Source: Deltaproteobacteria bacterium
GTDB taxonomy: Bacteria > Desulfobacterota > Desulfomonilia > Desulfomonilales > Desulfomonilaceae
Length of the DNA stretch: 64,000 bases
Assembly: GCA_016875095.1 (NCBI GenBank)
Contig: VGSG01000002.1
Coordinates: 1-64,000 of the forward strand
Direction of reading: 5' to 3'
This document shows, one piece after another, positions 1-64,000 of the stretch. The notes beneath the pieces are model-generated. The model had not been told where the DNA came from. It made no database searches and saw nothing but the letters and a program-made list of their open reading frames with translations. A program made the translations under genes and the position numbers. How positions within the stretch are numbered: position 1 is the stretch's first letter; each line of letters starts with the position of its first letter.

Positions 1-90
1 CAGGACCTCAGGCAAGCATTGGCTCGACGATTCAACCGCTTCCAGGGAAACCCCGCTTCTCTCAGAAGCGCTATCCCCCATTTCGCTTAA
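1..90 (+). CDS. possible C-terminal tail of an upstream gene (partial)
   Basis: Frame 1 is open from the first base to a TAA at 88-90 and would encode the last 29 residues of a protein that begins before the window. The tail is Arg/Ala-rich and shows no recognisable motif. It ends six bases before the start of the histidine kinase, so it could belong to the same transcript. A hairpin (7-bp arms around CTC, about 54-70) lies inside it. Chance openness over 90 bases cannot be excluded. Confidence 0.25.
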   Translation, partial: QDLRQALARRFNRFQGNPASLRSAIPHFA

Positions 91-96
91 GCGCTA

Positions 97-3000
97 ATGT
101 CAATGCAGAGATCTATAGCAGAGAAGAAGCCCCCCAACAATAAAGAATTGCTGGAGCCTCCAAGAGAGAACTTCGTATCGACGGTCACCATTGATCTAGG
201 CAGCCTGCTGACTGAGAGTGTGACCTCTTCTGGGAGCTTCGATCTCAGACGATTCCGAATAACCACCTTCGCTAGGTTGCTTGAAGCTCTGCCCATTCCC
301 ACATTGTTGATTAACCCGTTGGGTTCCGTGATTTTCGGGAATCAAGCGTGCGGGAAGATCAGTTTGGATCATGAGAAAATGCGGGGTATCCCCTTTTCTA
401 CGCTCCTTCCGGATCGTGCCTCAGGCAAGAGGGTCCAGTCCATGATGGACAAAGTTTTTGCCGACCGGAAACCCCGGGTAAGTGAGGCCTTGCTGGGGAA
501 GGGAAAGGGCAAGACATGGGCTCGGATGAACTTCCGGGCCATAAGGATAGGGAAGGAAAGAGCAATCCTCCTTCTTATTGAGGACTTGACCCTTGAAAAG
601 AAGCAACTCCAGTTCAAACAAAGGCATAGTGAGCAGCTCGTGGGCGAAATTGCCAAACGAACGCGAACGGCACAGCTACTGAGGAAGAGCGAGGAGCGAC
701 TTCGTCTGGCTTGGGAAACGTGCCCCGACGCGTTTAGCGTCAGCAGGTTGGACAATGGTACCTACGTTGACGTAAACACAGGTTATCTTGAGCTCACCGG
801 ATATGATCGGGAAGAGCTCGTCGGCAAATCGGCTCTGCATTTGCCCTTCTGGCACAATCCCGCTGACCGGGCGCGTTTGGTTTCAGGCCTGGCGAAAGAC
901 GGATACGTGAAAGACCTGGAGACCAAGATGCGTCGCAAAGATGGGGAGGTTAGGACGGTCCTCATATCCGCGGGGGTGATGACTCTCGACGGAGAAGCAC
1001 ACATTCTGGCGCTCACAAAGGATGTTGAGGACATTAAGAAGGCTGCCGAAGCTATTAGACGGAGTGAACAGAGCTATCGGCAACTTGTTGAAAGCGCCAC
1101 TGACATCATATACCGAACCGATTCCAACGGGTGCTTCACATTCGTTAATCCGATCGCAATACGTTTGACAGGGTATTCTGAAGATGAAATCATTGGCCGG
1201 AATTACCTGGAGGTAGTCCATCCCGAGCGAAGAAAGGAGGTGGCAAGGTTCTACGGAATCCAATTTGTGAAGAAGTTGGCGGATTCCTACTATGAACTAC
1301 CTCTGCTGTCCAAGAAGGGGGAGACGATCTGGGTGGGACAGCACGTTCAGTTACTGCTTGAGAACGACGCTCCCGTTGGATTTCAGGCCATTGCGCGAGA
1401 CATAACAGACCGAAAACTTGCAGAATGTGCCCTGGATCAGGAGAGGCTCAGGTTCCACACCCTGGCAGAGCAGGCCCCTTACGCGATCGCCATGCTCTCC
1501 GCGGACGGTCGTTTTCTCTACACAAATCCTAGGTTCCAGGAAATGTTCGGTTATGACCTCCGTGAAATCCCTACGGGGCGAGACTGGTTTCGGAAGGCCT
1601 ATCCTGATGATGAATACAGGCATCAGGTGATTGCTGCATGGCTGGAAGATCTTGCCGGGTCAGGCGTTGGAGAACAACGTCCCCGGGTTTTTACGGTAAC
1701 CTGCAAAGATGGTCTCAAGAAGATCGTGCATTTCCGTCCTGTGCAGCTTCAGACAGGTGAGCACTTGATGACTTGTGAAGACATTACGGATCGAGTCTAC
1801 GCCGAGAGGATTCTCGCTGAACACGTGTGGATGCTTGAAAATATTTTGGACAAGGCTGCCGACGGGATCTGCGTTTGCCATAATATAGAAGAATTCCCCT
1901 ACGTTCGATTCACTCATTGGAATCCCCGGATGACCGAAATCACGGGTTACAACATGGCGGAAATCAACCAAGAGGGTTGGTATCAGACCATGTATCCCGA
2001 TCCGGCTACGCGGCAAGCCGCAGCGGAGAGGATGGCTCGGATGCGCGATGGAGAAGACATTCGAGCCGAGGAGTGGGTGATAGCCACAAAGGATGGAACA
2101 CCTAAACCGCTTTCGATCTCTACTTCGGTGGTCAAGGAAGAAGATGGGCAGATTCATGTTCTTGCGATTATGCAGGACATAACTAAACGAAAGAAAGATG
2201 AAGCTGCCTTGCGGGAAAGCGAGGACCGCTTTCGATCCACTTTTGAACAAGCTGCTGTTGGGATTTGCCATGTGTCTCCCGACGGTCGATTTCTGAGGGT
2301 GAATCAGAAACTGTGCGATATTCTGGGCTACAACATTAATGAACTTCTCTCCCTGACCTTTCAAGAGATTACCCACCCCGATGACTTAGAGTCAGACGTT
2401 GAATATGTGAGGCAGATTCTCGCAGACAAGGTCCAGACATACTCGATGGAGAAACGCTACATCCGCAAGGACGGATCACCCCTGTGGGCGAACTTGACTG
2501 TTTCGCTCACCCGAGAACTTTCTGGCGCACCGAGGTATTTCATTTCTGTGGTGGAGGATATCTCGTACCGGAAAACGGCCGAACAGGCGCTGTTGGATAG
2601 CGAGGAGAGATATCGAGCTCTCGTGGAAGAGAGCTTCGACGGGATCTATGCGCAGAAGAGCGGTAAGATCGTATTCGCCAACTCTCAGCTGAGTCAAATG
2701 CTTGGTTACAGCGGGTCCGAACTCGTGGGGATGGACCATTGGCGGATTTACCACCCCGATTACCATGAGGTAACGAGTTCGTGGGCTCAAGCGTACATGA
2801 GAGGTGAATCGGTCCCGTCAAGATATGAGGTGAAGCTGCAAAGATCAAATGGAGCCTCCTTTGACGCTGAAATCAGCGCGAAGGCCGTGATGGTTGAAGG
2901 CCAACCAGGTATACAAGTTTGGATAAGAGACATAACGGAAAGAAAGAAGGCCGAGGAGTCTTTGCGAGAAAGTGAAGAACGTTACCGGGAGCTTTTTCAT

Positions 3001-4851
3001 AATTCGGCAGATCTCATTTACACTCACGACTTAGATGGCAACTTCACTTCAGTGAACAGGGCTGTTGAAGGACTCCTGGGATACGCCCACGAAGAATTTA
3101 TGAAGCTTAACATTTGGCAGGTTATCGATCCTGAGCACCTTAACGCAACAGCGGAAAACCTCAGGATGAAAGTCAACGCGCATTTCGATAGAACGGGACC
3201 ATACGAGGTCTTGGGACGCACCAAAAGTGGTCAACCGGTGTGGTTGGAGGTGAATAGCCGAGCTCTCATTCATGAGGGACAGCTCATAGGCATTCACGGC
3301 ACGGCTCGGGACATTAGCGACCGTAAACTGGCCCAGGAACAACTAAGAAAACTTCTTGTCGCTGTAGAACAGGCCGGAGAAACAATCGTCGTCACCGATC
3401 CTACGGGGAAGATTGAATACGTTAACCCGTCCTTTGAATCAACCACCGGCTACTCCGTCGAAGAAGCCATAGGACAGAATCCCAGAATAGTGAAGAGTGG
3501 AAGGCACGATAGGGCCTTTTACCGAGAGATGTGGGAGACTATTGCTGAAGGTAGGGTTTGGCGAGGTCGCCTTACGAACAGGAGGAGGGACGGAACCCTA
3601 TACGAAGAGACGGCAACGATTTCTCCAGTCAAGGACGAGAAGGGAGCAATAATTAACTATATTGCCGTAAAGAGAGATGTTACCTCCGAGGTGTCGCTTC
3701 AGAAGCAACTGCTCCAAGCCCAGAAGATGGAAGCGCTTGGAACTCTTGCAGGAGGTATGGCCCACGACTTCAATAACCTGCTCCAGGCCATTTTAGGCTA
3801 TTCAGACATCCTCCTTATGAAGAAATCGTCCACGGACCCTGACCGCAAGAAATTAGAGGTGATTCAGCAGGCCGCGCTGGACGGAGCTGATCTCGTCTCA
3901 AGAATACTGGCGTTCAGCAGGAAGGCCGAGACCAAAGTTCGCCCAATTGAATTAAATGAAGAGATTAGAAGAGTTGATGCGCTTCTCCGACGAATACTCC
4001 CGAAGATGATTCAGATCGACCTTGTGCTCGCTGAAGATCTGAGCATCATTAATGCTAATCCGGCGCAAATCGAGCAAGTGTTGCTCAATCTTGGAATCAA
4101 CGCGCAGCATGCAATGCCAGATGGTGGACAACTTCTCATAGAAACAAGCAATGTGTCTATCAGTGATGAATATCTCCAGACTCATCTAGGGTCAAAACCA
4201 GGACGTTACGTCCTCTTAACCGTGTCAGACACAGGCGTGGGGATAGAACCGGCCGTGCTGGACCGCATATTTGAACCGTTCTTCACTACAAAGACAAACG
4301 GAGAGGGCACAGGCCTTGGCTTATCTATGGTACACGGCATCATCATCCAGCACGGGGGGTTTATCCGATGCTACAGTGAACCGGGCAGAGGGACTTCGTT
4401 TAAAATCTACTTCCCCGTAGCCGACAAGGGGCTTGCCTCAAATCTTGCGGTGACCCGGGAAATGGCTGCGTTTGGTACTGAGACCGTCCTTCTGGTGGAC
4501 GACGATGACCGCATTCGCGAGATGGGACGACAAATGATCGAGATGGGCGGATATCGGGTGATTGCCGCTGGCAGCGGAGAAGAGGCCCTAGAAGTGTACT
4601 CCGCGCGCAAAGAGGAAATCTCGCTCATCATCCTTGACCTTATCATGCCTGGGATGGGTGGCGGACGTTGCCTCCAAGAGCTGTTGCGTATTGATCCGGA
4701 TGCCAGAGTCCTCGTTGCGAGTGGATACTCTGGAAACGGTCTTGTTGTTGGCGAAAAGGGAAAGGGAGCGAGAGGATTCGTCAGCAAGCCTTATGACTCC
4801 AAGGACATTTTCATAGCTATCAGGAAGGTTTTGGATAAAGGGTATTTGTGA
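97..4851 (+). CDS. hybrid sensor histidine kinase with nine PAS domains and a C-terminal receiver
   Basis: This 1584-residue protein is a soluble hybrid sensor kinase. Nine PAS repeats start near residues 57, 200, 326, 451, 577, 710, 837, 962 and 1086, spaced about 125 residues; most carry the usual NxxxxxxxGY signature and a C-terminal D-I-T/S-x-R-K PAC end. A HisKA box follows ([11 protein letters not shown], phospho-acceptor His about 1223), then an HATPase with DTGVGI and GTGLGL motifs. The receiver starts with LLVDDDD and has its phospho-acceptor Asp near 1514. No membrane segment is visible, so it senses cytoplasmic signals, probably redox, gas or ligand cues. No ribosome-binding site is obvious before the ATG at 97 or the next one at 103, so the start is uncertain. 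The HDFNN-type histidine box is typical of this hybrid kinase class. The output partner is not visible. Confidence 0.93.
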
Positions 4852-5329
4852 AAATCCGAAAAAAGGAAGTGATGCGTAAGGCAAGCCGCGGTTTGCTCGA
4901 CTGAGGATTGGATAATGGTCCCCGGCGCGCAGATTGACACGAGCTCCGACTATAGGCAGCGGCCCTGTGGGGGGCTGACCTTCGCTCAGTCTCTGCTGAA
5001 GAAGTTGTTTTCCGCAGCGCCGCCCGTTCAGCCATGGCGCCGCGGGCTCTGTCCTTCGCCCTGCCTCCAAGAAACCTCTTGACTGCAAAAGGAAGAGAGT
5101 GGTACGCTGCGCCGCAATATTCAGAGTTGTTGCTATGACAATGCGGGAGATATTGCCGAAGAGCCTTTATCGGCAGCGATATTATGGACCGTTACGCCGT
5201 TGGATCCTAATCAGACAACCGATGAATTACGCTGAGACGCCCGAAGCGGGGCCAAGCTGAATTATTGCGACTCGTGGCGAAGATTCGAAACTATTAACCT
5301 GCGTAATGAACCTTTGAGGTTTGCGGGTG
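4852..5329. other. intergenic stretch without a recognised gene
   Basis: Nearly 480 bases separate the kinase from the next gene. Short overlapping reading frames on both strands have no recognisable product. I see no tRNA, terminator with a T-run, or repeat here. Confidence 0.4.
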
Positions 5330-5932
5330 ATGATTTCGTTCACCGGCCTGTTTGTCGTCTGCCGACTGAGGAGTCCGAGACCAAGATCGGTTCTTCTGTT
5401 CCTTCTCAGCTTCTTATTGCTCGTGGGAAGCTTCTCCTTTGCCGAAGCGACCGATCCATCCATCCACGGTCTGCGGCTGGGCATAAGCGTCGATGACACC
5501 CGCGCCCTATTTCAGATGAGCGGAATTGAGCTTACTGATAAGGGCGATAACGAATTCAGCGCGCGGGCTACGCCTGAGCCACTGGACGCGGTCAAGGAGG
5601 TCCGGCTGACATTCGTCGAAACGCGGCTACGCAAGATAGTGATTTCTTTCCAAATACCACCTTACGATGCGACCGCGGAGACCTTAGTGAAACTTTTTGA
5701 AACGGAAAAACAGCGACTTATCAGCATGTTCCAATCCCCCGGGCTCAATGTGGTGGTGGAGCCGCCGTCCCCTCAGGACCGGTATGAATGGATCAGGCGC
5801 GGCCGAGCCTACTATCGAACGACGTGGGAGTCGAAAGGGCGCTGGAAGGCTGCCTTGTGGTTATTCGGCGAAGATGCCGGGATCGTGCTCATGGAAGTGT
5901 GCGAAGCGACGGATCAGACGCCGCGGCGTTGA
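5330..5932 (+). CDS. exported protein of unknown function
   Basis: A protein of about 200 residues with an N-terminal signal peptide: basic residues, then a Leu/Phe-rich core (LLFLLSFLLLVGSFSFA) and a likely cleavage after AEA. The mature part starts with IHGLRLGISVDD, a pattern seen in small periplasmic proteins that compare against a reference value, but I do not recognise a family. The ATG at 5330 is preceded by GAGG 11 bases upstream; GTG at 5327 is an alternative start. It lies 70 bases before the cytochrome operon and may be co-transcribed with it. Function is unknown. Confidence 0.65.
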   Translation: MISFTGLFVVCRLRSPRPRSVLLFLLSFLLLVGSFSFAEATDPSIHGLRLGISVDDTRALFQMSGIELTDKGDNEFSARATPEPLDAVKEVRLTFVETRLRKIVISFQIPPYDATAETLVKLFETEKQRLISMFQSPGLNVVVEPPSPQDRYEWIRRGRAYYRTTWESKGRWKAALWLFGEDAGIVLMEVCEATDQTPRR

Positions 5933-6002
5933 GTTTACATGCGTGCGGATTGCTGAAGCGGCGATTGATTCTCGGGAAATCTGACTCAGCGAGAGAGGAG
6001 TG

Positions 6003-7217
6003 ATGGAAAAGATGGAAAGAAGACTGCTCAAGACTGCGGGTTTGTTCCTTCTCTGCGTGCTGGCTGCCCTGTGGCTCTGTGCCTGCGATCGAGGAAAGCC
6101 TCTGTCCGAGATGGGTCCCGCCAAGTACGTCGGCTCTGAAAAATGTGCGGAATGCCACAGCCGCATCTCGGTGACGTTCAGAAACACCCTACACTCGAAA
6201 GCCATGCAGGATGCGAAGAAGAATCCCAAGGCGATCCAGGGCGACTTTGTGAATCCAAACCCTCTGGTGGACTTCCAAAAGTCGGACGTTTTGCTCACTC
6301 ACGGAATCCAGTGGAAACAGCGTTACATAGATAAGGACTGGAGGATTCGAGTCGCGCAGTGGAATTTCGAGACAGAGAACTGGTCGCCGTACAATCCCCA
6401 GAACTGGGAGAAAGTGGACTGGCGGCAGAGTTGCGGCTACTGTCACGTGGTGGGGTTCGATAAGGACAAACTCACGTGGAGCGAGCTGAGCGTTGGTTGC
6501 GAAGCTTGCCACGGAGCCGCAAGCAACCACATTGACGCAAGGCTCGAAGACAAGTTCAAGACTATAGTGAATCCCGCGACGCTCCCGTTCAGGGCCGCGT
6601 CGGACGTCTGCGGGCAATGTCATACCCGCGGCAAGAGCCCGGACAAAAAGTGGGATTTTCCGATCAACTTCACAGTGGGTGACTTTCTCGGGCCGCAGCA
6701 CTTCCGTATCGTAGACAAATCGGACAAATCCGCATGGTGGCCCAGCGGTCATGTCAAACAGCATCGGCAGCAGTATCCTGAATGGAAAGAAAGCGCGCAC
6801 GCCAAGGCCGGTATTGGATGCGCCACGTGTCACACCGTGCATGAGGCGAGAACCAAGTTCGCCACGACGATGAATCCGAACAATCTGTGCCTCAGTTGTC
6901 ACGGAAACGTGAGCACCGATCCTATCAGAGGCCACGCTCCCATGGCAGGGGCCCCTCAGCACGCGGATTGTATCGGCTGCCACATGCCACCCACAGGGCA
7001 AAGCGCAACTCGCGGGGACGAACGGTCGCACCGGTTCAGGACCATCTCTCCCAAAGTGACGATGGAATTGGGGGAAGGTGACCCCGGCAAACAGCCGAAC
7101 TCATGCAATCATTGCCACTCCCACCGCAAGCAGAAACCTGAAGACCTTCAAAAGGCTCTGGATGACGGCAAGAAACTCTTGCTCAAGGTGAGCGCAGTAG
7201 GCGCGTCGCCTCAATGA
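6003..7217 (+). CDS. octahaem c-type cytochrome lipoprotein (cytochrome c554-like)
   Basis: The N-terminus is a lipoprotein signal (LLKTAGLFLLCVLAALWLCAC), so the mature protein should be lipid-anchored on the periplasmic side. Eight CxxCH haem-binding motifs are visible in order: CAECH, CGYCH, CEACH, CGQCH, CATCH, CLSCH, CIGCH and CNHCH. The opening YVGSEKCAECH is typical of the cytochrome c554 family of multihaem proteins. It lacks an obvious catalytic signature, so electron transfer is safer than a named enzyme. It is followed 13 bases later by a membrane-anchored multihaem cytochrome, and the two probably form a quinol-to-periplasm electron path. The GAGGAG at 5995-6000 is very close to ATG 6003; ATG 6012 is an alternative start and keeps the whole signal. 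Confidence 0.88.
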   Translation: MEKMERRLLKTAGLFLLCVLAALWLCACDRGKPLSEMGPAKYVGSEKCAECHSRISVTFRNTLHSKAMQDAKKNPKAIQGDFVNPNPLVDFQKSDVLLTHGIQWKQRYIDKDWRIRVAQWNFETENWSPYNPQNWEKVDWRQSCGYCHVVGFDKDKLTWSELSVGCEACHGAASNHIDARLEDKFKTIVNPATLPFRAASDVCGQCHTRGKSPDKKWDFPINFTVGDFLGPQHFRIVDKSDKSAWWPSGHVKQHRQQYPEWKESAHAKAGIGCATCHTVHEARTKFATTMNPNNLCLSCHGNVSTDPIRGHAPMAGAPQHADCIGCHMPPTGQSATRGDERSHRFRTISPKVTMELGEGDPGKQPNSCNHCHSHRKQKPEDLQKALDDGKKLLLKVSAVGASPQ

Positions 7218-7230
7218 GAGGGAGCACCTC

Positions 7231-7836
7231 ATGGCATTGGCAAAGACTTTTACGGTTGTCATTATCGTCGGAGTCTTGATTTTCATCGGCGCGGTTACTC
7301 TCGGCGGGATGGCGGTCTATTCCAAGCAGTCAAGCTTCTGCGCGAGCTGCAAGATCATGCAAACGCGATACGTGGGCTGGGAAAGATCAACTCATGCCCG
7401 ATCCGTTCACCAAAAAGCCGATTGCATCGACTGCCATTCAGAGCCGGGGCTCATCGGGGAATTCAAGGCTCACCTCAATGGAGCGCGGTACGTCTTTGTG
7501 CGTGTGACCGGAGGCCACGGAGGCGCGATCCTCAGAGGCAAAGTCTATACGCAAGCTTGCGTGGAATGTCATAAGGTGAGCGACATCAGAGTCAAGAACG
7601 CGGGCCACGAGGTCAACCATAGGGCTCACCTCGACCATAAATTGGAATGTTTCCAGTGTCACCAGGACCTGGCTCACGGGACTTTGCTTGGAGACTCCGG
7701 GAGGCATCCGATGCAAACGTGCGTAGCCTGTCATCGGCAGCAACAATACCAGATGGCTACATGCGTTCGGTGTCACCCGCAAGTAATGATCAACAACCTT
7801 TACCTTGCGGCGAAACCCCTGAAAGCCCCGATGTAG
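7231..7836 (+). CDS. membrane-anchored NapC/NrfH-like multihaem cytochrome c
   Basis: This 201-residue protein has one N-terminal membrane helix (about residues 7-30), followed by five CxxCH motifs (CIDCH, CVECH, CFQCH, CVACH, CVRCH) and a first motif that reads CASCK. The architecture matches the NapC/NirT/NrfH type of quinol dehydrogenase, which takes electrons from menaquinol and passes them to a periplasmic cytochrome. The likely partner is the octahaem lipoprotein encoded just upstream. The lysine in place of histidine in the first motif is unusual for the anchor subunit. The start has GGGAG about 8 bases upstream. Family assignment is good; the physiological acceptor is not known. Confidence 0.85.
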   Translation: MALAKTFTVVIIVGVLIFIGAVTLGGMAVYSKQSSFCASCKIMQTRYVGWERSTHARSVHQKADCIDCHSEPGLIGEFKAHLNGARYVFVRVTGGHGGAILRGKVYTQACVECHKVSDIRVKNAGHEVNHRAHLDHKLECFQCHQDLAHGTLLGDSGRHPMQTCVACHRQQQYQMATCVRCHPQVMINNLYLAAKPLKAPM

Positions 7837-7903
7837 CCGGGCCAATCTTGGTAGGCGGCTATCAGGGATCTCATAACTAAGAACTCATTGTAGCGCACAC
7901 AAT

Positions 7904-7944
7904 TCGGTGTCTTGACCGTGGATCGCACACGGTCACGACACCGA
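7904..7944 (+). terminator. long hairpin downstream of the cytochrome genes
   Basis: A 17-bp stem with one mismatch (arms 7904-7920 and 7928-7944) closes a 7-base loop 67 bases after the cytochrome stop codon. There is no clear T-run, so it may terminate or stabilise the transcript rather than act as a standard intrinsic terminator. Confidence 0.4.
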
Positions 7945-8111
7945 TGATCCTTGCGGAAAACAAGATGGTGGGCATGGAGATGCTCCATTTGTCAAAGCGC
8001 GTCTCCGATCTCGACACACGGAAGCTCCTATTCGAAACCGTTCCCGCGTCAGGGCCGCAATAGTAGGTAGTACACGGTCAGTCGTGAGACGCCCGAGAGA
8101 GCAATGAATCC

Positions 8112-8345
8112 ATGGCGATTGAAGAACATGAACGAGTGGTCTTGAAGGCGCCCATTCCGAGCGAAGGTCATGAAGCGGGAGACGTGGGCGCTGTCGTGCA
8201 GGTGTACGCCGATGGATCGGCGTACGAGGTGGAATTTACGTCCCTGGATGGCCACACTGCGGCTGTAGTGACTGTCGAAGCCGATCTGGCGCGCCCTGTT
8301 TCAAGGCAGGACATGTCCCACGCTCGAACAATGTCCCACGGATGA
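8112..8345 (+). CDS. DUF4926 domain protein
   Basis: A 77-residue protein with the DUF4926 pattern: an acidic start, then LKAPIP, GDVGAVVQVYADG, YEVEFTSLDG and a closing strand. These small proteins have an SH3-like beta fold and are often found near toxin-antitoxin or restriction-type genes, but their role is unknown. The last 12 residues are not part of the domain. A GAGAGAGC stretch lies upstream, but no strong ribosome-binding site is seen. It stands alone between the cytochrome genes and mtaB. Confidence 0.7.
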   Translation: MAIEEHERVVLKAPIPSEGHEAGDVGAVVQVYADGSAYEVEFTSLDGHTAAVVTVEADLARPVSRQDMSHARTMSHG

Positions 8346-8348
8346 ACG

Positions 8349-8389
8349 CCGCAGGGTCTTGTCGCTTCGAAAATCCCCCTGTATCCCCC
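8349..8389 (+). repeat. dispersed 41-base repeat, copy 1
   Basis: These 41 bases recur at 48642-48682 with four mismatches. The shared core includes GGGTCTTGTC and AATCCCCCTGTATCCCCC. Both copies lie in intergenic DNA on the plus strand, just after a gene end. Confidence 0.7.
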
Positions 8390-8436
8390 TTTAGAAAAGG
8401 GGGAAAAGCGCCACATACCCCATTTTCTAAAGGGGG
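8385..8436 (+). terminator. inverted repeat between convergent genes
   Basis: Perfect 14-base arms (8385-8398 and 8423-8436; CCCCCTTTAGAAAA and its complement) enclose 24 bases. It lies between the convergent DUF4926 gene and mtaB, where a bidirectional terminator would be expected. It overlaps the dispersed repeat, so it may be part of that element. Confidence 0.45.
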
Positions 8437-8516
8437 GCAGGGTGGATTTCATATGGGATAGCGTAAAGCAAGCTCATTGGAAGGATTTCGCACGGTATGC
8501 TGAGGCTCCCCGATTC

Positions 8517-9845
8517 TTACTCCTGCCTGCCGATCACTTCCCCGTTGCTGATCGCTTCAAGCTTCACCGAAAAGCGGCGTGGCATTTTGCCCAGAGCCTG
8601 GAGCTGGACCGCGACCGGTATGTAGTTGCTGGTTCGGGCTTTGACAAGGCCGAAGCAAGCGTCGGCTTCGGATTCCACGACTGCTTCCAGGGTTTGCCCC
8701 AAGAATCGCTCATAGAAAGCTTGGCGGAGGTTCGCGGAGAGGCTTCTTAGCTCATCCACGCGGCTTTGTGCGATGGATGCGGGAACGCGGGGCTTGTAAG
8801 ACGCTGCAGGCGTTCCGGGTCGTGGAGAAAAGGGAAAGACGTGGAGATACGCGGGCTTCAGGTCCTCGATCAGGCGTCCGGTCTTGCGGAAAGATTCGTC
8901 ATCCTCGCCGGGAAAGCCCACCATAACATCCAGGCCGATGCACACATCGGGAATCGTGTCGTGAATCCTCCGGACAAGCTGATCCATAAGAGATGCGCTG
9001 TACGGTCGGCCCATGCGTTGCAGGATCGCGTCATCACCGCTCTGGAGCGGAATATGGAAATGACGGCAAATCCGAGGCCGTGCAGCGATCAGCGCAAGCA
9101 ACTCGTCCGTGATTTCTTGCGGCTCCATTGAGCTGAGCCTGAATCGAGCTTCGGAGGTTTCTTCAAGGAGTCGCTCCAGCAGCCGCTCCAGGGATATCGC
9201 AGGAGACAAATCTCGGCCGTACATTCCCAAATGCACGCCGGTGAGGACGATCTCCACAAATCCTGAAGCTTCCAAGCTCCTAGCGTGTTCAACCACCTTT
9301 TCTTCGGCCAGGCTGCGGGATGGGCCTCTGGCTCGTGGGACAATGCAGTACGTGCAGCGCTGGGAACAGCCGTCCTGGATCTTGAGGAAAGCCCTGGCAC
9401 GGCCCGGAATCGCGGCAGGGCCGAGATCGCCGAATTCCGCGGATTTCGTAGCGCGTGTTCGAGTCTCGTTCTCGACGGGATGCGCCGTGGGTTCGATGAA
9501 TTCCCGGAAATGATCCTTCTCGTATGCGCCCATCACAAGGCGGTCTTGCGAGAGTCCTTTAACCACGGATGGATCGACCTCCGCGAGGCATCCTGTAACC
9601 ACGAGCCGGGCACACGGAAATTGCCGAGCCAATCGATTGATCATGCGCCGAGATTTGGCTTCAGCACGGGAGGTCACGCAGCAAGTATTCACAAGAACCA
9701 GGTCAGGCGCGGTCGCGGTTCCATCCACCAGGTAGCCTCGCTCTTCAAGGATGCGTCCCATGGCCGCGGCTTCAGCCTGGTTGACCTTGCATCCGAGCAC
9801 GTATACGGCTGCTCTTTTTCTTGAATCGGTTTCTGAAAATTTCAT
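8517..9845 (-). CDS. mtaB: tRNA (N6-threonylcarbamoyladenosine-C2)-methylthiotransferase
   Basis: MtaB is a radical-SAM methylthiotransferase that converts t6A37 to ms2t6A in tRNAs reading ANN codons. The order of parts fits: an N-terminal UPF0004 domain with CKVNQ, NTCCVT and TGCLAE cysteines that bind the auxiliary cluster, a radical-SAM core with CSQRCTYC, and a C-terminal TRAM-like region. The 442-residue length is usual. I chose the ATG at 9845 (protein MKFSETDS...) because homology begins directly after it. An upstream in-frame extension to 10091 runs through the palindromic repeat and has no family match. The gene is convergent with the DUF4926 gene. Confidence 0.93.
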   Translation of the reverse strand: MKFSETDSRKRAAVYVLGCKVNQAEAAAMGRILEERGYLVDGTATAPDLVLVNTCCVTSRAEAKSRRMINRLARQFPCARLVVTGCLAEVDPSVVKGLSQDRLVMGAYEKDHFREFIEPTAHPVENETRTRATKSAEFGDLGPAAIPGRARAFLKIQDGCSQRCTYCIVPRARGPSRSLAEEKVVEHARSLEASGFVEIVLTGVHLGMYGRDLSPAISLERLLERLLEETSEARFRLSSMEPQEITDELLALIAARPRICRHFHIPLQSGDDAILQRMGRPYSASLMDQLVRRIHDTIPDVCIGLDVMVGFPGEDDESFRKTGRLIEDLKPAYLHVFPFSPRPGTPAASYKPRVPASIAQSRVDELRSLSANLRQAFYERFLGQTLEAVVESEADACFGLVKARTSNYIPVAVQLQALGKMPRRFSVKLEAISNGEVIGRQE

Positions 9846-9904
9846 GGCCTTTTGACACTTTGCCGCAATCATGCTAACAATCCGGGCATCTGACGTCAAT
9901 CGGC

Positions 9905-9978
9905 AGAGTTTTAGAAGATCGGCTGGGGAGGCCCTTTTTGGCAAAAAGGGCCTCCCCAGGCCCCTCCCCAAAAACTCT
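9905..9978. repeat. palindromic repeat element, copy A
   Basis: The core is a perfect 17-bp stem (9923-9939 with 9943-9959) around a 3-base loop; the arm reads CTGGGGAGGCCCTTTTT. It is followed by CCCCTCCCC and framed by outer arms AGAGTTTT (9905-9912) and AAAACTCT (9971-9978). It sits between the divergent mtaB and the exported-protein gene. Copies B and C lie at 12169 and 13611. Confidence 0.85.
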
Positions 9979-10099
9979 CCGTATGTGGAAGCGCTTCCAA
10001 CGCTTCCGAGGACTATTTCGGGCAAGATCCCGGCAGTTTGGCGTAGTTCGCTGGCCGGCGAATAACGCATATCTACTGAACCGGGATTCAAGAGGTTAT

Positions 10100-10684
10100 G
10101 TGTTGACTACCCAAAACAATGGTTGCCAACTTTCTTCGTCATTTGTCGGACCCTTGCAGTTACGTCTGCTAAGCGGCCTCGTTCTTGCCCTGCTCCTAGC
10201 CATTCTACTGTGTGGCTTGTCGGCGCACGCTCAGGAAGAGGAAATCACGATCCCGAAGCAGCCCGTGCCCCCGGTGGACCCTGCGGATCGGTTTTTCGAT
10301 ATCACGATACCGCCGGGATTCGAGCCGATTCAGTCGGACGACGCGGGCATTCTCAAATGGCGGAAGGGCCCGGCTGAGATCTACCTGGTGGTGGGGGACA
10401 ATCTGTCCAGGTCGTCCAAGAAGGTCTATGACGAGCTTTTCCAGGCTGCCAAGAACAACAAGAAAATCGAAAAGGTGGAAGCCATCCGGGTCCGTGGCGG
10501 AAAGGCGTTCTTATTCAAAGAACAGCCCCCTGGAGAGGAGAGCAGAACTCGCTTGTGGCGACTCTTCGTTATCACGGATCAGAAGATCATCAATGTGGAC
10601 TTCGTCGCGCCTCGAAAGGATTTTGAAACGTATTCCCGCGATTTTGACGCCACCCTCAAGTCATTTAAGCTGAAAGACTCCTGA
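10100..10684 (+). CDS. exported protein of unknown function
   Basis: The mature part (from about AQEEE) is roughly 150 residues with a mixed alpha/beta look (ITIPPGFEPI, AEIYLVVGDN, NVDFVAPRKDFETY), resembling small PsbP/DUF1795-like secreted proteins, though I cannot name a family. A signal peptide with the core LVLALLLAILLCGLSAHA precedes it. Longer in-frame starts exist back to 9938 but would read through the palindromic repeat, so they are unlikely. GTG 10100 or TTG 10103 is preceded by AAGAGG (10090-10095). It ends 16 bases before selA and may be co-transcribed with it. Confidence 0.65.
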   Translation: MLTTQNNGCQLSSSFVGPLQLRLLSGLVLALLLAILLCGLSAHAQEEEITIPKQPVPPVDPADRFFDITIPPGFEPIQSDDAGILKWRKGPAEIYLVVGDNLSRSSKKVYDELFQAAKNNKKIEKVEAIRVRGGKAFLFKEQPPGEESRTRLWRLFVITDQKIINVDFVAPRKDFETYSRDFDATLKSFKLKDS

Positions 10685-10700
10685 TACGGAGAAGCTCCGC

Positions 10701-12119
10701 ATGGCGCGCTCCCCACAAGAGTTGATGCGAGCAATCCCATCGGTTGACCGTGTGTTGAGTGACAAGGCTATTGCGCGGCTCCGAGCGCGATACAGCGAGG
10801 ACTTGATCAAACGCATGGTCAGGCTGGGGCTTGAGAAGCTCCGTGAGGAGCTTCGAAACGGCGCCGCGGGAAAGGCGGACTGCGCCATGAAAGCGGTTGC
10901 GGAGCGTGTGGCTCGCCTCCTTGAGGAAAGGGTAGGGCCCAGGCTGCGCACCGTAATCAATGCCACCGGCGTTATCGTACACACCAATCTGGGCCGGTCG
11001 CCGCTTTCCAAGCGGGTTGCCGACCGTATCGCAGAAATCGCCTGCTCCTATTCCAACCTGGAATACAATCTGGAAGAAGGCCGCCGAGGCGAACGCAATG
11101 CGCATTTGCGTAAGCTTATGCAGGAGCTGACCGGCTCGGAAGATGCGATTGCCGTGAACAACAACGCGGCCGCGGTGCTGTTGGCGCTGTCAAGCCTGGC
11201 CCAGGCCCGGGAAGTGGTGGTTTCCCGCGGTGAACTGATCGAGATCGGCGGATCATTCCGCATTCCGGACGTGATGGCGCGATCCGGGGCTATTCTGCGT
11301 GAAGTGGGCACTACCAATCGCACTCATCCAAGGGATTACATCAACGCGATCAACGAAAACACCGCGCTCATCCTCAAGGTCCACCCAAGCAATTACCGGA
11401 TAGAGGGCTTTACCAGAGAAGTGGAGCTGGAGGAGCTCGTCGCAATAGGCCGCGATCGAGGCGTGCCCACCATGATGGATCTGGGGAGCGGCTGCCTGGT
11501 GGATCTGTCGCCGTTTGGCCTGGAAAGGGAAACTACGGTCCAGAGAGTGATTGCCGCTGATGTGGATGTGGTCAGCTTCAGCGGCGACAAGCTCCTGGGC
11601 GGTCCGCAGGCGGGAATCCTCGCAGGCCGAGCGGAGCTGATCGAGAAGATGCGCGCCAACCCGCTCGCGAGAGCGCTCCGCATGGACAAGCTCACGCTTG
11701 CCGCGTTGGAAGCCACGCTGCTGGAATACACCAGTCCAAAAGGGCCGGTCGACGGCGTCCCGACGCTGGCCATGATCATGAAGCCTCGCGAAGAGCTTGA
11801 AGCCATCGCGGAAACCATTGCCGCAGAGCTGGAATCCGCGCTGAAAAAACGAGCCGACATTAGCATCGTGGTTGGTGTGGGCCGGGTAGGGGGTGGAGCG
11901 CTTCCTCTGGAAGATCTTCCTGGCCCGAGGGTCTCTGTTCAGCCTCGCAACGTGTCCGCAGGCCGCCTGGAACAGGCCTTGAGAGCCGGTGATCCTCCCA
12001 TGATCGTTCTGGTCAAAGACGATGCGATTCTTATTGACCCGCGAACCTTGCTGCCAGGCCAACCGGACGCGGTTCCAGCGCTTGTGAACGCGGCCGTGGA
12101 TCGAGCTGAAACCATCTGA
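10701..12119 (+). CDS. selA: L-seryl-tRNA(Sec) selenium transferase (selenocysteine synthase)
   Basis: SelA is a PLP enzyme that converts seryl-tRNA(Sec) to selenocysteinyl-tRNA(Sec) with selenophosphate. At 472 residues it is the normal length. Diagnostic stretches are VINATGVIVHTNLGRSPLS, the NNNAAAVLLAL segment, GSFRIPDVM, ILREVGTTNRT and SFSGDKLLGGPQAG, where Lys297 is the PLP-binding lysine. The ATG has GGAG about 10 bases upstream. The usual partner selB is not adjacent; a repeat, a small membrane peptide and a pseudouridine synthase follow. Its presence shows the genome can make selenocysteine, which matters for the TGA-interrupted regulator at 30231. Only one reading frame is involved and no damage is visible. 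Confidence 0.96.
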   Translation: MARSPQELMRAIPSVDRVLSDKAIARLRARYSEDLIKRMVRLGLEKLREELRNGAAGKADCAMKAVAERVARLLEERVGPRLRTVINATGVIVHTNLGRSPLSKRVADRIAEIACSYSNLEYNLEEGRRGERNAHLRKLMQELTGSEDAIAVNNNAAAVLLALSSLAQAREVVVSRGELIEIGGSFRIPDVMARSGAILREVGTTNRTHPRDYINAINENTALILKVHPSNYRIEGFTREVELEELVAIGRDRGVPTMMDLGSGCLVDLSPFGLERETTVQRVIAADVDVVSFSGDKLLGGPQAGILAGRAELIEKMRANPLARALRMDKLTLAALEATLLEYTSPKGPVDGVPTLAMIMKPREELEAIAETIAAELESALKKRADISIVVGVGRVGGGALPLEDLPGPRVSVQPRNVSAGRLEQALRAGDPPMIVLVKDDAILIDPRTLLPGQPDAVPALVNAAVDRAETI

Positions 12120-12168
12120 GGCACCGACTAGAAGCGGCTGCAAGACCGAAAAACTTTTGGAAGACTAG

Positions 12169-12220
12169 CCGGGGAGGCCCTTTTTGTGTAAAAAGGGCCT
12201 CCCCGGACCCCTCCCCCAAA
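12169..12220. repeat. palindromic repeat element, copy B
   Basis: A perfect 17-bp stem (12169-12185 with 12190-12206; arm CCGGGGAGGCCCTTTTT) around a GTGT loop, followed by CCCCTCCCCC and AAAACTCCC. It begins 50 bases after the selA stop codon and could also act as its terminator. Confidence 0.85.
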
Positions 12221-12343
12221 ACTCCCAGCTCTTGGAGCCGCTTGTGATCGCTCCTGTGGCCGCCTGTTTGGGACAAGAACGCGTGAGCAGAGGATCGCAA
12301 GTACAGGGTTCGTTCCCCATTTGCCCAAAGAGGAGCGCTCGTT

Positions 12344-12502
12344 GTGGATCAAACAGTGAACAAAGAGAGCGGCAAGTCTAGATCGAGAGTTGTTCTAGGT
12401 CTTGGAGTGGCATTCTTTGTCCTGGTTCTGATCATTCTCATTGTCATTGAGGCATTAGTAGTTGCCCCCGGCCCGGCGTCCACGCCACCTCCATGGCCGT
12501 GA
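12344..12502 (+). CDS. small single-pass membrane peptide (52 aa)
   Basis: GTG at 12344 opens a 52-codon frame closed by TGA at 12500-12502. AGAGGAG lies 8-9 bases upstream. The product has a charged N-terminus (VDQTVNKESGKSRSR), one strongly hydrophobic helix (about residues 16-41, rich in Leu/Val/Ile) and a Pro-rich tail. This is a typical small membrane peptide layout. I know no family for it. It sits between selA and the pseudouridine synthase gene. Confidence 0.5.
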   Translation: MDQTVNKESGKSRSRVVLGLGVAFFVLVLIILIVIEALVVAPGPASTPPPWP

Positions 12503-12635
12503 TCTGCCTGGAATTTGTTGCAGAACATCCTTCGCTCGAAAAGGCGGGTTCGGCATATTGAGCAGGCATGCGGCGAACCTGAAAGATAAGTCGAAAGCGG
12601 ATTTGACACACGTTAATGAACTCCTTTGACCAAAT

Positions 12636-13613
12636 ATGTCCATGAATCATCCCAAAACCACCTCTGCAATTCCCCAGAACGCCACTCCAGACAGAGCAGA
12701 TCGGCTCCTGGCCGAGCTTCTGAAGGAGACATTCAGTCGGTCAGGTGTGGCACGCCTCATCCGACTGGGCCGCATCCGCTTGTTCGGCAAAGCTATCCGG
12801 CCTTCAACAATCTTGAAGCCTGGAGATGTGGTGGAGATCGATCTTGCAGACCACGAGCCGGTCCTTGATTTGGCCGAGCCTGCGCCTTCGGTCGATATTC
12901 TCTTTGAAGATGAAGATCTGATTGTGGTCAACAAACCTCCGGGACTGGTTGTGCATCCGGGCGCGGGCCGGCCGGTCACGACGCTCGTGGATGCGCTGGT
13001 ACGTTCGAGACCGGAGATGGTCGGAGTCGGCCAGCCTGGTCGCTGGGGTGTGGTGCATCGCTTGGACAAAGACACTTCCGGTGTGATGGTGGTCGCCAAG
13101 CGCGACAAGGCGTATGGGGCGCTTTCAACCGCGTTCAAAGAGCACTCGATTCATCGGGTGTACCTGGCGCTCGTCAGAGGCGAACCATCAATAGACGAAG
13201 GAGTGGTAGATAGGCCGTTGGGCCGTCATGCCAAAGATCGCAAGAGGATCTCCACAACCACCACAAAGCCCAGGCCGGCTATTACTCGTTGGAAGGCGCT
13301 GCAAAAGCTCGGTGGAATAACGCTCATGGAAGTTGCCCCCAAGACCGGCCGAACGCATCAGATCCGGGTCCACCTCGCGGCTATCGGGCTGCCTGTGGCC
13401 GGAGATCCTGTGTACGGCCGATTGCGCAAGAAAACAACCGTGAGAGATGCTGCGCTGCGCCGCGGCCTGGAAAGCCTCAAAAGGCAGGCTTTGCACGCGG
13501 CCGTGCTGGGTTTCACGCATCCCCGTTCGGGAGAATACCTGGAATTCTCGGCTCCAATGCCTGAAGACATGGCAGCCGTGGTTTCGATGATGCGTAGCGG
13601 ATGTAAAGCTTAG
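12636..13613 (+). CDS. RluA/RluD-family pseudouridine synthase
   Basis: This protein of 325 residues isomerises uridine to pseudouridine in RNA, probably large-subunit rRNA. An N-terminal S4-like RNA-binding domain (about residues 20-80, with RSGVARLIRLGRIRLFG and LKPGDVV) precedes the catalytic domain. The active site motif HRLDKDTSG contains the catalytic aspartate, and TGRTHQIRVHLAAIGLPVAGDPVYG is the usual downstream signature. RluD (positions 1911/1915/1917) is the closest known type by layout, but the target cannot be assigned from sequence alone. Start is ATG 12636 or 12642; no strong ribosome-binding site is seen. Confidence 0.9.
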   Translation: MSMNHPKTTSAIPQNATPDRADRLLAELLKETFSRSGVARLIRLGRIRLFGKAIRPSTILKPGDVVEIDLADHEPVLDLAEPAPSVDILFEDEDLIVVNKPPGLVVHPGAGRPVTTLVDALVRSRPEMVGVGQPGRWGVVHRLDKDTSGVMVVAKRDKAYGALSTAFKEHSIHRVYLALVRGEPSIDEGVVDRPLGRHAKDRKRISTTTTKPRPAITRWKALQKLGGITLMEVAPKTGRTHQIRVHLAAIGLPVAGDPVYGRLRKKTTVRDAALRRGLESLKRQALHAAVLGFTHPRSGEYLEFSAPMPEDMAAVVSMMRSGCKA

Positions 13614-13688
13614 GAGTTTCTTGAAGAGTAGCCGGGGAGGCCCTTCTTGCAAGAAGGGCCTCCCCGGACCCCTCCCCAAGAACTCCTA
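13611..13688. repeat. palindromic repeat element, copy C
   Basis: The core 13632-13667 is a perfect 36-base palindrome with arm CCGGGGAGGCCCTTCTTG. Outer arms TAGGAGTT (from 13611) and AACTCCTA (to 13688) frame it, and the left arm includes the stop codon of the pseudouridine synthase gene. Compared with copies A and B, paired changes in the stem (TTTTT to TTCTT with AAAAA to AAGAA) preserve the pairing. Confidence 0.85.
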
Positions 13689-13715
13689 TATTTCCAGCCA
13701 CTTCCAATCCGCGTT

Positions 13716-14118
13716 AGGATGTGGTGACCTCGCCGGACGCGGGGTCACCGCATCCTACTCGCTGGGGAAGCTCTTTGCCGCCATAGGCGCTAAAATAGGG
13801 TCACGTTGTTTGGCTTTGGCACGCCCCCAAAGGGGCAGCAGGAAGTAGCCCGGCGATTCATCGCCGGGAAAAGGCGCCAAAATCTCTTGTCTTGAGAGTC
13901 CCGGGGGACGACAGGTGTAGGTCGGATTGAGTTCCGCGTTCTGTGCGGGACGAAATCCGACATGGTGTCAAAGCCAATGGTGTCGGGTTTCGCCGGGCTC
14001 AACCCGACCTACAAAGTGCCGTCCCTCCGGGACTCAGAGACCTTATTCGTTGACTGTTCACCTTACCCGGCAATGAATTACCGGGCTACTATCTTGGTGT
14101 CCCTGTGGGACACCCAAG
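13716..14118. repeat. cluster of unrelated hairpins in a 500-base intergenic region
   Basis: At least four structures follow one another. A 14-bp stem has arms 13716-13729 and 13743-13756. An 8-bp stem CCCGGCGA/TCGCCGGG lies at 13849-13868. A nested set starts with TGTAGGTCGG (13916) and ends with CCGACCTACA (14012). A stem around GGTGTCCC/GGGACACC spans about 14093-14118. No protein-coding frame between 13614 and 14183 is convincing. Such clusters are typical landing zones for small non-autonomous palindromic elements. Confidence 0.65.
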
Positions 14119-14183
14119 ATTTGGGAGCGTAAGTGGGGAGTTACTTGAGCGCCTATGCCCCGTGCCCTCCCTCGCCGCGTCCC

Positions 14184-14501
14184 TCAAAAGCTCGGTGGTT
14201 TTGCGGACACGTCCAGGATTTTCACCGGACGGTCAAAGGTCTTCCAGCCGTGTCGTTTGCCTGCGGGCAGAAAGTAGCATTGATTGGGCCCTAGCTTCTT
14301 TCGGTCGTCCTCCACAAACATCTCGATTTGGCCGTCAAGGACGATGCCGCACTGGTCAAAGGGGTGCTCGTGACCTGTGTCTTCCTTGCCTGCGGCAATC
14401 TCCATGCAGACCATGATGAGGTTGGCGCCGATTTCCGCCTTACTCATGATCCCCGGGCGAAATTCCGCCAATTGCGCGTCTTTGAGATCCCAAAATGCCA
14501 T
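14184..14501 (-). CDS. small cupin-domain protein
   Basis: A single-domain cupin of 105 residues. Conserved parts are GHEHPFDQCGIVLDGQIEMFVEDD (first metal-binding motif with the His/His/Gln pattern) and NQCYFLPAGKRHGWKTFDRPVKILDVSAKP (second motif). Such small cupins bind a metal or a small ligand; no reaction can be assigned. The ATG at 14501 has AGGAGAG about 6 bases upstream, which decides it against the longer reading from 14540. It is divergent from etfB, so the two may share a control region. Confidence 0.8.
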   Translation of the reverse strand: MAFWDLKDAQLAEFRPGIMSKAEIGANLIMVCMEIAAGKEDTGHEHPFDQCGIVLDGQIEMFVEDDRKKLGPNQCYFLPAGKRHGWKTFDRPVKILDVSAKPPSF

Positions 14502-14523
14502 TGTCTCTCTCCTGCCTTTTCCC

Positions 14524-14553
14524 TTGACTCTCGCAATCAACTGCTAGTAAAGT
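14524..14553 (+). promoter_or_regulatory. candidate sigma-70 promoter for etfB-etfA
   Basis: TTGACT (14524-14529) and TAAAGT (14548-14553) are separated by 18 bases, about 70 bases before the etfB start. An inverted TTGACT/AGTCAA pair (14524-14529 and 14551-14556) overlaps it. Confidence 0.4.
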
Positions 14554-14623
14554 CAATAAGTTTATCAATCCATCGGGTTCCCAAATCCTCGTCCCGTGAG
14601 TCAGAATGAAAGGAGGATCATCC

Positions 14624-15403
14624 TTGAAATCACTGGTCTGTCTAAAACAGGTCCCTGACACGGAAACGCAGATAAAAGTCAATCCCGAGGGGACTGGGAT
14701 TGTCACGGAAGGGATCAAGCACATCATCAATCCCTATGATGAGTTCAGCGTGGAAGAAGCCCTGCGCCTCAAAGAGAAATTCAAGGAAGGCGAGGTGGTC
14801 ATTCTGGCTATCGGTCCTGACCGAGCCACGGAGTCGATCCGAACGGCCCTTGCAATGGGCGCGGACCGGGGTATCCATGTGAACGATCCCGCGGTCAATA
14901 CGGCCGATCCGTTTGCCGTGGCGCAAGCGTTGGCCGCGGCCGCCAAGGACGTCCAATACGACGTGATCTTTTGCGGCCATCGGGCCATTGACGACGACTT
15001 CTGCGAAGTCGGCGCAATGCTCGCAGAATTCCTCGGGCTGCCTCAAGTGACGCTCGTCACCAAAGTTGAGGTGGCCGCAGATAAGAAGAGCGCAATCCTG
15101 GAGCGAGACATCGAGGGCGGCAAGGAAACCGTGGAAGTTCCCCTGCCTTGCGTGGTCACGTCTCAGAAGGGTCTCAATGAGCCGAGGTATGCTTCGCTAC
15201 CGGGGATCATGAAGGCCAAGAAGAAGCCGATTGATGCCAAGAACGCGGCTGCGCTGGGAGTCTCTGTGGAGGCGAAACTTCAGTCCAAGGAGTACTCCAT
15301 GCCTCCCGAGCGGAAGGCCGGCAAAAAGATTGAAGGGTTGGAGCCTCCGGACGCGGCCAAACAGGTGGTGCAGGCGCTGCGCAACGAGGCAAAGATTATC
15401 TGA
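14624..15403 (+). CDS. etfB: electron transfer flavoprotein, beta subunit
   Basis: EtfB is the small subunit of the heterodimeric FAD protein that carries electrons between acyl-CoA dehydrogenases and a membrane quinone reductase, or takes part in flavin-based bifurcation. The start KSLVCLKQVPDTE and the later RTALAMGADRGIHV and CGHRAIDDDFCEVGAMLAEFLGLPQVT are classical. I chose TTG 14624 because AAGGAGG (14609-14615) sits 8 bases upstream and the protein then starts as EtfB proteins do; the upstream ATG at 14606 would precede the ribosome-binding site. etfA follows 38 bases later. The AMP/FAD binding details that separate bifurcating from ordinary ETFs cannot be settled here. Confidence 0.94.
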   Translation: MKSLVCLKQVPDTETQIKVNPEGTGIVTEGIKHIINPYDEFSVEEALRLKEKFKEGEVVILAIGPDRATESIRTALAMGADRGIHVNDPAVNTADPFAVAQALAAAAKDVQYDVIFCGHRAIDDDFCEVGAMLAEFLGLPQVTLVTKVEVAADKKSAILERDIEGGKETVEVPLPCVVTSQKGLNEPRYASLPGIMKAKKKPIDAKNAAALGVSVEAKLQSKEYSMPPERKAGKKIEGLEPPDAAKQVVQALRNEAKII

Positions 15404-15441
15404 TCGTGATCGGAAAGCGTGAATCGGAGGGCAAGTAAACA

Positions 15442-16422
15442 ATGTCGAAAGTGCTCATATACGGAGAAATCAAGGCGGGTAAGCTGAAGAAAACCGCATT
15501 GGAACTCACCAGCGAAGGTAGAAAGATCGCCGACGGTCTTGGAGCGGACGCGGGTGTGGTCCTCATGGGTCCTCACGCGGAGCAATTCGCTCCGGATGTG
15601 GCCAAGTACGGCGCGGATAAGGTCTACATCGTAGAAGCGCCGCAACTGGAATCGTATAACTCGGAATACTTTGCGCAGGCGCTCGCTCAGGTGGCGAAGG
15701 AAAAAGGGGCTGAGGTCCTGCTGATCAGCCATTCGATCCACGGAAAGGACCTTGCGCCACGCGCCGCGGCGAAGCTCGGGGTCGCAGTCGTCGCGGACTG
15801 CATTTCCTTCGAGCTGGACGGAGGCAAGCTTGTGGGCAGGCGCCCGATGTACGCGGGCAAATGCTACGCGAAGTGGGTGAGCTTGAGTTCGCCACAGATG
15901 GCCACTGCTCGACCCAACGTCCTGGAAGTGCGTGAAAATCCTAAAGCGGGCGCGGTGGAAAAGATATCGTTCAGCCCGGACACCAGCCGAGCGACCTATA
16001 CCACCAAAGACCTGAACCTGGATACGAGCGGCAAAGTGGACCTTACCGAGGCCGAGATCATCATATCCGGCGGCCGAGGCATGGGAGGCCCTGATTATGC
16101 GCTCTTGGAAGAAGCAGCCGGAATATTCGGTTCAAGGGCTACTGTAGGCGCTTCCCGAGCCGCGGTGGACGCGGGGTGGCGTCCCCATTCGGACCAGGTG
16201 GGCCAGACTGGAAAGACGGTTACACCGAATCTGTACATAGCCTGCGGCATATCCGGCTCAATCCAGCACCTGGCCGGGATGGGCTCGTCAAAGGTGATCG
16301 TTGCGATCAACAAAGACCCTGAGGCTCCTATTTTCACAAAGGCCGATTACGGCATTGTGGGCGATCTGTTCAAGGTGCTGCCGGAATTTAACAAGGAGCT
16401 CAAGAGCCTCCTGGCGGAATAG
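15442..16422 (+). CDS. etfA: electron transfer flavoprotein, alpha subunit
   Basis: EtfA, 326 residues, is the FAD-binding partner of EtfB. The C-terminal FAD domain shows SGGRGMGGPDY, GASRAAVDAGWRPHSDQVGQTGKTVTPNLYIACGISGSIQHLAGM and INKDPEAPIF, the standard ETF-alpha signature. GGAGGGCAAG is located about 8-15 bases before ATG 15442. The gene forms an operon with etfB. No dehydrogenase or ETF:quinone oxidoreductase lies next to it, so its electron donors are encoded elsewhere; the HgdB-like proteins at 30.9-33.3 kb could be functionally linked but that is speculation. Confidence 0.95.
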   Translation: MSKVLIYGEIKAGKLKKTALELTSEGRKIADGLGADAGVVLMGPHAEQFAPDVAKYGADKVYIVEAPQLESYNSEYFAQALAQVAKEKGAEVLLISHSIHGKDLAPRAAAKLGVAVVADCISFELDGGKLVGRRPMYAGKCYAKWVSLSSPQMATARPNVLEVRENPKAGAVEKISFSPDTSRATYTTKDLNLDTSGKVDLTEAEIIISGGRGMGGPDYALLEEAAGIFGSRATVGASRAAVDAGWRPHSDQVGQTGKTVTPNLYIACGISGSIQHLAGMGSSKVIVAINKDPEAPIFTKADYGIVGDLFKVLPEFNKELKSLLAE

Positions 16423-16467
16423 GAGCAGTTGCAGAGTCTGTAACTTCTTATAGATGTTGGAGGAGAG

Positions 16468-16501
16468 CTCTAGGAGCCTGTGCCTCGACAGGCTCCTAGA
16501 G
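16468..16501 (+). terminator. hairpin after etfA
   Basis: Perfect 14-base arms (16468-16481 and 16488-16501) enclose a 6-base loop, 45 bases after the etfA stop codon, followed by GTTTGAAAC and a short CTTTT. It is probably the operon terminator. Confidence 0.65.
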
Positions 16502-16502
16502 T

Positions 16503-16970
16503 TTGAAACTGCTTTTCTCCAGCGGTGGCTTCCACGGCCGTCCGGGGTAGTTGATCTCAAAACGGAACAACGGGAATTGTTTCGGCAGACGCATGATATT
16601 GAATACCATAACGCCGATTGACAACCGATCAAGCCACGAAGAGAGCGGCCAGCCGAAGTGAATTATTACGTCACGGTCTTTCACATCAATTCGCTTTCCG
16701 ACAGGTAATACCCTGTTCTTGGCGCGACTGTCCCGCGAGGCCCGGGGTTGCTCCTCGTTCCCGTGCCGGCAGGGGCGCCGGTCCCTACCAAAATAAGAAC
16801 CAAGCAATGAATATCGATTGGGCCGGCAAAAGTCCTGTAGCGGCCGGCGTCCCTGCCGGCCACATCTTCAGCTTTCCGACAGTTGCGGCCATTACCACTG
16901 TCACTTCTTTGACCGCGCATTTGTAATAGTATTGCGCCTATGTCCCTATTTCCCCCCAATTTCTTAGGCC
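16503..16970. other. intergenic region with GC-rich inverted repeats
   Basis: No convincing gene. A minus-strand frame (16496-16807) contains a plausible-looking C-terminal stretch (FGWPLSSWLDRL ... FEINYPGRPW), possibly a gene remnant, but its first half reads through repeat-like DNA. Short palindromes such as GGCCGGC/GCCGGCC (16842-16861) and a G/C-rich block at 16755-16795 resemble dispersed intergenic repeats. Confidence 0.35.
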
Positions 16971-17756
16971 CTAGCGGTTGGCGGCTTTCCTGGTGAGTCT
17001 CGAGGTTTCTCGCTCCAGGCGGACGCGAGCGGCTGGGTCGGTCTCTTGCTTGAGCGCTGTCTTGTACCAGGTGAGGGCTTTGGACAAGTCGCCTTTCTGG
17101 CCGTACACGAATGCGAGGTGTTTGATCGCCTTCTGGTCATTGGGATCCAGGGCTATTATTTCGGTAAGGTCCTTGACGGCTTCGTCGTAACGCCCCATCT
17201 GGCCCAAGACATATGCCCTGTTGCCCAGGGCCGCGGTCATGCGTGGCTGAGTCTTAATAATGAGGCTCAGGTCTTCAAGCGCGCTCTCGGGGGCGCCGGC
17301 GTCCAGGAGCAGCGCAGCTCGATTCATTCGGGCCTTGATGTTTGAAGGCTCCAAATCAAGCGCGCGACCAAAATCTTTGAGAGCTTTTTCGAAATCCCCG
17401 TGACGTCGGTGGGCTACGCCGCGGGCGATGTAGGCGTCCGCAGACTTGGCGTCGAGCTTGAGGGCTCGGTCCAGGTCCTTGAGCGCGGATTCGATGTCCC
17501 CGCCCGCGAGGAAGGTTTTTCCTCGGTTCAGGTGTGCAAAGCTATTCTTTTCCCACGCATTGATGCTCTCCGCAAAAAGACTCATCGCAGCGTTCAGATC
17601 CCCCGCGTTGGCCTTCACGATGGCCGCGCGAGCCTTTTGCATTGAACGATCCGGGTCATCAGCGGCCGCGGCTCGAGCAACGACGGACAAACTCAGCAGC
17701 AGGGCGACCGTCAACAGAGAAGCTCTGCGGAGAATCGAAGTAAATGATCGGTTCAT
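16971..17756 (-). CDS. exported tetratricopeptide-repeat protein
   Basis: 261 residues with a signal peptide (LTVALLLSLSVVARAAA) and about five to six TPR units from residue 50 to 240, each with the A-x-x-x-x-G-x3-Y/F-x2-A pattern (for example NRGKTFLAGGDIESALKDLD and ARGVAHRRHGDFEKALKDFG). TPRs form protein-binding superhelices, so it is a periplasmic scaffold. Its start overlaps the stop of the upstream phosphodiester-glycosidase-like gene by 4 bases, indicating translational coupling. The specific partner is unknown. Confidence 0.85.
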   Translation of the reverse strand: MNRSFTSILRRASLLTVALLLSLSVVARAAAADDPDRSMQKARAAIVKANAGDLNAAMSLFAESINAWEKNSFAHLNRGKTFLAGGDIESALKDLDRALKLDAKSADAYIARGVAHRRHGDFEKALKDFGRALDLEPSNIKARMNRAALLLDAGAPESALEDLSLIIKTQPRMTAALGNRAYVLGQMGRYDEAVKDLTEIIALDPNDQKAIKHLAFVYGQKGDLSKALTWYKTALKQETDPAARVRLERETSRLTRKAANR

Positions 17757-19033
17757 TGTGTACGACGTTTCGCCGCCGGATTACGCTTGGTCAGCGACCT
17801 CACGGGAGCGCTCCCCGAAGCCTTGGAAAAGAAGACAAAGAAATCCTTGGTGTATCCGTTCTCGTACCTTTCAAGGGTGTACTTGCCCTGTTCCGGTGAG
17901 AGCCTGAGCTTGCGCAGAAGATTGCCGGTGGAATCTCGAAGATAGAGGTTCCCCACGATGTTGGCGGGATTCGCGTCCGCATGAATGGCTCGCTCACAGC
18001 CGGCCAGGACGAGCGCTTTGGCCATGTCCTTGGTTCCCACGTGGTGGCCGATGGCAAAGACCAGGTTGCCGTCATCCCTGATGCCGAACGCGCTCCGATG
18101 GGCAACGTACCAGGCGTGCTCCCCTTCCACGCTCTTTGCTCCGTGCCCGAGGAGAAAGCCCAGGCCGATTTCCGAATCCTCAAGACGATCCTTTCTCACC
18201 ACTGCGCGAACCACGAGTCCGTTCTTGACGATGAGGTGTCGGAGCTGCCGAGCGTCAATGACGAGGTGTTGCGGTATATCGGAACTCCACTCCTGAATGT
18301 CCACTGAGCCGTCCTTGAAAATGATCAGCGTAGCCATACCATCCACCATGGGGTACAGAACTCTTCCGCGGAAGATGGCGCCTGCGCCCTGGGAGTGCCG
18401 CTGCATCCACATAGCGTTCGTAACGGCCATGATCCTGGGCAAGAGCTGCGGTTCCACCCGTGAGAGGGCGGCGTTAGCCGCCGGCTCCTGAGAGCCTACG
18501 TAGTACCGCATCGCCACCTTGCTCATGTCGATCACCATCATGTACACGATGGCGTTCGGGAACTGCACGCTCGATCGATAGAACGTCTTGTACACGATGG
18601 GTTCGCCCAAGACGTCCCGGGGGCTGCTCGCGGATTCCCATATCCCTTCGCCTTCCAAGGGCGGGTCCATGTAGAGTGGCTTGATGTTTTCCAGGCGCAG
18701 TAGGCGCAGAGGATCGCGGGCGAGAAGGTCCACTTCTTCCGCGTCCTCGTAAACTACGCCTTCGGCGGCACCTACCGGCGTTCCGGACGATTGCGTTTGA
18801 TTACGTGAAGGGCTCGATATCGTCGATCCGCCGGCGTCACCGACTCGTTCCGGAGCTTTGGTAATCCGGTCGCGCGATACGGAGAGGTTCGTGTTTCCAG
18901 TCGACGACTGAGCCACAGGCACGGTCTTGGAAGCCTCGTTAAGCTGACACGAGCCTTTCGCCGGAAACAGAACAAACCACAGGACAGCTAACCCGAACGA
19001 CACTCCTTTGAGCACGCTCACAACCCTCGTCAT
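17753..19033 (-). CDS. exported phosphodiester-glycosidase-like (NAGPA/DUF2233) protein
   Basis: A 426-residue protein with an N-terminal signal (FGLAVLWFVLFPAKGSC), a Ser/Thr-rich linker and a C-terminal domain with features of the NAGPA (phosphodiester glycosidase) family: secreted, a strand set around AMRYYVGSQE, an ATLIIFKDGSVDIQEW step, RSAFGIRDDGNLVFAIG and a late MAKALVLAGCERAIHADANPANI. In NAGPA members that last position usually reads as N/D-LDGGGS; here it is HADANP, so catalysis is uncertain. It is the first gene of a two-gene unit with the TPR protein. Family call is moderate. Confidence 0.6.
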   Translation of the reverse strand: MTRVVSVLKGVSFGLAVLWFVLFPAKGSCQLNEASKTVPVAQSSTGNTNLSVSRDRITKAPERVGDAGGSTISSPSRNQTQSSGTPVGAAEGVVYEDAEEVDLLARDPLRLLRLENIKPLYMDPPLEGEGIWESASSPRDVLGEPIVYKTFYRSSVQFPNAIVYMMVIDMSKVAMRYYVGSQEPAANAALSRVEPQLLPRIMAVTNAMWMQRHSQGAGAIFRGRVLYPMVDGMATLIIFKDGSVDIQEWSSDIPQHLVIDARQLRHLIVKNGLVVRAVVRKDRLEDSEIGLGFLLGHGAKSVEGEHAWYVAHRSAFGIRDDGNLVFAIGHHVGTKDMAKALVLAGCERAIHADANPANIVGNLYLRDSTGNLLRKLRLSPEQGKYTLERYENGYTKDFFVFFSKASGSAPVRSLTKRNPAAKRRTQ

Positions 19034-19245
19034 ACGTCCCGAACTACATTAGACACGCGGCTCTGAAAGCCACGACAACGGTTGGAAGGCGGAAACCGCC
19101 CACCGTCCGGTCCCGAGACCATCTATCCCCGCTTCGTCGCATCCGTCAGCGTTCGGCCCAAATCTTAAGGAATTTGTCGATTCCCCGCAGTCGACCAGGA
19201 GCGACTTATCCCCGCGGATGATGAAACTCGTATCCAGACCGATGT

Positions 19246-19274
19246 ACTATACCTGAAAAAGCGATAAATTTCAA
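19246..19274 (-). promoter_or_regulatory. candidate sigma-70 promoter for the glycosidase-like/TPR operon
   Basis: Read on the minus strand, TTGAAA (19274-19269) and TATAGT (19251-19246) are separated by exactly 17 bases. Transcription would begin near 19239, giving a leader of about 200 bases before the start codon at 19033. Confidence 0.55.
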
Positions 19275-19340
19275 TGAGGAATAAACTTGACCGCTACCAG
19301 ACCTGCGTTCGTGAGCACTCCGCAGCCGAGGTTCGTTGGC

Positions 19341-20156
19341 TCAATTTGGTCGATTAAATTCCATAAGTATGGCTTCCAGAACTCCTCCCCCAATGGCTCT
19401 GGCTTTCTCGGATATGGTGAAACAATGGGTTCTGTCCGCCCGCGGATCCACGTCCCCAAGCTTCATATTCCTGAACACATGCGCGCCGGGGCGTATGAGT
19501 CCTCTGAGCACCCCGTCAAGAGCGGCCTTCACCGCAAGGCCCGCGACCTCTCCCACCGTTTCTCCTTTTTCAATGGGTTCACCAATGGCGCGATCCGACA
19601 GAAATACGCCGTCTCCGGGGGATCGGAGCACTCTCCGGACACTCTCCCCCGCGATCTCTCCGGGGGCGCCGGTATCAGGCTCAGGCGGACCGTGAGATAT
19701 GACCTTTCCCAGGTTGTGGCCGCGGTTGGTCTCTATCACGTATTTAACGTCTTGCCCGGCAAAGAAGCCTGGGCCAAGGCCAATGACCAACGGAGCGTCG
19801 TCGATGGCTGTTCCGGTGTTTCTCTTGGCGAGGATGGCGTCTATGACGATGTGGGGCTGGACAATGGTCACCGCCATCTTGTCCGGATCAACGAAAACCG
19901 GAATGCGGGAGGAAGCCCAGACTCGATCGACTTCGTCGACGGACGAGATACGCACCGCGGTGATCCCTTCAACAGTCTGGGTCCCTTCGTAAACGGCTTC
20001 GCTGAAACTGACCGCGCGTCTCACAGCGAGAGGGGAAGGAATTTCCAAGAGGAGGAGGCTTCCGAATCCGGCCCGATGGAGACGGCAGGCCGTGCCGGTG
20101 GCCATTTCTCCCGCTCCTCGGATGACGATCTTCAATTGCCGGAGAGAGCAAGACAT
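19341..20156 (-). CDS. yqeB: YqeB/EF2563-type selenium-dependent molybdenum hydroxylase maturation protein
   Basis: 271 residues with the pattern of the YqeB/EF2563 family: KIVIRGAGEMATGTACRLHRAGF (Rossmann-like nucleotide-binding start), VFVDPD, DAILAKRNTGT, APLVIGLGPGFFAGQDVKYVIETNRGHNLGKVI and a C-terminal GGGVLEAI. In genomes that use selenium as a labile cofactor of molybdenum hydroxylases, yqeB accompanies yqeC and selD; its biochemical role is not settled. Here the gene follows a thioredoxin gene by 16 bases. No molybdenum hydroxylase or yqeC lies nearby. Together with selA it indicates two uses of selenium in this organism. Confidence 0.8.
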   Translation of the reverse strand: MSCSLRQLKIVIRGAGEMATGTACRLHRAGFGSLLLLEIPSPLAVRRAVSFSEAVYEGTQTVEGITAVRISSVDEVDRVWASSRIPVFVDPDKMAVTIVQPHIVIDAILAKRNTGTAIDDAPLVIGLGPGFFAGQDVKYVIETNRGHNLGKVISHGPPEPDTGAPGEIAGESVRRVLRSPGDGVFLSDRAIGEPIEKGETVGEVAGLAVKAALDGVLRGLIRPGAHVFRNMKLGDVDPRADRTHCFTISEKARAIGGGVLEAILMEFNRPN

Positions 20157-20172
20157 GATGCGGGCCCGGCCA

Positions 20173-20607
20173 CTAGGCCCCGAATTCCTCGAGGGCTCGA
20201 ATAATGGTGTCCTTTGATACCACGCCCTGGAAATGATTCTTTATCTCGCCATCTTTGATGATGAAGATGGCGGGCACCCGTTGAACTCCAAATCTGCGCG
20301 CAATAAGGTTCCGGTCGGAATCCACCTTGCCGATCACCGCGCGCCCGGCTTTCTCTCTGGCCACCTCCTCGAGGATCGGATCCAGGAAACGGCAGGGGAG
20401 GCACCAGTCCGCGTAAAAATCCACCAATATGGGACGGTGGCGAGAAGCTTCCACCACTTCTTTCTCGAAATTCTCGTCCGTTAACTGGATAACTCCCAAC
20501 GCCTTTGGGGTCGAGACAGGCCGCTGCTGCTGAGACCACAGGACGATGAGCGCTCCCGTAACTACAAACGCAGCTACCGTAACAATTATTATGGTCGTGC
20601 TCTTCAT
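20173..20607 (-). CDS. membrane-anchored thioredoxin-like protein
   Basis: The 144-residue product has one N-terminal transmembrane helix (TIIIVTVAAFVVTGALIVLW) and a thioredoxin fold with the active-site motif WCLPC in VDFYADWCLPCRFLDPILEE and the cis-proline loop RVPAIFIIKDGE. It should face the periplasm and reduce or oxidise disulfides there. The motif CLPC differs from CGPC of classical thioredoxin. ATG 20607 follows AAGG at a short distance; the longer frame from 20763 has no signal or homology. It probably forms an operon with yqeB, 16 bases downstream. Confidence 0.88.
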   Translation of the reverse strand: MKSTTIIIVTVAAFVVTGALIVLWSQQQRPVSTPKALGVIQLTDENFEKEVVEASRHRPILVDFYADWCLPCRFLDPILEEVAREKAGRAVIGKVDSDRNLIARRFGVQRVPAIFIIKDGEIKNHFQGVVSKDTIIRALEEFGA

Positions 20608-20631
20608 GAGGTTGCGCCTTTCCGTTCTCGT

Positions 20632-20660
20632 ATTATGCACGTGAAACAAGCAGAGAGCAA
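20632..20660 (-). promoter_or_regulatory. candidate promoter for the thioredoxin-yqeB pair
   Basis: On the minus strand TTGCTC (20660-20655) and CATAAT (20637-20632) are spaced 17 bases apart, about 25 bases before the start at 20607. The -10 is good; the -35 matches weakly. Confidence 0.35.
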
Positions 20661-20811
20661 ACAAAAGCTGTGAAACCGACCGGACCGTCCTCACGCGCGC
20701 CGTAGCAACAATGTGAAATCGCATTGAAAACGGTGATAGACACTCGCTCGGTCTAAAATTCACGTGTGAGATGCGCCGGGATGTGGGCGTAATTTACAGC
20801 GCCTGATGAAT

Positions 20812-23067
20812 TCACAACATGTCCACAGGATCCACGTCGACCACTATTTTGAGACCATGGGCCTTGAGCCGCCCCTCGGCCTGAACCGCTCCTACAAGGT
20901 CTCGGAGCGGCCCTCTGTTTGCAGCCTTGAGCAGAAGCTGCCATCTGTGCCGACCGACCATTTTCCGTCGAGGGGATGGGGCAGGCCCCAGGATGGTCAC
21001 GTCCCGCGCCCCACCTTTGAATCGTCTTGCGGCTCTTCCTATGGCGACCGCGTTGTCCTCAACGCGCCTCTGGCTGGTTCCCTCCACGCGTATCAGGACC
21101 AGGTAGCCAAAAGGGGGGTAGAGAAGCTCCTGTCGCATCACGCTTTCCTGGTCGAAGAACTGCTCGTACGCCTGCTTCGCCGCGAACTGGATGGCTTCGT
21201 GGCCCGGATCGAAGGTCTGCAAGATCACACGTCCAGGGTCCGGGCCTCTACCTGTGCGGCCCGCGACCTGCGCGATGAGCTGGAAAGTCCGTTCCGAGGC
21301 TCGAAAGTCCGGAAAGTGAAGCGACAGGTCTCCGCAGAGCACACCGACCAACGACACCCCGGGAAAGTCGTGGCCCTTCACGATCATTTGGGTTCCGGTG
21401 AGGATATCCACCTCTTTCCTTCGGAATCGCTCCAGGATCTGTTCGAGAGCGTTTCGGCGACTGATTGCATCCCGATCCAATCGTTCGATCCGGGCGTCGG
21501 GGAACAGAGCGGCCAGCTCCTCTTCCACTTTCTGCGTGCCGACTCCTCCAAAGAAGAGCTTGCTTCCGGCGCATTCGGGGCATAAAGGCGGAGCTGCCCG
21601 CGAGAAGCCGCAGATGTGGCACCTCAGATCGCGGGCCCTCTTGTGGTGGGCCAGGCTGATATCGCAGTTGGGGCATTTGAAAACGTGGCCGCACGATCGG
21701 CACTGGGCAAAGGTGTCAAAGCCTCTCCGATTGAGGAAGAGCACAATCTGCTCCTGTCGTTCCAGAACGTCTGCAATGGCCCTGAGCAACGGCGGAGTGA
21801 GGAACGCTCGCTTTTGGTCGCTCTTGACCGCGGTCTTCAGGTCCACCAGCTCCACGTTAGGCAGAGCCCCGCCGTGATACCTGCCGGGTAGATCCAGCCG
21901 AGTGATTTTCCCGCGTTGGGCGTTGACGAATGTCTCAAACGAAGGCGTGGCGCTGCCCAGAATCACACACGCGGCGCCGAGCTTAGCCCTCGCGATGGCC
22001 ATATCCCTCGCGTTATAAGGGCAACTATCTTCTTGCTTGTACGAAGGATCATGCTCCTCGTCCACAACGATCAGCCCCAACCGCTCCAGCGGCGCGAAGA
22101 CGGCTGAACGGGCGCCGATCACCACATTCACCTGACCTGACCTGATGCGACGCCATTCGTCCAGTCGTTGAGCTCTGGTCAAGCCGCTGTGAAAGAGCGC
22201 GACTCCTCCGCCCAGACGTCTCAAGAAACGGCGAGCCAACTGGGGAGTCAACGCAATCTCGGGGACCAGAACAAGCGCCCGTTTACCTTGCGCAAGGGTC
22301 TCTTGGATTGCCCGAAGGTACACTTCGGTCTTGCCCGATCCTGTAACGCCGAAGAGGAGAAAAGGTTCGAAGCCGCCGACTCGCGCCGCGGCCTGAATCG
22401 CGTGGAACGCGGTCTGCTGGTCCGCGGTTAATTCAGGCGCTTCGCCTGCTCGGCCGACTCTCGACCGAACGGGATTCAGAAGCTCCGGCAATCGTCGCCT
22501 GCCCAGACCGACCCGAGGTCGGGCAATACGCTCCTCGATCCGTGCCCAACCCTGGTCCAGAGCCGTTTCGACCCACTCGGAGCCTACGGTTCGCTCCAGC
22601 TCCCGACGGAGCATCACTCCCGAGCGAAGCAGCTTGGGCGGCAAAGAGACCGATTGATGGTCAGGTGAGCGAGCCATCAGCTCACGCGCCTCGGCGGTGA
22701 GTATGACCCAAGGTTGGGAGCGTCTATCGGAACCCGGAGGGAGCGCAGTCCGCAAAACCAACCCGTCAGGAACCAGGTAGTAGTCCGCGACCCAGCGAAT
22801 AAAATCCCAGAGCTCCGCTGTCAGGTACGGAGGCTCGTCCGGGATGTCCGCCACATCCTTGAGATCGTCCGGAGCGCGTGGCGAGTTCCCCACGCCGACC
22901 ACGAAGCCGGCCCTTATCTTGTTTCTGAAGGGAACCAACACGCGGGAACCCACCTGGATGCGTTCCGAGAGCCCCTCGGGGACCCTGTAGGTGAAGGGTC
23001 CGTCAATAGGCAGCGGCACAGCCACATCTATGAGATGCTCGCGATGGCTCACAACGGCTCTGTCCAT
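20812..23067 (-). CDS. priA: primosomal protein N' (replication restart helicase)
   Basis: PriA recognises stalled replication forks, unwinds the lagging strand and reloads the replisome. The 751-residue product contains the N-terminal DNA-binding domain (VAVPLPIDGPFTYRVPEG), Walker A (GVTGSGKTEVYLRAI), the VDEEHD box, SATPS and QVAGRTGRG helicase motifs. The zinc-binding insert is intact: CRSCGHVFKCPNCD and CHICG ... CPEC. The start is uncertain: ATG 23067 and ATG 23109 both fit, and neither has a strong ribosome-binding site; a longer frame to 23424 is unsupported. It is divergent from the membrane-protein gene at 23317. Confidence 0.94.
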   Translation of the reverse strand: MDRAVVSHREHLIDVAVPLPIDGPFTYRVPEGLSERIQVGSRVLVPFRNKIRAGFVVGVGNSPRAPDDLKDVADIPDEPPYLTAELWDFIRWVADYYLVPDGLVLRTALPPGSDRRSQPWVILTAEARELMARSPDHQSVSLPPKLLRSGVMLRRELERTVGSEWVETALDQGWARIEERIARPRVGLGRRRLPELLNPVRSRVGRAGEAPELTADQQTAFHAIQAAARVGGFEPFLLFGVTGSGKTEVYLRAIQETLAQGKRALVLVPEIALTPQLARRFLRRLGGGVALFHSGLTRAQRLDEWRRIRSGQVNVVIGARSAVFAPLERLGLIVVDEEHDPSYKQEDSCPYNARDMAIARAKLGAACVILGSATPSFETFVNAQRGKITRLDLPGRYHGGALPNVELVDLKTAVKSDQKRAFLTPPLLRAIADVLERQEQIVLFLNRRGFDTFAQCRSCGHVFKCPNCDISLAHHKRARDLRCHICGFSRAAPPLCPECAGSKLFFGGVGTQKVEEELAALFPDARIERLDRDAISRRNALEQILERFRRKEVDILTGTQMIVKGHDFPGVSLVGVLCGDLSLHFPDFRASERTFQLIAQVAGRTGRGPDPGRVILQTFDPGHEAIQFAAKQAYEQFFDQESVMRQELLYPPFGYLVLIRVEGTSQRRVEDNAVAIGRAARRFKGGARDVTILGPAPSPRRKMVGRHRWQLLLKAANRGPLRDLVGAVQAEGRLKAHGLKIVVDVDPVDML

Positions 23068-23316
23068 GGCCCGGATTACACACTGAATCCCGGCGTAACT
23101 TGGTTCCATTAGCCGGGACGCTCCGCCGCAGAGAATTAGCAGACGCCCCCCGGGTTGGCAAGGTGGTTGAGGGCAGCTTTGGAAGCCAACCATGATGCTG
23201 ATTGCCCCCAGCGGCGATATCCGTTGACTTCGCGTCGGATGAGCGAGTAGATGTGAGCGGTGAGTCTGCATCCGAGGGCCCGCGTCTTCGGCCGGGGCCT
23301 TGAGGAACTCCTTCCC

Positions 23317-24816
23317 ATGCAACGAATCACCGTCCCGCACATGCTCCTCGGGTTGTGCTGCCTGGTCGTAGCGATCCCTTTCCTCGCGGTTACGTTTCCT
23401 CCAATAACCGACTTGCCGCAACAAGCCGCGCAGATACGGCTTTTTCTGGAAACAGTGAAGGATCCGGAGCAGGGCCCCTACGTGATACAGTGGTTCACGC
23501 CGTACAGCCTGTCATACGCTCTTCTGGGAGCGAGCTGGGTGGTTTTCGGCCCACTTAGCGCGGGTCGCATGGCAATGCTGACCATAGCGCTCCTCTGGGT
23601 AATCGCCATACACGGCCTGGCAAGCGCACGGAGCCGTTCTCCGGAATCCGCGACGGTCGCGTCGCTTTTCGTTTTCAATCACGTGCTGTACTGGGGCTTC
23701 TACAGCTTCGCTCTGGGGTGGCCCGCCTTTATGCTCTGGTTCCTCTTGGTGGATCGAACTCGCGCCACCGCGTGGTCCGTGGGGCAGGCGCTCCTGTGGA
23801 TGGGCGCCGCGGTTCTCCTCTATGTCTGCCACGTGTTGTGGCTGATGGCAGGGGTCTGCTGGCTTGTTTTGAGCAGCCTGCTCTTCCGTGTTTCTTTCAA
23901 AGAAGCCGCCATTCGAGGTCTTTGTGCGGCGCCGGCGCTGGCGCTTGCCGCCGTGTGGTACCCGGAGTTTGCCACTTCGGATATGGCCACTCCTTTGCTG
24001 TGGGCCACCCCTTTTCTCGAGCGATTGAGCTTCTTCCGATTTACCGACGCGGCCCTGGGCGGGCTCCAAGGATTTGCGGATGAGTTGATTCTTTTGCTCG
24101 TGCTCGGCTGGATCCTGCTGGCAGTGTTACAGAACCGGAACGACCTCAAAGACCGCATGAACCGGCCCCTGCTCGCCGCGGGTCTGATGTTCCTTGTCTT
24201 TGCGATAGCGTTGCCTGACAAGTACATGAACACAATCCGATTCGGGCAAAGGTGGATGCCGTTTGCCATGATAATGCTGCTCCTGGCGTTGCCTGCGCCG
24301 AGCCTGACACCGCTCATTCGACGGGCTGCGGCCGTCACGCTCGTCCTCGCTTTGTCCGGGTTGACCACCGCGGCCTGGATCATGTTCGAGACCAAGGAAT
24401 TGTCGGGCCTGAGAGGCGCCTTGGCCGCGCTGCCGGAATATTCAAGTCTCATGGGACTGGATTTCGTCAAGAAAAGCGAGTTCATCAAAGGTCGGCCGTT
24501 CATCCAGATTTTCGCGTACGGACAGGTTCTGAAGGCTGCGAGGCTGAATTTCTCTTTCGCGGAGTTCTCGCCGTGTCTGGTCGTGTACAAGGGTCGATTT
24601 CTCAAACCCTGGACGAGTGGGCTGGAATGGCGCCCGGAGTGGGTCAAGCCCTCGGACCTGGATTACTTCGAACACGTGCTCGTGAATGGCGACGACCGAA
24701 TTCAGGATATCGTCCGCTCCGAGCCAAAGCTCGAACCCGTGACCGAACATGGCCGATGGCGTTTGTATCGGGTAAAGGAATCGCCTCGGGATAGCCTTCC
24801 TGAGACGACACGTTGA
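23317..24816 (+). CDS. polytopic membrane protein, possibly a glycosyltransferase-type enzyme
   Basis: 499 residues with about ten hydrophobic segments spread from residue 10 to 370, followed by a soluble C-terminal third. The start LGLCCLVVAIPFLAVTFPPITDLPQQAAQIRL resembles GT-C type integral membrane glycosyltransferases, where an acidic loop follows the first helix (PITDLPQ), but I cannot assign a family. It starts at ATG 23317, with GAGG about 11 bases upstream. The gene next to it on the other strand encodes a heparinase-type protein, so a role in cell-surface polysaccharide is possible. Function not known. Confidence 0.65.
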   Translation: MQRITVPHMLLGLCCLVVAIPFLAVTFPPITDLPQQAAQIRLFLETVKDPEQGPYVIQWFTPYSLSYALLGASWVVFGPLSAGRMAMLTIALLWVIAIHGLASARSRSPESATVASLFVFNHVLYWGFYSFALGWPAFMLWFLLVDRTRATAWSVGQALLWMGAAVLLYVCHVLWLMAGVCWLVLSSLLFRVSFKEAAIRGLCAAPALALAAVWYPEFATSDMATPLLWATPFLERLSFFRFTDAALGGLQGFADELILLLVLGWILLAVLQNRNDLKDRMNRPLLAAGLMFLVFAIALPDKYMNTIRFGQRWMPFAMIMLLLALPAPSLTPLIRRAAAVTLVLALSGLTTAAWIMFETKELSGLRGALAALPEYSSLMGLDFVKKSEFIKGRPFIQIFAYGQVLKAARLNFSFAEFSPCLVVYKGRFLKPWTSGLEWRPEWVKPSDLDYFEHVLVNGDDRIQDIVRSEPKLEPVTEHGRWRLYRVKESPRDSLPETTR

Positions 24817-24876
24817 CTCGGGCACAACCGCGGAGCGGGCCACCGAATGCCTGATGGACGCGCGCAGATGGCTGAC

Positions 24877-27264
24877 TCATAGCTCACGACGGGCAACGAA
24901 CCATTCCATACGGACGTCCTCGCCTTGCAACACAGCCGCGACAGATTGGCACGAGAGACCATATCCGGACGAGAACCCATAGTTCTCCATCGACCAAGCG
25001 GCATTCACTGAACTCACCGTCACTTCTAGTTTCCCACATACCAGTCGGATCTTTCCCGGTTCCCCTATCTCGTGAACCTCGCAGTTCGGCCACAAATGCA
25101 GTCGAATCTCTTTCGCACTGTTGCTTTCGCACTCGTCCACGACCTTGATGCGAGTGGATTCGATTTGAATTGTGCGTCGGTGCGGGGCTCCGAAGCCCAC
25201 GTGTTCGCCAATGAACAGATCATGTCCTGCCTCGATGACCCGACCGCGAGCACGGTTGGGTAGTCGAAAAGCCCCGGATAAACCAGGTAGCAGCGGGTTT
25301 TGTTCTTTTCCGGGAATGCTCAGGGTGTTGTGCATCGCAGTGGATCTGAACAAATTTCGACGTTCTAAAGAACACGTGTAGCAGTACGTTCCAGAATCTA
25401 TAAGGATCGGCACGCCATCTATCGCGAGTTCAATGGAGAGCTGATCGTTGTGAGCATGACCGCCCCGGCCGTCATGGCCCTGGCCTCCGCAGCGAACCGC
25501 CAGATAAAGCCGATTGGATTTGTACACATAGAGCCCGAAATCCGGGTATGCGAACAGGCGCAGGCCGGCTCGCAATCCTGATTCCGTGGCTTGAGACTCT
25601 GTGTTGTTGGGCCCTCTTGGCGAGTGGAGAGCTACAGCCGGAAAGTTGACTCTCTTATCGCGGGCGAGGGCGCGCATAACCCGAGTTTCGATAGACTCGG
25701 CATCGGAGTCCTCGCGCTGCCTAGGTCGCCTCACAAGGCCATCCCAGGCTTCCCGCAGGTGGCGATGGTCCAGGTGATCCTCATCCCAGTGCGTTTGGTC
25801 ATCAGCAAGGCCGTTATAGTCCTTCAGGTTCAGATACAAGTCCTTGGCTTGCGCCACTGTCAGCGCTCGGCGCCTGGGCCTAATCTTGAAAAAGCGCCCG
25901 TTATCGTTATCCCCGATTTGTGGCGCCCGGCCGTCAGGTCTGGTGATGCGCTCCGAGAACTCGACCATCTTTGCCAGGCGCTCAAACCATCCGGGCGGGA
26001 AGGGTGACAGAGGCCCGTTTCCCGGCAAGGGAAAGAAGCTCATGGGGCCCGGTTTGAGAGGAGGTCTCACTTTATGCCGGCGGTAATCGTATTCGAGGAG
26101 CGCTTGCCGCTTCTCTTCGGGAAGGCCCAGAGTGATCCCTGTTCCGTAAAGCGCCATCTCCGCGACCAGGCGATGGTAACTTGTGGATGCCTCAAAATGG
26201 GCCCCATCGGGCAGAAATTGGCGCTCGGTCTCGGATATAAGCTCCTGGATTGCAAACGCGAGCCATGCGTCGATTTCGGGTGTTCGAGGGAGGTACGCGG
26301 CCACAAAGAGAAGGCCCACAATATCAGCAAGGTAGTGGTTCGCGCGGAATTCGGCTGAGTGCTCAAGGTTGTTCACGATGTGGCAGCCGTGCTCGCACAG
26401 GCTGCGAACAAAGACCGCTTCAAAGGCTGGGTCCAAGCTCGCGCCGAAAGAGGCGAAAAGGTCGTGGGCCAGCAGCCAATTCGCGGCGCGTATGGCAACA
26501 TCCATGCTCGAATGCCAATTGACGCCGAATCGAGGAGGATTAACGGCAATAAAGTCCAAGACCTGATTGCGGAATTCGGCCAAAAAGCGATCTGCAAGAC
26601 CCGGCGCGGCCTGCGCATCGGAGCCCTCGTCGGACACGACCAGCCCATACGCCCAGCCCATTTGCATGAGATGCTGCATCCGCGACAGCTCCCACGGAAC
26701 TTTGACGTCCGCGCCCGGGGAATGGCCGTATGAGATATCCCGGTACCACGTGCGCTCTGACCACCGGAATCCGGACTTGAAATCAAGGCTCCAGTCAATC
26801 GGCTGATAATCAGGCCCAATGAGCCGCCAGATGCGCCGCGCCTCGACCACATTGGCGGGATTGAGCAGCTTTTGGAGCCACACGCCTTCCTTGTCCGCCG
26901 CGGGAGGCGGCGTACTGAAATAGACGTGGCCCTCCATTCCGTCGCACTTCATGCCGCGCTTTACCTGGACCCAGCCGGACCCGAGTAAATCGAACCGGCG
27001 CTCGATGAAGAGACGAGCCACGTCTAGAATTTCTTCGCGCTCGGATTCAGACATCGAAACGCCGATGTGGTTGAGATAGCGAACCAGGCTCAAGTGGGGC
27101 AAAGGAGCGTCGATAGCATAGGTGCAATTCAGGATGTCTTCTTTGCGTTGACCGCGGTTTCGCACGCCTGTGATCAGCCGCTCCACGCCTGCGCCCACAA
27201 GCTTGTGCGGCGGAAGTGAGCAAAGCAGATACCAGTAATGCTGAAGCCTGGGAATAAGACTCAT
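24877..27264 (-). CDS. heparinase II/III family protein
   Basis: A 795-residue protein with the two-domain layout of the heparinase II/III family: an N-terminal alpha/alpha toroid (about residues 60-400, including NPPRFGVNWHSSMDVAIRAANWL and the HYLADIVGLLFVA region) and a C-terminal beta-sandwich with GGHAHNDQLSIELAIDGVPILIDSGTYCY, the characteristic H-x-H/N-D block. Homologues degrade or modify acidic polysaccharides by a lyase mechanism; in this genomic position it could process a capsule or exopolysaccharide. No signal peptide is evident. Convergent with the membrane protein gene. Confidence 0.9.
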   Translation of the reverse strand: MSLIPRLQHYWYLLCSLPPHKLVGAGVERLITGVRNRGQRKEDILNCTYAIDAPLPHLSLVRYLNHIGVSMSESEREEILDVARLFIERRFDLLGSGWVQVKRGMKCDGMEGHVYFSTPPPAADKEGVWLQKLLNPANVVEARRIWRLIGPDYQPIDWSLDFKSGFRWSERTWYRDISYGHSPGADVKVPWELSRMQHLMQMGWAYGLVVSDEGSDAQAAPGLADRFLAEFRNQVLDFIAVNPPRFGVNWHSSMDVAIRAANWLLAHDLFASFGASLDPAFEAVFVRSLCEHGCHIVNNLEHSAEFRANHYLADIVGLLFVAAYLPRTPEIDAWLAFAIQELISETERQFLPDGAHFEASTSYHRLVAEMALYGTGITLGLPEEKRQALLEYDYRRHKVRPPLKPGPMSFFPLPGNGPLSPFPPGWFERLAKMVEFSERITRPDGRAPQIGDNDNGRFFKIRPRRRALTVAQAKDLYLNLKDYNGLADDQTHWDEDHLDHRHLREAWDGLVRRPRQREDSDAESIETRVMRALARDKRVNFPAVALHSPRGPNNTESQATESGLRAGLRLFAYPDFGLYVYKSNRLYLAVRCGGQGHDGRGGHAHNDQLSIELAIDGVPILIDSGTYCYTCSLERRNLFRSTAMHNTLSIPGKEQNPLLPGLSGAFRLPNRARGRVIEAGHDLFIGEHVGFGAPHRRTIQIESTRIKVVDECESNSAKEIRLHLWPNCEVHEIGEPGKIRLVCGKLEVTVSSVNAAWSMENYGFSSGYGLSCQSVAAVLQGEDVRMEWFVARREL

Positions 27265-27387
27265 ACAGCAGCCCTAAGCACTGAGAAAAAGATGGCCTCT
27301 CGGTTAGCTCGATCGCGCGGCCTTCGATCGTGGCGTCGCGCGTACACCAGTACGATGCGCCGAAAATCGAACAAGGCTTTGTTCTTT

Positions 27388-27465
27388 GTGGGACAGGCAT
27401 CCCGCCTGTCTATCCCCGCCGCCGCACATCTCCCCAGGGCGTGACAGGCGGGACGCCTGTCCCAC
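27388..27465. repeat. inverted repeat with 23-base arms
   Basis: Arms 27388-27410 and 27443-27465 match in 22 of 23 positions; the arm includes GTGGGACAGGC and CCCGCCTGTC. Each arm is itself partly palindromic. It lies between the heparinase-type gene and the O-methyltransferase gene (27265-27528) and looks like a mobile palindromic element. Confidence 0.75.
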
Positions 27466-27528
27466 CAAAGCCCGTTGCACGGTTGCTGCCTGAAATACAT
27501 CAGCTCACTTGGCAAATCGAGCGCTAAA

Positions 27529-28194
27529 TCACGGTCGCTTCCAAACCAGGGTCAGGCCGTCGCCAATCGGCGCCAGACTCAGATCGATACGCTTGTCCTG
27601 GAGCAGCTTCCTATTCAGCGCGTTTATCGCAAGCGTGGCTTCATCTCCGGGATCGGGCGCGGTCACACGGCCGTCCCAAAGCGTATTGTCAATAGCAATC
27701 AAACCGCCGGGACGCAAGAGCGCCAGGCAGCGCTCGTAGTAGGCGTCGTAATTCTCCTTATCCGCGTCGATAAAAGCGAAATCAAAGGCGCCCGAGCGGC
27801 CCTCGGCCAGCAACTCGTCCAAAGCGTCCAGAGCCGGTCCGAGGCGCAGATCGATTTTTTCTTGGATGCCTGCTTCCTTCCAATATCGCCTGGCCACGTC
27901 GGTCCATTGCTTATTGATATCGCACGCGATCATTCTTCCGTTGGAAGGGAGAGCCAGCGCAGTCCAAAGGCTGCTGTAACCTGTGTACACTCCGATCTCA
28001 ATGGTCTGCCCGGCGCCCATCAGACGAAGGAGTAAGGCCATGAACTGGCCTTGTTCGGGCGAGATCTGCATGCGGTGATCGGGATCGCGCTTCGTCTCTT
28101 CCCTGAGCCGGCGGAGCACATCAGGCTCTCTCAACGAGGTCGAGAGTATGTAGCGGTATATGTCGTCGGTAACCATGATAGTTCTGTTGCTCAT
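27529..28194 (-). CDS. class I SAM-dependent O-methyltransferase
   Basis: 221 residues with the O-methyltransferase family 3 pattern: a start VTDDIYRYIL, the SAM-binding motif IEIGVYTGYSSLWTALALP, the second acidic strand MIACDIN and the metal-binding stretch FDFAFIDADKENYDAYYERCLALLRPGGLIAIDNTLWDGRV. These enzymes methylate catechol-like hydroxyls using a divalent metal; the substrate cannot be told. The ATG at 28194 has GGGAGA about 8 bases upstream; the longer frame to 28491 overlaps the divergent NFACT gene and is not credible. Confidence 0.92.
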   Translation of the reverse strand: MSNRTIMVTDDIYRYILSTSLREPDVLRRLREETKRDPDHRMQISPEQGQFMALLLRLMGAGQTIEIGVYTGYSSLWTALALPSNGRMIACDINKQWTDVARRYWKEAGIQEKIDLRLGPALDALDELLAEGRSGAFDFAFIDADKENYDAYYERCLALLRPGGLIAIDNTLWDGRVTAPDPGDEATLAINALNRKLLQDKRIDLSLAPIGDGLTLVWKRP

Positions 28195-28314
28195 GACAGG
28201 TCTCCCGAAATTGCACGCTCTCTGAGGTATAATAAGTCCGAATCGTCCTGAAGAAAGCGCAACCGCGAGAATATAAGACCTGGAGCGCCTTGAGCGAGGG
28301 TCGGTGATCACTTC

Positions 28315-29910
28315 ATGGATCAGACGATACTTCAGAAGATTGCTGCGGAGCTTGACGAACTGCTGAGAGGCGGGTTCATCAATAAGATACATCAGCCCCT
28401 GCCTCGGGAGATCGTCCTTCGCGTGCGCACCCGCGCCGCGGGTGAAAAGAAGCTCATGATGAGCGCGGATCCTCTCCTTGGACGTATCCACCTCACGGAC
28501 CTCAAGATACCTAATCCGCCTACGCCGCCTCGATTTTGCGCTTTCCTACGGGCTCACGTCCAGGGCGCCAGAATAGCGGGTGTGAGCGCTGCCGTGGCCG
28601 ACCGAGTGGTGTTCGTCACCACCACGAGAGGGCCCGCGGACTCGGCCGAAGAACGGGACATCGTGCTGGAGTTTCTTGGGCGCGATTCAAACATATTGCT
28701 GGTGGATCGATGGTCCAATCGGATCATGGATTGCTTGCACCGGATACCGGAGAAGGAGACCGCCACCAGAATTGTATTGCCGGGCATGACGTATCAACCG
28801 CCGCCTCCTCGTGGGAAACCCGGCGCCGAGCCGCTCGCGAACATTGCTCCCGAACAGATGCGGCCCGGCGTTACGCAAGATGCAAAGGGTCGCCGAAGGC
28901 TCACGCTGACAGCGACACCGGAATCGGATCAGGTCTTTGAATCCATGAATGCAGCAGCAGAAGCCTTTTTTTGGCCAAGGCTGGAATCTCTCTTGCTGGA
29001 AGCTCTGCGTCGGGAAATAGCTTCGCCCATTCGAGCACGGATTCGCGGCTTGGAACGGCGTTGCGCCAAGATCGAAGAAGATATTCAGAAGCTGGAGTCC
29101 TTCGCCGAACGCCAGCACGAAGGGGACCTGCTCAAGGTAAACCTGCGCCTCGCGCGAAAAGGCTTGGAGAGCCTCACTGTTTCGGACTGGGTCACAGGCG
29201 CTCCTCATGCCATCAAGCTCAATCCTGCTCTCGGGCCGGTGGAGAATATGGAGTTGATCTTCAAGAAAGCCGCGAAGGGCAAACGGGGGAAGAACATTGC
29301 GGACAAGCGTCTGGAGGCTACCCGTGATGAGAAGGCAGCTCTGGAAGATCTGCTCTACTATGTGGAGAGCGCCGAGACAGTTGAGGAGCTGGAGCGGCTT
29401 GCAGCAGACGTTCCCCTATCCAAAGCGCCTGCTCAGACGAAGAAATCCCCTATTGACAAGAAACCGGAAAGACCCGGCGGATCTGCGATGTTTCGCGAAT
29501 TCCGCAGCCCGGGTGGGCTGACGGTCCTGGTGGGAAAGAGCGGTCGAGGCAACGACTTTCTGTTCAAGCATAAAGCTCGAAAGGGTGATCTCTGGTTTCA
29601 CGTGAAAGGACGCGCGGGGGCTCACGTCTTACTCCCCCGCCGCGCAGGCGGAGAACCCTCAGACGAAGACAAGGCTTTCGCAGCCGGCCTGGCAGTCCAC
29701 TTTTCTCTGGCAAGAGGGAAGGGAAAAACCGAAGTGATCGTGGCTGATGTGAACGATCTCAGTCGGCCCAAGGGGGCTCTGCCAGGCCAAGTAATTGTGC
29801 GGCGTTTCACGACCATGATCGCGGAATCCCAGACCCCGGCTGAATCTGCGGAGCGGTTCCGCGCTGAACGCGGGATCGAAAAGACCGGATTCCGGCTTCC
29901 CCCGGAATGA
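28315..29910 (+). CDS. NFACT family protein (RqcH/Rqc2-like)
   Basis: 531 residues with an NFACT-N domain (residues 1-200), coiled-coil middle (about 230-360) and NFACT-R domain with KARKGDLWFHVKGRAGAHVLLPRR. Bacterial RqcH binds stalled 50S-peptidyl-tRNA and adds C-terminal alanine tails; older annotation calls these fibronectin-binding proteins. The conserved D97/R98 pair of RqcH cannot be assigned with certainty from sequence alone, so catalytic tail synthesis is inferred. ATG 28315 has no strong ribosome-binding site but homology begins right there. Confidence 0.9.
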   Translation: MDQTILQKIAAELDELLRGGFINKIHQPLPREIVLRVRTRAAGEKKLMMSADPLLGRIHLTDLKIPNPPTPPRFCAFLRAHVQGARIAGVSAAVADRVVFVTTTRGPADSAEERDIVLEFLGRDSNILLVDRWSNRIMDCLHRIPEKETATRIVLPGMTYQPPPPRGKPGAEPLANIAPEQMRPGVTQDAKGRRRLTLTATPESDQVFESMNAAAEAFFWPRLESLLLEALRREIASPIRARIRGLERRCAKIEEDIQKLESFAERQHEGDLLKVNLRLARKGLESLTVSDWVTGAPHAIKLNPALGPVENMELIFKKAAKGKRGKNIADKRLEATRDEKAALEDLLYYVESAETVEELERLAADVPLSKAPAQTKKSPIDKKPERPGGSAMFREFRSPGGLTVLVGKSGRGNDFLFKHKARKGDLWFHVKGRAGAHVLLPRRAGGEPSDEDKAFAAGLAVHFSLARGKGKTEVIVADVNDLSRPKGALPGQVIVRRFTTMIAESQTPAESAERFRAERGIEKTGFRLPPE

Positions 29911-30168
29911 CGGACGAAAGAATGGGGCAGCCTTGGGTTAGCGCCTGTGCTTCTGGGGAGAGGGGTTCAAAGAGGGGCGCGGGGCAGACGCAAAAGGCTC
30001 AAGCGTAACGCGCCACAAAAGGCAATTTTGTATAGGACTGGAGCATGCGCGCATAATTCTCCGGCCTCATAGCGACCCTCGGGAAAGTCACGATCCGCGG
30101 CGAAGCGTCTGCCGCGACATGTCTTCACGGGCGGCAATTCCGGAATAGACCATCTAACGAAAAAGCGC
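29911..30168. other. intergenic region before the regulator
   Basis: Nothing gene-like is visible. The bases just before position 30169 lead into the promoter and operator of the tetR-like gene. Confidence 0.4.
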
Positions 30169-30197
30169 TTGACGGATCTTTACAGTCGAGTCAGAAT
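30169..30197 (+). promoter_or_regulatory. candidate promoter of the TGA-containing TetR gene
   Basis: TTGACG (30169-30174) and CAGAAT (30192-30197) are separated by 17 bases. Transcription would begin around 30204, inside the palindrome at 30199-30216, which fits autorepression. Confidence 0.45.
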
Positions 30198-30198
30198 T

Positions 30199-30216
30199 AG
30201 ACTGACTAGTCAACAA
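30199..30216. promoter_or_regulatory. candidate TetR operator (FadR-like palindrome)
   Basis: The central ten bases TGACTAGTCA (30203-30212) are a perfect palindrome, located 18 bases before the start codon. The 18-base window matches the Bacillus FadR consensus TGAATGAnTAnTCATTCA well in its centre. This is the kind of site used by TetR regulators that respond to acyl-CoA. Binding is inferred. Confidence 0.55.
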
Positions 30217-30230
30217 AGGAAAAGGAAATC

Positions 30231-30824
30231 ATGGGATCGAGAGGACAAGCCACAAGGGAAAAGATCATTGGCGCGGCGCGGCATCTCTTTAAGTACCAAG
30301 GGTACAAGAACACCACTATCGATGATATATGCGAGGCTTCCCGCGTGAAGAGGGGAAACCTGTACTTCTATTTCAGGAGCAAGGAAGAGCTGGCTCTGGT
30401 CGCCATCGATGACGCCTTGAAAAGAGAGTTCCCGTTCCTCGAGAGAATCATGGCCGGAGAGTTCGACCCCCTGACAAAGATAGATCTGATGATTGACGGC
30501 ATGGTGGATTACATTATTGCTCGGGATTGCCGCGGAGGATGATTCTTCGGGAATTTCGCCCTGGAGTTGGGCGATACGCATAGAGATCTGGCTCAGGCGG
30601 CCCACCGCTTCTTCATCGAGTGGAACGGGTTGCTGAAGAGGCTTTTCGAAGAAGCAAAGAAGGTGGGCAAGCTGCGACCGGACGTGGACTGCGAAGCTGT
30701 GAGCAGACTCATCATGAGCACGGTCGAGGGAGCTATCCTGATCTGCAAGGCGTCCAAGGATCAGGAATCATTAACTAAAACCATTGACACGTTGAAATCG
30801 GTCATCAAGGGATTCAGGGTCTGA
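30231..30824 (+). CDS. TetR-family regulator, predicted selenoprotein (in-frame TGA at codon 104)
   Basis: ATG 30231 (AAAGGAAAAGG upstream) begins a TetR regulator. The helix-turn-helix is complete: AARHLFKYQGYKNTTIDDIC, ASRVKRGNLYFYFRSKEEL. At codon 104 (30540-30542) the frame meets TGA, then continues without any shift to the true stop at 30822-30824; the total, 197 residues, is a normal TetR length. Around the TGA the protein reads RDCRGG-U-FFGNFALELGDTH. Many TetR regulators carry a conserved Cys exactly here, as in the G-C-x-x-G-N-x-A-x-E pattern, so selenocysteine replacing Cys is the simplest reading; Cys100 lies four residues earlier and gives a C-x3-U pair. selA is present in the window. 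A SECIS-like hairpin follows the TGA. The downstream piece has no start or ribosome-binding site of its own. A TGC-to-TGA nonsense mutation is the main alternative. Confidence 0.8.
30556..30574 (+). promoter_or_regulatory. candidate bacterial SECIS hairpin
   Basis: TCGCCC (30556-30561) pairs perfectly with GGGCGA (30569-30574) around the 7-base loop TGGAGTT. The loop begins 19 bases after the TGA and has a G as its second base. Bacterial SECIS elements lie directly downstream of the UGA, with the apical loop about 16-37 bases away and a G among the first two loop bases; this hairpin meets those rules. Confidence 0.6.
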
Positions 30825-30852
30825 CATTTCCGGATAAATAGACTAGATAGTC
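30821..30852 (+). promoter_or_regulatory. candidate promoter and inverted repeat before the HgdB-like genes
   Basis: CTGACA (30821-30826) and TAGATA (30844-30849) are spaced 17 bases apart. The inverted repeat GACTA-GA-TAGTC (30841-30852) overlaps the -10 and shares the GACTA/TAGTC half-sites with the palindrome at 30203-30212, with a different spacing. Repression by the upstream regulator is inferred. Confidence 0.4.
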
Positions 30853-30902
30853 AGGTCAGATACGGCGAGCGTCTTCGGTTGTTCCGTAAAGGGGAGGGAT
30901 AC

Positions 30903-31976
30903 ATGAATCAAGCACAGAATCGGGCCGGCGCAGGGGTAATAGGATGGATGTGCGGGTACGTGCCGGAGGAAATCATCCTTGCAGCGGGACTTGAGTCCGT
31001 GCGTATTCGAGGCGCGGTCCCAAGTCTCAAGCAAGCGGATTCCTACCTGTTCCCCAACTTCTGCCCCTACGTGAAGAACGTTTTCGATTCAGGCTTGAGA
31101 GGCGAATATGGGAATCTCAGTGGAATCATCTTCACCAACTCTTGCGATGCCATGCGCCGGCTCAGGGACCTGTGGGATTCCCACGTGAAGACTCCTTTCT
31201 CCTTCATGTTGGAGGTTCCCAGAAACCGGGATGAGGACGCCGTAACATACTTCTCGGAGCAGTTGGCGGCTCTTCAAACGCAGTTGGAAAATTTCATCGG
31301 CGCCAAGATTTCTCGTGACTCTCTGCAAGAATCCATTCGCGTCATGAACGAGCAACGAGCGTTGATGGCCCAGCTTCTTGAGAGGCAAAAGGCAAAGACC
31401 GCAGCCTTGGAGGGCAGCGAACTCCTGGCCTTTTGCCTTGAGGCCATGACTTCTCCGAAAGAGGCCTTCACGAAGAAGCTCGAGAAAATCCTTGCTCAAT
31501 CACCATCCGTAAATTCCGGTTTGAACCAACAGCCTCGAGTGCTTGTTGTGGGGAGCGTCATGGACAGGTTGGATCTGCTGGAAAAAGTGGAGGCCGCCGG
31601 CGCATCTGTGGTGGCTTTTGATACCTGCGCGGGTTTGAGGCATTGGTCAGGGCTTGTGCAGGAAGGAGAAAATGCCGTTCATAGCCTGGCTCGAAGGTAT
31701 TTGCTCAAGCCCCCGTGCCCTAGGATGCCTGGTTTTGAGAGAAGAATCGAGCAGATAATCCAATTCGTGCGAGACTATTCAGTTGACGGAGTAATCTACA
31801 GCGCTGTTAAGTTTTGTGATTACGGGCTGTTCGAGGCGCCCGTCATTGAGGCGGAGTTACGGAATCAGCATGTTCCTTTCATGATGATTGAAAACGACTA
31901 TGTCTTCGGGGACATGGGACGCATTGGGGTCCGGCTGGAAGCATTTGTCGAGATGATGAAGGGAGATGTCGATTGA
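30903..31976 (+). CDS. 2-hydroxyacyl-CoA dehydratase / benzoyl-CoA reductase-like subunit (HgdB family)
   Basis: 357 residues of the HgdB/FldB/BcrC family, iron-sulfur proteins that use low-potential electrons to dehydrate 2-hydroxyacyl-CoAs or reduce aromatic-ring CoAs. The family start is clear: GWMCGYVPEEIILAAGL, with Cys17; Cys54 (FPNFCPYVKNVFD) and Cys81 (TNSCDAMRRL) follow at usual places, and a C-terminal Cys sits in VIYSAVKFCDYG. These cysteines are expected to bind a [4Fe-4S] or double-cubane cluster. ATG 30903 has GGGGAGGG 6 bases upstream, which rules out the longer start at 30879. It lies 78 bases after the TetR gene, and a second family member follows. The ATP-dependent activator (HgdC type) is not in the window. 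Confidence 0.9.
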   Translation: MNQAQNRAGAGVIGWMCGYVPEEIILAAGLESVRIRGAVPSLKQADSYLFPNFCPYVKNVFDSGLRGEYGNLSGIIFTNSCDAMRRLRDLWDSHVKTPFSFMLEVPRNRDEDAVTYFSEQLAALQTQLENFIGAKISRDSLQESIRVMNEQRALMAQLLERQKAKTAALEGSELLAFCLEAMTSPKEAFTKKLEKILAQSPSVNSGLNQQPRVLVVGSVMDRLDLLEKVEAAGASVVAFDTCAGLRHWSGLVQEGENAVHSLARRYLLKPPCPRMPGFERRIEQIIQFVRDYSVDGVIYSAVKFCDYGLFEAPVIEAELRNQHVPFMMIENDYVFGDMGRIGVRLEAFVEMMKGDVD

Positions 31977-32092
31977 TTCAATGCCATGTTCGAAGAGTGA
32001 TGACGTGAAATGGCCTAACAAACGGGTTACGTGCTCTATCAGTCTTTCTTGGGTACCGGGAGGAGGTTCGTCGCTTGAAGGAGGTGGCGCCA

Positions 32093-33307
32093 ATGAGAGC
32101 TTATCTTGAAAGCATTGTGGCATTCACGGAGAAAAAGTTGGAGCAAAAGCCAAGTGGCTGGCACAAGTTGATCAAGGAAATTGCCTCAACATTTAGCAGA
32201 GCATTCGACGAGAATGCCAAGGTGGTCTGGGTGTCATCCTATGCTTTCCCAATGGAGCTCTTGTGGGCGTTTGATGTGACGCCTTTTGATTTTGAACTCG
32301 CGTGCAACATCATTCCTCCCGCGGTCAGTGGAAACGGGTCCTCAATTATGGTGGCTGCCGAGAATCAAGGATATTCAAGGGATATCTGTTCGTTTTACCG
32401 GCTGGCCTTGGGAGCCCACGTCCAGGGTATGGTACCGAGGGGGGATCTATTCTTAACGTCGAGTTATTACTGCAACGGAAAAGCAAAGACAAACGAGACT
32501 GTCGCGCGTGCGCAAGAGAAAGAAAGCATCCTTTTTGATGTGCCCAACGAGATCAGCAGGTCATCAATCGAATATGTGGGTTCTCAACTAAAGGGAATTG
32601 CATCCCGCTTGGAGGCCCTCACAGGAAAACGGCTGGATACGGATAGGCTGAAGGAAACGATCCGTTGGTCCAATACGGCCGGGGCTTCATTTCGACAGGT
32701 CAACGAACTGATGAAGGCAAAGCCGAGCCCTTGGGATGGGACGAAGGCCTGTTTTCTGGGCATAGCGGGCTCGCTTTTTTGGGGGTCGGCGTTCCGCCAC
32801 GAAATCAACGTCATGCTCATCCACGAGATGGAGTCTCGGATACAAGCCGGGAAAACATTCCCGGAGACTTACAGGGTTCTCTGGTTTCCGTGGCCGCCTG
32901 TTCAGCAGACCAACATATTCGCGACATTGAAAGAACACCAGGTCAGCGTTGCGACGGCTGAAAGCGCGCGAGTCTACTGGTCGGAGATCGACGAGAGCGA
33001 TCCTTTTGAAGGCCTTGCGCTAAAAGCTCTCAACGACCCTCATGTGGGAAGCTCCCAAAGAAGAGTCAAGGCAATCGTCGAGCTGGCAAAAGATTATCAA
33101 GTTGATGGAGCGATCCATTTTTCCACTCCTGCTTGTCGCCACGAGAACGGCTCGTTCCGCCTGATCGGCGACGCTCTCAGGGACGAGGGCTTGCCTGTGG
33201 TAAACTTGGAGGCTGATATGACGGACGAGCGGAACTACTTTGCGGATAAGACGAGGACTAATCTGCTGACATTCTTTGAGATTCTGAAGACTTCAAAGAC
33301 CCGCTAG
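32093..33307 (+). CDS. second HgdB/benzoyl-CoA-reductase-like subunit
   Basis: 404 residues, a divergent member of the same family. It keeps a core of the family (WVSSYAFPMELLWAFDVTPFDFELACNIIPP, RDICSFYRLALG, DLFLTSSYYCNGKAKTNE, and a C-terminal VDGAIHFSTPACRHENGSFRLIGDALRDEGLPVVNLEADMTD), but the cysteine that precedes Y-x-P-x-E in most members is replaced here by serine (SSYAFPMEL). Cysteines at the other positions remain. AAGGAGGTG sits 6 bases before ATG 32093. The arrangement with the 357-residue protein suggests the alpha/beta pair of a dehydratase or a double-cubane cluster protein. Substrate is unknown. Confidence 0.85.
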   Translation: MRAYLESIVAFTEKKLEQKPSGWHKLIKEIASTFSRAFDENAKVVWVSSYAFPMELLWAFDVTPFDFELACNIIPPAVSGNGSSIMVAAENQGYSRDICSFYRLALGAHVQGMVPRGDLFLTSSYYCNGKAKTNETVARAQEKESILFDVPNEISRSSIEYVGSQLKGIASRLEALTGKRLDTDRLKETIRWSNTAGASFRQVNELMKAKPSPWDGTKACFLGIAGSLFWGSAFRHEINVMLIHEMESRIQAGKTFPETYRVLWFPWPPVQQTNIFATLKEHQVSVATAESARVYWSEIDESDPFEGLALKALNDPHVGSSQRRVKAIVELAKDYQVDGAIHFSTPACRHENGSFRLIGDALRDEGLPVVNLEADMTDERNYFADKTRTNLLTFFEILKTSKTR

Positions 33308-33397
33308 CGCCGTCGGGTCTAGCTCCAAGCTCTCGGAGTAAGGACATGTTTACGATAGATAGCGGAAAGCGCGATACGATGAGGGATTACGGCCTGA

Positions 33398-34054
33398 TCA
33401 TCTATTCTTCGTCTTCTCGATAATTTCTTTGGCTTCCTTTTCGAGCCCAGCGTTGGGAAACTCGTCCAGGACCCGCTGGGCCGCCAATCGCGCGGCCTTG
33501 TACCTGCTCATGCTCCACATCGTGCGTGCCTTGTACAACTCTTTTTCAGCCAGATGCTTGCGGCATTCCTGGTACTTTTCTTCCGCCTTCTTTTTCCACT
33601 GATCTGATTCTGCTTGGTCAATCACCTTCTTGAACGCGCCTTCCGCGCGTTTCACCATGGAGTCGTCCAGGTCAAGTTTTTTAATCTGATTGAAAAAGCT
33701 CATGCCTATCATGTACTTGGCCCGATCGCTCTCCCGGTGTTTCGGATAAAGCTCCAGAAACTGGAAGTAGCGGGCCGCCGCGTTCTCGTAGTTCAGGTCC
33801 TTGAGGTACGCGTCCGCGATCTTGAGATAGACCTCGGGGATTTTCTCGAACTCAGGATGGCCGGATTTCAGGCGTTCGTAAACCTCGATAGCTTCTTTGT
33901 AGTTGGCTTTGGCAAACAGATCCTCTGCCTTCTGGTACAGGTCTTGGGCCGATTCCTGGGCCGTGGGAGTCTTGGTTTGCCATATGGACGGGCAACCTGC
34001 CGCCGCGCAGGCAATCATGATGACGAGTGCGGCGCAGGAGAGACGTTCCTTCAT
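33398..34054 (-). CDS. bamD: outer membrane protein assembly factor BamD-like lipoprotein
   Basis: 218 residues with a lipoprotein signal ending in the lipobox AAAGC, followed by TPR-type repeats (ESAQDLYQKAEDLFAKANYKEAIEVYERL, YLKIADAYLKDLNYENAAARYFQFLELYPKH). BamD is an essential lipoprotein of the BAM complex that works with BamA to fold outer-membrane beta-barrels; a bamA gene is present at 57966. The C-terminal region is somewhat different from enterobacterial BamD. Convergent with the HgdB-like genes. Confidence 0.82.
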   Translation of the reverse strand: MKERLSCAALVIMIACAAAGCPSIWQTKTPTAQESAQDLYQKAEDLFAKANYKEAIEVYERLKSGHPEFEKIPEVYLKIADAYLKDLNYENAAARYFQFLELYPKHRESDRAKYMIGMSFFNQIKKLDLDDSMVKRAEGAFKKVIDQAESDQWKKKAEEKYQECRKHLAEKELYKARTMWSMSRYKAARLAAQRVLDEFPNAGLEKEAKEIIEKTKNR

Positions 34055-34152
34055 AGGGCACCTTTGGGTGGTTTGTGCACTTGCGCTCTACCAGCGGCAG
34101 GGTGTGCTGTCAAGGGGTTGCGCAGGTGCGGGTCGATTTTTCGAGCCTGGTA

Positions 34153-35118
34153 TCAATACATCCGACTCAGGATCTTCTGCGCCAGTTTCACCAATGCCTG
34201 TTTTTCGTCGGAATCGGGAAAGATCTCCAACCGCCGTGTCGCTTTGCGCAAATATATCTCGCTCCTGCGCAAGCTTTCATCTATGCTTCCGCCGCGGGCG
34301 AGGAAATCCCTAACCCATGCCAAGTCGCCGTCAGCCATACTTCGTGTTTGGATCAGCGACGCAACCCGAGATCGCTCCTCCGAATCCGCTGTCTTGAGTG
34401 CGAGAATAAGCGGTAAGGTCAGCTTTCCCTCTTCGATGTCCTTGCCCGGATCCTTGCCCATGACAGCCTTCTCCGAGCGATAGTCGATCACGTCGTCGGT
34501 CATCTGGAACGCAATGCCCAGATTGAAGCCGAACTGGGCCAGCGCTTCCTCCTTTTCGGGGTCGAGGTTGCCAAGAATTGCTCCACCTCGACACGCGGCT
34601 TCCATCAGGACCGCGGTCTTGTCAACGATAATCTGGAGATATTCGTCTTCCGTGAGGTCGATATTCCCGATGTTGGCCATTTGGAACAGCTCGCCCTCGC
34701 TGAGACGTTGCGTCGTGTCGGAGACTATCCTCAAGATCCTGAGATTTCCGATCGATGTCAGGGCCGAAAACGCGCGGGCGAGGACAAAATCACCGCCGAG
34801 CACGCACATCTCGTTGGACCAGAGTGTATTGGCCGCGGGCAGACCGCGTCTGGTATCCGCGTGGTCGACCACATCATCGTGCAGCAGGGTGGCCGTATGT
34901 ATGGCCTCAATCGCTCCTGCCAACTTGATGGCGTCAGGACCGTGATAGCCCCCCATGCGCGCGGAGATGATTGCAAGCTGGGCCCGTATTCTCTTGCCTC
35001 CGCTGTTCACCAGATGGGCCCCGATCTCGAAGGCCACGTTCACTCGGCTCCTGAGCTGCTGAATCAGTTCTTCTTCCAGTTGCCGCATATGAGACTGTAT
35101 CGAATCGAGCAGGTCCAC
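34153..35118 (-). CDS. polyprenyl diphosphate synthase
   Basis: A 321-residue trans-isoprenyl diphosphate synthase that extends prenyl chains with isopentenyl diphosphate, probably for the menaquinone side chain. The first aspartate-rich motif (LLHDDVVDHADTRRG), the GKRIRAQL start and the second motif (QMTDDVIDY) are complete. Chain length cannot be read from the sequence with certainty; octaprenyl/heptaprenyl synthase is likely. Divergent from the TPR gene at 35231. Confidence 0.92.
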   Translation of the reverse strand: MDLLDSIQSHMRQLEEELIQQLRSRVNVAFEIGAHLVNSGGKRIRAQLAIISARMGGYHGPDAIKLAGAIEAIHTATLLHDDVVDHADTRRGLPAANTLWSNEMCVLGGDFVLARAFSALTSIGNLRILRIVSDTTQRLSEGELFQMANIGNIDLTEDEYLQIIVDKTAVLMEAACRGGAILGNLDPEKEEALAQFGFNLGIAFQMTDDVIDYRSEKAVMGKDPGKDIEEGKLTLPLILALKTADSEERSRVASLIQTRSMADGDLAWVRDFLARGGSIDESLRRSEIYLRKATRRLEIFPDSDEKQALVKLAQKILSRMY

Positions 35119-35216
35119 TGCTGCGCCTCCTTGGCAATCAGACGAAGCGGAGAGCCTCGGAGAAAATCCGGTAAAGACGTTTCTTCAGGGGTTACTCTTC
35201 ATTTTCCGAGGATCGT

Positions 35217-35232
35217 ATGATATTAATATCAT
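35217..35232. promoter_or_regulatory. 16-base palindrome overlapping the start of the TPR gene
   Basis: ATGATATTAATATCAT is a perfect palindrome whose last bases include the start of ATG 35231. It could be an operator or mask the start codon in a hairpin. Confidence 0.4.
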
Positions 35233-35977
35233 GATGGCAGGTATTCAATCTTTTTCCAAGTGTGCGGTTTTGGGGGCAATCCCGATCCTTGTGGTCGCGC
35301 TGTTCCTGTGCGTGGGCGAAGCGAGCGCTGCTGAAACGGGCATCTCCAAGGGGATCGCGCTGCGAATGGCAGGTAAGCCGGGAGAAGCGCTCGAAGCCTT
35401 CAAGGAAGCGCTCGAGCGATCGCCGGAGAATGTGGCCGCGCTCGTTCAGATGGGCGCGTGTCAAGAAGATTTGGGCAAGTGGCGAGAGGCCGAGCAGACC
35501 TACCTGCGCGCCCTGGAGGTTCAACCCGAGAACCCGACGGCCCGACGGAATCTCGAACAGCTTCTCGCCGCGAGAGAGATTAACACCCCGCCGTCCCCCC
35601 AGAATCCCACCGCGGAAGTGCTGCTCAGACGTGGACTAGCCGCGGCGGAAGCCAAGCAGTATGACGCGGCTCTCAATGATTTCCAAACGGTGCGGGGTCT
35701 CTCGCCGCAGGATCCCAGACCGTTGTTCTATTCAGCGCTGCTGTGGGAGCGCCAGGGAGAGCAGACCCGGGCCGCGGATCTTTATAGGAAGACCATCGAG
35801 CTGTTTCCCGAGTACGCGCCGGCGCGGATCAATCTCATCATCGTTCTCATGGAATCCGGCGCCCGCGAGGCAGCCGTCGCGACCGCGAAACTGGCCAACG
35901 AGAGGCTGCCTCGGGATCAACGAATTAGCTACCTGACCCATCTCTTGGGAGGAGAACTGAGGGCTTATAGCTACTGA
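35231..35977 (+). CDS. exported tetratricopeptide-repeat protein
   Basis: 248 residues with a signal peptide (GAIPILVVALFLCVGEASA) and about five TPR motifs (GIALRMAGKPGEALEAFKEALERSPEN, MGACQEDLGKWREAEQTYLRALEVQPEN, GLAAAEAKQYDAALNDFQTV, LLWERQGEQTRAADLYRKTIELFPEY). It is probably periplasmic and mediates protein contacts. The start has no clear ribosome-binding site, only a perfect palindrome; ATG 35234 is an alternative. It is followed closely by the lytic transglycosylase, so both may serve in cell-wall turnover. Confidence 0.82.
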   Translation: MMAGIQSFSKCAVLGAIPILVVALFLCVGEASAAETGISKGIALRMAGKPGEALEAFKEALERSPENVAALVQMGACQEDLGKWREAEQTYLRALEVQPENPTARRNLEQLLAAREINTPPSPQNPTAEVLLRRGLAAAEAKQYDAALNDFQTVRGLSPQDPRPLFYSALLWERQGEQTRAADLYRKTIELFPEYAPARINLIIVLMESGAREAAVATAKLANERLPRDQRISYLTHLLGGELRAYSY

Positions 35978-36095
35978 TGAGATGGGCCCGGCCTGCAAGC
36001 GCCGCGCCAAGAGCCGGTCTGCGAGGCCCTGCGCCTTGATATACGCTTCACGTGATTTGATTGCAGCGCCGCTCCGGGGTGAGGATGCGACGGGA

Positions 36096-37583
36096 ATGAG
36101 AGATCTGCTCCGCATACTGGCGCCCTGTCTGATTCTTCCGGTCCTGCTCTTCGCGCTGCTGGCCTATCCACGGCTCTCCGCGGACATTGAGCGGCGCTCG
36201 GGTCTCCTCTCCATCTACGATATTTCCAAGCAGTTCTCCGATGAAATCGATAACGCAAACCTTGGTCCGCAAGGCGTTCCACCGAGGTATGGATCGCTGA
36301 TCGCCGACTACGAGCGAGTAACGGAAAGGCCTGACTTTCGGGAATGGGAGCGTGTGTCAGCCTCCGGGCATCCCTTTTCGTACCCTGAACGACTGCTGGC
36401 CCGCGCCATCCTGTGGCGTCGCAATCTCCCGTCTCAGTTGCTGGAAGGCGACCCTGCGGGAGAGTTGGCGCGCAACCTGGAAAAGCTCCGCGCCAAGGAA
36501 GCCGGACTTGTTCGTGAACGACAGGAACTGGTGGACGCAAGCGTCCTCCAATATCTGAAATATCCCGCGCCGCGACCGGGGCAACCTGTGCCGCTCAAGA
36601 AAGGCTTGCCTCCGAATATCCTTGAGAGCGGCCTCGTGTTTTGCGGCGAGCGTATCCCTCTGGATCGGGAGGATGTGAGAAACAGAATCGAGTATCAAAT
36701 CGAGTACCTTCTGACGGACCTCCGCTATACGACCGGTTTGTGGCTCAAGCGGCAGGACCGGTACTCGGATCTGGTGGAAAAGATACTTCAGGCGGAAGGC
36801 GTGCCCAGGGAGTTCGCTCTCTTGCCTGCGTTGGAATCGGGCTATAGCGGCGCCGTAGTCTCCCCTTCGATGGCCAAGGGGTGGTGGCAATTCGTCCGGG
36901 TAACCGCGGTCACGTCACGGGCTCAAGATCCCGATTTGAACTGGCGCCTTCGAGTGGACAAATGGCTGGATCAGCGCAGTGACCTCGTGGTCTCCACGAG
37001 AGCCGCCGCCCGGCACCTGAAGTGGCTGCGCTCTCGTTTAAGCGGCTCTTCCAAGTCGGCCGGTTGGCTCACCGTCGCCGCGGCGTACAATGCCGGTCTC
37101 ACTGAGATCGGCTATCGGACCGGCGCATACCGGACGAATGAGTACTGGGACATGAAGCTGCCTGTTGAAACGGAAGACTATGTCCCGCGATGGATTGCAT
37201 TTGCGCTCATAAACGCAAATCGACAGCGCTACGACCTTTCGGTCGCTCCCGTGGCGGCGCTCCAAATTGATACCCTGGAGGACCTGTGGCTCAAGCAGGA
37301 TCTCCCTTTGAGCGTGATCGCGGGACTCACCGGCGCGTCCGTGCGTTTCCTCAAGGAGATCAACGGGGCCCTTCCCCGGAACCAGACCGTGTTCAAGGCA
37401 TCCACCGAGACCGGCTACGCGTATACTATCCATGTCCCGCGTGGATGGAAGGTGAAGGTCCTGCAAGAGCTGGAAGAACGCGCTTACGTGAAAGGGTCGA
37501 AACCTCCCGAAAATCAGACCCAACCGAAAAGGAGCCACGCGCCGTCGGATAGTGGACACTCTGTCCGGAGACTCCCCGCATGA
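36096..37583 (+). CDS. membrane-anchored lytic transglycosylase (SLT/MltD-like)
   Basis: A 495-residue protein with an N-terminal membrane segment (LAPCLILPVLLFALLAYP) and an SLT domain at about residues 230-370. The catalytic glutamate lies in EFALLPALESGYS, followed by the MAKGWWQFVRVT and AAAYNAGLTEIGYR motifs of family 1 transglycosylases, which cleave the MurNAc-GlcNAc bond of peptidoglycan to anhydro ends. The C-terminal part resembles a LysM-like tail (TIHVPRGWKV) but is short. ATG 36096 has GAGG about 11 bases upstream. The gene overlaps ispD by 4 bases. Confidence 0.85.
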   Translation: MRDLLRILAPCLILPVLLFALLAYPRLSADIERRSGLLSIYDISKQFSDEIDNANLGPQGVPPRYGSLIADYERVTERPDFREWERVSASGHPFSYPERLLARAILWRRNLPSQLLEGDPAGELARNLEKLRAKEAGLVRERQELVDASVLQYLKYPAPRPGQPVPLKKGLPPNILESGLVFCGERIPLDREDVRNRIEYQIEYLLTDLRYTTGLWLKRQDRYSDLVEKILQAEGVPREFALLPALESGYSGAVVSPSMAKGWWQFVRVTAVTSRAQDPDLNWRLRVDKWLDQRSDLVVSTRAAARHLKWLRSRLSGSSKSAGWLTVAAAYNAGLTEIGYRTGAYRTNEYWDMKLPVETEDYVPRWIAFALINANRQRYDLSVAPVAALQIDTLEDLWLKQDLPLSVIAGLTGASVRFLKEINGALPRNQTVFKASTETGYAYTIHVPRGWKVKVLQELEERAYVKGSKPPENQTQPKRSHAPSDSGHSVRRLPA

Positions 37584-38272
37584 TCCGCATAGCGCTCGTT
37601 ACGGCCGCAGGCGAAGGAAGACGCATGGGGAAGCTTGTGCCGAAGCAGTATCTCCATCTCAAGGGGATCCCCGTGCTGGGTCGGACCCTCATTCTTTTCC
37701 AACGCCACGCTCTGATCGATCGCATAACCGTCGTAGTCCCTCCCGATGACGAAGAGTTCTGCGCTGAAACCATCATTCGGCCTTACGGCCTGGAAAAAGT
37801 AGCCCATCTGGTCGCGGGAGGACCGACCCGCCAAGCGTCGGTCTACAACGGACTGACGACTGTGGAGGATGGAGGTTTGGTAGCGATTCACGATGGCGTG
37901 CGGCCGTTGGTCTCGCCGGAAGTCATAACCCGGACCCTGGAAGTCGCGGGCCGGACAGGAGCCGCGGTCGCCTGCGCTCGAGTAAAAGAAACGGTTAAGA
38001 AAAGATCTGATGAATACCTTGAGACGATTCCGCGATCCGACCTCTGGCTCGCGCACACTCCGCAGACCTTCGCGGTCGAACTCATACGGGAGGCTCACAA
38101 GCGGGCGCTCAAAGACGGATTCGAAGGAACGGACGACGCCTCTTTGGTGGAACGGTTGGGGCACCCCGTCTCAATCGTCGAGGACTCGGACGAAAACCTG
38201 AAAATCACCACCCAGAGCGACCTGGAACTAGCATCATTTCTCATCGAGCGCGCGCGATCGCCGGAGCGCTGA
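37580..38272 (+). CDS. ispD: 2-C-methyl-D-erythritol 4-phosphate cytidylyltransferase
   Basis: IspD transfers CMP from CTP to methylerythritol phosphate in the non-mevalonate isoprenoid pathway. At 230 residues it is full length. The CTP-binding start ALVTAAGEGRRMGK, QYLHLKGIPVL, GGPTRQASVYNGL, VAIHDGVRPLV and the C-terminal TDDASLVERLG signature are all present. No IspF domain is fused. Its ATG overlaps the stop of the lytic transglycosylase gene by 4 bases, indicating a joint transcript. Confidence 0.95.
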   Translation: MIRIALVTAAGEGRRMGKLVPKQYLHLKGIPVLGRTLILFQRHALIDRITVVVPPDDEEFCAETIIRPYGLEKVAHLVAGGPTRQASVYNGLTTVEDGGLVAIHDGVRPLVSPEVITRTLEVAGRTGAAVACARVKETVKKRSDEYLETIPRSDLWLAHTPQTFAVELIREAHKRALKDGFEGTDDASLVERLGHPVSIVEDSDENLKITTQSDLELASFLIERARSPER

Positions 38273-38326
38273 CAGGCCGGAGCTTCGAAACTCCCGCTCA
38301 CGATGCGGCGTCCAACCGAGTCCCTG

Positions 38327-39751
38327 TCAGATCGCCTGGACCGCGCGGTTCGTTGCGGGTTCGAGGCAGGTCTTAGTGAATGTGTCTGTCATAAGAACCG
38401 GGTACTTGCCGGTGAAACACGCCGCGCAGAAGTGTTTGTGCGGTAAGGGCATGGCCTTGAACATGCCTTCAAGACTCAGGTAAGCCAGTGAATCCGCGCC
38501 GATGAAGCGGCAGATATCCTCCACCGTGTTGCTGCACGCGATCAGCTCACCTCGGCTGGCAAAATCGATCCCATAGAAGCATGGGTATCGGATGGGAGGA
38601 CAGGATATACGCATATGTATCTCACGAGCGCCCGCTTCTCGTAAGGCTCGTGTTCGCAATTTGCTGGTGGTTCCCCTGACGATTGAATCATCCACTACAA
38701 CGACGCTCCTACCCTTGAGTATGGTGCTCACCGGATTGAGTTTTAATCGCACCCCAAGGTCTCTGACCGCGGGCAAGGGCTGAATGAAGGTCCGACCCAC
38801 GTAGTGGTTCCGGATCACGCCGTACTCGTAAGGGAGGCCGCTTCCCTGCGCAAAGCCCAGGGCCGCATAGTTGCCCGACGCGGGCATGGGAACAACGATG
38901 TCGGCCCCGTCCGAGGGGTTCTCCAGCGCCGCCTGAAGACCGAGTTGCTTGCGAACGTTGTACACACCGTGGCCGAAAATCATGGAATCAGGCCGCGAAA
39001 AATAGATATATTCGAAAATACACATTGCAGAGCGGGATTTCCGCTCTCCACGCAGCGACTTGAGTCCCTGGCGATTTGCGATGACGATTTCCCCGGGCTC
39101 CACGTCTCGCACGTAATCGGCTTCAATGATGTCCAGCGCGCATGTCTCCGACGCAAAAACGATCGCATCACCTTTGCGCCCTATGCAGAGCGGCCTGAAA
39201 CCGTGAGGATCCCGCGCGGCGAGCACGCTGTCCGGCGTGAGCATAACAACCGACCACGCGCCTTTTAGTTCGCTGAAAACCTTGAGCAGCCTCTCTTCCA
39301 GCGAGCCCTTCTTGTGAACGAGAAGATGCGCGATCAGTTCCGAGTCCGTGGAGGTTTGAAAAATCGCGCCTCTGGATTCCAATTTTCTCCGCAGGCTCTC
39401 CACGTTCACAATATTCCCGTTGTGGCCAAGCGCAAAGATCCTATCGATCTGCTCCACAAGAAAGGGCTGGGCGTTGCGGAGCATGGAACTCCCCGTTGTC
39501 GAGTACCGCACGTGTCCGATGCCCAATGTGCCCTTCATGGATTGCAGCGTCTGCTCTTTGAAGACATCCGAGACGAGTCCCATGCCCTTATGGGTGGAGA
39601 CCGCGGCGCCGTCGCTGACTACAATCCCGGCGGATTCCTGGCCGCGGTGCTGAAGCGCATAAAGCCCCAGATATATCAGACGCGCAGGATCATCCACGCC
39701 GTAGATGCCGAAAATGCCGCAGGCTTCTTTCTTGGAAGGAGAATCAAGCAT
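38327..39751 (-). CDS. purF: amidophosphoribosyltransferase
   Basis: PurF catalyses the first committed step of purine synthesis, transferring glutamine-derived ammonia to PRPP. The precursor begins with a short propeptide before the catalytic cysteine of KKEACGIFGIYG, followed by ALQHRGQESAGI, GHVRYSTTG, GHNGNIVN and STDSELIAHLLV. The C-terminal PRPP motif VVVDDSIVRGTT is intact. With 474 residues it is the normal length. Cysteines in the C-terminal region (CFYGIDFASRGELIACSN, HFCAACFTGKYP) suggest the iron-sulfur-bearing Bacillus-type enzyme. Confidence 0.96.
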   Translation of the reverse strand: MLDSPSKKEACGIFGIYGVDDPARLIYLGLYALQHRGQESAGIVVSDGAAVSTHKGMGLVSDVFKEQTLQSMKGTLGIGHVRYSTTGSSMLRNAQPFLVEQIDRIFALGHNGNIVNVESLRRKLESRGAIFQTSTDSELIAHLLVHKKGSLEERLLKVFSELKGAWSVVMLTPDSVLAARDPHGFRPLCIGRKGDAIVFASETCALDIIEADYVRDVEPGEIVIANRQGLKSLRGERKSRSAMCIFEYIYFSRPDSMIFGHGVYNVRKQLGLQAALENPSDGADIVVPMPASGNYAALGFAQGSGLPYEYGVIRNHYVGRTFIQPLPAVRDLGVRLKLNPVSTILKGRSVVVVDDSIVRGTTSKLRTRALREAGAREIHMRISCPPIRYPCFYGIDFASRGELIACSNTVEDICRFIGADSLAYLSLEGMFKAMPLPHKHFCAACFTGKYPVLMTDTFTKTCLEPATNRAVQAI

Positions 39752-39976
39752 CGGATTTCCTCGGTGAGATCAGGCGCGAAAAATCCAAATCACACGGAAG
39801 TGGGGCTGCGCCGATGCCCGTAACATCAACGGGATACCACCCCGTCACATATTCCAAAAGAGATCTGAGGGGATTTCAGGGTCCCTCCCCGCAAGCGCTT
39901 CAAAGCCCTTGATTTTCACGTCGCTCGTATCGTCGGCGATAAACGAACGAGCTCGGTTCTCTCATCCGACGCCGCG

Positions 39977-40840
39977 TCACTCCGCAACCGGCGCCCTGGG
40001 CCCTCGATCCACTGCCGGGCCCCACCCGGAGCGAGGATCTTGTCCCTTGGGCACCTGAACGGGACTGGGCATCGCGATGGAGGCGCCGCTCGAATCTGCG
40101 GCGCTCGGGGAAGGAGCAATGCGTCCGGCGTCAGGCTTGCGTTCCGTTTGCGCTCGACCCGGCGTTCGAGGGGCGGCCGGCTGGCGCTGTGGCTGAACAG
40201 CGGCCTGGTCGGGTTGTCCCATGCCGGGAGGCGGCGGATAGTATTCGACCCTGGTGCCTTGAGGGGTAATGGTTGTAATCTTCACCGCTCCTGACGGAAG
40301 CGCATCATCCTGCGGAATCTGCGCTCCGGGATCTTGGCCTCGTCCCGGCGCCGGGCGAGCCGCAGCTCTGGGCGCAGGCTGGGCGGGTCGGGCAGCCCCT
40401 ACTTGAGGAGGAGCGGGCGCCGGCGTCTGCGCCGGAGCAGGACCATACTCAACCGGGGGCCCGGGAACCTGTGTGTACGGTTGCTGTTGTTGCTGCTGGG
40501 TGTACCAATCCGGGTGCATCGCGCCGGGAGAAGGGTACGGGCCGGTCTCTCCATACCCTGGCTGAGGGTAATACGGGGCCGGTTGTTGATATCCCATCTG
40601 GGGCTGATATCCCATCTGCGGCTGTTGTCCGGGCCACTGGCCGTAGCCCTGCTGAGCAGGGTCCGGCGCGCCGTAGAATCCGGGGGAGTTGTACTGCTGC
40701 ACGGATTGCTGCTCGTATCCGCCGCCCCAGAGTCCCAGGCCGCTCGGCCCGAATATGGAATCCAGGAAGCCGCCCTGGCCGAAAGCCGGCCCGGAGAGCG
40801 CGACCGCGATTGCCAATGTGAAGGCCACCATGCGGATCAT
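39977..40840 (-). CDS. exported Pro/Gln-rich low-complexity protein
   Basis: 287 residues with a signal peptide (MVAFTLAIAVALSGPAFG) and a mature part dominated by Pro, Gln, Gly, Tyr and Ala, including a Q6 run, repeated GYQPQMGYQ and PAPAP tracts. A short ordered stretch (AVKITTITPQGTRVEYYPPPPG) stands in the middle. I do not recognise a family. Low-complexity exported proteins of this type are often envelope or matrix proteins. The ATG at 40840 has AAGGAG exactly 6 bases upstream, deciding the start over the longer frame to 40894. A good promoter lies just upstream. Confidence 0.7.
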   Translation of the reverse strand: MIRMVAFTLAIAVALSGPAFGQGGFLDSIFGPSGLGLWGGGYEQQSVQQYNSPGFYGAPDPAQQGYGQWPGQQPQMGYQPQMGYQQPAPYYPQPGYGETGPYPSPGAMHPDWYTQQQQQQPYTQVPGPPVEYGPAPAQTPAPAPPQVGAARPAQPAPRAAARPAPGRGQDPGAQIPQDDALPSGAVKITTITPQGTRVEYYPPPPGMGQPDQAAVQPQRQPAAPRTPGRAQTERKPDAGRIAPSPSAADSSGASIAMPSPVQVPKGQDPRSGWGPAVDRGPRAPVAE

Positions 40841-40924
40841 GATAAACTCCTTTTGTGCGCCTGGAGCGGATAAGAACCGCGTTACCTTCAACACTTCTAA
40901 GATTTCACATAAATCCGTTCGTAT

Positions 40925-40952
40925 TTTATAGTAATGATTCCGAATATGTCAA
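40925..40952 (-). promoter_or_regulatory. candidate sigma-70 promoter for the Pro/Gln-rich protein
   Basis: On the minus strand TTGACA (40952-40947) and TATAAA (40930-40925) are spaced 16 bases apart, giving a leader of about 78 bases to the start codon at 40840. Both hexamers are near-perfect. Confidence 0.65.
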
Positions 40953-41197
40953 GACCACGCTGAATTTTTGCTTGTAAAGGCAAAAGGCCCTCTTCGCACA
41001 AGCTCTGAGGCATGCCGGGCGGCCCTCCGCACCGACCAACCGATCCCTGGCCTCACCGACTCCATCTTAGCCCATTGACCATCTGTCAGCAACATCGTGA
41101 ACGAGTATTTTATATTGCTGCGCGTTGCGCTTGACCCTTCTGTGCTTGCCCTACGCGGCCTTCTTCCTCGTTCCTCCCGCCGGGAGAAGAGAATGAC

Positions 41198-41229
41198 TTC
41201 CCCTCTCCGTATGGGAGAGGAGAGGGGAA
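41198..41229. terminator. hairpin between the PQ-rich gene region and the radical-SAM genes
   Basis: TTCCCCTCTCC and a slightly longer complementary arm (GGGAGAGGAGAGGGGAA) around GTAT form an imperfect stem. It lies 84 bases past the end of the minus-strand radical-SAM gene and may terminate its transcript. The rest of 40953-41313 shows no gene. Confidence 0.4.
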
Positions 41230-41313
41230 ATGAGATCCGGTCGCTATCAATGGGTGGCTGCATTGCGCGACGGTCGCCCTTTCGCTCAAGGCGCCGGAAT
41301 CGAAAACCCTCCG

Positions 41314-42696
41314 CTAATACGCGAAGGGCTGGTCGACGAAGTGGATGCCGCTTTCCAAATCGGACAAAAGCTTTTCCATGATGAGATTCCCAGCTCTTCC
41401 GGAAGGCATGCAGGCACAGCACGATGTTGGAATATCGGCCTTACCGAGTGCGGTGGCCAATTGCTCGACTGCCGTTTTGACCACTGAACCGAAAGCCAGT
41501 TCGGGGCGCGCGAAGCGTGGTTCAACGGCGAGGTCGCAGAGACCGATTGTCCCAAACGGGCTGATCGCCGGTCGCAAGAGTCCTATTCTACATGTAGCCG
41601 CCTGCCGCGCTAAGGGCGCGTCGTCATTAGCTAGAACTGTAAGTTCATCGGAGAAATTCACATTCATTCGCCCATAGCGTCCCGCGCAGAAGTGAGAGCG
41701 TACCCTCTTTAGTTGCGCAACCACTAACGCAAGCTCCGCCTCCGCAAAAGGACGCGTGATGCGGACCGCGTCATTACGCAAGTCTAAAAAATCGACACCG
41801 AGGCGATGAGCATAACTCGCCACCGCTTCAATTTGGTGCGCATTGTGCGGTTGAAGCACGAACCCAATTCCTACACGTACCTTGCCTCTCCTCATTGAGC
41901 GATACTTCATTAGTAGGGAAAGGTGCTCTGTAACAGTCCGGAATGCCTGTGTTTTGTCAGGCTTCCCGACGATGGTTTGATAGATCTCGGGGTCCGTTGA
42001 GTGAATGCTGAAGCGAATCTGGTCCATTGCGATAGCCTCGTCCCAATCACCTCTCGAAAGACGACCGAAACCGAGGCCATTAGTGTACATATGGCGTCGG
42101 AGGCCGAGAGAACGCGCCTTGCCTACTAGAGCGAAAATGGATGGATTAAGAAGCGGCTCTCCCCCACCAGAGAAGATTACTGTTCGAGAGCCTAATTTAG
42201 ATGCCTGCTCTAATACTTTTCCCCATACGTCCGCGTCCAAGGGGCCCGGAGACGCCCATTCCGGTTCCTCGCTGTTGAAAGGGCTCTTCCTGGACCATAA
42301 GCACATGATACAGTTCAGCTCACATGATGCCATTGTCGCGTGAATCTCAAGTGTGCGCGACAACGCCATATTGCCTCTTAAGAGTCGGCGAATGTAATCC
42401 GGATCCGCGATACAGTCGGACACAATAGTTCGGCCGGTCTGGTACAAGAGTCGATGGGAATAGTAAGGTGATTTGACAAAGCCGCGCAAAGCTCGATCTC
42501 TGCGCATGAGCCTGTACATCTCCGCAACGTCCTCGAAACTCAGGCCGGTTCGGTGTGCTAGCTCCGTAGCAGGCGTGCTCGGGTCGCTGAGATGAATCTC
42601 AATCGCTTCGCGTTGTCTCGGCTGCAAATCGACACCGCAGAGCTGACTCCCGTTGCCAGGACTGCGGTAAGTAGACGATCTACCCATTCCATTCAT
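41314..42696 (-). CDS. radical-SAM protein with an N-terminal helix-turn-helix-like region and SPASM-like cysteines
   Basis: 460 residues. The radical-SAM cluster motif C-x3-C-x2-C is at Cys125, Cys129 and Cys132 (SCELNCIMCLW), followed by TVIFSGGGEPLLNPS (SAM-binding strand) and HMYTNGLGFG. Late cysteines (ATCRIGLLRP, GLCDLAVEPR, SCCACMPSG) suggest a second, SPASM-like cluster. The first 110 residues hold a region that looks like a helix-turn-helix (TPATELAHRTGLSFEDVAEMYRLMRRDRAL), an unusual partner for this domain. It overlaps the upstream radical-SAM gene by 17 bases. Such pairs often modify peptides or sugars, but no precursor peptide is visible. Substrate unknown. Confidence 0.85.
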   Translation of the reverse strand: MNGMGRSSTYRSPGNGSQLCGVDLQPRQREAIEIHLSDPSTPATELAHRTGLSFEDVAEMYRLMRRDRALRGFVKSPYYSHRLLYQTGRTIVSDCIADPDYIRRLLRGNMALSRTLEIHATMASCELNCIMCLWSRKSPFNSEEPEWASPGPLDADVWGKVLEQASKLGSRTVIFSGGGEPLLNPSIFALVGKARSLGLRRHMYTNGLGFGRLSRGDWDEAIAMDQIRFSIHSTDPEIYQTIVGKPDKTQAFRTVTEHLSLLMKYRSMRRGKVRVGIGFVLQPHNAHQIEAVASYAHRLGVDFLDLRNDAVRITRPFAEAELALVVAQLKRVRSHFCAGRYGRMNVNFSDELTVLANDDAPLARQAATCRIGLLRPAISPFGTIGLCDLAVEPRFARPELAFGSVVKTAVEQLATALGKADIPTSCCACMPSGRAGNLIMEKLLSDLESGIHFVDQPFAY

Positions 42697-44041
42697 GCGT
42701 CAAGACCCTCAAACATTGAGCGCAAAGCCGGTCTGTCTCTTCCGGGAAGAGCAATGTCATGTGTGACGTGCGTCTGTCGTACAGTAGATCAATCCCAGTG
42801 GAATGGCGAACCATTCTGAATCGAAGCGGGTTCGCCGCCACTCCTAGGGCCAGCGCTGAGATCCGTTCGGTGTTAAGTTCGCTGTTCAAAAGGTCGATCT
42901 GGGACAACTCACGGACAGGAACCCATTCAGCTATTGAAGCTGCTTCTTGATCGCCTCCTAACAGGACCGCCGTTTCTGATCTTCGATGTCCTTGTGTCTC
43001 GATTTGGAACTTATGCGCAGCTTCCAACTCGCGGGGTAGTTGTCGCGCGTTACCGGAACGGTAGATCTCGTCAACGCGATCAAACAAAGTTCTCGCGTGA
43101 TGGTCGTAGAGATTGCCGACGACGGCATTCCCTACGGTCTCACGTCCCCACGAAGCGCAGGTCAGTCGCACGTCACCATTAGGACGGACGATGGTGTAAA
43201 TATTTTTGGTCTGTTCACTGAACTGTATCAGTGTCATTGTTCTCGGATTATACTTCTGGGCTAGGCCACGCTCGCCCGTCGCAGGCCAGAACGAATTGAA
43301 CGTAACGTATAATCCCTGGCGTCTAAGGTCTGGAAATCGGTCATCAATACTCTCCTGAATGGCATAGAACTGAGTCAATCGTAACCCTAGCTCATCATAC
43401 TTGTCCTTGGCTATTCCGGAGAAGGAGGGCGCACACAGGTGATGCTGATCGGCGAGATGCTCTCTGGCCAGGAATTCCGATAATTCAATAAGATGACTGA
43501 AGTTGTCTTGATGCGCAACCGAAATTACGGTCACGGGTTTTCCGGTATCCGACAATCGGCGCAGGCCATTCATCGCATTCCTGAAGGAGCGCCCACGTCG
43601 CGATTCATGGATTGCCGCTTCGGACCCGTCGAGGCTCGCGCAAATACGGGCAAGGCGGGATGCGGCAATCGCACGCACTATTCTTGGTGTCAGGAGAGTC
43701 GCGTTCGTAATGAGCGTGACGCTGGTGCGCTCGAAGATGTCCGTGGCTGCGAGGATAGCGAAAAAATCTGGATGGAGCATTACTTCTCCCCCAGTAAGGG
43801 TCACCTCAAGGATGCAGACCTCTTCTGCAGTTCTGAACACATCGGATATCAGATTGATCGGAAGCCTCTCGCCGGTCCAGCCAAAGTTCGGATGGCAGTA
43901 GTCACACCTTAAGTTGCATGTATCGATCGTATCGACCACTATTCGAGTAGTCTGTATACCTGTGGGCACACACTCAATTCCATATGGAAAAACCACTTTG
44001 GCTGACTGTCCCATCGGGGGTGACGATGAACTGTCCTTCAT
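42680..44041 (-). CDS. radical-SAM protein with a C-terminal extra domain
   Basis: 453 residues. The cluster-binding motif is Cys42-x3-Cys46-x2-Cys49 (DTCNLRCDYCHPNF), with VTLTGGEVMLHP and SVTLITNATLL as further radical-SAM signatures. A late cysteine (DVRLTCASWGRET) and a terminal CAQC (LCAQCLRVL) are present. The C-terminal ~100 residues (after SIAEWVPV) contain RFRMVRHSTGIDLLYDRRTSHMTLL, which faintly resembles peptide-recognition folds of the PqqD type; this is a guess. ATG 44041 follows GAGACCCCC, a poor ribosome-binding site. The pair should be translated together. Confidence 0.85.
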   Translation of the reverse strand: MKDSSSSPPMGQSAKVVFPYGIECVPTGIQTTRIVVDTIDTCNLRCDYCHPNFGWTGERLPINLISDVFRTAEEVCILEVTLTGGEVMLHPDFFAILAATDIFERTSVTLITNATLLTPRIVRAIAASRLARICASLDGSEAAIHESRRGRSFRNAMNGLRRLSDTGKPVTVISVAHQDNFSHLIELSEFLAREHLADQHHLCAPSFSGIAKDKYDELGLRLTQFYAIQESIDDRFPDLRRQGLYVTFNSFWPATGERGLAQKYNPRTMTLIQFSEQTKNIYTIVRPNGDVRLTCASWGRETVGNAVVGNLYDHHARTLFDRVDEIYRSGNARQLPRELEAAHKFQIETQGHRRSETAVLLGGDQEAASIAEWVPVRELSQIDLLNSELNTERISALALGVAANPLRFRMVRHSTGIDLLYDRRTSHMTLLFPEETDRLCAQCLRVLTHEWNG

Positions 44042-44592
44042 GGGGGTCTCTTGCAGTACGGCGATCTCCCCATTCCTAAGATGAAGAGATCTAATAGGGG
44101 CCGAGCCCCGATCCTATTTCCGGCAATGATCACCGGATGTTCAAGTAACCGCCCTGTGTCCCAATGACTAGCCCAACCGTAAGCGCCAACGCTGTCCGTA
44201 ACTTGTTATACAGTTACGCATTGAAACCGACCGGATCTCACCCTCCCTTGTCCCCTCCCATCAAGGGAGGGGACAAGGGAGGGGAGGGCATAGGCGCTAA
44301 CTTTAGGCTGAGTTTGTGGGCCGAAGTTATCCCCTCACCCTGCCCTCTCCCGCCAGGGGAGAGGGTTTCCAGAACTCCCTGCCTCGATGGGAGGCGGAAG
44401 GGGGACGGTGATAACCGGCTGATATTATTAGGCCAGGTTCCATGAAGTTAGCGCCAATGGGAGGGGAGGGTAGAACACGCAAAAAAGGCTCAAGCTCAGC
44501 GCAGGATTACGGAGTTCCAAACTCGGGGCGACCTCACCGCCCACGATGCGCCAGAGCCCGCTTGCCATATCCTGGACCGCTGCAAGCTCTGC
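44042..44592. repeat. intergenic region with two strong hairpins
   Basis: A perfect 19-bp stem with a 5-base loop spans 44241-44283 (arm CCCTCCCTTGTCCCCTCCC). A second stem, CCCTCTCCC with GGGGAGAGGG, covers 44343-44365. I looked for a peptide precursor for the radical-SAM enzymes on both strands and found only frames of 11-17 codons without ribosome-binding sites. No gene is supported. Confidence 0.65.
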
Positions 44593-45558
44593 CTAAGCGG
44601 AGTCGCGCTTTGCCGGCTGATTTCTGTCCGCCCACTCGTCCCAGACTGCTGCTCGCAATTCATCAGAATCGATTGGCGTAAGTGTCCGATCTTCAGAGAT
44701 CATTTCATTGTAAACTTGTCTCTGCTCTTCTGATAGTCCTTCTAAGATACGGCGTCGTTCTCTTTCAGGAAGGTAACGGCACACGATGGCCAACCGACCC
44801 TTGCATTGATGCCTCCACATCAAAGATCCTCTTTCCTTCGGTTGCGGTAGAGGATGCCACGCCCTCGCTTCCGGCGCGTAGCTAACGCGCCAACCCTCTA
44901 GGCGCGCCTTATAGGCCAATTCCACATCGTCATAGTATGCGAATTGTTCACTGTCGGGAAGGCCGACACTCTTCAGCATCGCTACAGACCAGAGCGCTGC
45001 GGCAAAGCAAGTCGCAAACGGTTCAAACCCTTCTCGCGAGGAGAGCGAACCTTTCTCGCCGGCTTCGAGGTTCCGATCGATGTCCAAGAAGGCTGCGTCT
45101 TGCCGTCTCATCCAGTGGCCTGACGAGCTAATTCTACTTGTTAATGGGTCATAAATCGGCCCGCCGAACATACCGACTTTCATTCCTCGCGGATGAGTAG
45201 AAGTCGCAGCGCTTACCAGATTTTTCAACCAGTCTTCATCCGCTGTGGCATCGTCGTTTAGGGTAGCAAGCCATCGACAACTCGTATGGGCCATCAAGTG
45301 TCGGAGGACGACGTTCTGAGCCGCAACGAACCCGAAGTTCGCCGGCAGCCAATGCACGTCTTCGGCTCTCACTCTGCCTACCGAAACGGCATCGCCAATA
45401 ATGGTCGCCGTGATATCTGAAGAAGCGTTGTCAACAACCACAGGGCGTATTTTGAAGCCGAGTGGTGGTCGGAACCGCTGAACCGCATCCAACCAACGCA
45501 CGAGCTTCTGCCCCGAATTCCAGGATACCACGATCACAGGGACATCGTTCCTGTCCAT
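44593..45558 (-). CDS. family 2 glycosyltransferase
   Basis: 321 residues of the GT2 (GT-A fold) family: the start VIVVSWNSGQKLVRWLDAV, VVVDNASSD (nucleotide-sugar binding), WLATLNDDATADEDWL (the D-x-D region) and FAYYDDVELAYKARLEGWRVSYAPEARAWHP (acceptor ED-type motif). These enzymes transfer a sugar to polysaccharide or lipid acceptors in the cytoplasm. ATG 45558 was chosen since homology begins there and GAAGGG precedes it. Its C-terminus carries a ~60-residue acidic extension. Donor and acceptor are unknown. Confidence 0.88.
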   Translation of the reverse strand: MDRNDVPVIVVSWNSGQKLVRWLDAVQRFRPPLGFKIRPVVVDNASSDITATIIGDAVSVGRVRAEDVHWLPANFGFVAAQNVVLRHLMAHTSCRWLATLNDDATADEDWLKNLVSAATSTHPRGMKVGMFGGPIYDPLTSRISSSGHWMRRQDAAFLDIDRNLEAGEKGSLSSREGFEPFATCFAAALWSVAMLKSVGLPDSEQFAYYDDVELAYKARLEGWRVSYAPEARAWHPLPQPKERGSLMWRHQCKGRLAIVCRYLPERERRRILEGLSEEQRQVYNEMISEDRTLTPIDSDELRAAVWDEWADRNQPAKRDSA

Positions 45559-45863
45559 AACCCTTCGCCCGCCCAAATGCAACCTCCACCGGGAACTTAC
45601 AATAGGGACGGTGGGCATTAAATGCACTATATAGTGGCGGGCGTCAATTTTTTTCGTATCAAGAGCCGATTAAACGGTGATTCTTAGAGTGGGCCACCAC
45701 GTCTCTGCCCGACTGACAGAAGGCCGCGACGGACTCCCAAGAGAGGCTACAAGTGGTTGCAAAACCTCTGATTAGCGTTTAGCGCGCGAAATCGCGTACG
45801 AATTAAGCCTGAATCTTGCGTTTGATTCGAGAATTGATCGGCTGTGAGAGTATGGGTCTTTTC

Positions 45864-45932
45864 GAAGTCCCGTGATTCTGGTACGTTCCGGTCTGCAAGG
45901 AACGGGAAGCAACCAGAATCGAGGGGGACTTC
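45864..45932 (+). other. foldback structure in the transposase leader
   Basis: GAAGTCC (45864-45870) pairs with GGACTTC (45926-45932). An inner part, GATTCTGGT/ACCAGAATC plus CGTTCC/GGAACG, lies between them. The structure ends six bases before the transposase ATG and may mask translation from read-through transcripts. Confidence 0.5.
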
Positions 45933-45938
45933 GGAAGT

Positions 45939-47264
45939 ATGAGTAAGAGAAACAGAGTGCGAGGTCAAGAAGGAATAGTGATCGTGCCCAGCAGTCGGTT
46001 TTCGGAGAAACGCCTGACCGGTCGTGCGGGGTTGATCCTGGTTGCTCGGTTTGCCAGGAAACTTGGTCTGGGAAGGCTCATTGATGAGAAGGTCCATTTG
46101 GAGCGGGGCGCGAATGTTCGCTACTCCCTGGGGAAGATTTTGACAGGGATTACGCTTGGAGTTGTCTCGGGATGCCGCCACATTTCCCACCTGTGCGAGT
46201 TGACCGCCGATGAGGTCTTTATGAAGACTCAAGGGTGGAAGAGCTTTCCGGTGGTTTCGGCGATTACGCGAGTGTTGGAGCGATTTCGCATGGTGCATTG
46301 CGTTGAGCTTGCCGAGGTCCAGCGCATGCTCGGGCAGAAGGTATGGAACAAGAGATGGTTCGGCGTGGTGCACCTCGACCTGGACTCCTCCTCCAAGAGC
46401 GCCTACGGGCATCAGCAGGGTGTCGCAAGGGGGCACAATACGGAGAGGCCGCACAAACCGATGCTCAATCCTCTCTTTGCCTTCATTGCCCAGACAGGAG
46501 AGTGCCTGAACTGCTGGCTGCGGCCGGGTAATACGCACAGCGCCAATGGGAGCGTGGCATTTCTCAGGGAGACCCTGGCACGGCTCCCCAAGAGGGTGTG
46601 GAAGGTACTGGTCCGGGCGGACTCTGCCTTTTTCAGCATTGAGTTTCTCTCCGAGCTGCACCGCCGCTGTTGCGGGTATGTCGTGAAGGTTAAGATTCGT
46701 GGGTGGAAGGAGATCTGTGCGGCTTAGGTCTGGCAAAAGGCCCACGGTCAGGAGGGGGTCTGGACGGCTGAGTTCACTCACAAGCTCCCTGGTTGGGAAA
46801 CGCCTCGGCGCTTCGTCGCCGTGCGCAGGCTGGTGGGCATGGAAACCGAGGGAACCCTCTTTCCGATTCCGGTGTACAGCTATGGTTTGTGGGTGACGAA
46901 CCTGTCTCTGACACCTCTGCAGATCGAGCGATTCTACAACAAGCGATCCATTGCGGAAAACCTTATCGGAGCGGGCAAGAACCAGATGGCTTTCGGCTCG
47001 ATGCTCGTAGAAGAATTTTGGGCCAATCATGCTCTGCTCCAGGTGGCCGTCCTCGCGCATAACCTGCTGATCTGGTTTCAGCGAATGATTGCCGACTCGC
47101 ACCGTTGGAAGGAGCGGCCGAACACCGTGAGGGTATGGCTCATCTACGTTGCAGCGCGGCTGCTGTTCACGAACAACTCTTGGGTGCTGACGCTGAGTGC
47201 CTCGTACCCGTATCAACAAGAATGGAGACGCATGCAAGACCGGCTGGCCGTCCTGAATCTGTAA
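45939..47264 (+). pseudogene. IS1380-like transposase interrupted by an amber codon
   Basis: The frame from ATG 45939 encodes 262 codons up to TAG 46725-46727 and resumes in the same frame to 47264, so a single substitution (CAG or TGG to TAG) splits a 441-codon gene. The first part has the DDE nuclease core (VHLDLDSSSKSAYGHQQG, HKPMLNPLFAFIAQTGE, KVLVRADSAFFSIEF), and the second part holds YNKRSIAENLIGAGKNQMAFGSM, a typical IS4/IS1380 C-terminal Y-x-x-R-x-x-x-E motif. The interruption makes a functional transposase unlikely unless the stop is suppressed. Terminal inverted repeats could not be located. Confidence 0.85.
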
Positions 47265-47640
47265 AGCAGGAGTCGGATTCGGATAACCAAGGCAAACATG
47301 GTGGGGCTGGACGGGTCCGCCCGAAAGAGTGCCCACCCAGGTCAAAAACCTAGAAACTCATCGCTTTCTCCGCGACACAAGCGCCTTGACCCACAAGATA
47401 CCTGTATGCCGAACAAGCCGAACCCCATAAACCACTCAGATCGGATCGCATCCAGCCGCCACGAAGGATCAAAAAAACCAAACGCAAAATCGAGGTTAAA
47501 GAATTCAAGGGGTCTTTTCGTAACTCTCCCAGAGCGTCCCGCGCTTGTCGTGCGCGTCAAAGGCATGGTAGGGTGCCGGGAGGCGGATCCGGGGTTCCGA
47601 CATAGGGACCCGCTCAGAAGACTCCTCAGGCGAAACGCTT
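47265..47640. other. intergenic region downstream of the transposase
   Basis: No gene recognised. It should contain the right end of the insertion element, but I could not find arms matching the left side. Confidence 0.35.
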
Positions 47641-48600
47641 ATGCCCGAACAAGTCGAAACAATGCTTACGGTAATCGTTGTGAATTGGAACACCGCCGAT
47701 TTGCTGAGCCAGTGCTTAGAGCACGTTTTCGCGTCCAAGGTGGACCGGATCCCGGAAGTGATAGTGGTGGACAACGGCTCGACGGATGATTCGGTCAAGC
47801 GTGTAAAGTCGCAATTCCCCGGCGTGAGGGTGATAGAAACGGGAAAAAACCTCGGTTTTGCCGCAGCCAACAATAGAGGTATGGCCGAGGCAAAGGGAAA
47901 ATACCTGTTGCTCGTGAATACGGACGCGATGTTGGCGCCGGATTGCGTCCAAAGACTCGTTGAATGCATGGATTTGAATCCGAGCGCAGGAATGGTAGGG
48001 CCTCAACTGTTGAATATAGACGGAACCAGGCAGACTTCGTACGAGGCGGTCCCCACGCTCGCGACGGAGATTCTGAACCGCAGCCTTCTTAAACGCATTT
48101 TCCCGAAGAGATATCCGAGCAAACGCCGCATCTTCGAGGGGCCTGAACCTGTGGAAGCGCTTATCGGCGCGGTCATGATGATCAGGAGAGAGGCGGCCGA
48201 ACAGCTCGGGGGATTCAGTGAAGACTATTTCTTTTTTCTTGAAGAAACGGATCTTGCTGTTCGAATGCGCAGAGCCGGTTGGAAGGTGATCCATATTCCG
48301 AGCGCCCGAGCGGTCCATCTTCAAGGCGCATCCGCCAATGAGCACGGGGCGGCTTCCCGTATAGAGTTCTACCGCTCAAGATACATCTTTTTCAAGAAAC
48401 ACTATGGGCCCGTTTCCGCGGGAATCCTCAAATGCGCGCTGATCGCCAACCTCACAATGAACGTGGCGCTCCTTGGATTGCTTAACGCGTTGACTTTGGG
48501 ACAATCTCAGCGATCGGTTTCGCGATTCCGTCGGCAATTCGCCCTGTGGAAGTGGCATTTGCTTGGACAACCTGCAGGAAACGGCCTACCCCGAGGTTGA
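47641..48600 (+). CDS. family 2 glycosyltransferase (rhamnosyltransferase-like)
   Basis: 319 residues with the GT2 pattern: LTVIVVNWNTADLLSQCLEHV, EVIVVDNGSTDDSV, NLGFAAANNRGM, YLLLVNTDAMLAPDCV (D-x-D region) and FSEDYFFFLEETDLAVRMRRAGWKVIHIPSARAVH. The C-terminal ~70 residues contain one hydrophobic stretch (ALIANLTMNVALLGLLNAL) that may anchor it to the membrane. It probably decorates surface polysaccharide. Start ATG 47641 or the internal ATG at 47662; neither has a good ribosome-binding site. Confidence 0.9.
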   Translation: MPEQVETMLTVIVVNWNTADLLSQCLEHVFASKVDRIPEVIVVDNGSTDDSVKRVKSQFPGVRVIETGKNLGFAAANNRGMAEAKGKYLLLVNTDAMLAPDCVQRLVECMDLNPSAGMVGPQLLNIDGTRQTSYEAVPTLATEILNRSLLKRIFPKRYPSKRRIFEGPEPVEALIGAVMMIRREAAEQLGGFSEDYFFFLEETDLAVRMRRAGWKVIHIPSARAVHLQGASANEHGAASRIEFYRSRYIFFKKHYGPVSAGILKCALIANLTMNVALLGLLNALTLGQSQRSVSRFRRQFALWKWHLLGQPAGNGLPRG

Positions 48601-48641
48601 CACTCCGTAAGCATCCGGTTACGCAGGGCGAAAGAAGAGCG

Positions 48642-48682
48642 CCGCTGGGTCTTGTCACTTTGGAAATCCCCCTGTATCCCCC
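48642..48682 (+). repeat. dispersed 41-base repeat, copy 2
   Basis: Matches 8349-8389 in 37 of 41 positions. It is followed by a palindrome GGATCGCGGTCC, unlike copy 1, where a different palindrome follows. Confidence 0.7.
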
Positions 48683-48745
48683 CCGGATCGCGGTCCGGGG
48701 CAGGCTTTCCGCCGGAATAAGGGACGAAAGAGCAGCGCGTCCTGC

Positions 48746-49864
48746 CTACAGTTGCACGAGTTCATATTCTCTCGATCCTAAGCCGATTTCTTGCGCGTAC
48801 GCGAGTTGATGGGACCAGTCGATTGCCGGATAGAGCGCTCGAAATTTGTCCTCCCCGGGCGCCAGGGCAGTCTTGAGCTCGGACACCGGATTACCGGGCG
48901 CCCCGTTGACCAGGTCCGCCGCGGCCTGATCCATGGCAACCGGGTCGGTTGACGCGAGGATGCCCAAGTTGGGCACGATGGGTCGGTCCGAGAAAGGCGT
49001 GCAATCGCACATGGGTGATACGTCGGTGACAAAGCTCATGAAGAGCGCGTTGCCCTTTTTTTCTTCCAGGACCGCGGCCGCGTACTCCACCATTTTCTCC
49101 ATGAACACGGGAATGGACTGATTCCACTGAATCTGGATCGCGGCCTGAGGACAGGTTAGAATGCACTCCGCGCAACCGACGCATCGTTCGGGGTCGATCC
49201 GGGACTTGGTTCCTTTCTCGGTTTCGTAGAGACTCAGGGCGCCGCCCTTGCACCAGATCACGCATTCACCGCATCCGATGCAGCGTTTTTCGCTCACTTT
49301 GGGCGAGATGTTCGAATGCTGTTCCAGCTTCCCTTCTCGTGAGGCGCATCCCATACCCACGTTCTTGATTGCGCCGCCGAAGCCGGAAAGTTCGTGGCCT
49401 TTGAAGTGGGTCAGCACGACTAAGGCGTCCGCGTTGTGTATGTCGGCCGCGATGTGGGCTTCAGGCACATGCTTTCCGGTGCGCGGCACGATAACGGCGT
49501 TATTGCCTCGCAAGCCGTCGGCGATAATCACGGGCGCGCCTGTGACTTCACGGGTGAAACCATTGTTGAAAGCGGTGATGAGGTGCGAACACGCTTCAGT
49601 TCTCGATCCGACGTATAAGGTATTGGTGTCCGTGAGGAACGGCCTGGTCTCGAGTTCCAGAAGCTTGTCGATTACCTTTCGGACGAATTGGGGGCGGACA
49701 AAGCCCGTATTGCCCTCTTCACCGAAGTGGAGCTTGACCGCGACCAGGTCTTTCCGGCGCAGCACGGTTTCGGGTTTCAGTCGTTCAAAGAGGTCGGAGA
49801 CCTTTCCGGCGACGCTCTTCTTCCAACCGGCGGACAGATCGGATATAAATACTGTGGAGGCCAA
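48746..49864 (-). CDS. DUF362 protein with two [4Fe-4S] ferredoxin motifs
   Basis: 372 residues. An N-terminal DUF362 part (VAVKLHFGEEGNTGFVRPQFVRKVIDKLLE, HFKGHELSGFGGAIKNVGMGCASREGK) encloses two cysteine clusters, CIGCGECVIWC and CVGCAECILTC, each binding a [4Fe-4S] centre. The C-terminal part LGILASTDPVAMDQAAADLVN is the second DUF362 signature. Such proteins are widespread in anaerobes; the role is unknown, probably electron transfer. TTG 49864 is the start: AAGGAG lies 8 bases upstream. Confidence 0.92.
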   Translation of the reverse strand: MASTVFISDLSAGWKKSVAGKVSDLFERLKPETVLRRKDLVAVKLHFGEEGNTGFVRPQFVRKVIDKLLELETRPFLTDTNTLYVGSRTEACSHLITAFNNGFTREVTGAPVIIADGLRGNNAVIVPRTGKHVPEAHIAADIHNADALVVLTHFKGHELSGFGGAIKNVGMGCASREGKLEQHSNISPKVSEKRCIGCGECVIWCKGGALSLYETEKGTKSRIDPERCVGCAECILTCPQAAIQIQWNQSIPVFMEKMVEYAAAVLEEKKGNALFMSFVTDVSPMCDCTPFSDRPIVPNLGILASTDPVAMDQAAADLVNGAPGNPVSELKTALAPGEDKFRALYPAIDWSHQLAYAQEIGLGSREYELVQL

Positions 49865-50044
49865 CGTCGGTGCTCCTTAAGGGTGGTGATTGAGAAGGCG
49901 ATCATTATGGCCTTCAAGGACGCGAGTCACAAGAATATTTTTTTTGAAAAAGCCGTGTTTACAGGGTAATATAAGAACCGAAGCTGAAGTAATGAGCCTG
50001 CCTTACCCGGGGCTTGGCAAGGACAACTGCGGAACAATAGGGCC

Positions 50045-51742
50045 ATGAAAGAAACAATCGGGCAAATGCTCCTCAAAGCCGGACTTATCGACGAAGAGCA
50101 ACTCCAGAAATGCGTCGATTACCAGCGGACCAACGGCGGACGCATATATGGCGCCTTGGTCAAGCTCGAATACATGGCCGAAGAGGACTTGGTGGAGTTT
50201 CTTGCTCGGCAGACGCGCCTGCCCACGGTCTCCCTGGAAGAGTTGGACGTGGACCAGGTGGTGGTCAAGCTCATCGACTCGGAAAAAGCGCAGAAATTCC
50301 TGGCAATCCCCTATCAGAAGATTAATTCGACCCTCCATGTGGCTATGGCCGATCCCACCGACCTGGATGCCGTTCGAGACATCCAGTTTGCCACCGGGAT
50401 GTCGGTTGAAGTGAGCATTGCCGCGGAGTCCGAGATCAGGAAGGCCCTGGACCTTTTCTACGACACGGGGGGGGAGATGCAGGACGTTCTGGATGAATTC
50501 CAGGACGACGACCTGCAGGCCATCGGCGATGAAATGACGGACTTGGACGTCAGCGACATGGCCAAGATGGCGCAAGACGCCCCGGTCATTAAGCTTGTGA
50601 ATTACATTATGATGCAGGCAATTCAGCGGCGAGCCAGCGATATCCACGTCGAGCCGTACGAAAAGATCTTCCGAGTCAGGCTTCGCGTAGACGGGTCTCT
50701 GTACGAGCTCATGCAGCCCCCGTACCGGCTACGGAACGCGGTGGTGAGCCGCCTCAAGATCATGTCTCGGCTCGACATTGCGGAACGGAGGCTGCCTCAG
50801 GACGGCCGCATCAAGCTGAAGCTGCCCAAGGGTAGGGACATGGACTTCCGTGTCTCTGTGCTGCCCACCCTCTTTGGGGAGAAGGTGGTCATGCGGCTTC
50901 TGGACAAATCAACGCTCCAGTTAGACATGACCAAGCTCGGTTTTGAGGAGAAACCGCTCCAGCATTTCAAAGAGGCCATCCATAAGCCTTTCGGCATGGT
51001 TCTGGTTACAGGCCCCACGGGGTCGGGCAAGACCACAACCCTGTACAGCGCGCTCTCGGAACTGAACAAGAGCACCGAGAACATCTCCACAGCGGAAGAT
51101 CCCGTCGAGTTTAACCTTATGGGCATCAATCAGGTGCAGATGCATGAAGAGATCGGCCTGACCTTTGCCGCCTCTCTCCGTTCATTCCTCCGCCAAGACC
51201 CGGACATCATCATGGTCGGCGAGATCCGGGACTACGAGACTGCTGAGATCGCGGTGAAGGCCGCTCTTACCGGACACCTCGTGCTTTCCACTCTGCATAC
51301 CAATGACGCGCCCCAGACGATCAACCGGCTTCTCAACATGGGTGTCGAGCCTTTTCTGGTCGCGAGTTCGGTGAATCTTATCCTGGCCCAACGGCTCGCC
51401 CGACGTCTCTGCCCCGACTGCAAGAAAGAAGTTGATCCGCCGGCTGAGGCGCTTCGAGACATCGGAGTGAAGATGGAAGAGATTGGAACCTTTCCGGTCT
51501 ACGAGACCAAGGGGTGCGGGAATTGCAGCGGGACAGGATTCAGAGGCCGGGTGGCGCTCTACGAGGTTATGCCCATCACCGATGAGATCAAAGAGCTGGT
51601 CCTGGCGGGCGCGTCCGCCATGGAAATCAAGCGAGAAGCCATTCGACTGGGTATGCTCACTCTGCGCATGGCCGGCATCAACAAACTGAAAGAAGGGGTC
51701 ACCAGCATCCAGGAAGTGGCCCGAGTTACGATGGCGGACTAG
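50045..51742 (+). CDS. pilB: type IV pilus assembly / type II secretion ATPase
   Basis: 565 residues, full PilB/GspE layout. The N-terminal MshEN-type domains (LLKAGLIDEEQLQKCV) precede the core with Walker A GPTGSGKTTT, the aspartate and histidine boxes (RQDPDIIMVGEIRDYETAEIA, STLHTND) and the zinc-binding CPDC ... CGNC motif. The protein powers pilus extension by assembling pilins. pilT and pilC follow, which makes PilB the natural call. Spacing to pilT is 116 bases. Confidence 0.93.
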   Translation: MKETIGQMLLKAGLIDEEQLQKCVDYQRTNGGRIYGALVKLEYMAEEDLVEFLARQTRLPTVSLEELDVDQVVVKLIDSEKAQKFLAIPYQKINSTLHVAMADPTDLDAVRDIQFATGMSVEVSIAAESEIRKALDLFYDTGGEMQDVLDEFQDDDLQAIGDEMTDLDVSDMAKMAQDAPVIKLVNYIMMQAIQRRASDIHVEPYEKIFRVRLRVDGSLYELMQPPYRLRNAVVSRLKIMSRLDIAERRLPQDGRIKLKLPKGRDMDFRVSVLPTLFGEKVVMRLLDKSTLQLDMTKLGFEEKPLQHFKEAIHKPFGMVLVTGPTGSGKTTTLYSALSELNKSTENISTAEDPVEFNLMGINQVQMHEEIGLTFAASLRSFLRQDPDIIMVGEIRDYETAEIAVKAALTGHLVLSTLHTNDAPQTINRLLNMGVEPFLVASSVNLILAQRLARRLCPDCKKEVDPPAEALRDIGVKMEEIGTFPVYETKGCGNCSGTGFRGRVALYEVMPITDEIKELVLAGASAMEIKREAIRLGMLTLRMAGINKLKEGVTSIQEVARVTMAD

Positions 51743-51858
51743 GCGCGTGTCCAAATTCAGTGAGGTTCGGAAGCCCCGAGAGGTGAGAGGTCGCCCTGAG
51801 CGTCGTCGCGAGCGGCCATTGTCGGCCCTCGAAGTTACTGTGCAAGTGGAGAGAGCAA

Positions 51859-52944
51859 TTGGCAGGCTTACATGACTTTCTCAAGGAGATGGTGGAACGG
51901 GGCGCCTCCGATCTGCACATCACCCCTGGTGTTCCGCCGATGATCCGGGTGAGAGGCGAGCTGATGCCGCTCGATCACCCACCATTGAAACCCCAGGACA
52001 CGAGGCAGCTTTGTTACAGCGTTCTCACGGACGTGCAGAAGCAGCGCTTCGAGGAGACGCATGAACTGGACCTCTCCTTCGGCGTTCGGGGTCTCGCGCG
52101 GTTTAGAGCGAACATCTTTATGCAGCGCGGCGCCTTGGCCGGGGCATTCAGGCTCATACCGTTTCAGGTGCGCTCCTTCCAGGAGCTCGGTCTCCCCGCG
52201 ATCGTGAACGACCTCTGTCGGAAGCCGCGCGGTCTCATTCTAGTCACAGGGCCCACGGGCTCCGGGAAATCCACCACGCTTGCCGCGATGTTGGACAAAA
52301 TCAATACCGAGCGGCGAGAACATATTATAACTATTGAAGATCCAATAGAATTTACCCATCAGCACAAGAACTGCATTGTGAACCAGCGGGAGGTTCACTC
52401 CGACACCAACGGCTTTCATTCAGCCCTTCGATCGGTGCTTAGGCAAGATCCGGACGTAGTGTTGATCGGCGAGATGCGGGACCTTGAGACCATTGAGGCG
52501 GCGCTGACAGTCTCTGAAACCGGCCATCTCACCTTCGGCACCCTCCACACCAACTCTGCCCTTCAGACAATCAACCGTGTCATAGATGTCTTTCCGGCCC
52601 ACCAACAGCCGCAAGTTCGCGCGCAACTCAGTTTTGTGCTCGAAGGGGTCCTCTGCCAGATGCTCATCCCCACCATGGACGGAAAGGGTCGAGCTCTCTG
52701 CTTGGAGATCATGGCGCCGGACATGGCGATTCGAAACCTGATCCGGGAGGACAAGGTCCACCAAATCTATTCCCAAATTCAGGTCGGGCAGGCAAAGTCG
52801 GGGATGCAAACCATGAATCAGTCACTGTTCCTGCTCTACCAGAGGAGAGTGATCTCATTTGACGACGCGATGTCCCGCTCCCCCATACCGGACGAACTCA
52901 AGCAGATGATCGAGAACGCCGCGAGGTCTGCGAAGAGGGCATGA
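51859..52944 (+). CDS. pilT: type IV pilus retraction ATPase
   Basis: 361 residues with the PilT family N-terminal PAS-like domain (GASDLHITPGVPPMIRVRGEL), Walker A (GPTGSGKSTTLAA), LRQDPDVVLIGEMRDLETIEAALTVSETGHLTFGTLHTNSA and the AIRNLIREDKVHQIYSQIQ C-terminal signature of retraction ATPases. Retraction drives twitching motility and DNA uptake. TTG 51859 is the start, preceded by GGAGAGAG. Lies between pilB and pilC. Confidence 0.95.
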   Translation: MAGLHDFLKEMVERGASDLHITPGVPPMIRVRGELMPLDHPPLKPQDTRQLCYSVLTDVQKQRFEETHELDLSFGVRGLARFRANIFMQRGALAGAFRLIPFQVRSFQELGLPAIVNDLCRKPRGLILVTGPTGSGKSTTLAAMLDKINTERREHIITIEDPIEFTHQHKNCIVNQREVHSDTNGFHSALRSVLRQDPDVVLIGEMRDLETIEAALTVSETGHLTFGTLHTNSALQTINRVIDVFPAHQQPQVRAQLSFVLEGVLCQMLIPTMDGKGRALCLEIMAPDMAIRNLIREDKVHQIYSQIQVGQAKSGMQTMNQSLFLLYQRRVISFDDAMSRSPIPDELKQMIENAARSAKRA

Positions 52945-52999
52945 CGAGGAACATGTTGAGGTCGCTTCAAAGCACGGGTGACACACAGGAGATGGACAA

Positions 53000-54217
53000 A
53001 TGACCGAGTATGTATGGAAAGCGAGAACAACCGCCGGAAACATACTCTCGGGGGAAATGGAAGAAGTGAACGAAGCGGTCGTGATGACCAAGCTTCGTCG
53101 CATGAACTACGCGGATATCAAGATCAAGAAGAAGCCGAAGGATCTTTTCGAGAACATCCAGTGGCTCCAACCGCGAGTCAAGACCAAGGATGTGGTGATC
53201 TTCACCCGGCAGTTTGCGACCATGATCGATGCCGGTCTGCCGCTCGTGCAATGCTTAGAGATCCTTGCGAGCCAACAGGAGAATAAGACCTTCAAGAAGG
53301 TCCTCCTCTCCATAAAGGGCCAGGTCGAAGGAGGGAGCACTTTTGCCGAAGCGCTCAAGCAGCATCCCAAGGTCTTCGACGAGCTCTTTGTCAACCTGGT
53401 GCACGCGGGTGAAACCGGCGGTATTCTGGACACCATCTTGAGGCGGCTTGCCGCGTTCATGGAAAAAGCCGAACAACTCAAGAGAAAGGTCAAGGGCGCC
53501 ATGGTATATCCCGCGGTAGTCCTCGCCATCGCGGTGGGTGTGGTGGCTCTGCTCCTGGTTTTCGTCATACCTGTTTTCGGCTCCATGTTCGAAGGCCAGG
53601 GGGCGTCCCTTCCCGGGCCCACTGTCTTTGTGATGAACATGAGCGATTTCATGAGGTCGTACATTATTCACATAATAGTGGTGATCGGGCTTCTGGTCTT
53701 CGCATTCCGTAAGTTTTACCAGACTCCCAGGGGAAGGCTCATCGTGGACCGGATCTTTCTGAAACTTCCCGCATTCGGCCTCCTGTTGAAGAAGGTTGCG
53801 GTATCGCGGTTCTGCGCCACTCTGGGGACCATGATTTCGAGCGGTGTGCCCATACTCGATGCGCTGGAGATTACTGCCAAGACCGCGGGAAACGTCATCA
53901 TCGAGAATGCGATCATGGCCACCCGCACCGCAATTGCGGAAGGCCGGACCATTGCGGAACCGCTGATGGAAACGGGTATCTTTCCCGGAATGGTAGTCCG
54001 TATGATCGCGGTGGGCGAAGCCACCGGCGCCCTGGACGCGATGCTGGCCAAGATCGCCGAGTTCTATGATGAAGAGGTGGATGCGGCTGTTGAAGCTCTC
54101 ACCCAGCTCATGGAGCCGATCATGATCGTCTTCCTGGGCGGCACCTGCGGAGGCATGGTCATTGCCATGTACCTCCCGGTCTTCTCTATGGCCGGAGTTA
54201 TGGCCGGCGGCCAGTGA
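53000..54217 (+). CDS. pilC: type IV pilus inner-membrane platform protein
   Basis: PilC/GspF family, 405 residues. Two T2SSF domains are visible (VIFTRQFATMIDAGLPLVQCLEILASQQENKTFKKVL and VSRFCATLGTMISSGVPILDALEITAKTAGN), each followed by membrane helices (AIAVGVVALLLVFVIPVFG, HIIVVIGLLVFAF, LGGTCGGMVIAMYLPVF). It forms the platform on which PilB and PilT act. It completes the pilB-pilT-pilC set and starts 55 bases after pilT. Pilin genes are not in the window. Confidence 0.95.
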   Translation: MTEYVWKARTTAGNILSGEMEEVNEAVVMTKLRRMNYADIKIKKKPKDLFENIQWLQPRVKTKDVVIFTRQFATMIDAGLPLVQCLEILASQQENKTFKKVLLSIKGQVEGGSTFAEALKQHPKVFDELFVNLVHAGETGGILDTILRRLAAFMEKAEQLKRKVKGAMVYPAVVLAIAVGVVALLLVFVIPVFGSMFEGQGASLPGPTVFVMNMSDFMRSYIIHIIVVIGLLVFAFRKFYQTPRGRLIVDRIFLKLPAFGLLLKKVAVSRFCATLGTMISSGVPILDALEITAKTAGNVIIENAIMATRTAIAEGRTIAEPLMETGIFPGMVVRMIAVGEATGALDAMLAKIAEFYDEEVDAAVEALTQLMEPIMIVFLGGTCGGMVIAMYLPVFSMAGVMAGGQ

Positions 54218-54534
54218 CAGCGCAAGAGTAACGAGGATATTGAAGGGTTCGCCCTGGGCTGCCTCCCTCAAAGACATTGTAGGCGGCGCGTTCGTCGTCC
54301 GCGTCGCCGGAACGTCTTACCGCCAAAGCAGGCATAAGCCGTCAGCCTCAGGCCCTTGAAACCATTTTAATACCTTTGGACATAACCGTTTGATCTCCCG
54401 CAAAAAGAGGGCCCGCGCGCGCCCTTTGGCTAGGGAAATCAGAGGGTTCACCCTGATTCTATCACCGGGATGACTTGACTTTTCAGGGGGGAAAAGATAA
54501 AACCCCGGTCTGATCTAGCGAAAATCCCGGGAGC
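54218..54534. other. intergenic region between pilC and lysS
   Basis: Contains two short imperfect hairpins, GGGC/GCCC around 54404-54427 and AATCA...TGATT at about 54437-54458. One of them may end the pil transcript. No gene is seen. Confidence 0.4.
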
Positions 54535-56052
54535 GTGCGGCGCGTGTCCGAACCGTCTCCAAACGAAAGAAAACTGCACATCTCATCTCTGGTCGAAGCC
54601 AGACTCCGCAAGCTCAAAGACCTGGAGGACGCGGGACTAAGCCCCTTCGGCGCCGGCTTCGCGCCGGACCTGACCGCGGCCGCGTTCAGAGAACGATTCT
54701 CAACCGTGATCGCGGAAGACCCTCCGGAAGTCTCGGTGAAGATGGCGGGCAGGATTCTGGCGCTGCGCAATATGGGAAGGGCTTCATTCGTTCGGATCCG
54801 TGATTCGTCAGGCGATTTTCAGGCATATTTCTCCAGAGATTTGGTGGGTCCGGAGCATTATAACTTACTGAAAAAACTGGATGTTGGGGACATCATTGGC
54901 GTTCGTGGCCGTCCGTTTCGCACGCGGACGGGTGAATTGAGCGTAATGGTGGATGATTACACCCTGCTCACCAAGTCGCTCAGGCCCCTACCGGAAAAAT
55001 GGCATGGCCTCTCGGATGTGGAGATCCGTTATCGTCAGCGTTATCTTGACCTTATCGTGAATCCGGGCGTGCGGGACTTGGTGAGGAAGAGGGTCCAGGT
55101 GGTGAACTATCTGAGGCGATTCCTCACGGATCGGGGCTTCCTGGAGGTGGAGACCCCAATGATGCAGCCTATACCGGGTGGGGCGACCGCACGACCCTTC
55201 GAGACCTACCATCATGCGTTGGATCGCAACCTGTACCTGCGCGTGGCGCCGGAGCTGTATCTGAAGAGGCTCTTGGTGGGGGGATTTGATCGGGTCTTCG
55301 AAATTAACCGGAACTTCCGTAACGAGGGTGTGTCTACACAGCACAATCCCGAGTTCACAATGATCGAATTCTACCAAGCGTACGCCACGTACCAAGACCT
55401 CATGCTGTTGACGGAGGAGATGCTTTCGGGACTGGCTCTGGAAGTGGTGGGCAGCTATGAGGTTCCGTACGGCGGTCAAGTTGTTAATCTGAGCCCGCCC
55501 TGGCGGCGGCTGACCGTGAAAGAGGCCCTGCAAACGATTGCAGGACTCCGTGCTGAAGAGATTTCCGACCGCAACGCTCTGTTGGCAAAGGCGCGCGCTC
55601 TGGGTCTGGATGTGGAGGAGCACGCGCCCCTCGGCAAGCTCTGGATGGCCATATTCGACGAGCAAGTGGAACACCAGCTCTGGGGACCGGTCTTCATTCA
55701 CGAATATCCGGTGGAGGTCTCACCGCTGGCGCGCAGAAACGAGAAGGACCTCACGGTGGTGGATCGCTTTGAGTTGTACATCGCCGGGCGAGAGATGGCC
55801 AACGCGTTCACGGAGCTGACCGATCCGCTGGACCAGCGAGCGCGCTTCGAGGAGCAGGTGGAAGCTCGCGCGGCAGGAGACGAGGAAGCCCACTTTCTCG
55901 ATGAGGACTTCCTCAGGGCCCTGGAATACGGCATGCCTCCGGCTGCGGGCGAGGGCCTGGGCATCGATCGACTGGTGATGCTCATGACCGACTCCCGGTC
56001 CATACGGGAAGTGATCCTTTTCCCGCACATGCGGCCTGAGCACGAGGGGTGA
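54535..56052 (+). CDS. lysS: lysyl-tRNA synthetase, class II
   Basis: LysS charges tRNA-Lys. The 505-residue product has an OB-fold anticodon domain (residues about 60-150) and a class II core with RYRQRYLDLIVN, FLEVETPMMQPIPGGATARPF (motif 2 region), NRNFRNEGVSTQHNPEFTMIEFYQAYA and GLGIDRLVMLMTDSRSIREVILFPHMRP (motif 3). Starts at GTG 54535, with GTG 54544 an alternative; the ribosome-binding site is GGGAG. lolC begins at the TGA, so translation is coupled. Confidence 0.96.
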   Translation: MRRVSEPSPNERKLHISSLVEARLRKLKDLEDAGLSPFGAGFAPDLTAAAFRERFSTVIAEDPPEVSVKMAGRILALRNMGRASFVRIRDSSGDFQAYFSRDLVGPEHYNLLKKLDVGDIIGVRGRPFRTRTGELSVMVDDYTLLTKSLRPLPEKWHGLSDVEIRYRQRYLDLIVNPGVRDLVRKRVQVVNYLRRFLTDRGFLEVETPMMQPIPGGATARPFETYHHALDRNLYLRVAPELYLKRLLVGGFDRVFEINRNFRNEGVSTQHNPEFTMIEFYQAYATYQDLMLLTEEMLSGLALEVVGSYEVPYGGQVVNLSPPWRRLTVKEALQTIAGLRAEEISDRNALLAKARALGLDVEEHAPLGKLWMAIFDEQVEHQLWGPVFIHEYPVEVSPLARRNEKDLTVVDRFELYIAGREMANAFTELTDPLDQRARFEEQVEARAAGDEEAHFLDEDFLRALEYGMPPAAGEGLGIDRLVMLMTDSRSIREVILFPHMRPEHEG

Positions 56053-57290
56053 TGAGTCTTCCCTTCGAAATAAGCGTAGGCCTCCGGTATATGAGGGCCA
56101 AGCGCAAACAGACTTTGATCTCGGTTATTACCGCGTTCAGTGTTCTGGGGGTCATGCTCGGGGTCATGACCCTCATCATCGTTATCGGGGTCATGAACGG
56201 CTTCGAAAAAGATCTCAAGGAGAAGATTCTCGGCACGGTCAGCCATCTGGTCATCATGAGCCACTCCACTCGCTCGGTCACGGGGTGGGATCGGCTGATG
56301 CGCCGGATAGAGAAGTTTGACGGCGTGGAAGCCACTACCCCTTATATCTTCGGTCAGGCCATGCTCTCGACTCAGGGAAAGGTCCGTGGAGTGGTCGTTC
56401 GGGGGATAGACGCAGAGACCGCGGGGAAGGTAATTTCTCTACCCAAGTACCTGATCGATGACGGCCGGATGGCGGATGTGGCAATAGTCAAGGATGGGAT
56501 TTCGGGAGTGATCATCGGTAAGGAGCTCGCTGTGATCAGCTCGTTACGTGTGGGTGACGTTATCCAGTTGATCTCCCCGCAAGGAAAACGCACCCCGATC
56601 GGCGCCATCCCGCGGGTGCAGAATTTCCGGATAGTGGGAATTTTCAAGTCAGGCATGTACGAGTTCGATGCGAACCTGGTGTACATGGGATTGGAACAGG
56701 CCCAGAACTTCTTTGAAATGGGCGATGGAGTCACAGGGATCGAAGTGACGGTGGCGGACATCTATTTTGCGCCCAAGCTGGCTGAGCGCATCGAGAAAGC
56801 TCTGGGCAGCCCTTTCTGGACTCGCACGTGGAAGGACATGTACCGGAATCTCTTCAGCGCGCTGAAACTCGAAAAGGCCGCCATGTTCATCATTCTCACT
56901 TTCATAGTGCTGGTGGCCGCGTTCAACATCATTATTTCGCTGATCATGCTGGTGATGGAGAAGAGCAGAGACATCGCGATCCTCAAGGCCCTGGGCGCCA
57001 CATCGGAGAAGATCAGACGGATCTTCATCGTCCAGGGAATGGCCATTGGGCTCATCGGCACATTGTTTGGAGCGATCGCCGGTGTGGCTGGAGGGGCCTT
57101 GTTGGCCAGGTATAAGATCATCGAACTCCCTGAGGAGATCTACACCATTTCCACCTTACCGGTCTCCATAGACGGGATGGACGTGGTGATTATCTGCGTG
57201 GTCGCTCTCACCATTTGCTTTTTCGCCACGATTTATCCGTCCATGCGGGCCGCGCGACTGGAACCGGTGGAGGCCCTTCGGTATGAGTGA
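56052..57290 (+). CDS. lolC: lipoprotein-releasing ABC transporter permease
   Basis: 412 residues of the LolC/LolE type: an N-terminal membrane helix (VITAFSVLGVMLGVMTLIIVIGVMNGFE), a large periplasmic MacB-like domain (about residues 45-260) and three C-terminal helices (FIILTFIVLVAAFNIIISLIMLVM and two more). It extracts outer-membrane lipoproteins from the inner membrane for transport by LolA. Only one LolC/E permease is present, so it may work as a homodimer. ATG 56052 shares bases with the lysS stop codon, and GAGGGGTG precedes it. lolD follows with an overlap. Confidence 0.9.
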   Translation: MSLPFEISVGLRYMRAKRKQTLISVITAFSVLGVMLGVMTLIIVIGVMNGFEKDLKEKILGTVSHLVIMSHSTRSVTGWDRLMRRIEKFDGVEATTPYIFGQAMLSTQGKVRGVVVRGIDAETAGKVISLPKYLIDDGRMADVAIVKDGISGVIIGKELAVISSLRVGDVIQLISPQGKRTPIGAIPRVQNFRIVGIFKSGMYEFDANLVYMGLEQAQNFFEMGDGVTGIEVTVADIYFAPKLAERIEKALGSPFWTRTWKDMYRNLFSALKLEKAAMFIILTFIVLVAAFNIIISLIMLVMEKSRDIAILKALGATSEKIRRIFIVQGMAIGLIGTLFGAIAGVAGGALLARYKIIELPEEIYTISTLPVSIDGMDVVIICVVALTICFFATIYPSMRAARLEPVEALRYE

Positions 57291-57969
57291 GCGCATGCTC
57301 TACGAAATCAGTGACCTGTGGAAGAGCTATTCCAACGGGATAAGAACAGTGGAAGTTCTCCGTGGAGTGGACTTCGCAGTGAAATCCGGAGAGACCGTTG
57401 CCGTAACGGGTCCATCGGGGGTGGGCAAGAGCACGTTTCTTCATATTCTGGGCCTCTTGGATCGGGCTGGAGGCGGTGTGGTGCGATTGGACGGGAACGA
57501 TGTGCAGGAAATGAACGATACTCAGCGAGCGCATGTCAGGAATCGGCGCATCGGCTTCGTATTCCAGTTTTTTCAGCTCCTGCCCGAGTTTTCCGCTCTG
57601 GAGAATGTGATGATGCCCGGCCTGATCGCGGGGGAAAAACCTGCTAAACTCCGGAACACGGCGAGCGATCTGCTGGAGGCCGTGGGCCTGGCGGGAATGA
57701 GCCATCGCAGACCCGGCGAGCTTTCGGGGGGCGAACAGCAGCGGGTGGCCATAGCGCGCGCCCTGATCATGAATCCTGATGTGGTGCTTGCCGATGAACC
57801 CACGGGGAACCTGGATCCGGCCACGGGCGAGGAAGTGGAGGAACTCCTACGGGAACTCAATCGCACTCGGAACACCACCCTGATCGTGGTCACTCACAAA
57901 GAATCCCTGTCTACGGTTATGGACCGAAGAGTCGGTCTAATGGGAGGAAAACTAAAGGAACTACAATGA
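57283..57969 (+). CDS. lolD: lipoprotein-releasing ABC transporter ATP-binding protein
   Basis: 228 residues. Walker A (GPSGVGKST), the Q-loop ([19 protein letters not shown]), signature ([32 protein letters not shown]) and H-loop (VVTHKE) are complete. It energises LolC. The start overlaps the end of lolC by 8 bases; bamA starts 4 bases before its stop, giving a tightly coupled operon. Confidence 0.94.
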
Positions 57970-60629
57970 GAAGGCTTCTCCCCATCATAACCGCGCTGCT
58001 GGTGACCTCCGTGACGGCGACCGCGGCCGAGCAGCCCGCGGGGAGGGTTCTGATGTTCCCCATCAAGGTGGTCGAGAAGGGCGCTAAGACAGAGTTTAGC
58101 GACGAGATGGCCGCGGTGCTCGGAGGTGAGCTTACCCGGGAAGGGGACCTCCAGGTGATATCCGGCCGCCCGTACCTATCCGTGATCGAAGACGGCGCCG
58201 TGGACCCTGTCCGCATGGCCAGGATAGCCCAGAGAATGGACGCCCAGTCGGTGGTATGGGGCGCCCTGACCAAACGGGACGAAGGCTACGGGCTCGAGGT
58301 CTCGGTCATGGGCCAGGATCCGAAGGTCAAACCGCGGCTTTTCTCCGCCTCGGGCAAAGATATGGAACAACTCTTGGGCGGCATAAAGGATCTTGCGGCG
58401 CAGATCGGTCGCGTAGTATTCAACCGACCCAAGGTTGGAAAGGTGACGATCCAGGGGAACAAGCGGGTCAGCAATGAAGCCATTTTGAACAAACTGGACC
58501 TCAAACCCGGCACGCCGTTCCTCAAGTCCGCGGTGGGGGAAGAGATCCGGGAACTCTACTCCATGGGCTTTTTCGACGACGTGCAAATCCAGGCTGAGGA
58601 GGCCGGCGCGGGCGAGGTGGAACTCAAGATAGTGCTCAAGGAACGACCTTCAATCAAAGAAATCATAATCGAAGGAAACTCGGCCTTTTCCAAGGACAAG
58701 ATACTCGATCGCGTCACCACCAAGTCCTTTACCGTGGCTAATGCGGAGCGGATTCGGGCGGATATCGCCAAGGTCAAGGACATGTACGAAAAGGAAGGCT
58801 ACTACGAGCCCGAGGTCGATTTCGAGATCAAAGAGCTGTCTCCCAGCGAAGCGAATCTCGTATTCAAGATCAAGGAAGGCCAGAAGAGTTATCTGACGAA
58901 AGTAGAATTTGAGGGACGCCAAAAGCTGTCCGAGAGTGAACTGAAAAAGATCTTGACCATTAAGGAAGCGAGCTGGTTCTGGTTTTTCGACGAAAGCGGC
59001 GCCTTTACCAAAGAGAAACTTGAAGAGAACCGTTTCCGGATCCTCGCATATTACATGGATAGAGGATTCATCAATGTTCAGGCGGGCGCGCCTAAGATCG
59101 ACATCAATGACGGCAGGGTGACGGTTACCTACCCGATCCGTGAGGGCGATCGGTTCCAAGTGCGGAAAGTGGATGTGGACGGTGACCTTGTAATGCCGGC
59201 CGACAAGCTTCGGGCCGGCCTGGAAACCAAACCGAAGACATGGTTTCAACGATCCCTCATAGGAAACGACATAAAGGCGCTCACAAAGATCTATAACAAT
59301 ATGGGATATGCGTACGCGGACGTCGAACCCAGACAACAGATCAATAGCGACCACAATTTTGTGGACATCACCTACAGGATCAACAAAGGCCAACAGGTGA
59401 CCCTGGAACGGGTGGACATCAGCGGGAACGAGCGGACCAGAGATAAAGTGATACGAAGAGGTCTGGGCGTGAGCGAAGGGGACCGCTACAACGCCGACGC
59501 AATGGACGCCACCAAGAAATACCTTGAATCTACCGAGTTATTCGAAGCGGTGAAGTTGAAGACATCACCCGGGTCTCGGCCGGATTTGATGAATGTCACC
59601 GTAGACGTCCTGGAGAAGAAGACGGGGTCGCTCGCAGCCGGACTGGGCTACTCATCCCAGGAAGGGGCGATGGGGAATGTTAACCTGAAAGAAAAGAATC
59701 TTTTCGGCCTCGGCATCGTCGCCAACGTCAAGGCAAACATCTCGGGCAGGCGGAGCACCTATGAAGGTTCCGTCTCATATCCGTGGATGTTCGATATCCC
59801 GCTAACAGGGACCGTAAAGGCGTACGACACCAACTACAAGGAGCTCAATCACGTTCGTAAAGCCGAAGGGATGGGGATCTACGGCGGTTACCCAATCTAC
59901 GGAGGCTGGCAGCTTTCCACGGGTGCGATGCGGGACTCCAGCAAGATTTCCGGCATGACGGGCGGCTATAGCAAGTCCACTGTTGAGTATTACAAGAAAT
60001 ACAATCGGACCGCGCAGCAGTACCTCAACACGTCAGAGAACTCCGTCCAGGTAAGCCTCAGCCGCGATACTCGTAACAGCGGGGTGCTGCCCACTATGGG
60101 CAGTCAGCTCAGCGTAATTAGTCGGTTTTCCGGCTTCGGTGCGGATCTGGCATATTCCCGACACGATGGGGAAGCGGTTTACTATCAGCCCTTGTTCTGG
60201 AAGGCCGTGATGAAAGTTCGCGGCCACGGGTCTCTTCTCGCGGAAGCGAGCGGAGAGCCCATCCCATTCGATCGCCGGCTCCTCCTCGGCGGGATAGCGA
60301 GTGTCCGCGGTTATCAGTACGGGGAGATCGGGCCGAAAGATAAACTGGGCTACATTTTCGGCGGCGACAGGGCTGTTTATGCCAATATCGAATGCCTGGT
60401 CCCTCTGGTGCAGTCGCTCAACCTCAACGGCGTGGTCTTTTTTGACGCGGGCAATGCTTGGAACGCCGAGGATTCTCCGTTGCCCACAACAGTCAAAGCT
60501 GGCTACGGAGCAGGGATTCGCTGGTTGTCTCCCATGGGGCCGATGCGCTTTGAGTACGGCTGGAAAGTTCAGCGCGAACCGTGGGAGGCTCCGGGGGCTA
60601 TCGCGTTTTCAATGGGACAGCTCTTCTGA
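57966..60629 (+). CDS. bamA: outer membrane protein assembly factor BamA with an extra N-terminal domain
   Basis: 887 residues. After a signal peptide (LLPIITALLVTSVTATAAE) comes a region of about 130 residues (about 25-145; VLMFPIKVVEKGAKTEFSDEMAAVLGGEL) that is not present in classical BamA. Five POTRA domains then start near residues 158, 229, 306, 396 and 474 (for example VGKVTIQGNKRVSNEAIL and LERVDISGNERTRDKVI). The rest is a 16-strand Omp85 barrel ending with F (AIAFSMGQLF), the usual outer-membrane signal. BamA inserts beta-barrel proteins. Downstream genes are skp, lpxD and lpxA, the order known from proteobacteria. Confidence 0.93.
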   Translation: MRRLLPIITALLVTSVTATAAEQPAGRVLMFPIKVVEKGAKTEFSDEMAAVLGGELTREGDLQVISGRPYLSVIEDGAVDPVRMARIAQRMDAQSVVWGALTKRDEGYGLEVSVMGQDPKVKPRLFSASGKDMEQLLGGIKDLAAQIGRVVFNRPKVGKVTIQGNKRVSNEAILNKLDLKPGTPFLKSAVGEEIRELYSMGFFDDVQIQAEEAGAGEVELKIVLKERPSIKEIIIEGNSAFSKDKILDRVTTKSFTVANAERIRADIAKVKDMYEKEGYYEPEVDFEIKELSPSEANLVFKIKEGQKSYLTKVEFEGRQKLSESELKKILTIKEASWFWFFDESGAFTKEKLEENRFRILAYYMDRGFINVQAGAPKIDINDGRVTVTYPIREGDRFQVRKVDVDGDLVMPADKLRAGLETKPKTWFQRSLIGNDIKALTKIYNNMGYAYADVEPRQQINSDHNFVDITYRINKGQQVTLERVDISGNERTRDKVIRRGLGVSEGDRYNADAMDATKKYLESTELFEAVKLKTSPGSRPDLMNVTVDVLEKKTGSLAAGLGYSSQEGAMGNVNLKEKNLFGLGIVANVKANISGRRSTYEGSVSYPWMFDIPLTGTVKAYDTNYKELNHVRKAEGMGIYGGYPIYGGWQLSTGAMRDSSKISGMTGGYSKSTVEYYKKYNRTAQQYLNTSENSVQVSLSRDTRNSGVLPTMGSQLSVISRFSGFGADLAYSRHDGEAVYYQPLFWKAVMKVRGHGSLLAEASGEPIPFDRRLLLGGIASVRGYQYGEIGPKDKLGYIFGGDRAVYANIECLVPLVQSLNLNGVVFFDAGNAWNAEDSPLPTTVKAGYGAGIRWLSPMGPMRFEYGWKVQREPWEAPGAIAFSMGQLF

Positions 60630-60773
60630 GCCGCGGCGAGAAAACCAATGGATCGGAGCGTTATCGGAGAGCGGCTCAGGGGAGAATCCGGGCATCGAGA
60701 CAGCGCGCGTTGGGCGCGCTCTACGGAAATTAAACAGAGTATGTGAAAACTCTGCGAAAGAAGGAGCGTTCGT

Positions 60774-61400
60774 ATGAAAAAGCACGTGACTGTGATTATC
60801 GGCGTTTTATTCGGCATGGTCTTTCTCTTGTCCTCATCGGCGTTCGCACAGGCAAAAGCTTTTGCCTTCGTTGATTTCCAGAAATTCGCCACCGAATCGA
60901 AGAAAGCTCAGGTCGAACAAAGCAGATTCGGAGACCTGGTAAGACAGAAGAGAGAAGATCTGGAGAAGAGGAAGAAGGAGATCGATAGGCTTCAGGAGGA
61001 GCTCCAGAAGCAAGGGCCGATGCTGAAAGAAGACACCAGGAATCAGAAGATCAAAGAGATCGGCATCAAAGAGATGGAGTTCAAGCTGGCCGAAAGAGAT
61101 GCCCAGAGTCAGCTCCAAAACGAGCAGCGAGACGCCGAGCAGGTCCTTCAGCAGGACATCAAGAAGATCATTAACGCAATCAGGCAGGAAAAGAACCTTA
61201 CCATCGTATTTAATTCAATGGCGCTCCTCTCCGCTGACGACGCTCTGGATATCACGGAGGAAGTGATCAAGCGATACGACGCGCTGGCTGGTGGCAAGCC
61301 TGCTGCAGCAAAGCCTGCGCCCGCTGCGGGGCCTGCGAAGCCTGCTCCTGCCGCGGCGCCTGCGAAGCCTGCGCCACCCGCGGCCAAACCCACGAGATAG
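60774..61400 (+). CDS. skp: OmpH/Skp-family periplasmic chaperone with an Ala/Pro/Lys tail
   Basis: 208 residues with a signal peptide (IGVLFGMVFLLSSSAFAQA) and a mature Skp/OmpH body with long alpha-helical, charged hairpins (KREDLEKRKKEIDRLQEELQKQ and AQSQLQNEQRDAEQVLQQDIKKII) that hold unfolded outer-membrane proteins. The end differs from Skp: about 33 residues of PAAAKPAPAAGPAKPAPAAAP repeats, likely a disordered or cell-wall-linked tail. It lies between bamA and lpxD, as usual. Confidence 0.9.
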   Translation: MKKHVTVIIGVLFGMVFLLSSSAFAQAKAFAFVDFQKFATESKKAQVEQSRFGDLVRQKREDLEKRKKEIDRLQEELQKQGPMLKEDTRNQKIKEIGIKEMEFKLAERDAQSQLQNEQRDAEQVLQQDIKKIINAIRQEKNLTIVFNSMALLSADDALDITEEVIKRYDALAGGKPAAAKPAPAAGPAKPAPAAAPAKPAPPAAKPTR

Positions 61401-61438
61401 AAACGCTGCGGAACCCAAGGGAGCGCATCCCGCGCGTC

Positions 61439-62485
61439 ATGAAAAGATACACGCTGGAAGAGCTCGCGGTTCATCTGGGCGGAGAGCCCTCGGAACGTCC
61501 CGGACCTGAGATCGAGGGGGTTCGGCCCCTGGAGTATGCGGGGAAGACCGACATCACGTACGTGAGTCATGTCGGTTTTCTGGCCAAACTGAACCAGAGC
61601 GCGGCTGGAGCAGTCTTGCTACCGTTCGGGCTCGATTCGGGAGACCGCCCGTTCATTCGCGCGAAAAACCCGGAGGTCGCGTTTGCGCGGCTCACCGAAC
61701 TCTATTACGGATACCCGCGCCCTCCTCATGGGGTCTCCCCTCGCGCCGACGTGCACCTGGAAGCTTTGTTGGGCGCCGAGGTGTATGTGGGCCCGTTTGC
61801 GGTTGTCGGACGCGGGGCTCGTATCGGAGACCGATCCGTTGTGGCCCCGCATGTGGTCATTGGCGAAGATGTTCAAATAGGGGCCGGGACGTGGATCTTT
61901 CCGCACGTGACCATCTATCCGGGCGTGACGATCGGGGAGCGGGTCATAATCCATGCGGGCTCGGTGATCGGCGCGGATGGATTTGGCTTTGTCAGAGATT
62001 CTTCCGAGTCCGGGACGGTGATGAACGTTAAGAAGTATCACAGTGGCGCCGTGGAGATCGGTAATGACGTGGAAATAGGGGCTCTTTGCGCAATCGACCG
62101 GGCCTTGGCGGGGATAACGAGACTGGGTGACGGCGTGAAATTGGACAACCAGGTGCAGATCGCGCACAGCGTGCAGATTGGTGAGGGAACCGTCATTGCG
62201 GCCCAGGTGGGGATCGCGGGGAGTTCTTCGGTTGGACGCCTGGGAGTGATCGCGGGCCAGGTGGGAATAGCCGATCATCTCAAGGTGGGCAATCACGTCA
62301 TGTTGGCCGCGCAGGCGGGCGTGTATCGGGACGTGCCTGACGGCTCGATCTTATCGGGCGCGATACCGGCGATGCCGGTGAACCAATTCCGCCGGGTCCA
62401 GAGCTGGTTCAAGAAGCTCCCGGAGCTTGTGGAACGTATACGGAAACTGGAACGACTGGTCCAACCCAGCAGCAAGGAAAGCTGA
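61439..62485 (+). CDS. lpxD: UDP-3-O-acylglucosamine N-acyltransferase
   Basis: LpxD adds the second acyl chain in lipid A synthesis. The 348 residues show an N-terminal uridine-binding domain and a left-handed beta-helix with hexapeptide repeats (VGPFAVVGRGARIGDRSVVAPHVVIGEDV), the catalytic histidine in VKKYHSGAVEIGNDVEIGALCAIDRA and the GADGFGFV motif. lpxA starts immediately after the stop codon. fabZ, often found between them, is absent. Confidence 0.94.
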   Translation: MKRYTLEELAVHLGGEPSERPGPEIEGVRPLEYAGKTDITYVSHVGFLAKLNQSAAGAVLLPFGLDSGDRPFIRAKNPEVAFARLTELYYGYPRPPHGVSPRADVHLEALLGAEVYVGPFAVVGRGARIGDRSVVAPHVVIGEDVQIGAGTWIFPHVTIYPGVTIGERVIIHAGSVIGADGFGFVRDSSESGTVMNVKKYHSGAVEIGNDVEIGALCAIDRALAGITRLGDGVKLDNQVQIAHSVQIGEGTVIAAQVGIAGSSSVGRLGVIAGQVGIADHLKVGNHVMLAAQAGVYRDVPDGSILSGAIPAMPVNQFRRVQSWFKKLPELVERIRKLERLVQPSSKES

Positions 62486-63289
62486 ATGATACATCCCACC
62501 GCGGTTATTCATCCGGAGGCCAGCCTCGGGAGCAACGTTTCGGTCGGCCCTTACTCTGTTATCGGCCCCCATGTGGTCTTGGAGGACGGCTGTGAGATCG
62601 GCCCGCACGTAACCATCGAGGGTGAGACGCGGGTTGGGGCCGAATCGATCATTTATCAGTTCGCCAGTGTGGGCGCTGCTCCTCAAGACTTTACGTACAA
62701 AGGGGAGCTTACCCGCGTGGATATCGGCAAACGGGTGCGGGTAAGGGAGTACGTCACCATCCACCGCGGGACGGCCAAAGGATTGGGCGCAACGATTATC
62801 GGGGATGAGTGTTATCTTATGGCGTATTGTCATGTAGCGCACGACTGCATATTGGGTTCAGGGGTAATCATGGCGAATTCCGCGCACCTGGGCGGCCATA
62901 TCGAGCTTGGGGAAAAAGCCATACTTGGTGGCGTGGTCGCGGTGCATCAGTTCGTGCGAGTGGGAGAGTACGCGTTGGTCGGCGGGGTATCGGGAGTCGC
63001 GAAGGACATTCCGCCGTACACGCTCGCGTCGGGCGCGAGGGCCGTCGTATACGGTCTCAACGAAGTGGGTTTGAGGCGTCAGGGATTCTCACGTGAAACG
63101 ATTTCCACTCTAAAGCGGGCGTTCAAATTGGCTTTTCGATCCGGGATGCGAATTGTGGAAGCAGTGGAAGCCATTCGCTCGGAACTGTCCCATTCACCCG
63201 AAGCGCTCAAGTTCGCTGAATTTCTGGCCACCTCTCGTCGAGGCGCGGCGCGGGTGTCTCTTACGCGGCATCAATTCAGAAGGGCATAA
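62486..63289 (+). CDS. lpxA: acyl-[ACP]-UDP-N-acetylglucosamine O-acyltransferase
   Basis: LpxA transfers the 3-O acyl chain to UDP-GlcNAc, the first step of lipid A synthesis. 267 residues. The start MIHPTAVIHPEASLG, hexapeptide repeats and the conserved VGAAPQDFTYKGELTRVDIG, EYVTIHRGT and LMAYCHVAHDC (catalytic His) blocks are all present. The next gene, lpxI, overlaps its stop by one base. Confidence 0.95.
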   Translation: MIHPTAVIHPEASLGSNVSVGPYSVIGPHVVLEDGCEIGPHVTIEGETRVGAESIIYQFASVGAAPQDFTYKGELTRVDIGKRVRVREYVTIHRGTAKGLGATIIGDECYLMAYCHVAHDCILGSGVIMANSAHLGGHIELGEKAILGGVVAVHQFVRVGEYALVGGVSGVAKDIPPYTLASGARAVVYGLNEVGLRRQGFSRETISTLKRAFKLAFRSGMRIVEAVEAIRSELSHSPEALKFAEFLATSRRGAARVSLTRHQFRRA

Positions 63290-64000
63290 TGGTCGAGGAG
63301 GTGGCGATCATAGCCGGGACAGGTGATTTGCCCCTGAAAGTGGCGGGGGAAGTTCGCGAAAAGGGGCATCCTATCGTTGCAATTGCAATTCTCGGCATGA
63401 CCAATCCGGCTATAGAGAGAGTAGCCCAGCAAACCTTCTGGATGAAGCTGGGCCATTTGCAGAAAGCCATTAGCCTACTGAAGTCCCGGGGGGTCAAGCG
63501 CCTCGTCATGGCGGGCAAGATCGAAAAGAGCGTACTCATGCGCCCCTGGAAAATCGGCCTCGATAGGCGGGCCCTCAGAATGATCTGGTCCCTCAAGGAC
63601 TGGCGAGACGACACGGTGCTCAAAGGCATCGCAGCCGAATTCCAGATGGACGGAATCGTCGTCGATGAGATAACCGCGTGGGCCGCCAAGCTGATGGCCC
63701 CGCGCGGCGTTCTAACCCGACGGAAGCCCAACCAGCGCGAATGGAAAGACATCGAATTCGGCCGGGATATGGCCAGAGAGATGGGACGTCTGGATGTGGG
63801 GCAAACGGTGATCATCAGGAATAGAGCGGTGATCGCGGTCGAAGCCATAGAGGGCACGGACAGGGCCATCAGACGAGTGGCCGACCTTGACATTAGCGAC
63901 GCGGTGGTGGTCAAAATGGCCAAGCCGCATCAAGACATGAGGTTCGATGTGCCCGGCATCGGGCCTTCCACGATCGACAGTATGGTGGCGGCACGAGCCA
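63289..64000 (+). CDS. lpxI: UDP-2,3-diacylglucosamine pyrophosphatase, LpxI type (partial)
   Basis: The frame from ATG 63289 is open to the window end (about 237 residues seen). LpxI cleaves UDP-2,3-diacylglucosamine to lipid X; it replaces LpxH in many delta- and alpha-proteobacteria. The start VAIIAGTGDLPLKVAGE and the later TVIIRNRAVIAVEAIEGTDRAIRRVADL and KMAKPHQDMRFDVPGIGP match the DUF1009/LpxI family. The ATG overlaps the lpxA stop codon by one base, so translation is coupled. The end of the gene lies outside. Confidence 0.92.
   Translation, partial: MVEEVAIIAGTGDLPLKVAGEVREKGHPIVAIAILGMTNPAIERVAQQTFWMKLGHLQKAISLLKSRGVKRLVMAGKIEKSVLMRPWKIGLDRRALRMIWSLKDWRDDTVLKGIAAEFQMDGIVVDEITAWAAKLMAPRGVLTRRKPNQREWKDIEFGRDMAREMGRLDVGQTVIIRNRAVIAVEAIEGTDRAIRRVADLDISDAVVVKMAKPHQDMRFDVPGIGPSTIDSMVAARA

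Follow-up and report, generated by a model that had tools for sequence, protein, structure and literature searches.

Reactive cysteines are described in TetR-family regulators close to the one considered here. A NemR-based sensor depends on Cys106 of NemR to respond to hypohalous acid, and the sulfenamide proposed to form with Lys175 is disputed (PMC8748444). In the NemR homologue AltR, thiosulfinate sensing depends on the conserved Cys100 (PMC13178969). The great majority of selenoproteins whose function is known are enzymes or redox carriers. An inventory of 119 families contains no TetR protein or other DNA-binding transcription factor, its sole regulatory-labelled entry being an FmdB-family putative regulatory protein (PMC13188914). 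A 2022 selenoprotein review likewise includes no TetR, and no selenocysteine-containing transcription factor or repressor was found in the literature searched, from whose scope bioRxiv and most subscription papers were absent. The TetR family and the selenocysteine (Sec) system are each already known.

Within the window (the whole stretch of 64,000 nucleotides analysed here) lies a TetR-family gene with an in-frame TGA, which a sequence-only reading had interpreted as encoding a Sec-containing transcription factor. That interpretation is supported, and all of the tests proposed for it that were run came out favourable. Our main reading, to which we give a probability of about 0.82, is of a genuine Sec-containing TetR autorepressor that uses its Sec to sense an oxidant or electrophile and that controls genes for acyl-CoA enzymes. 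Insertion of Sec at UGA 104 is close to certain, on comparative rather than protein-level evidence; the sensing chemistry of Sec104 is inferred by homology to NemR.

A TetR-family gene with an in-frame TGA

The regulator gene (30231..30824, + strand) runs from an ATG at 30231 to a terminal TGA at 30822-30824 and encodes 197 residues. Codon 104 is a TGA (30540..30542, + strand) within the motif GUxxGNxAxE, and we propose that it is read as Sec. Pfam TetR_N matches residues 12-56 (E 1.7e-14, 53.8 bits against a cut-off of 24), and TetR_C_13 matches residues 80-186, spanning codon 104 (E 5e-20, 72.3 bits against a cut-off of 27). NCBIfam 20.0 has no matching Sec-specific TetR model; the best-scoring named regulator families, which include AcuR (NF051457), did not meet the equivalog cut-off (71.9 bits against 247).

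An AlphaFold2 model built with 14 relatives contains nine helices (mean pLDDT 90.7) and places residue 104 in the loop between helices 80-97 and 108-116. The closest solved structures in fold comparison were the TetR regulators 3qbm, 3bru and 3eup. E. coli NemR (4yze) was also matched, with a TM score of 0.79-0.82 at an identity of only ~19%.

Sec and cysteine alternate at codon 104

Homologues were drawn from 148 related genomes, 395 genomes of the phylum and all 18 genomes of the family. The codon-104 column was invariantly Cys or Sec in 14 aligned relatives (GCxxGNxAxE). TGA occupies this column in nine genes from seven genomes, the window gene included, and the remaining relatives aligned, which number dozens, carry TGC or TGT. 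The nine-gene set takes in one two-contig 6.5-Mb assembly; we take the G005 contig (6,500,104 bases) to be the Desulfomonile tiedjei chromosome.

Group I of the Sec genes consists of the window gene, L018 (65% identity), L019, L020 and L022. Group II (L037/L075, G012:C203; L038/L076, G015:C213; L133, G008:C41) is a distant second Sec-TetR set that belongs to the same bacterial family and carries the motifs GULFGNTALE and GUIFGNTALE; its members for which identity to the window protein was computed reach 32-36%. L034 (G075:C172:1702-2265), a Sec-TetR from another family of the phylum, carries the motif GUPLGNLAQELSD and an intact SECIS stem; it could reflect either a wider spread of Sec-TetR genes or a separate origin. 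A further TGA-containing TetR relative (L127, G017:C330) lacks an evident start codon, and its SECIS helix is imperfect. It may be a decaying copy and is left out of the count of nine.

In a quick maximum-likelihood tree of 40 proteins, the nine Sec proteins fell into three groups apart from one another, and the changes between Sec and Cys numbered four in all. The number of Sec origins is only approximate because the tree has open forks. The Cys gene L021 was nested inside the group I Sec clade and probably represents one reversion from Sec to Cys. In the pairs compared, non-synonymous differences were far fewer than synonymous differences on both sides of the TGA, from which we infer that purifying selection acts both 5′ and 3′ of this codon.

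Scanning the 395 phylum genomes with the pattern GG-TGA-xx-GN-x-A-x-E gave 19 matches, three of which were recognised as TetR (the window gene, G003 and G075); the others, which were not inspected individually, look like background. A viral-contig scan gave no match to the UGA plus SECIS pattern. The plasmid collection contained no relative with ≥60% identity, the five listed being 30-32% identical.

A SECIS hairpin follows the TGA and tracks Sec

Directly 3′ of the TGA, the RNA is predicted to fold into a hairpin (TCGCCC-TGGAGTT-GGGCGA, 30556-30574, + strand), with stem arms at 30556-30561 and 30569-30574 and the loop TGGAGTT. The published bSECIS model specifies an upper stem of 4-16 bp, a loop of 3-9 nt with a G at loop position 1 or 2, a distance of 16-37 nt from the UGA and an energy of at most -7.5 kcal/mol (PMC13188914). 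The hairpin meets this model, having 6 bp, a 7-nt loop (UGGAGUU), a spacing of 19 nt between the UGA and the apical loop, and an energy of -10.4 kcal/mol. When a comparable test (stem ≥5 bp) was applied to the 2145 TGA triplets of the window, 3.7% passed and 1.1% were followed by an equally stable hairpin. Rfam has no family at the hairpin, as expected for a bSECIS. The stability of the whole region is unremarkable (fold z-score -0.81), and the case for a SECIS therefore rests on position, the model criteria and comparison between genes. All five core pairs were complete in 8/8 Sec genes tested, against 2/31 Cys genes, and the nested Cys sister (L126/L021) is one of these two. The number of pairs formed differed between Sec and Cys genes (Mann-Whitney p 6.5e-5, without correction for kinship). 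In four of the nine Sec genes, both partners of one pair have switched together, from C-G to U-A, and sliding the partner by 1-3 columns lowered pairing from 94% to 26-46%. The comparison of Sec and Cys helices is weakened by the overlap of the hairpin with conserved codons (AxELGD).

These data bear on the possibility that the TGA is a real stop and the locus a pseudogene, a truncated 103-residue regulator or a sequencing error. In favour of this view, mechanical ORF calling stops at 30542. Against it stand the recurrence of this codon in nine genes from seven genomes, one of them the two-contig 6.5-Mb assembly, non-synonymous change well below synonymous change 3′ of the TGA, and the presence of the SECIS. 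We regard a real stop as all but ruled out. TGA 104 is neither chance nor a sequencing error, because TGA recurs in the same column of eight more genes from six other genomes, because the sequence 3′ of it is constrained in this way, and because only ~1% of window TGA triplets precede an equally stable SECIS-like hairpin.

The genome encodes the Sec machinery

The window itself contains selA, for L-seryl-tRNA(Sec) selenium transferase (10701..12119, + strand; TIGR00474, 594 bits against a cut-off of 268), and yqeB (19341-20156), which scores above the cut-off of an NCBIfam equivalog model. Elsewhere, the same genome encodes selB, a tRNA-Sec (C1:97089), a selD with one in-frame TGA, a known selenoprotein form (G000:C7:103502-104416), and a formate dehydrogenase with an in-frame TGA. 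selB was found above cut-off in all 18 family genomes and in G075 (19/19), and so in every genome with a Sec-TetR. Second, more divergent selB matches above cut-off are present at G005:C1:3562952-3564838 and G012:C38:821-1894.

A second alternative is that UGA 104 is decoded as another residue, by Trp insertion or near-cognate read-through. Reading of UGA as Trp does occur in some bacteria, which favours this view. Against it, every other relative examined has Cys, and none has Trp, at the aligned position, the TetR gene itself terminates with TGA, and the genome has a full Sec system together with known selenoproteins. This explanation, too, can be all but dismissed.

With these results, the foundations of the sequence-only reading can be judged. 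Its frame, with a TGA at codon 104 and continuation to 197 residues, held, supported by Pfam matches through that codon; so did its placing of the TGA on the conserved Cys of a G-C-x-x-G-N-x-A-x-E pattern, as an invariant column, and its identification of selA and a yqeB-type gene, both of which are NCBIfam equivalogs above cut-off. It had proposed looking for alternation of TGA, TGC and TGT among homologues and for selB, selC and selD in the genome; both checks were run, the alternation was observed and all three genes were found. The SECIS, which it had left unchecked, is present and tracks Sec versus Cys.

Putative operators and neighbouring genes

Two putative operators flank the regulator: TAGACTGACTAGTCA (30198..30212, + strand) in its own promoter and TAGACTAGATAGTCA (30839..30853, + strand) between the regulator and the downstream genes. 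The site TAGACTNNNNAGTCA (TAGACT-N4-AGTCA) occurs three times in the 4.7 Mb genome, and two of these occurrences flank the TetR gene. The third operator-like site (C7:77765) could not be linked to a clear target. Four relatives (L070-L073), the Cys sister included, have a GACY-N4-RGTC site 18-36 bases 5′ of the regulator and a paired second site ~630-640 bases from the gene start. Such a layout is what would be expected of an autorepressor whose control extends to the genes that follow; we consider this role likely, inferring it from the conserved paired sites without binding data.

Beyond the second site, the gene at 30906..31976 (+ strand) encodes an HGD-D family protein, a 2-hydroxyacyl-CoA dehydratase/benzoyl-CoA reductase-like subunit (Pfam HGD-D, E 3e-83). 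Its best NCBIfam match, below cut-off, is a double-cubane-cluster anaerobic reductase. This gene is a probable target of the regulator, again by inference and without binding data, and likely shares an operon with a gene for a second HGD-D family protein (32081..33307, + strand; Pfam HGD-D, E 3e-57).

Other group I regulators neighbour an enoyl-CoA hydratase gene in G015, and genes for an enoyl-CoA hydratase and a metallo-beta-lactamase-fold protein in G005 and G003, the G003 hydratase being recognised by sequence only. In G005, an iron-sulfur protein with weak likeness to QueG and reductive dehalogenases (L071:8474-9232) adjoins the Sec-TetR operator. Downstream of group II regulators lie a VTT/FAD-oxidoreductase fusion (MerA-like), an AhpD-like frame (identified by eye) and ArsS in G012, and, in G008, an unnamed protein with a VTT-like frame (by eye) after it. 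The promoter palindrome of group II differs from that of group I, being TACC-N8-GGTA in L075 and L076.

Sec104 aligns with the sensing cysteine of NemR

U104 falls in the column of NemR Cys106, and K173 in that of NemR Lys175; the E. coli NemR sequence used in this alignment was not taken from a database. Both C100 and C172, the latter adjoining the residue aligned with Lys175, are kept in 5/5 group I Sec proteins, while the Cys sister of group I has S and H at these positions. This pattern could fit a selenenylsulfide partner in group I. Both thiols are missing from the group II Sec proteins, so there is no universal partner, and direct oxidation or alkylation of the selenolate is therefore favoured, with a thiol partner optional.

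The sequence-only reading had paired C100 with U104 (C-x3-U) in a possible selenenylsulfide. This held in part: C172 is an equally conserved candidate, and neither is found in group II. Its suggestion that DNA binding would depend on redox or electrophile state is supported only by the alignment with NemR Cys106 and remains an inference by homology; its further suggestion, that DNA binding would depend on selenium supply, is plausible without experimental data.

A rival account accepts Sec insertion and denies it a sensing role: Sec would replace a structural Cys packed in the C-terminal domain, and the regulator would take its signal from an ordinary ligand, for example an acyl-CoA. Three observations favour it. 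Even distant TetR_C_13 relatives of unknown inducer keep the Cys column invariant, the neighbouring genes encode acyl-CoA enzymes, and acyl-CoA is bound by other TetR regulators, FadR among them (structures 3anp and 3ang appeared in the fold comparison). Sec is costly and hardly ever kept outside reactive sites, which counts against a structural role, as do the separation of the Sec groups on the tree, the sensor function of the Cys at the same position in the closest characterised relative (NemR), and the absence of C100 and C172 from the single Cys sister of group I. We consider the structural account unlikely and prefer a sensing Sec.

Discussion

In the model that we favour, SelB would bring Sec-tRNA to UGA 104 via the downstream hairpin, yielding a full-length dimeric regulator. 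The dimer is predicted to bind GACT-N4-AGTC operators at its own promoter and before the adjacent acyl-CoA enzyme genes and, as inferred from the paired sites, to repress both. Reaction of the Sec104 selenolate, placed in a sensor-domain loop, with an oxidant or electrophile, for instance an unsaturated acyl compound, would then release the operators, a step inferred by homology; a selenenylsulfide from Sec104 to C100 or C172 may be part of the response. The acyl-CoA gene neighbourhood makes an unsaturated, electrophilic acyl inducer reasonable, by analogy with AcuR-type regulators, and this too is inference. A weak point of the model is that group I regulators do not neighbour classical genes of oxidant defence.

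Without Sec insertion, translation would yield no more than the 103-residue N-terminal part. Because this product would lack the C-terminal dimerisation domain, a shortage of selenium could also lower repression, although this is speculative. A last alternative makes that effect the main function, with UGA 104 as a selenium-supply switch: low selenium would give a truncated, inactive regulator and derepress its targets. The UGA does come after the DNA-binding domain and ahead of most of the dimerisation domain, and truncation there would therefore yield a non-dimerising fragment. Against a dedicated switch, this property is common to any selenoprotein, the genes neighbouring group I regulators have no known selenium role, and the Cys sister keeps the same operator pair without Sec. 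We judge such a switch very improbable as the main function and retain the sensing autorepressor.

The window gene may be the first Sec-containing DNA-binding transcription factor. A bolder reading, towards which the balance tips slightly when it is taken as a whole, is that these proteins are the first class of transcription factors to use selenocysteine as the sensing residue, that the class arose more than once among NemR-like TetR regulators of anaerobic bacteria, and that gene control by it answers both to selenium-tuned electrophile or oxidant chemistry and to selenium supply. If so, the conservation of Sec in a repressor that binds DNA would take selenium use into direct control of transcription. 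It would also allow the added value of selenium for redox or electrophile sensing to be asked about in a family whose Cys version, NemR, is well studied. Gene calling with the standard code cuts such genes to a 103-residue fragment, and more of them may therefore be hidden.

Sec-TetR resembles the 119 families of prokaryotic selenoproteins in the 2026 inventory (PMC13188914) in its UGA with a bSECIS, its Cys homologues and its redox-type residue. TetR-like genes with a conserved in-frame stop codon have also been described in Methanosarcina, but there the codon is amber (TAG), the genes are archaeal and grouped with pyrrolysine candidates, and their status was stated to be unclear (PMC1914089). 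Among TetR regulators with Cys in place of Sec, 3bru from Rhodobacter sphaeroides has the residue at the Sec column (GCLVGN), and the AcuR-type regulators of acrylate utilisation also have Cys and are separated from Sec-TetR by the unmet equivalog cut-off; no inducing mechanism for the AcuR-type/3bru comparator was found in the literature searched. AltR of Pantoea ananatis, which was left out of the alignment, is likewise a TetR repressor with one conserved essential thiol and autorepression via an inverted repeat (PMC13178969), but uses Cys and has unrelated target genes. The nearest parallel is NemR, the E. coli sensor of HOCl and electrophiles via Cys106, which shares with Sec-TetR the fold, a reactive residue in the same column and a lysine, Lys175, corresponding to K173. 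NemR differs in using Cys rather than Sec, in its low overall identity and in its operator and gene neighbourhood, while the host of Sec-TetR is probably an anaerobe.
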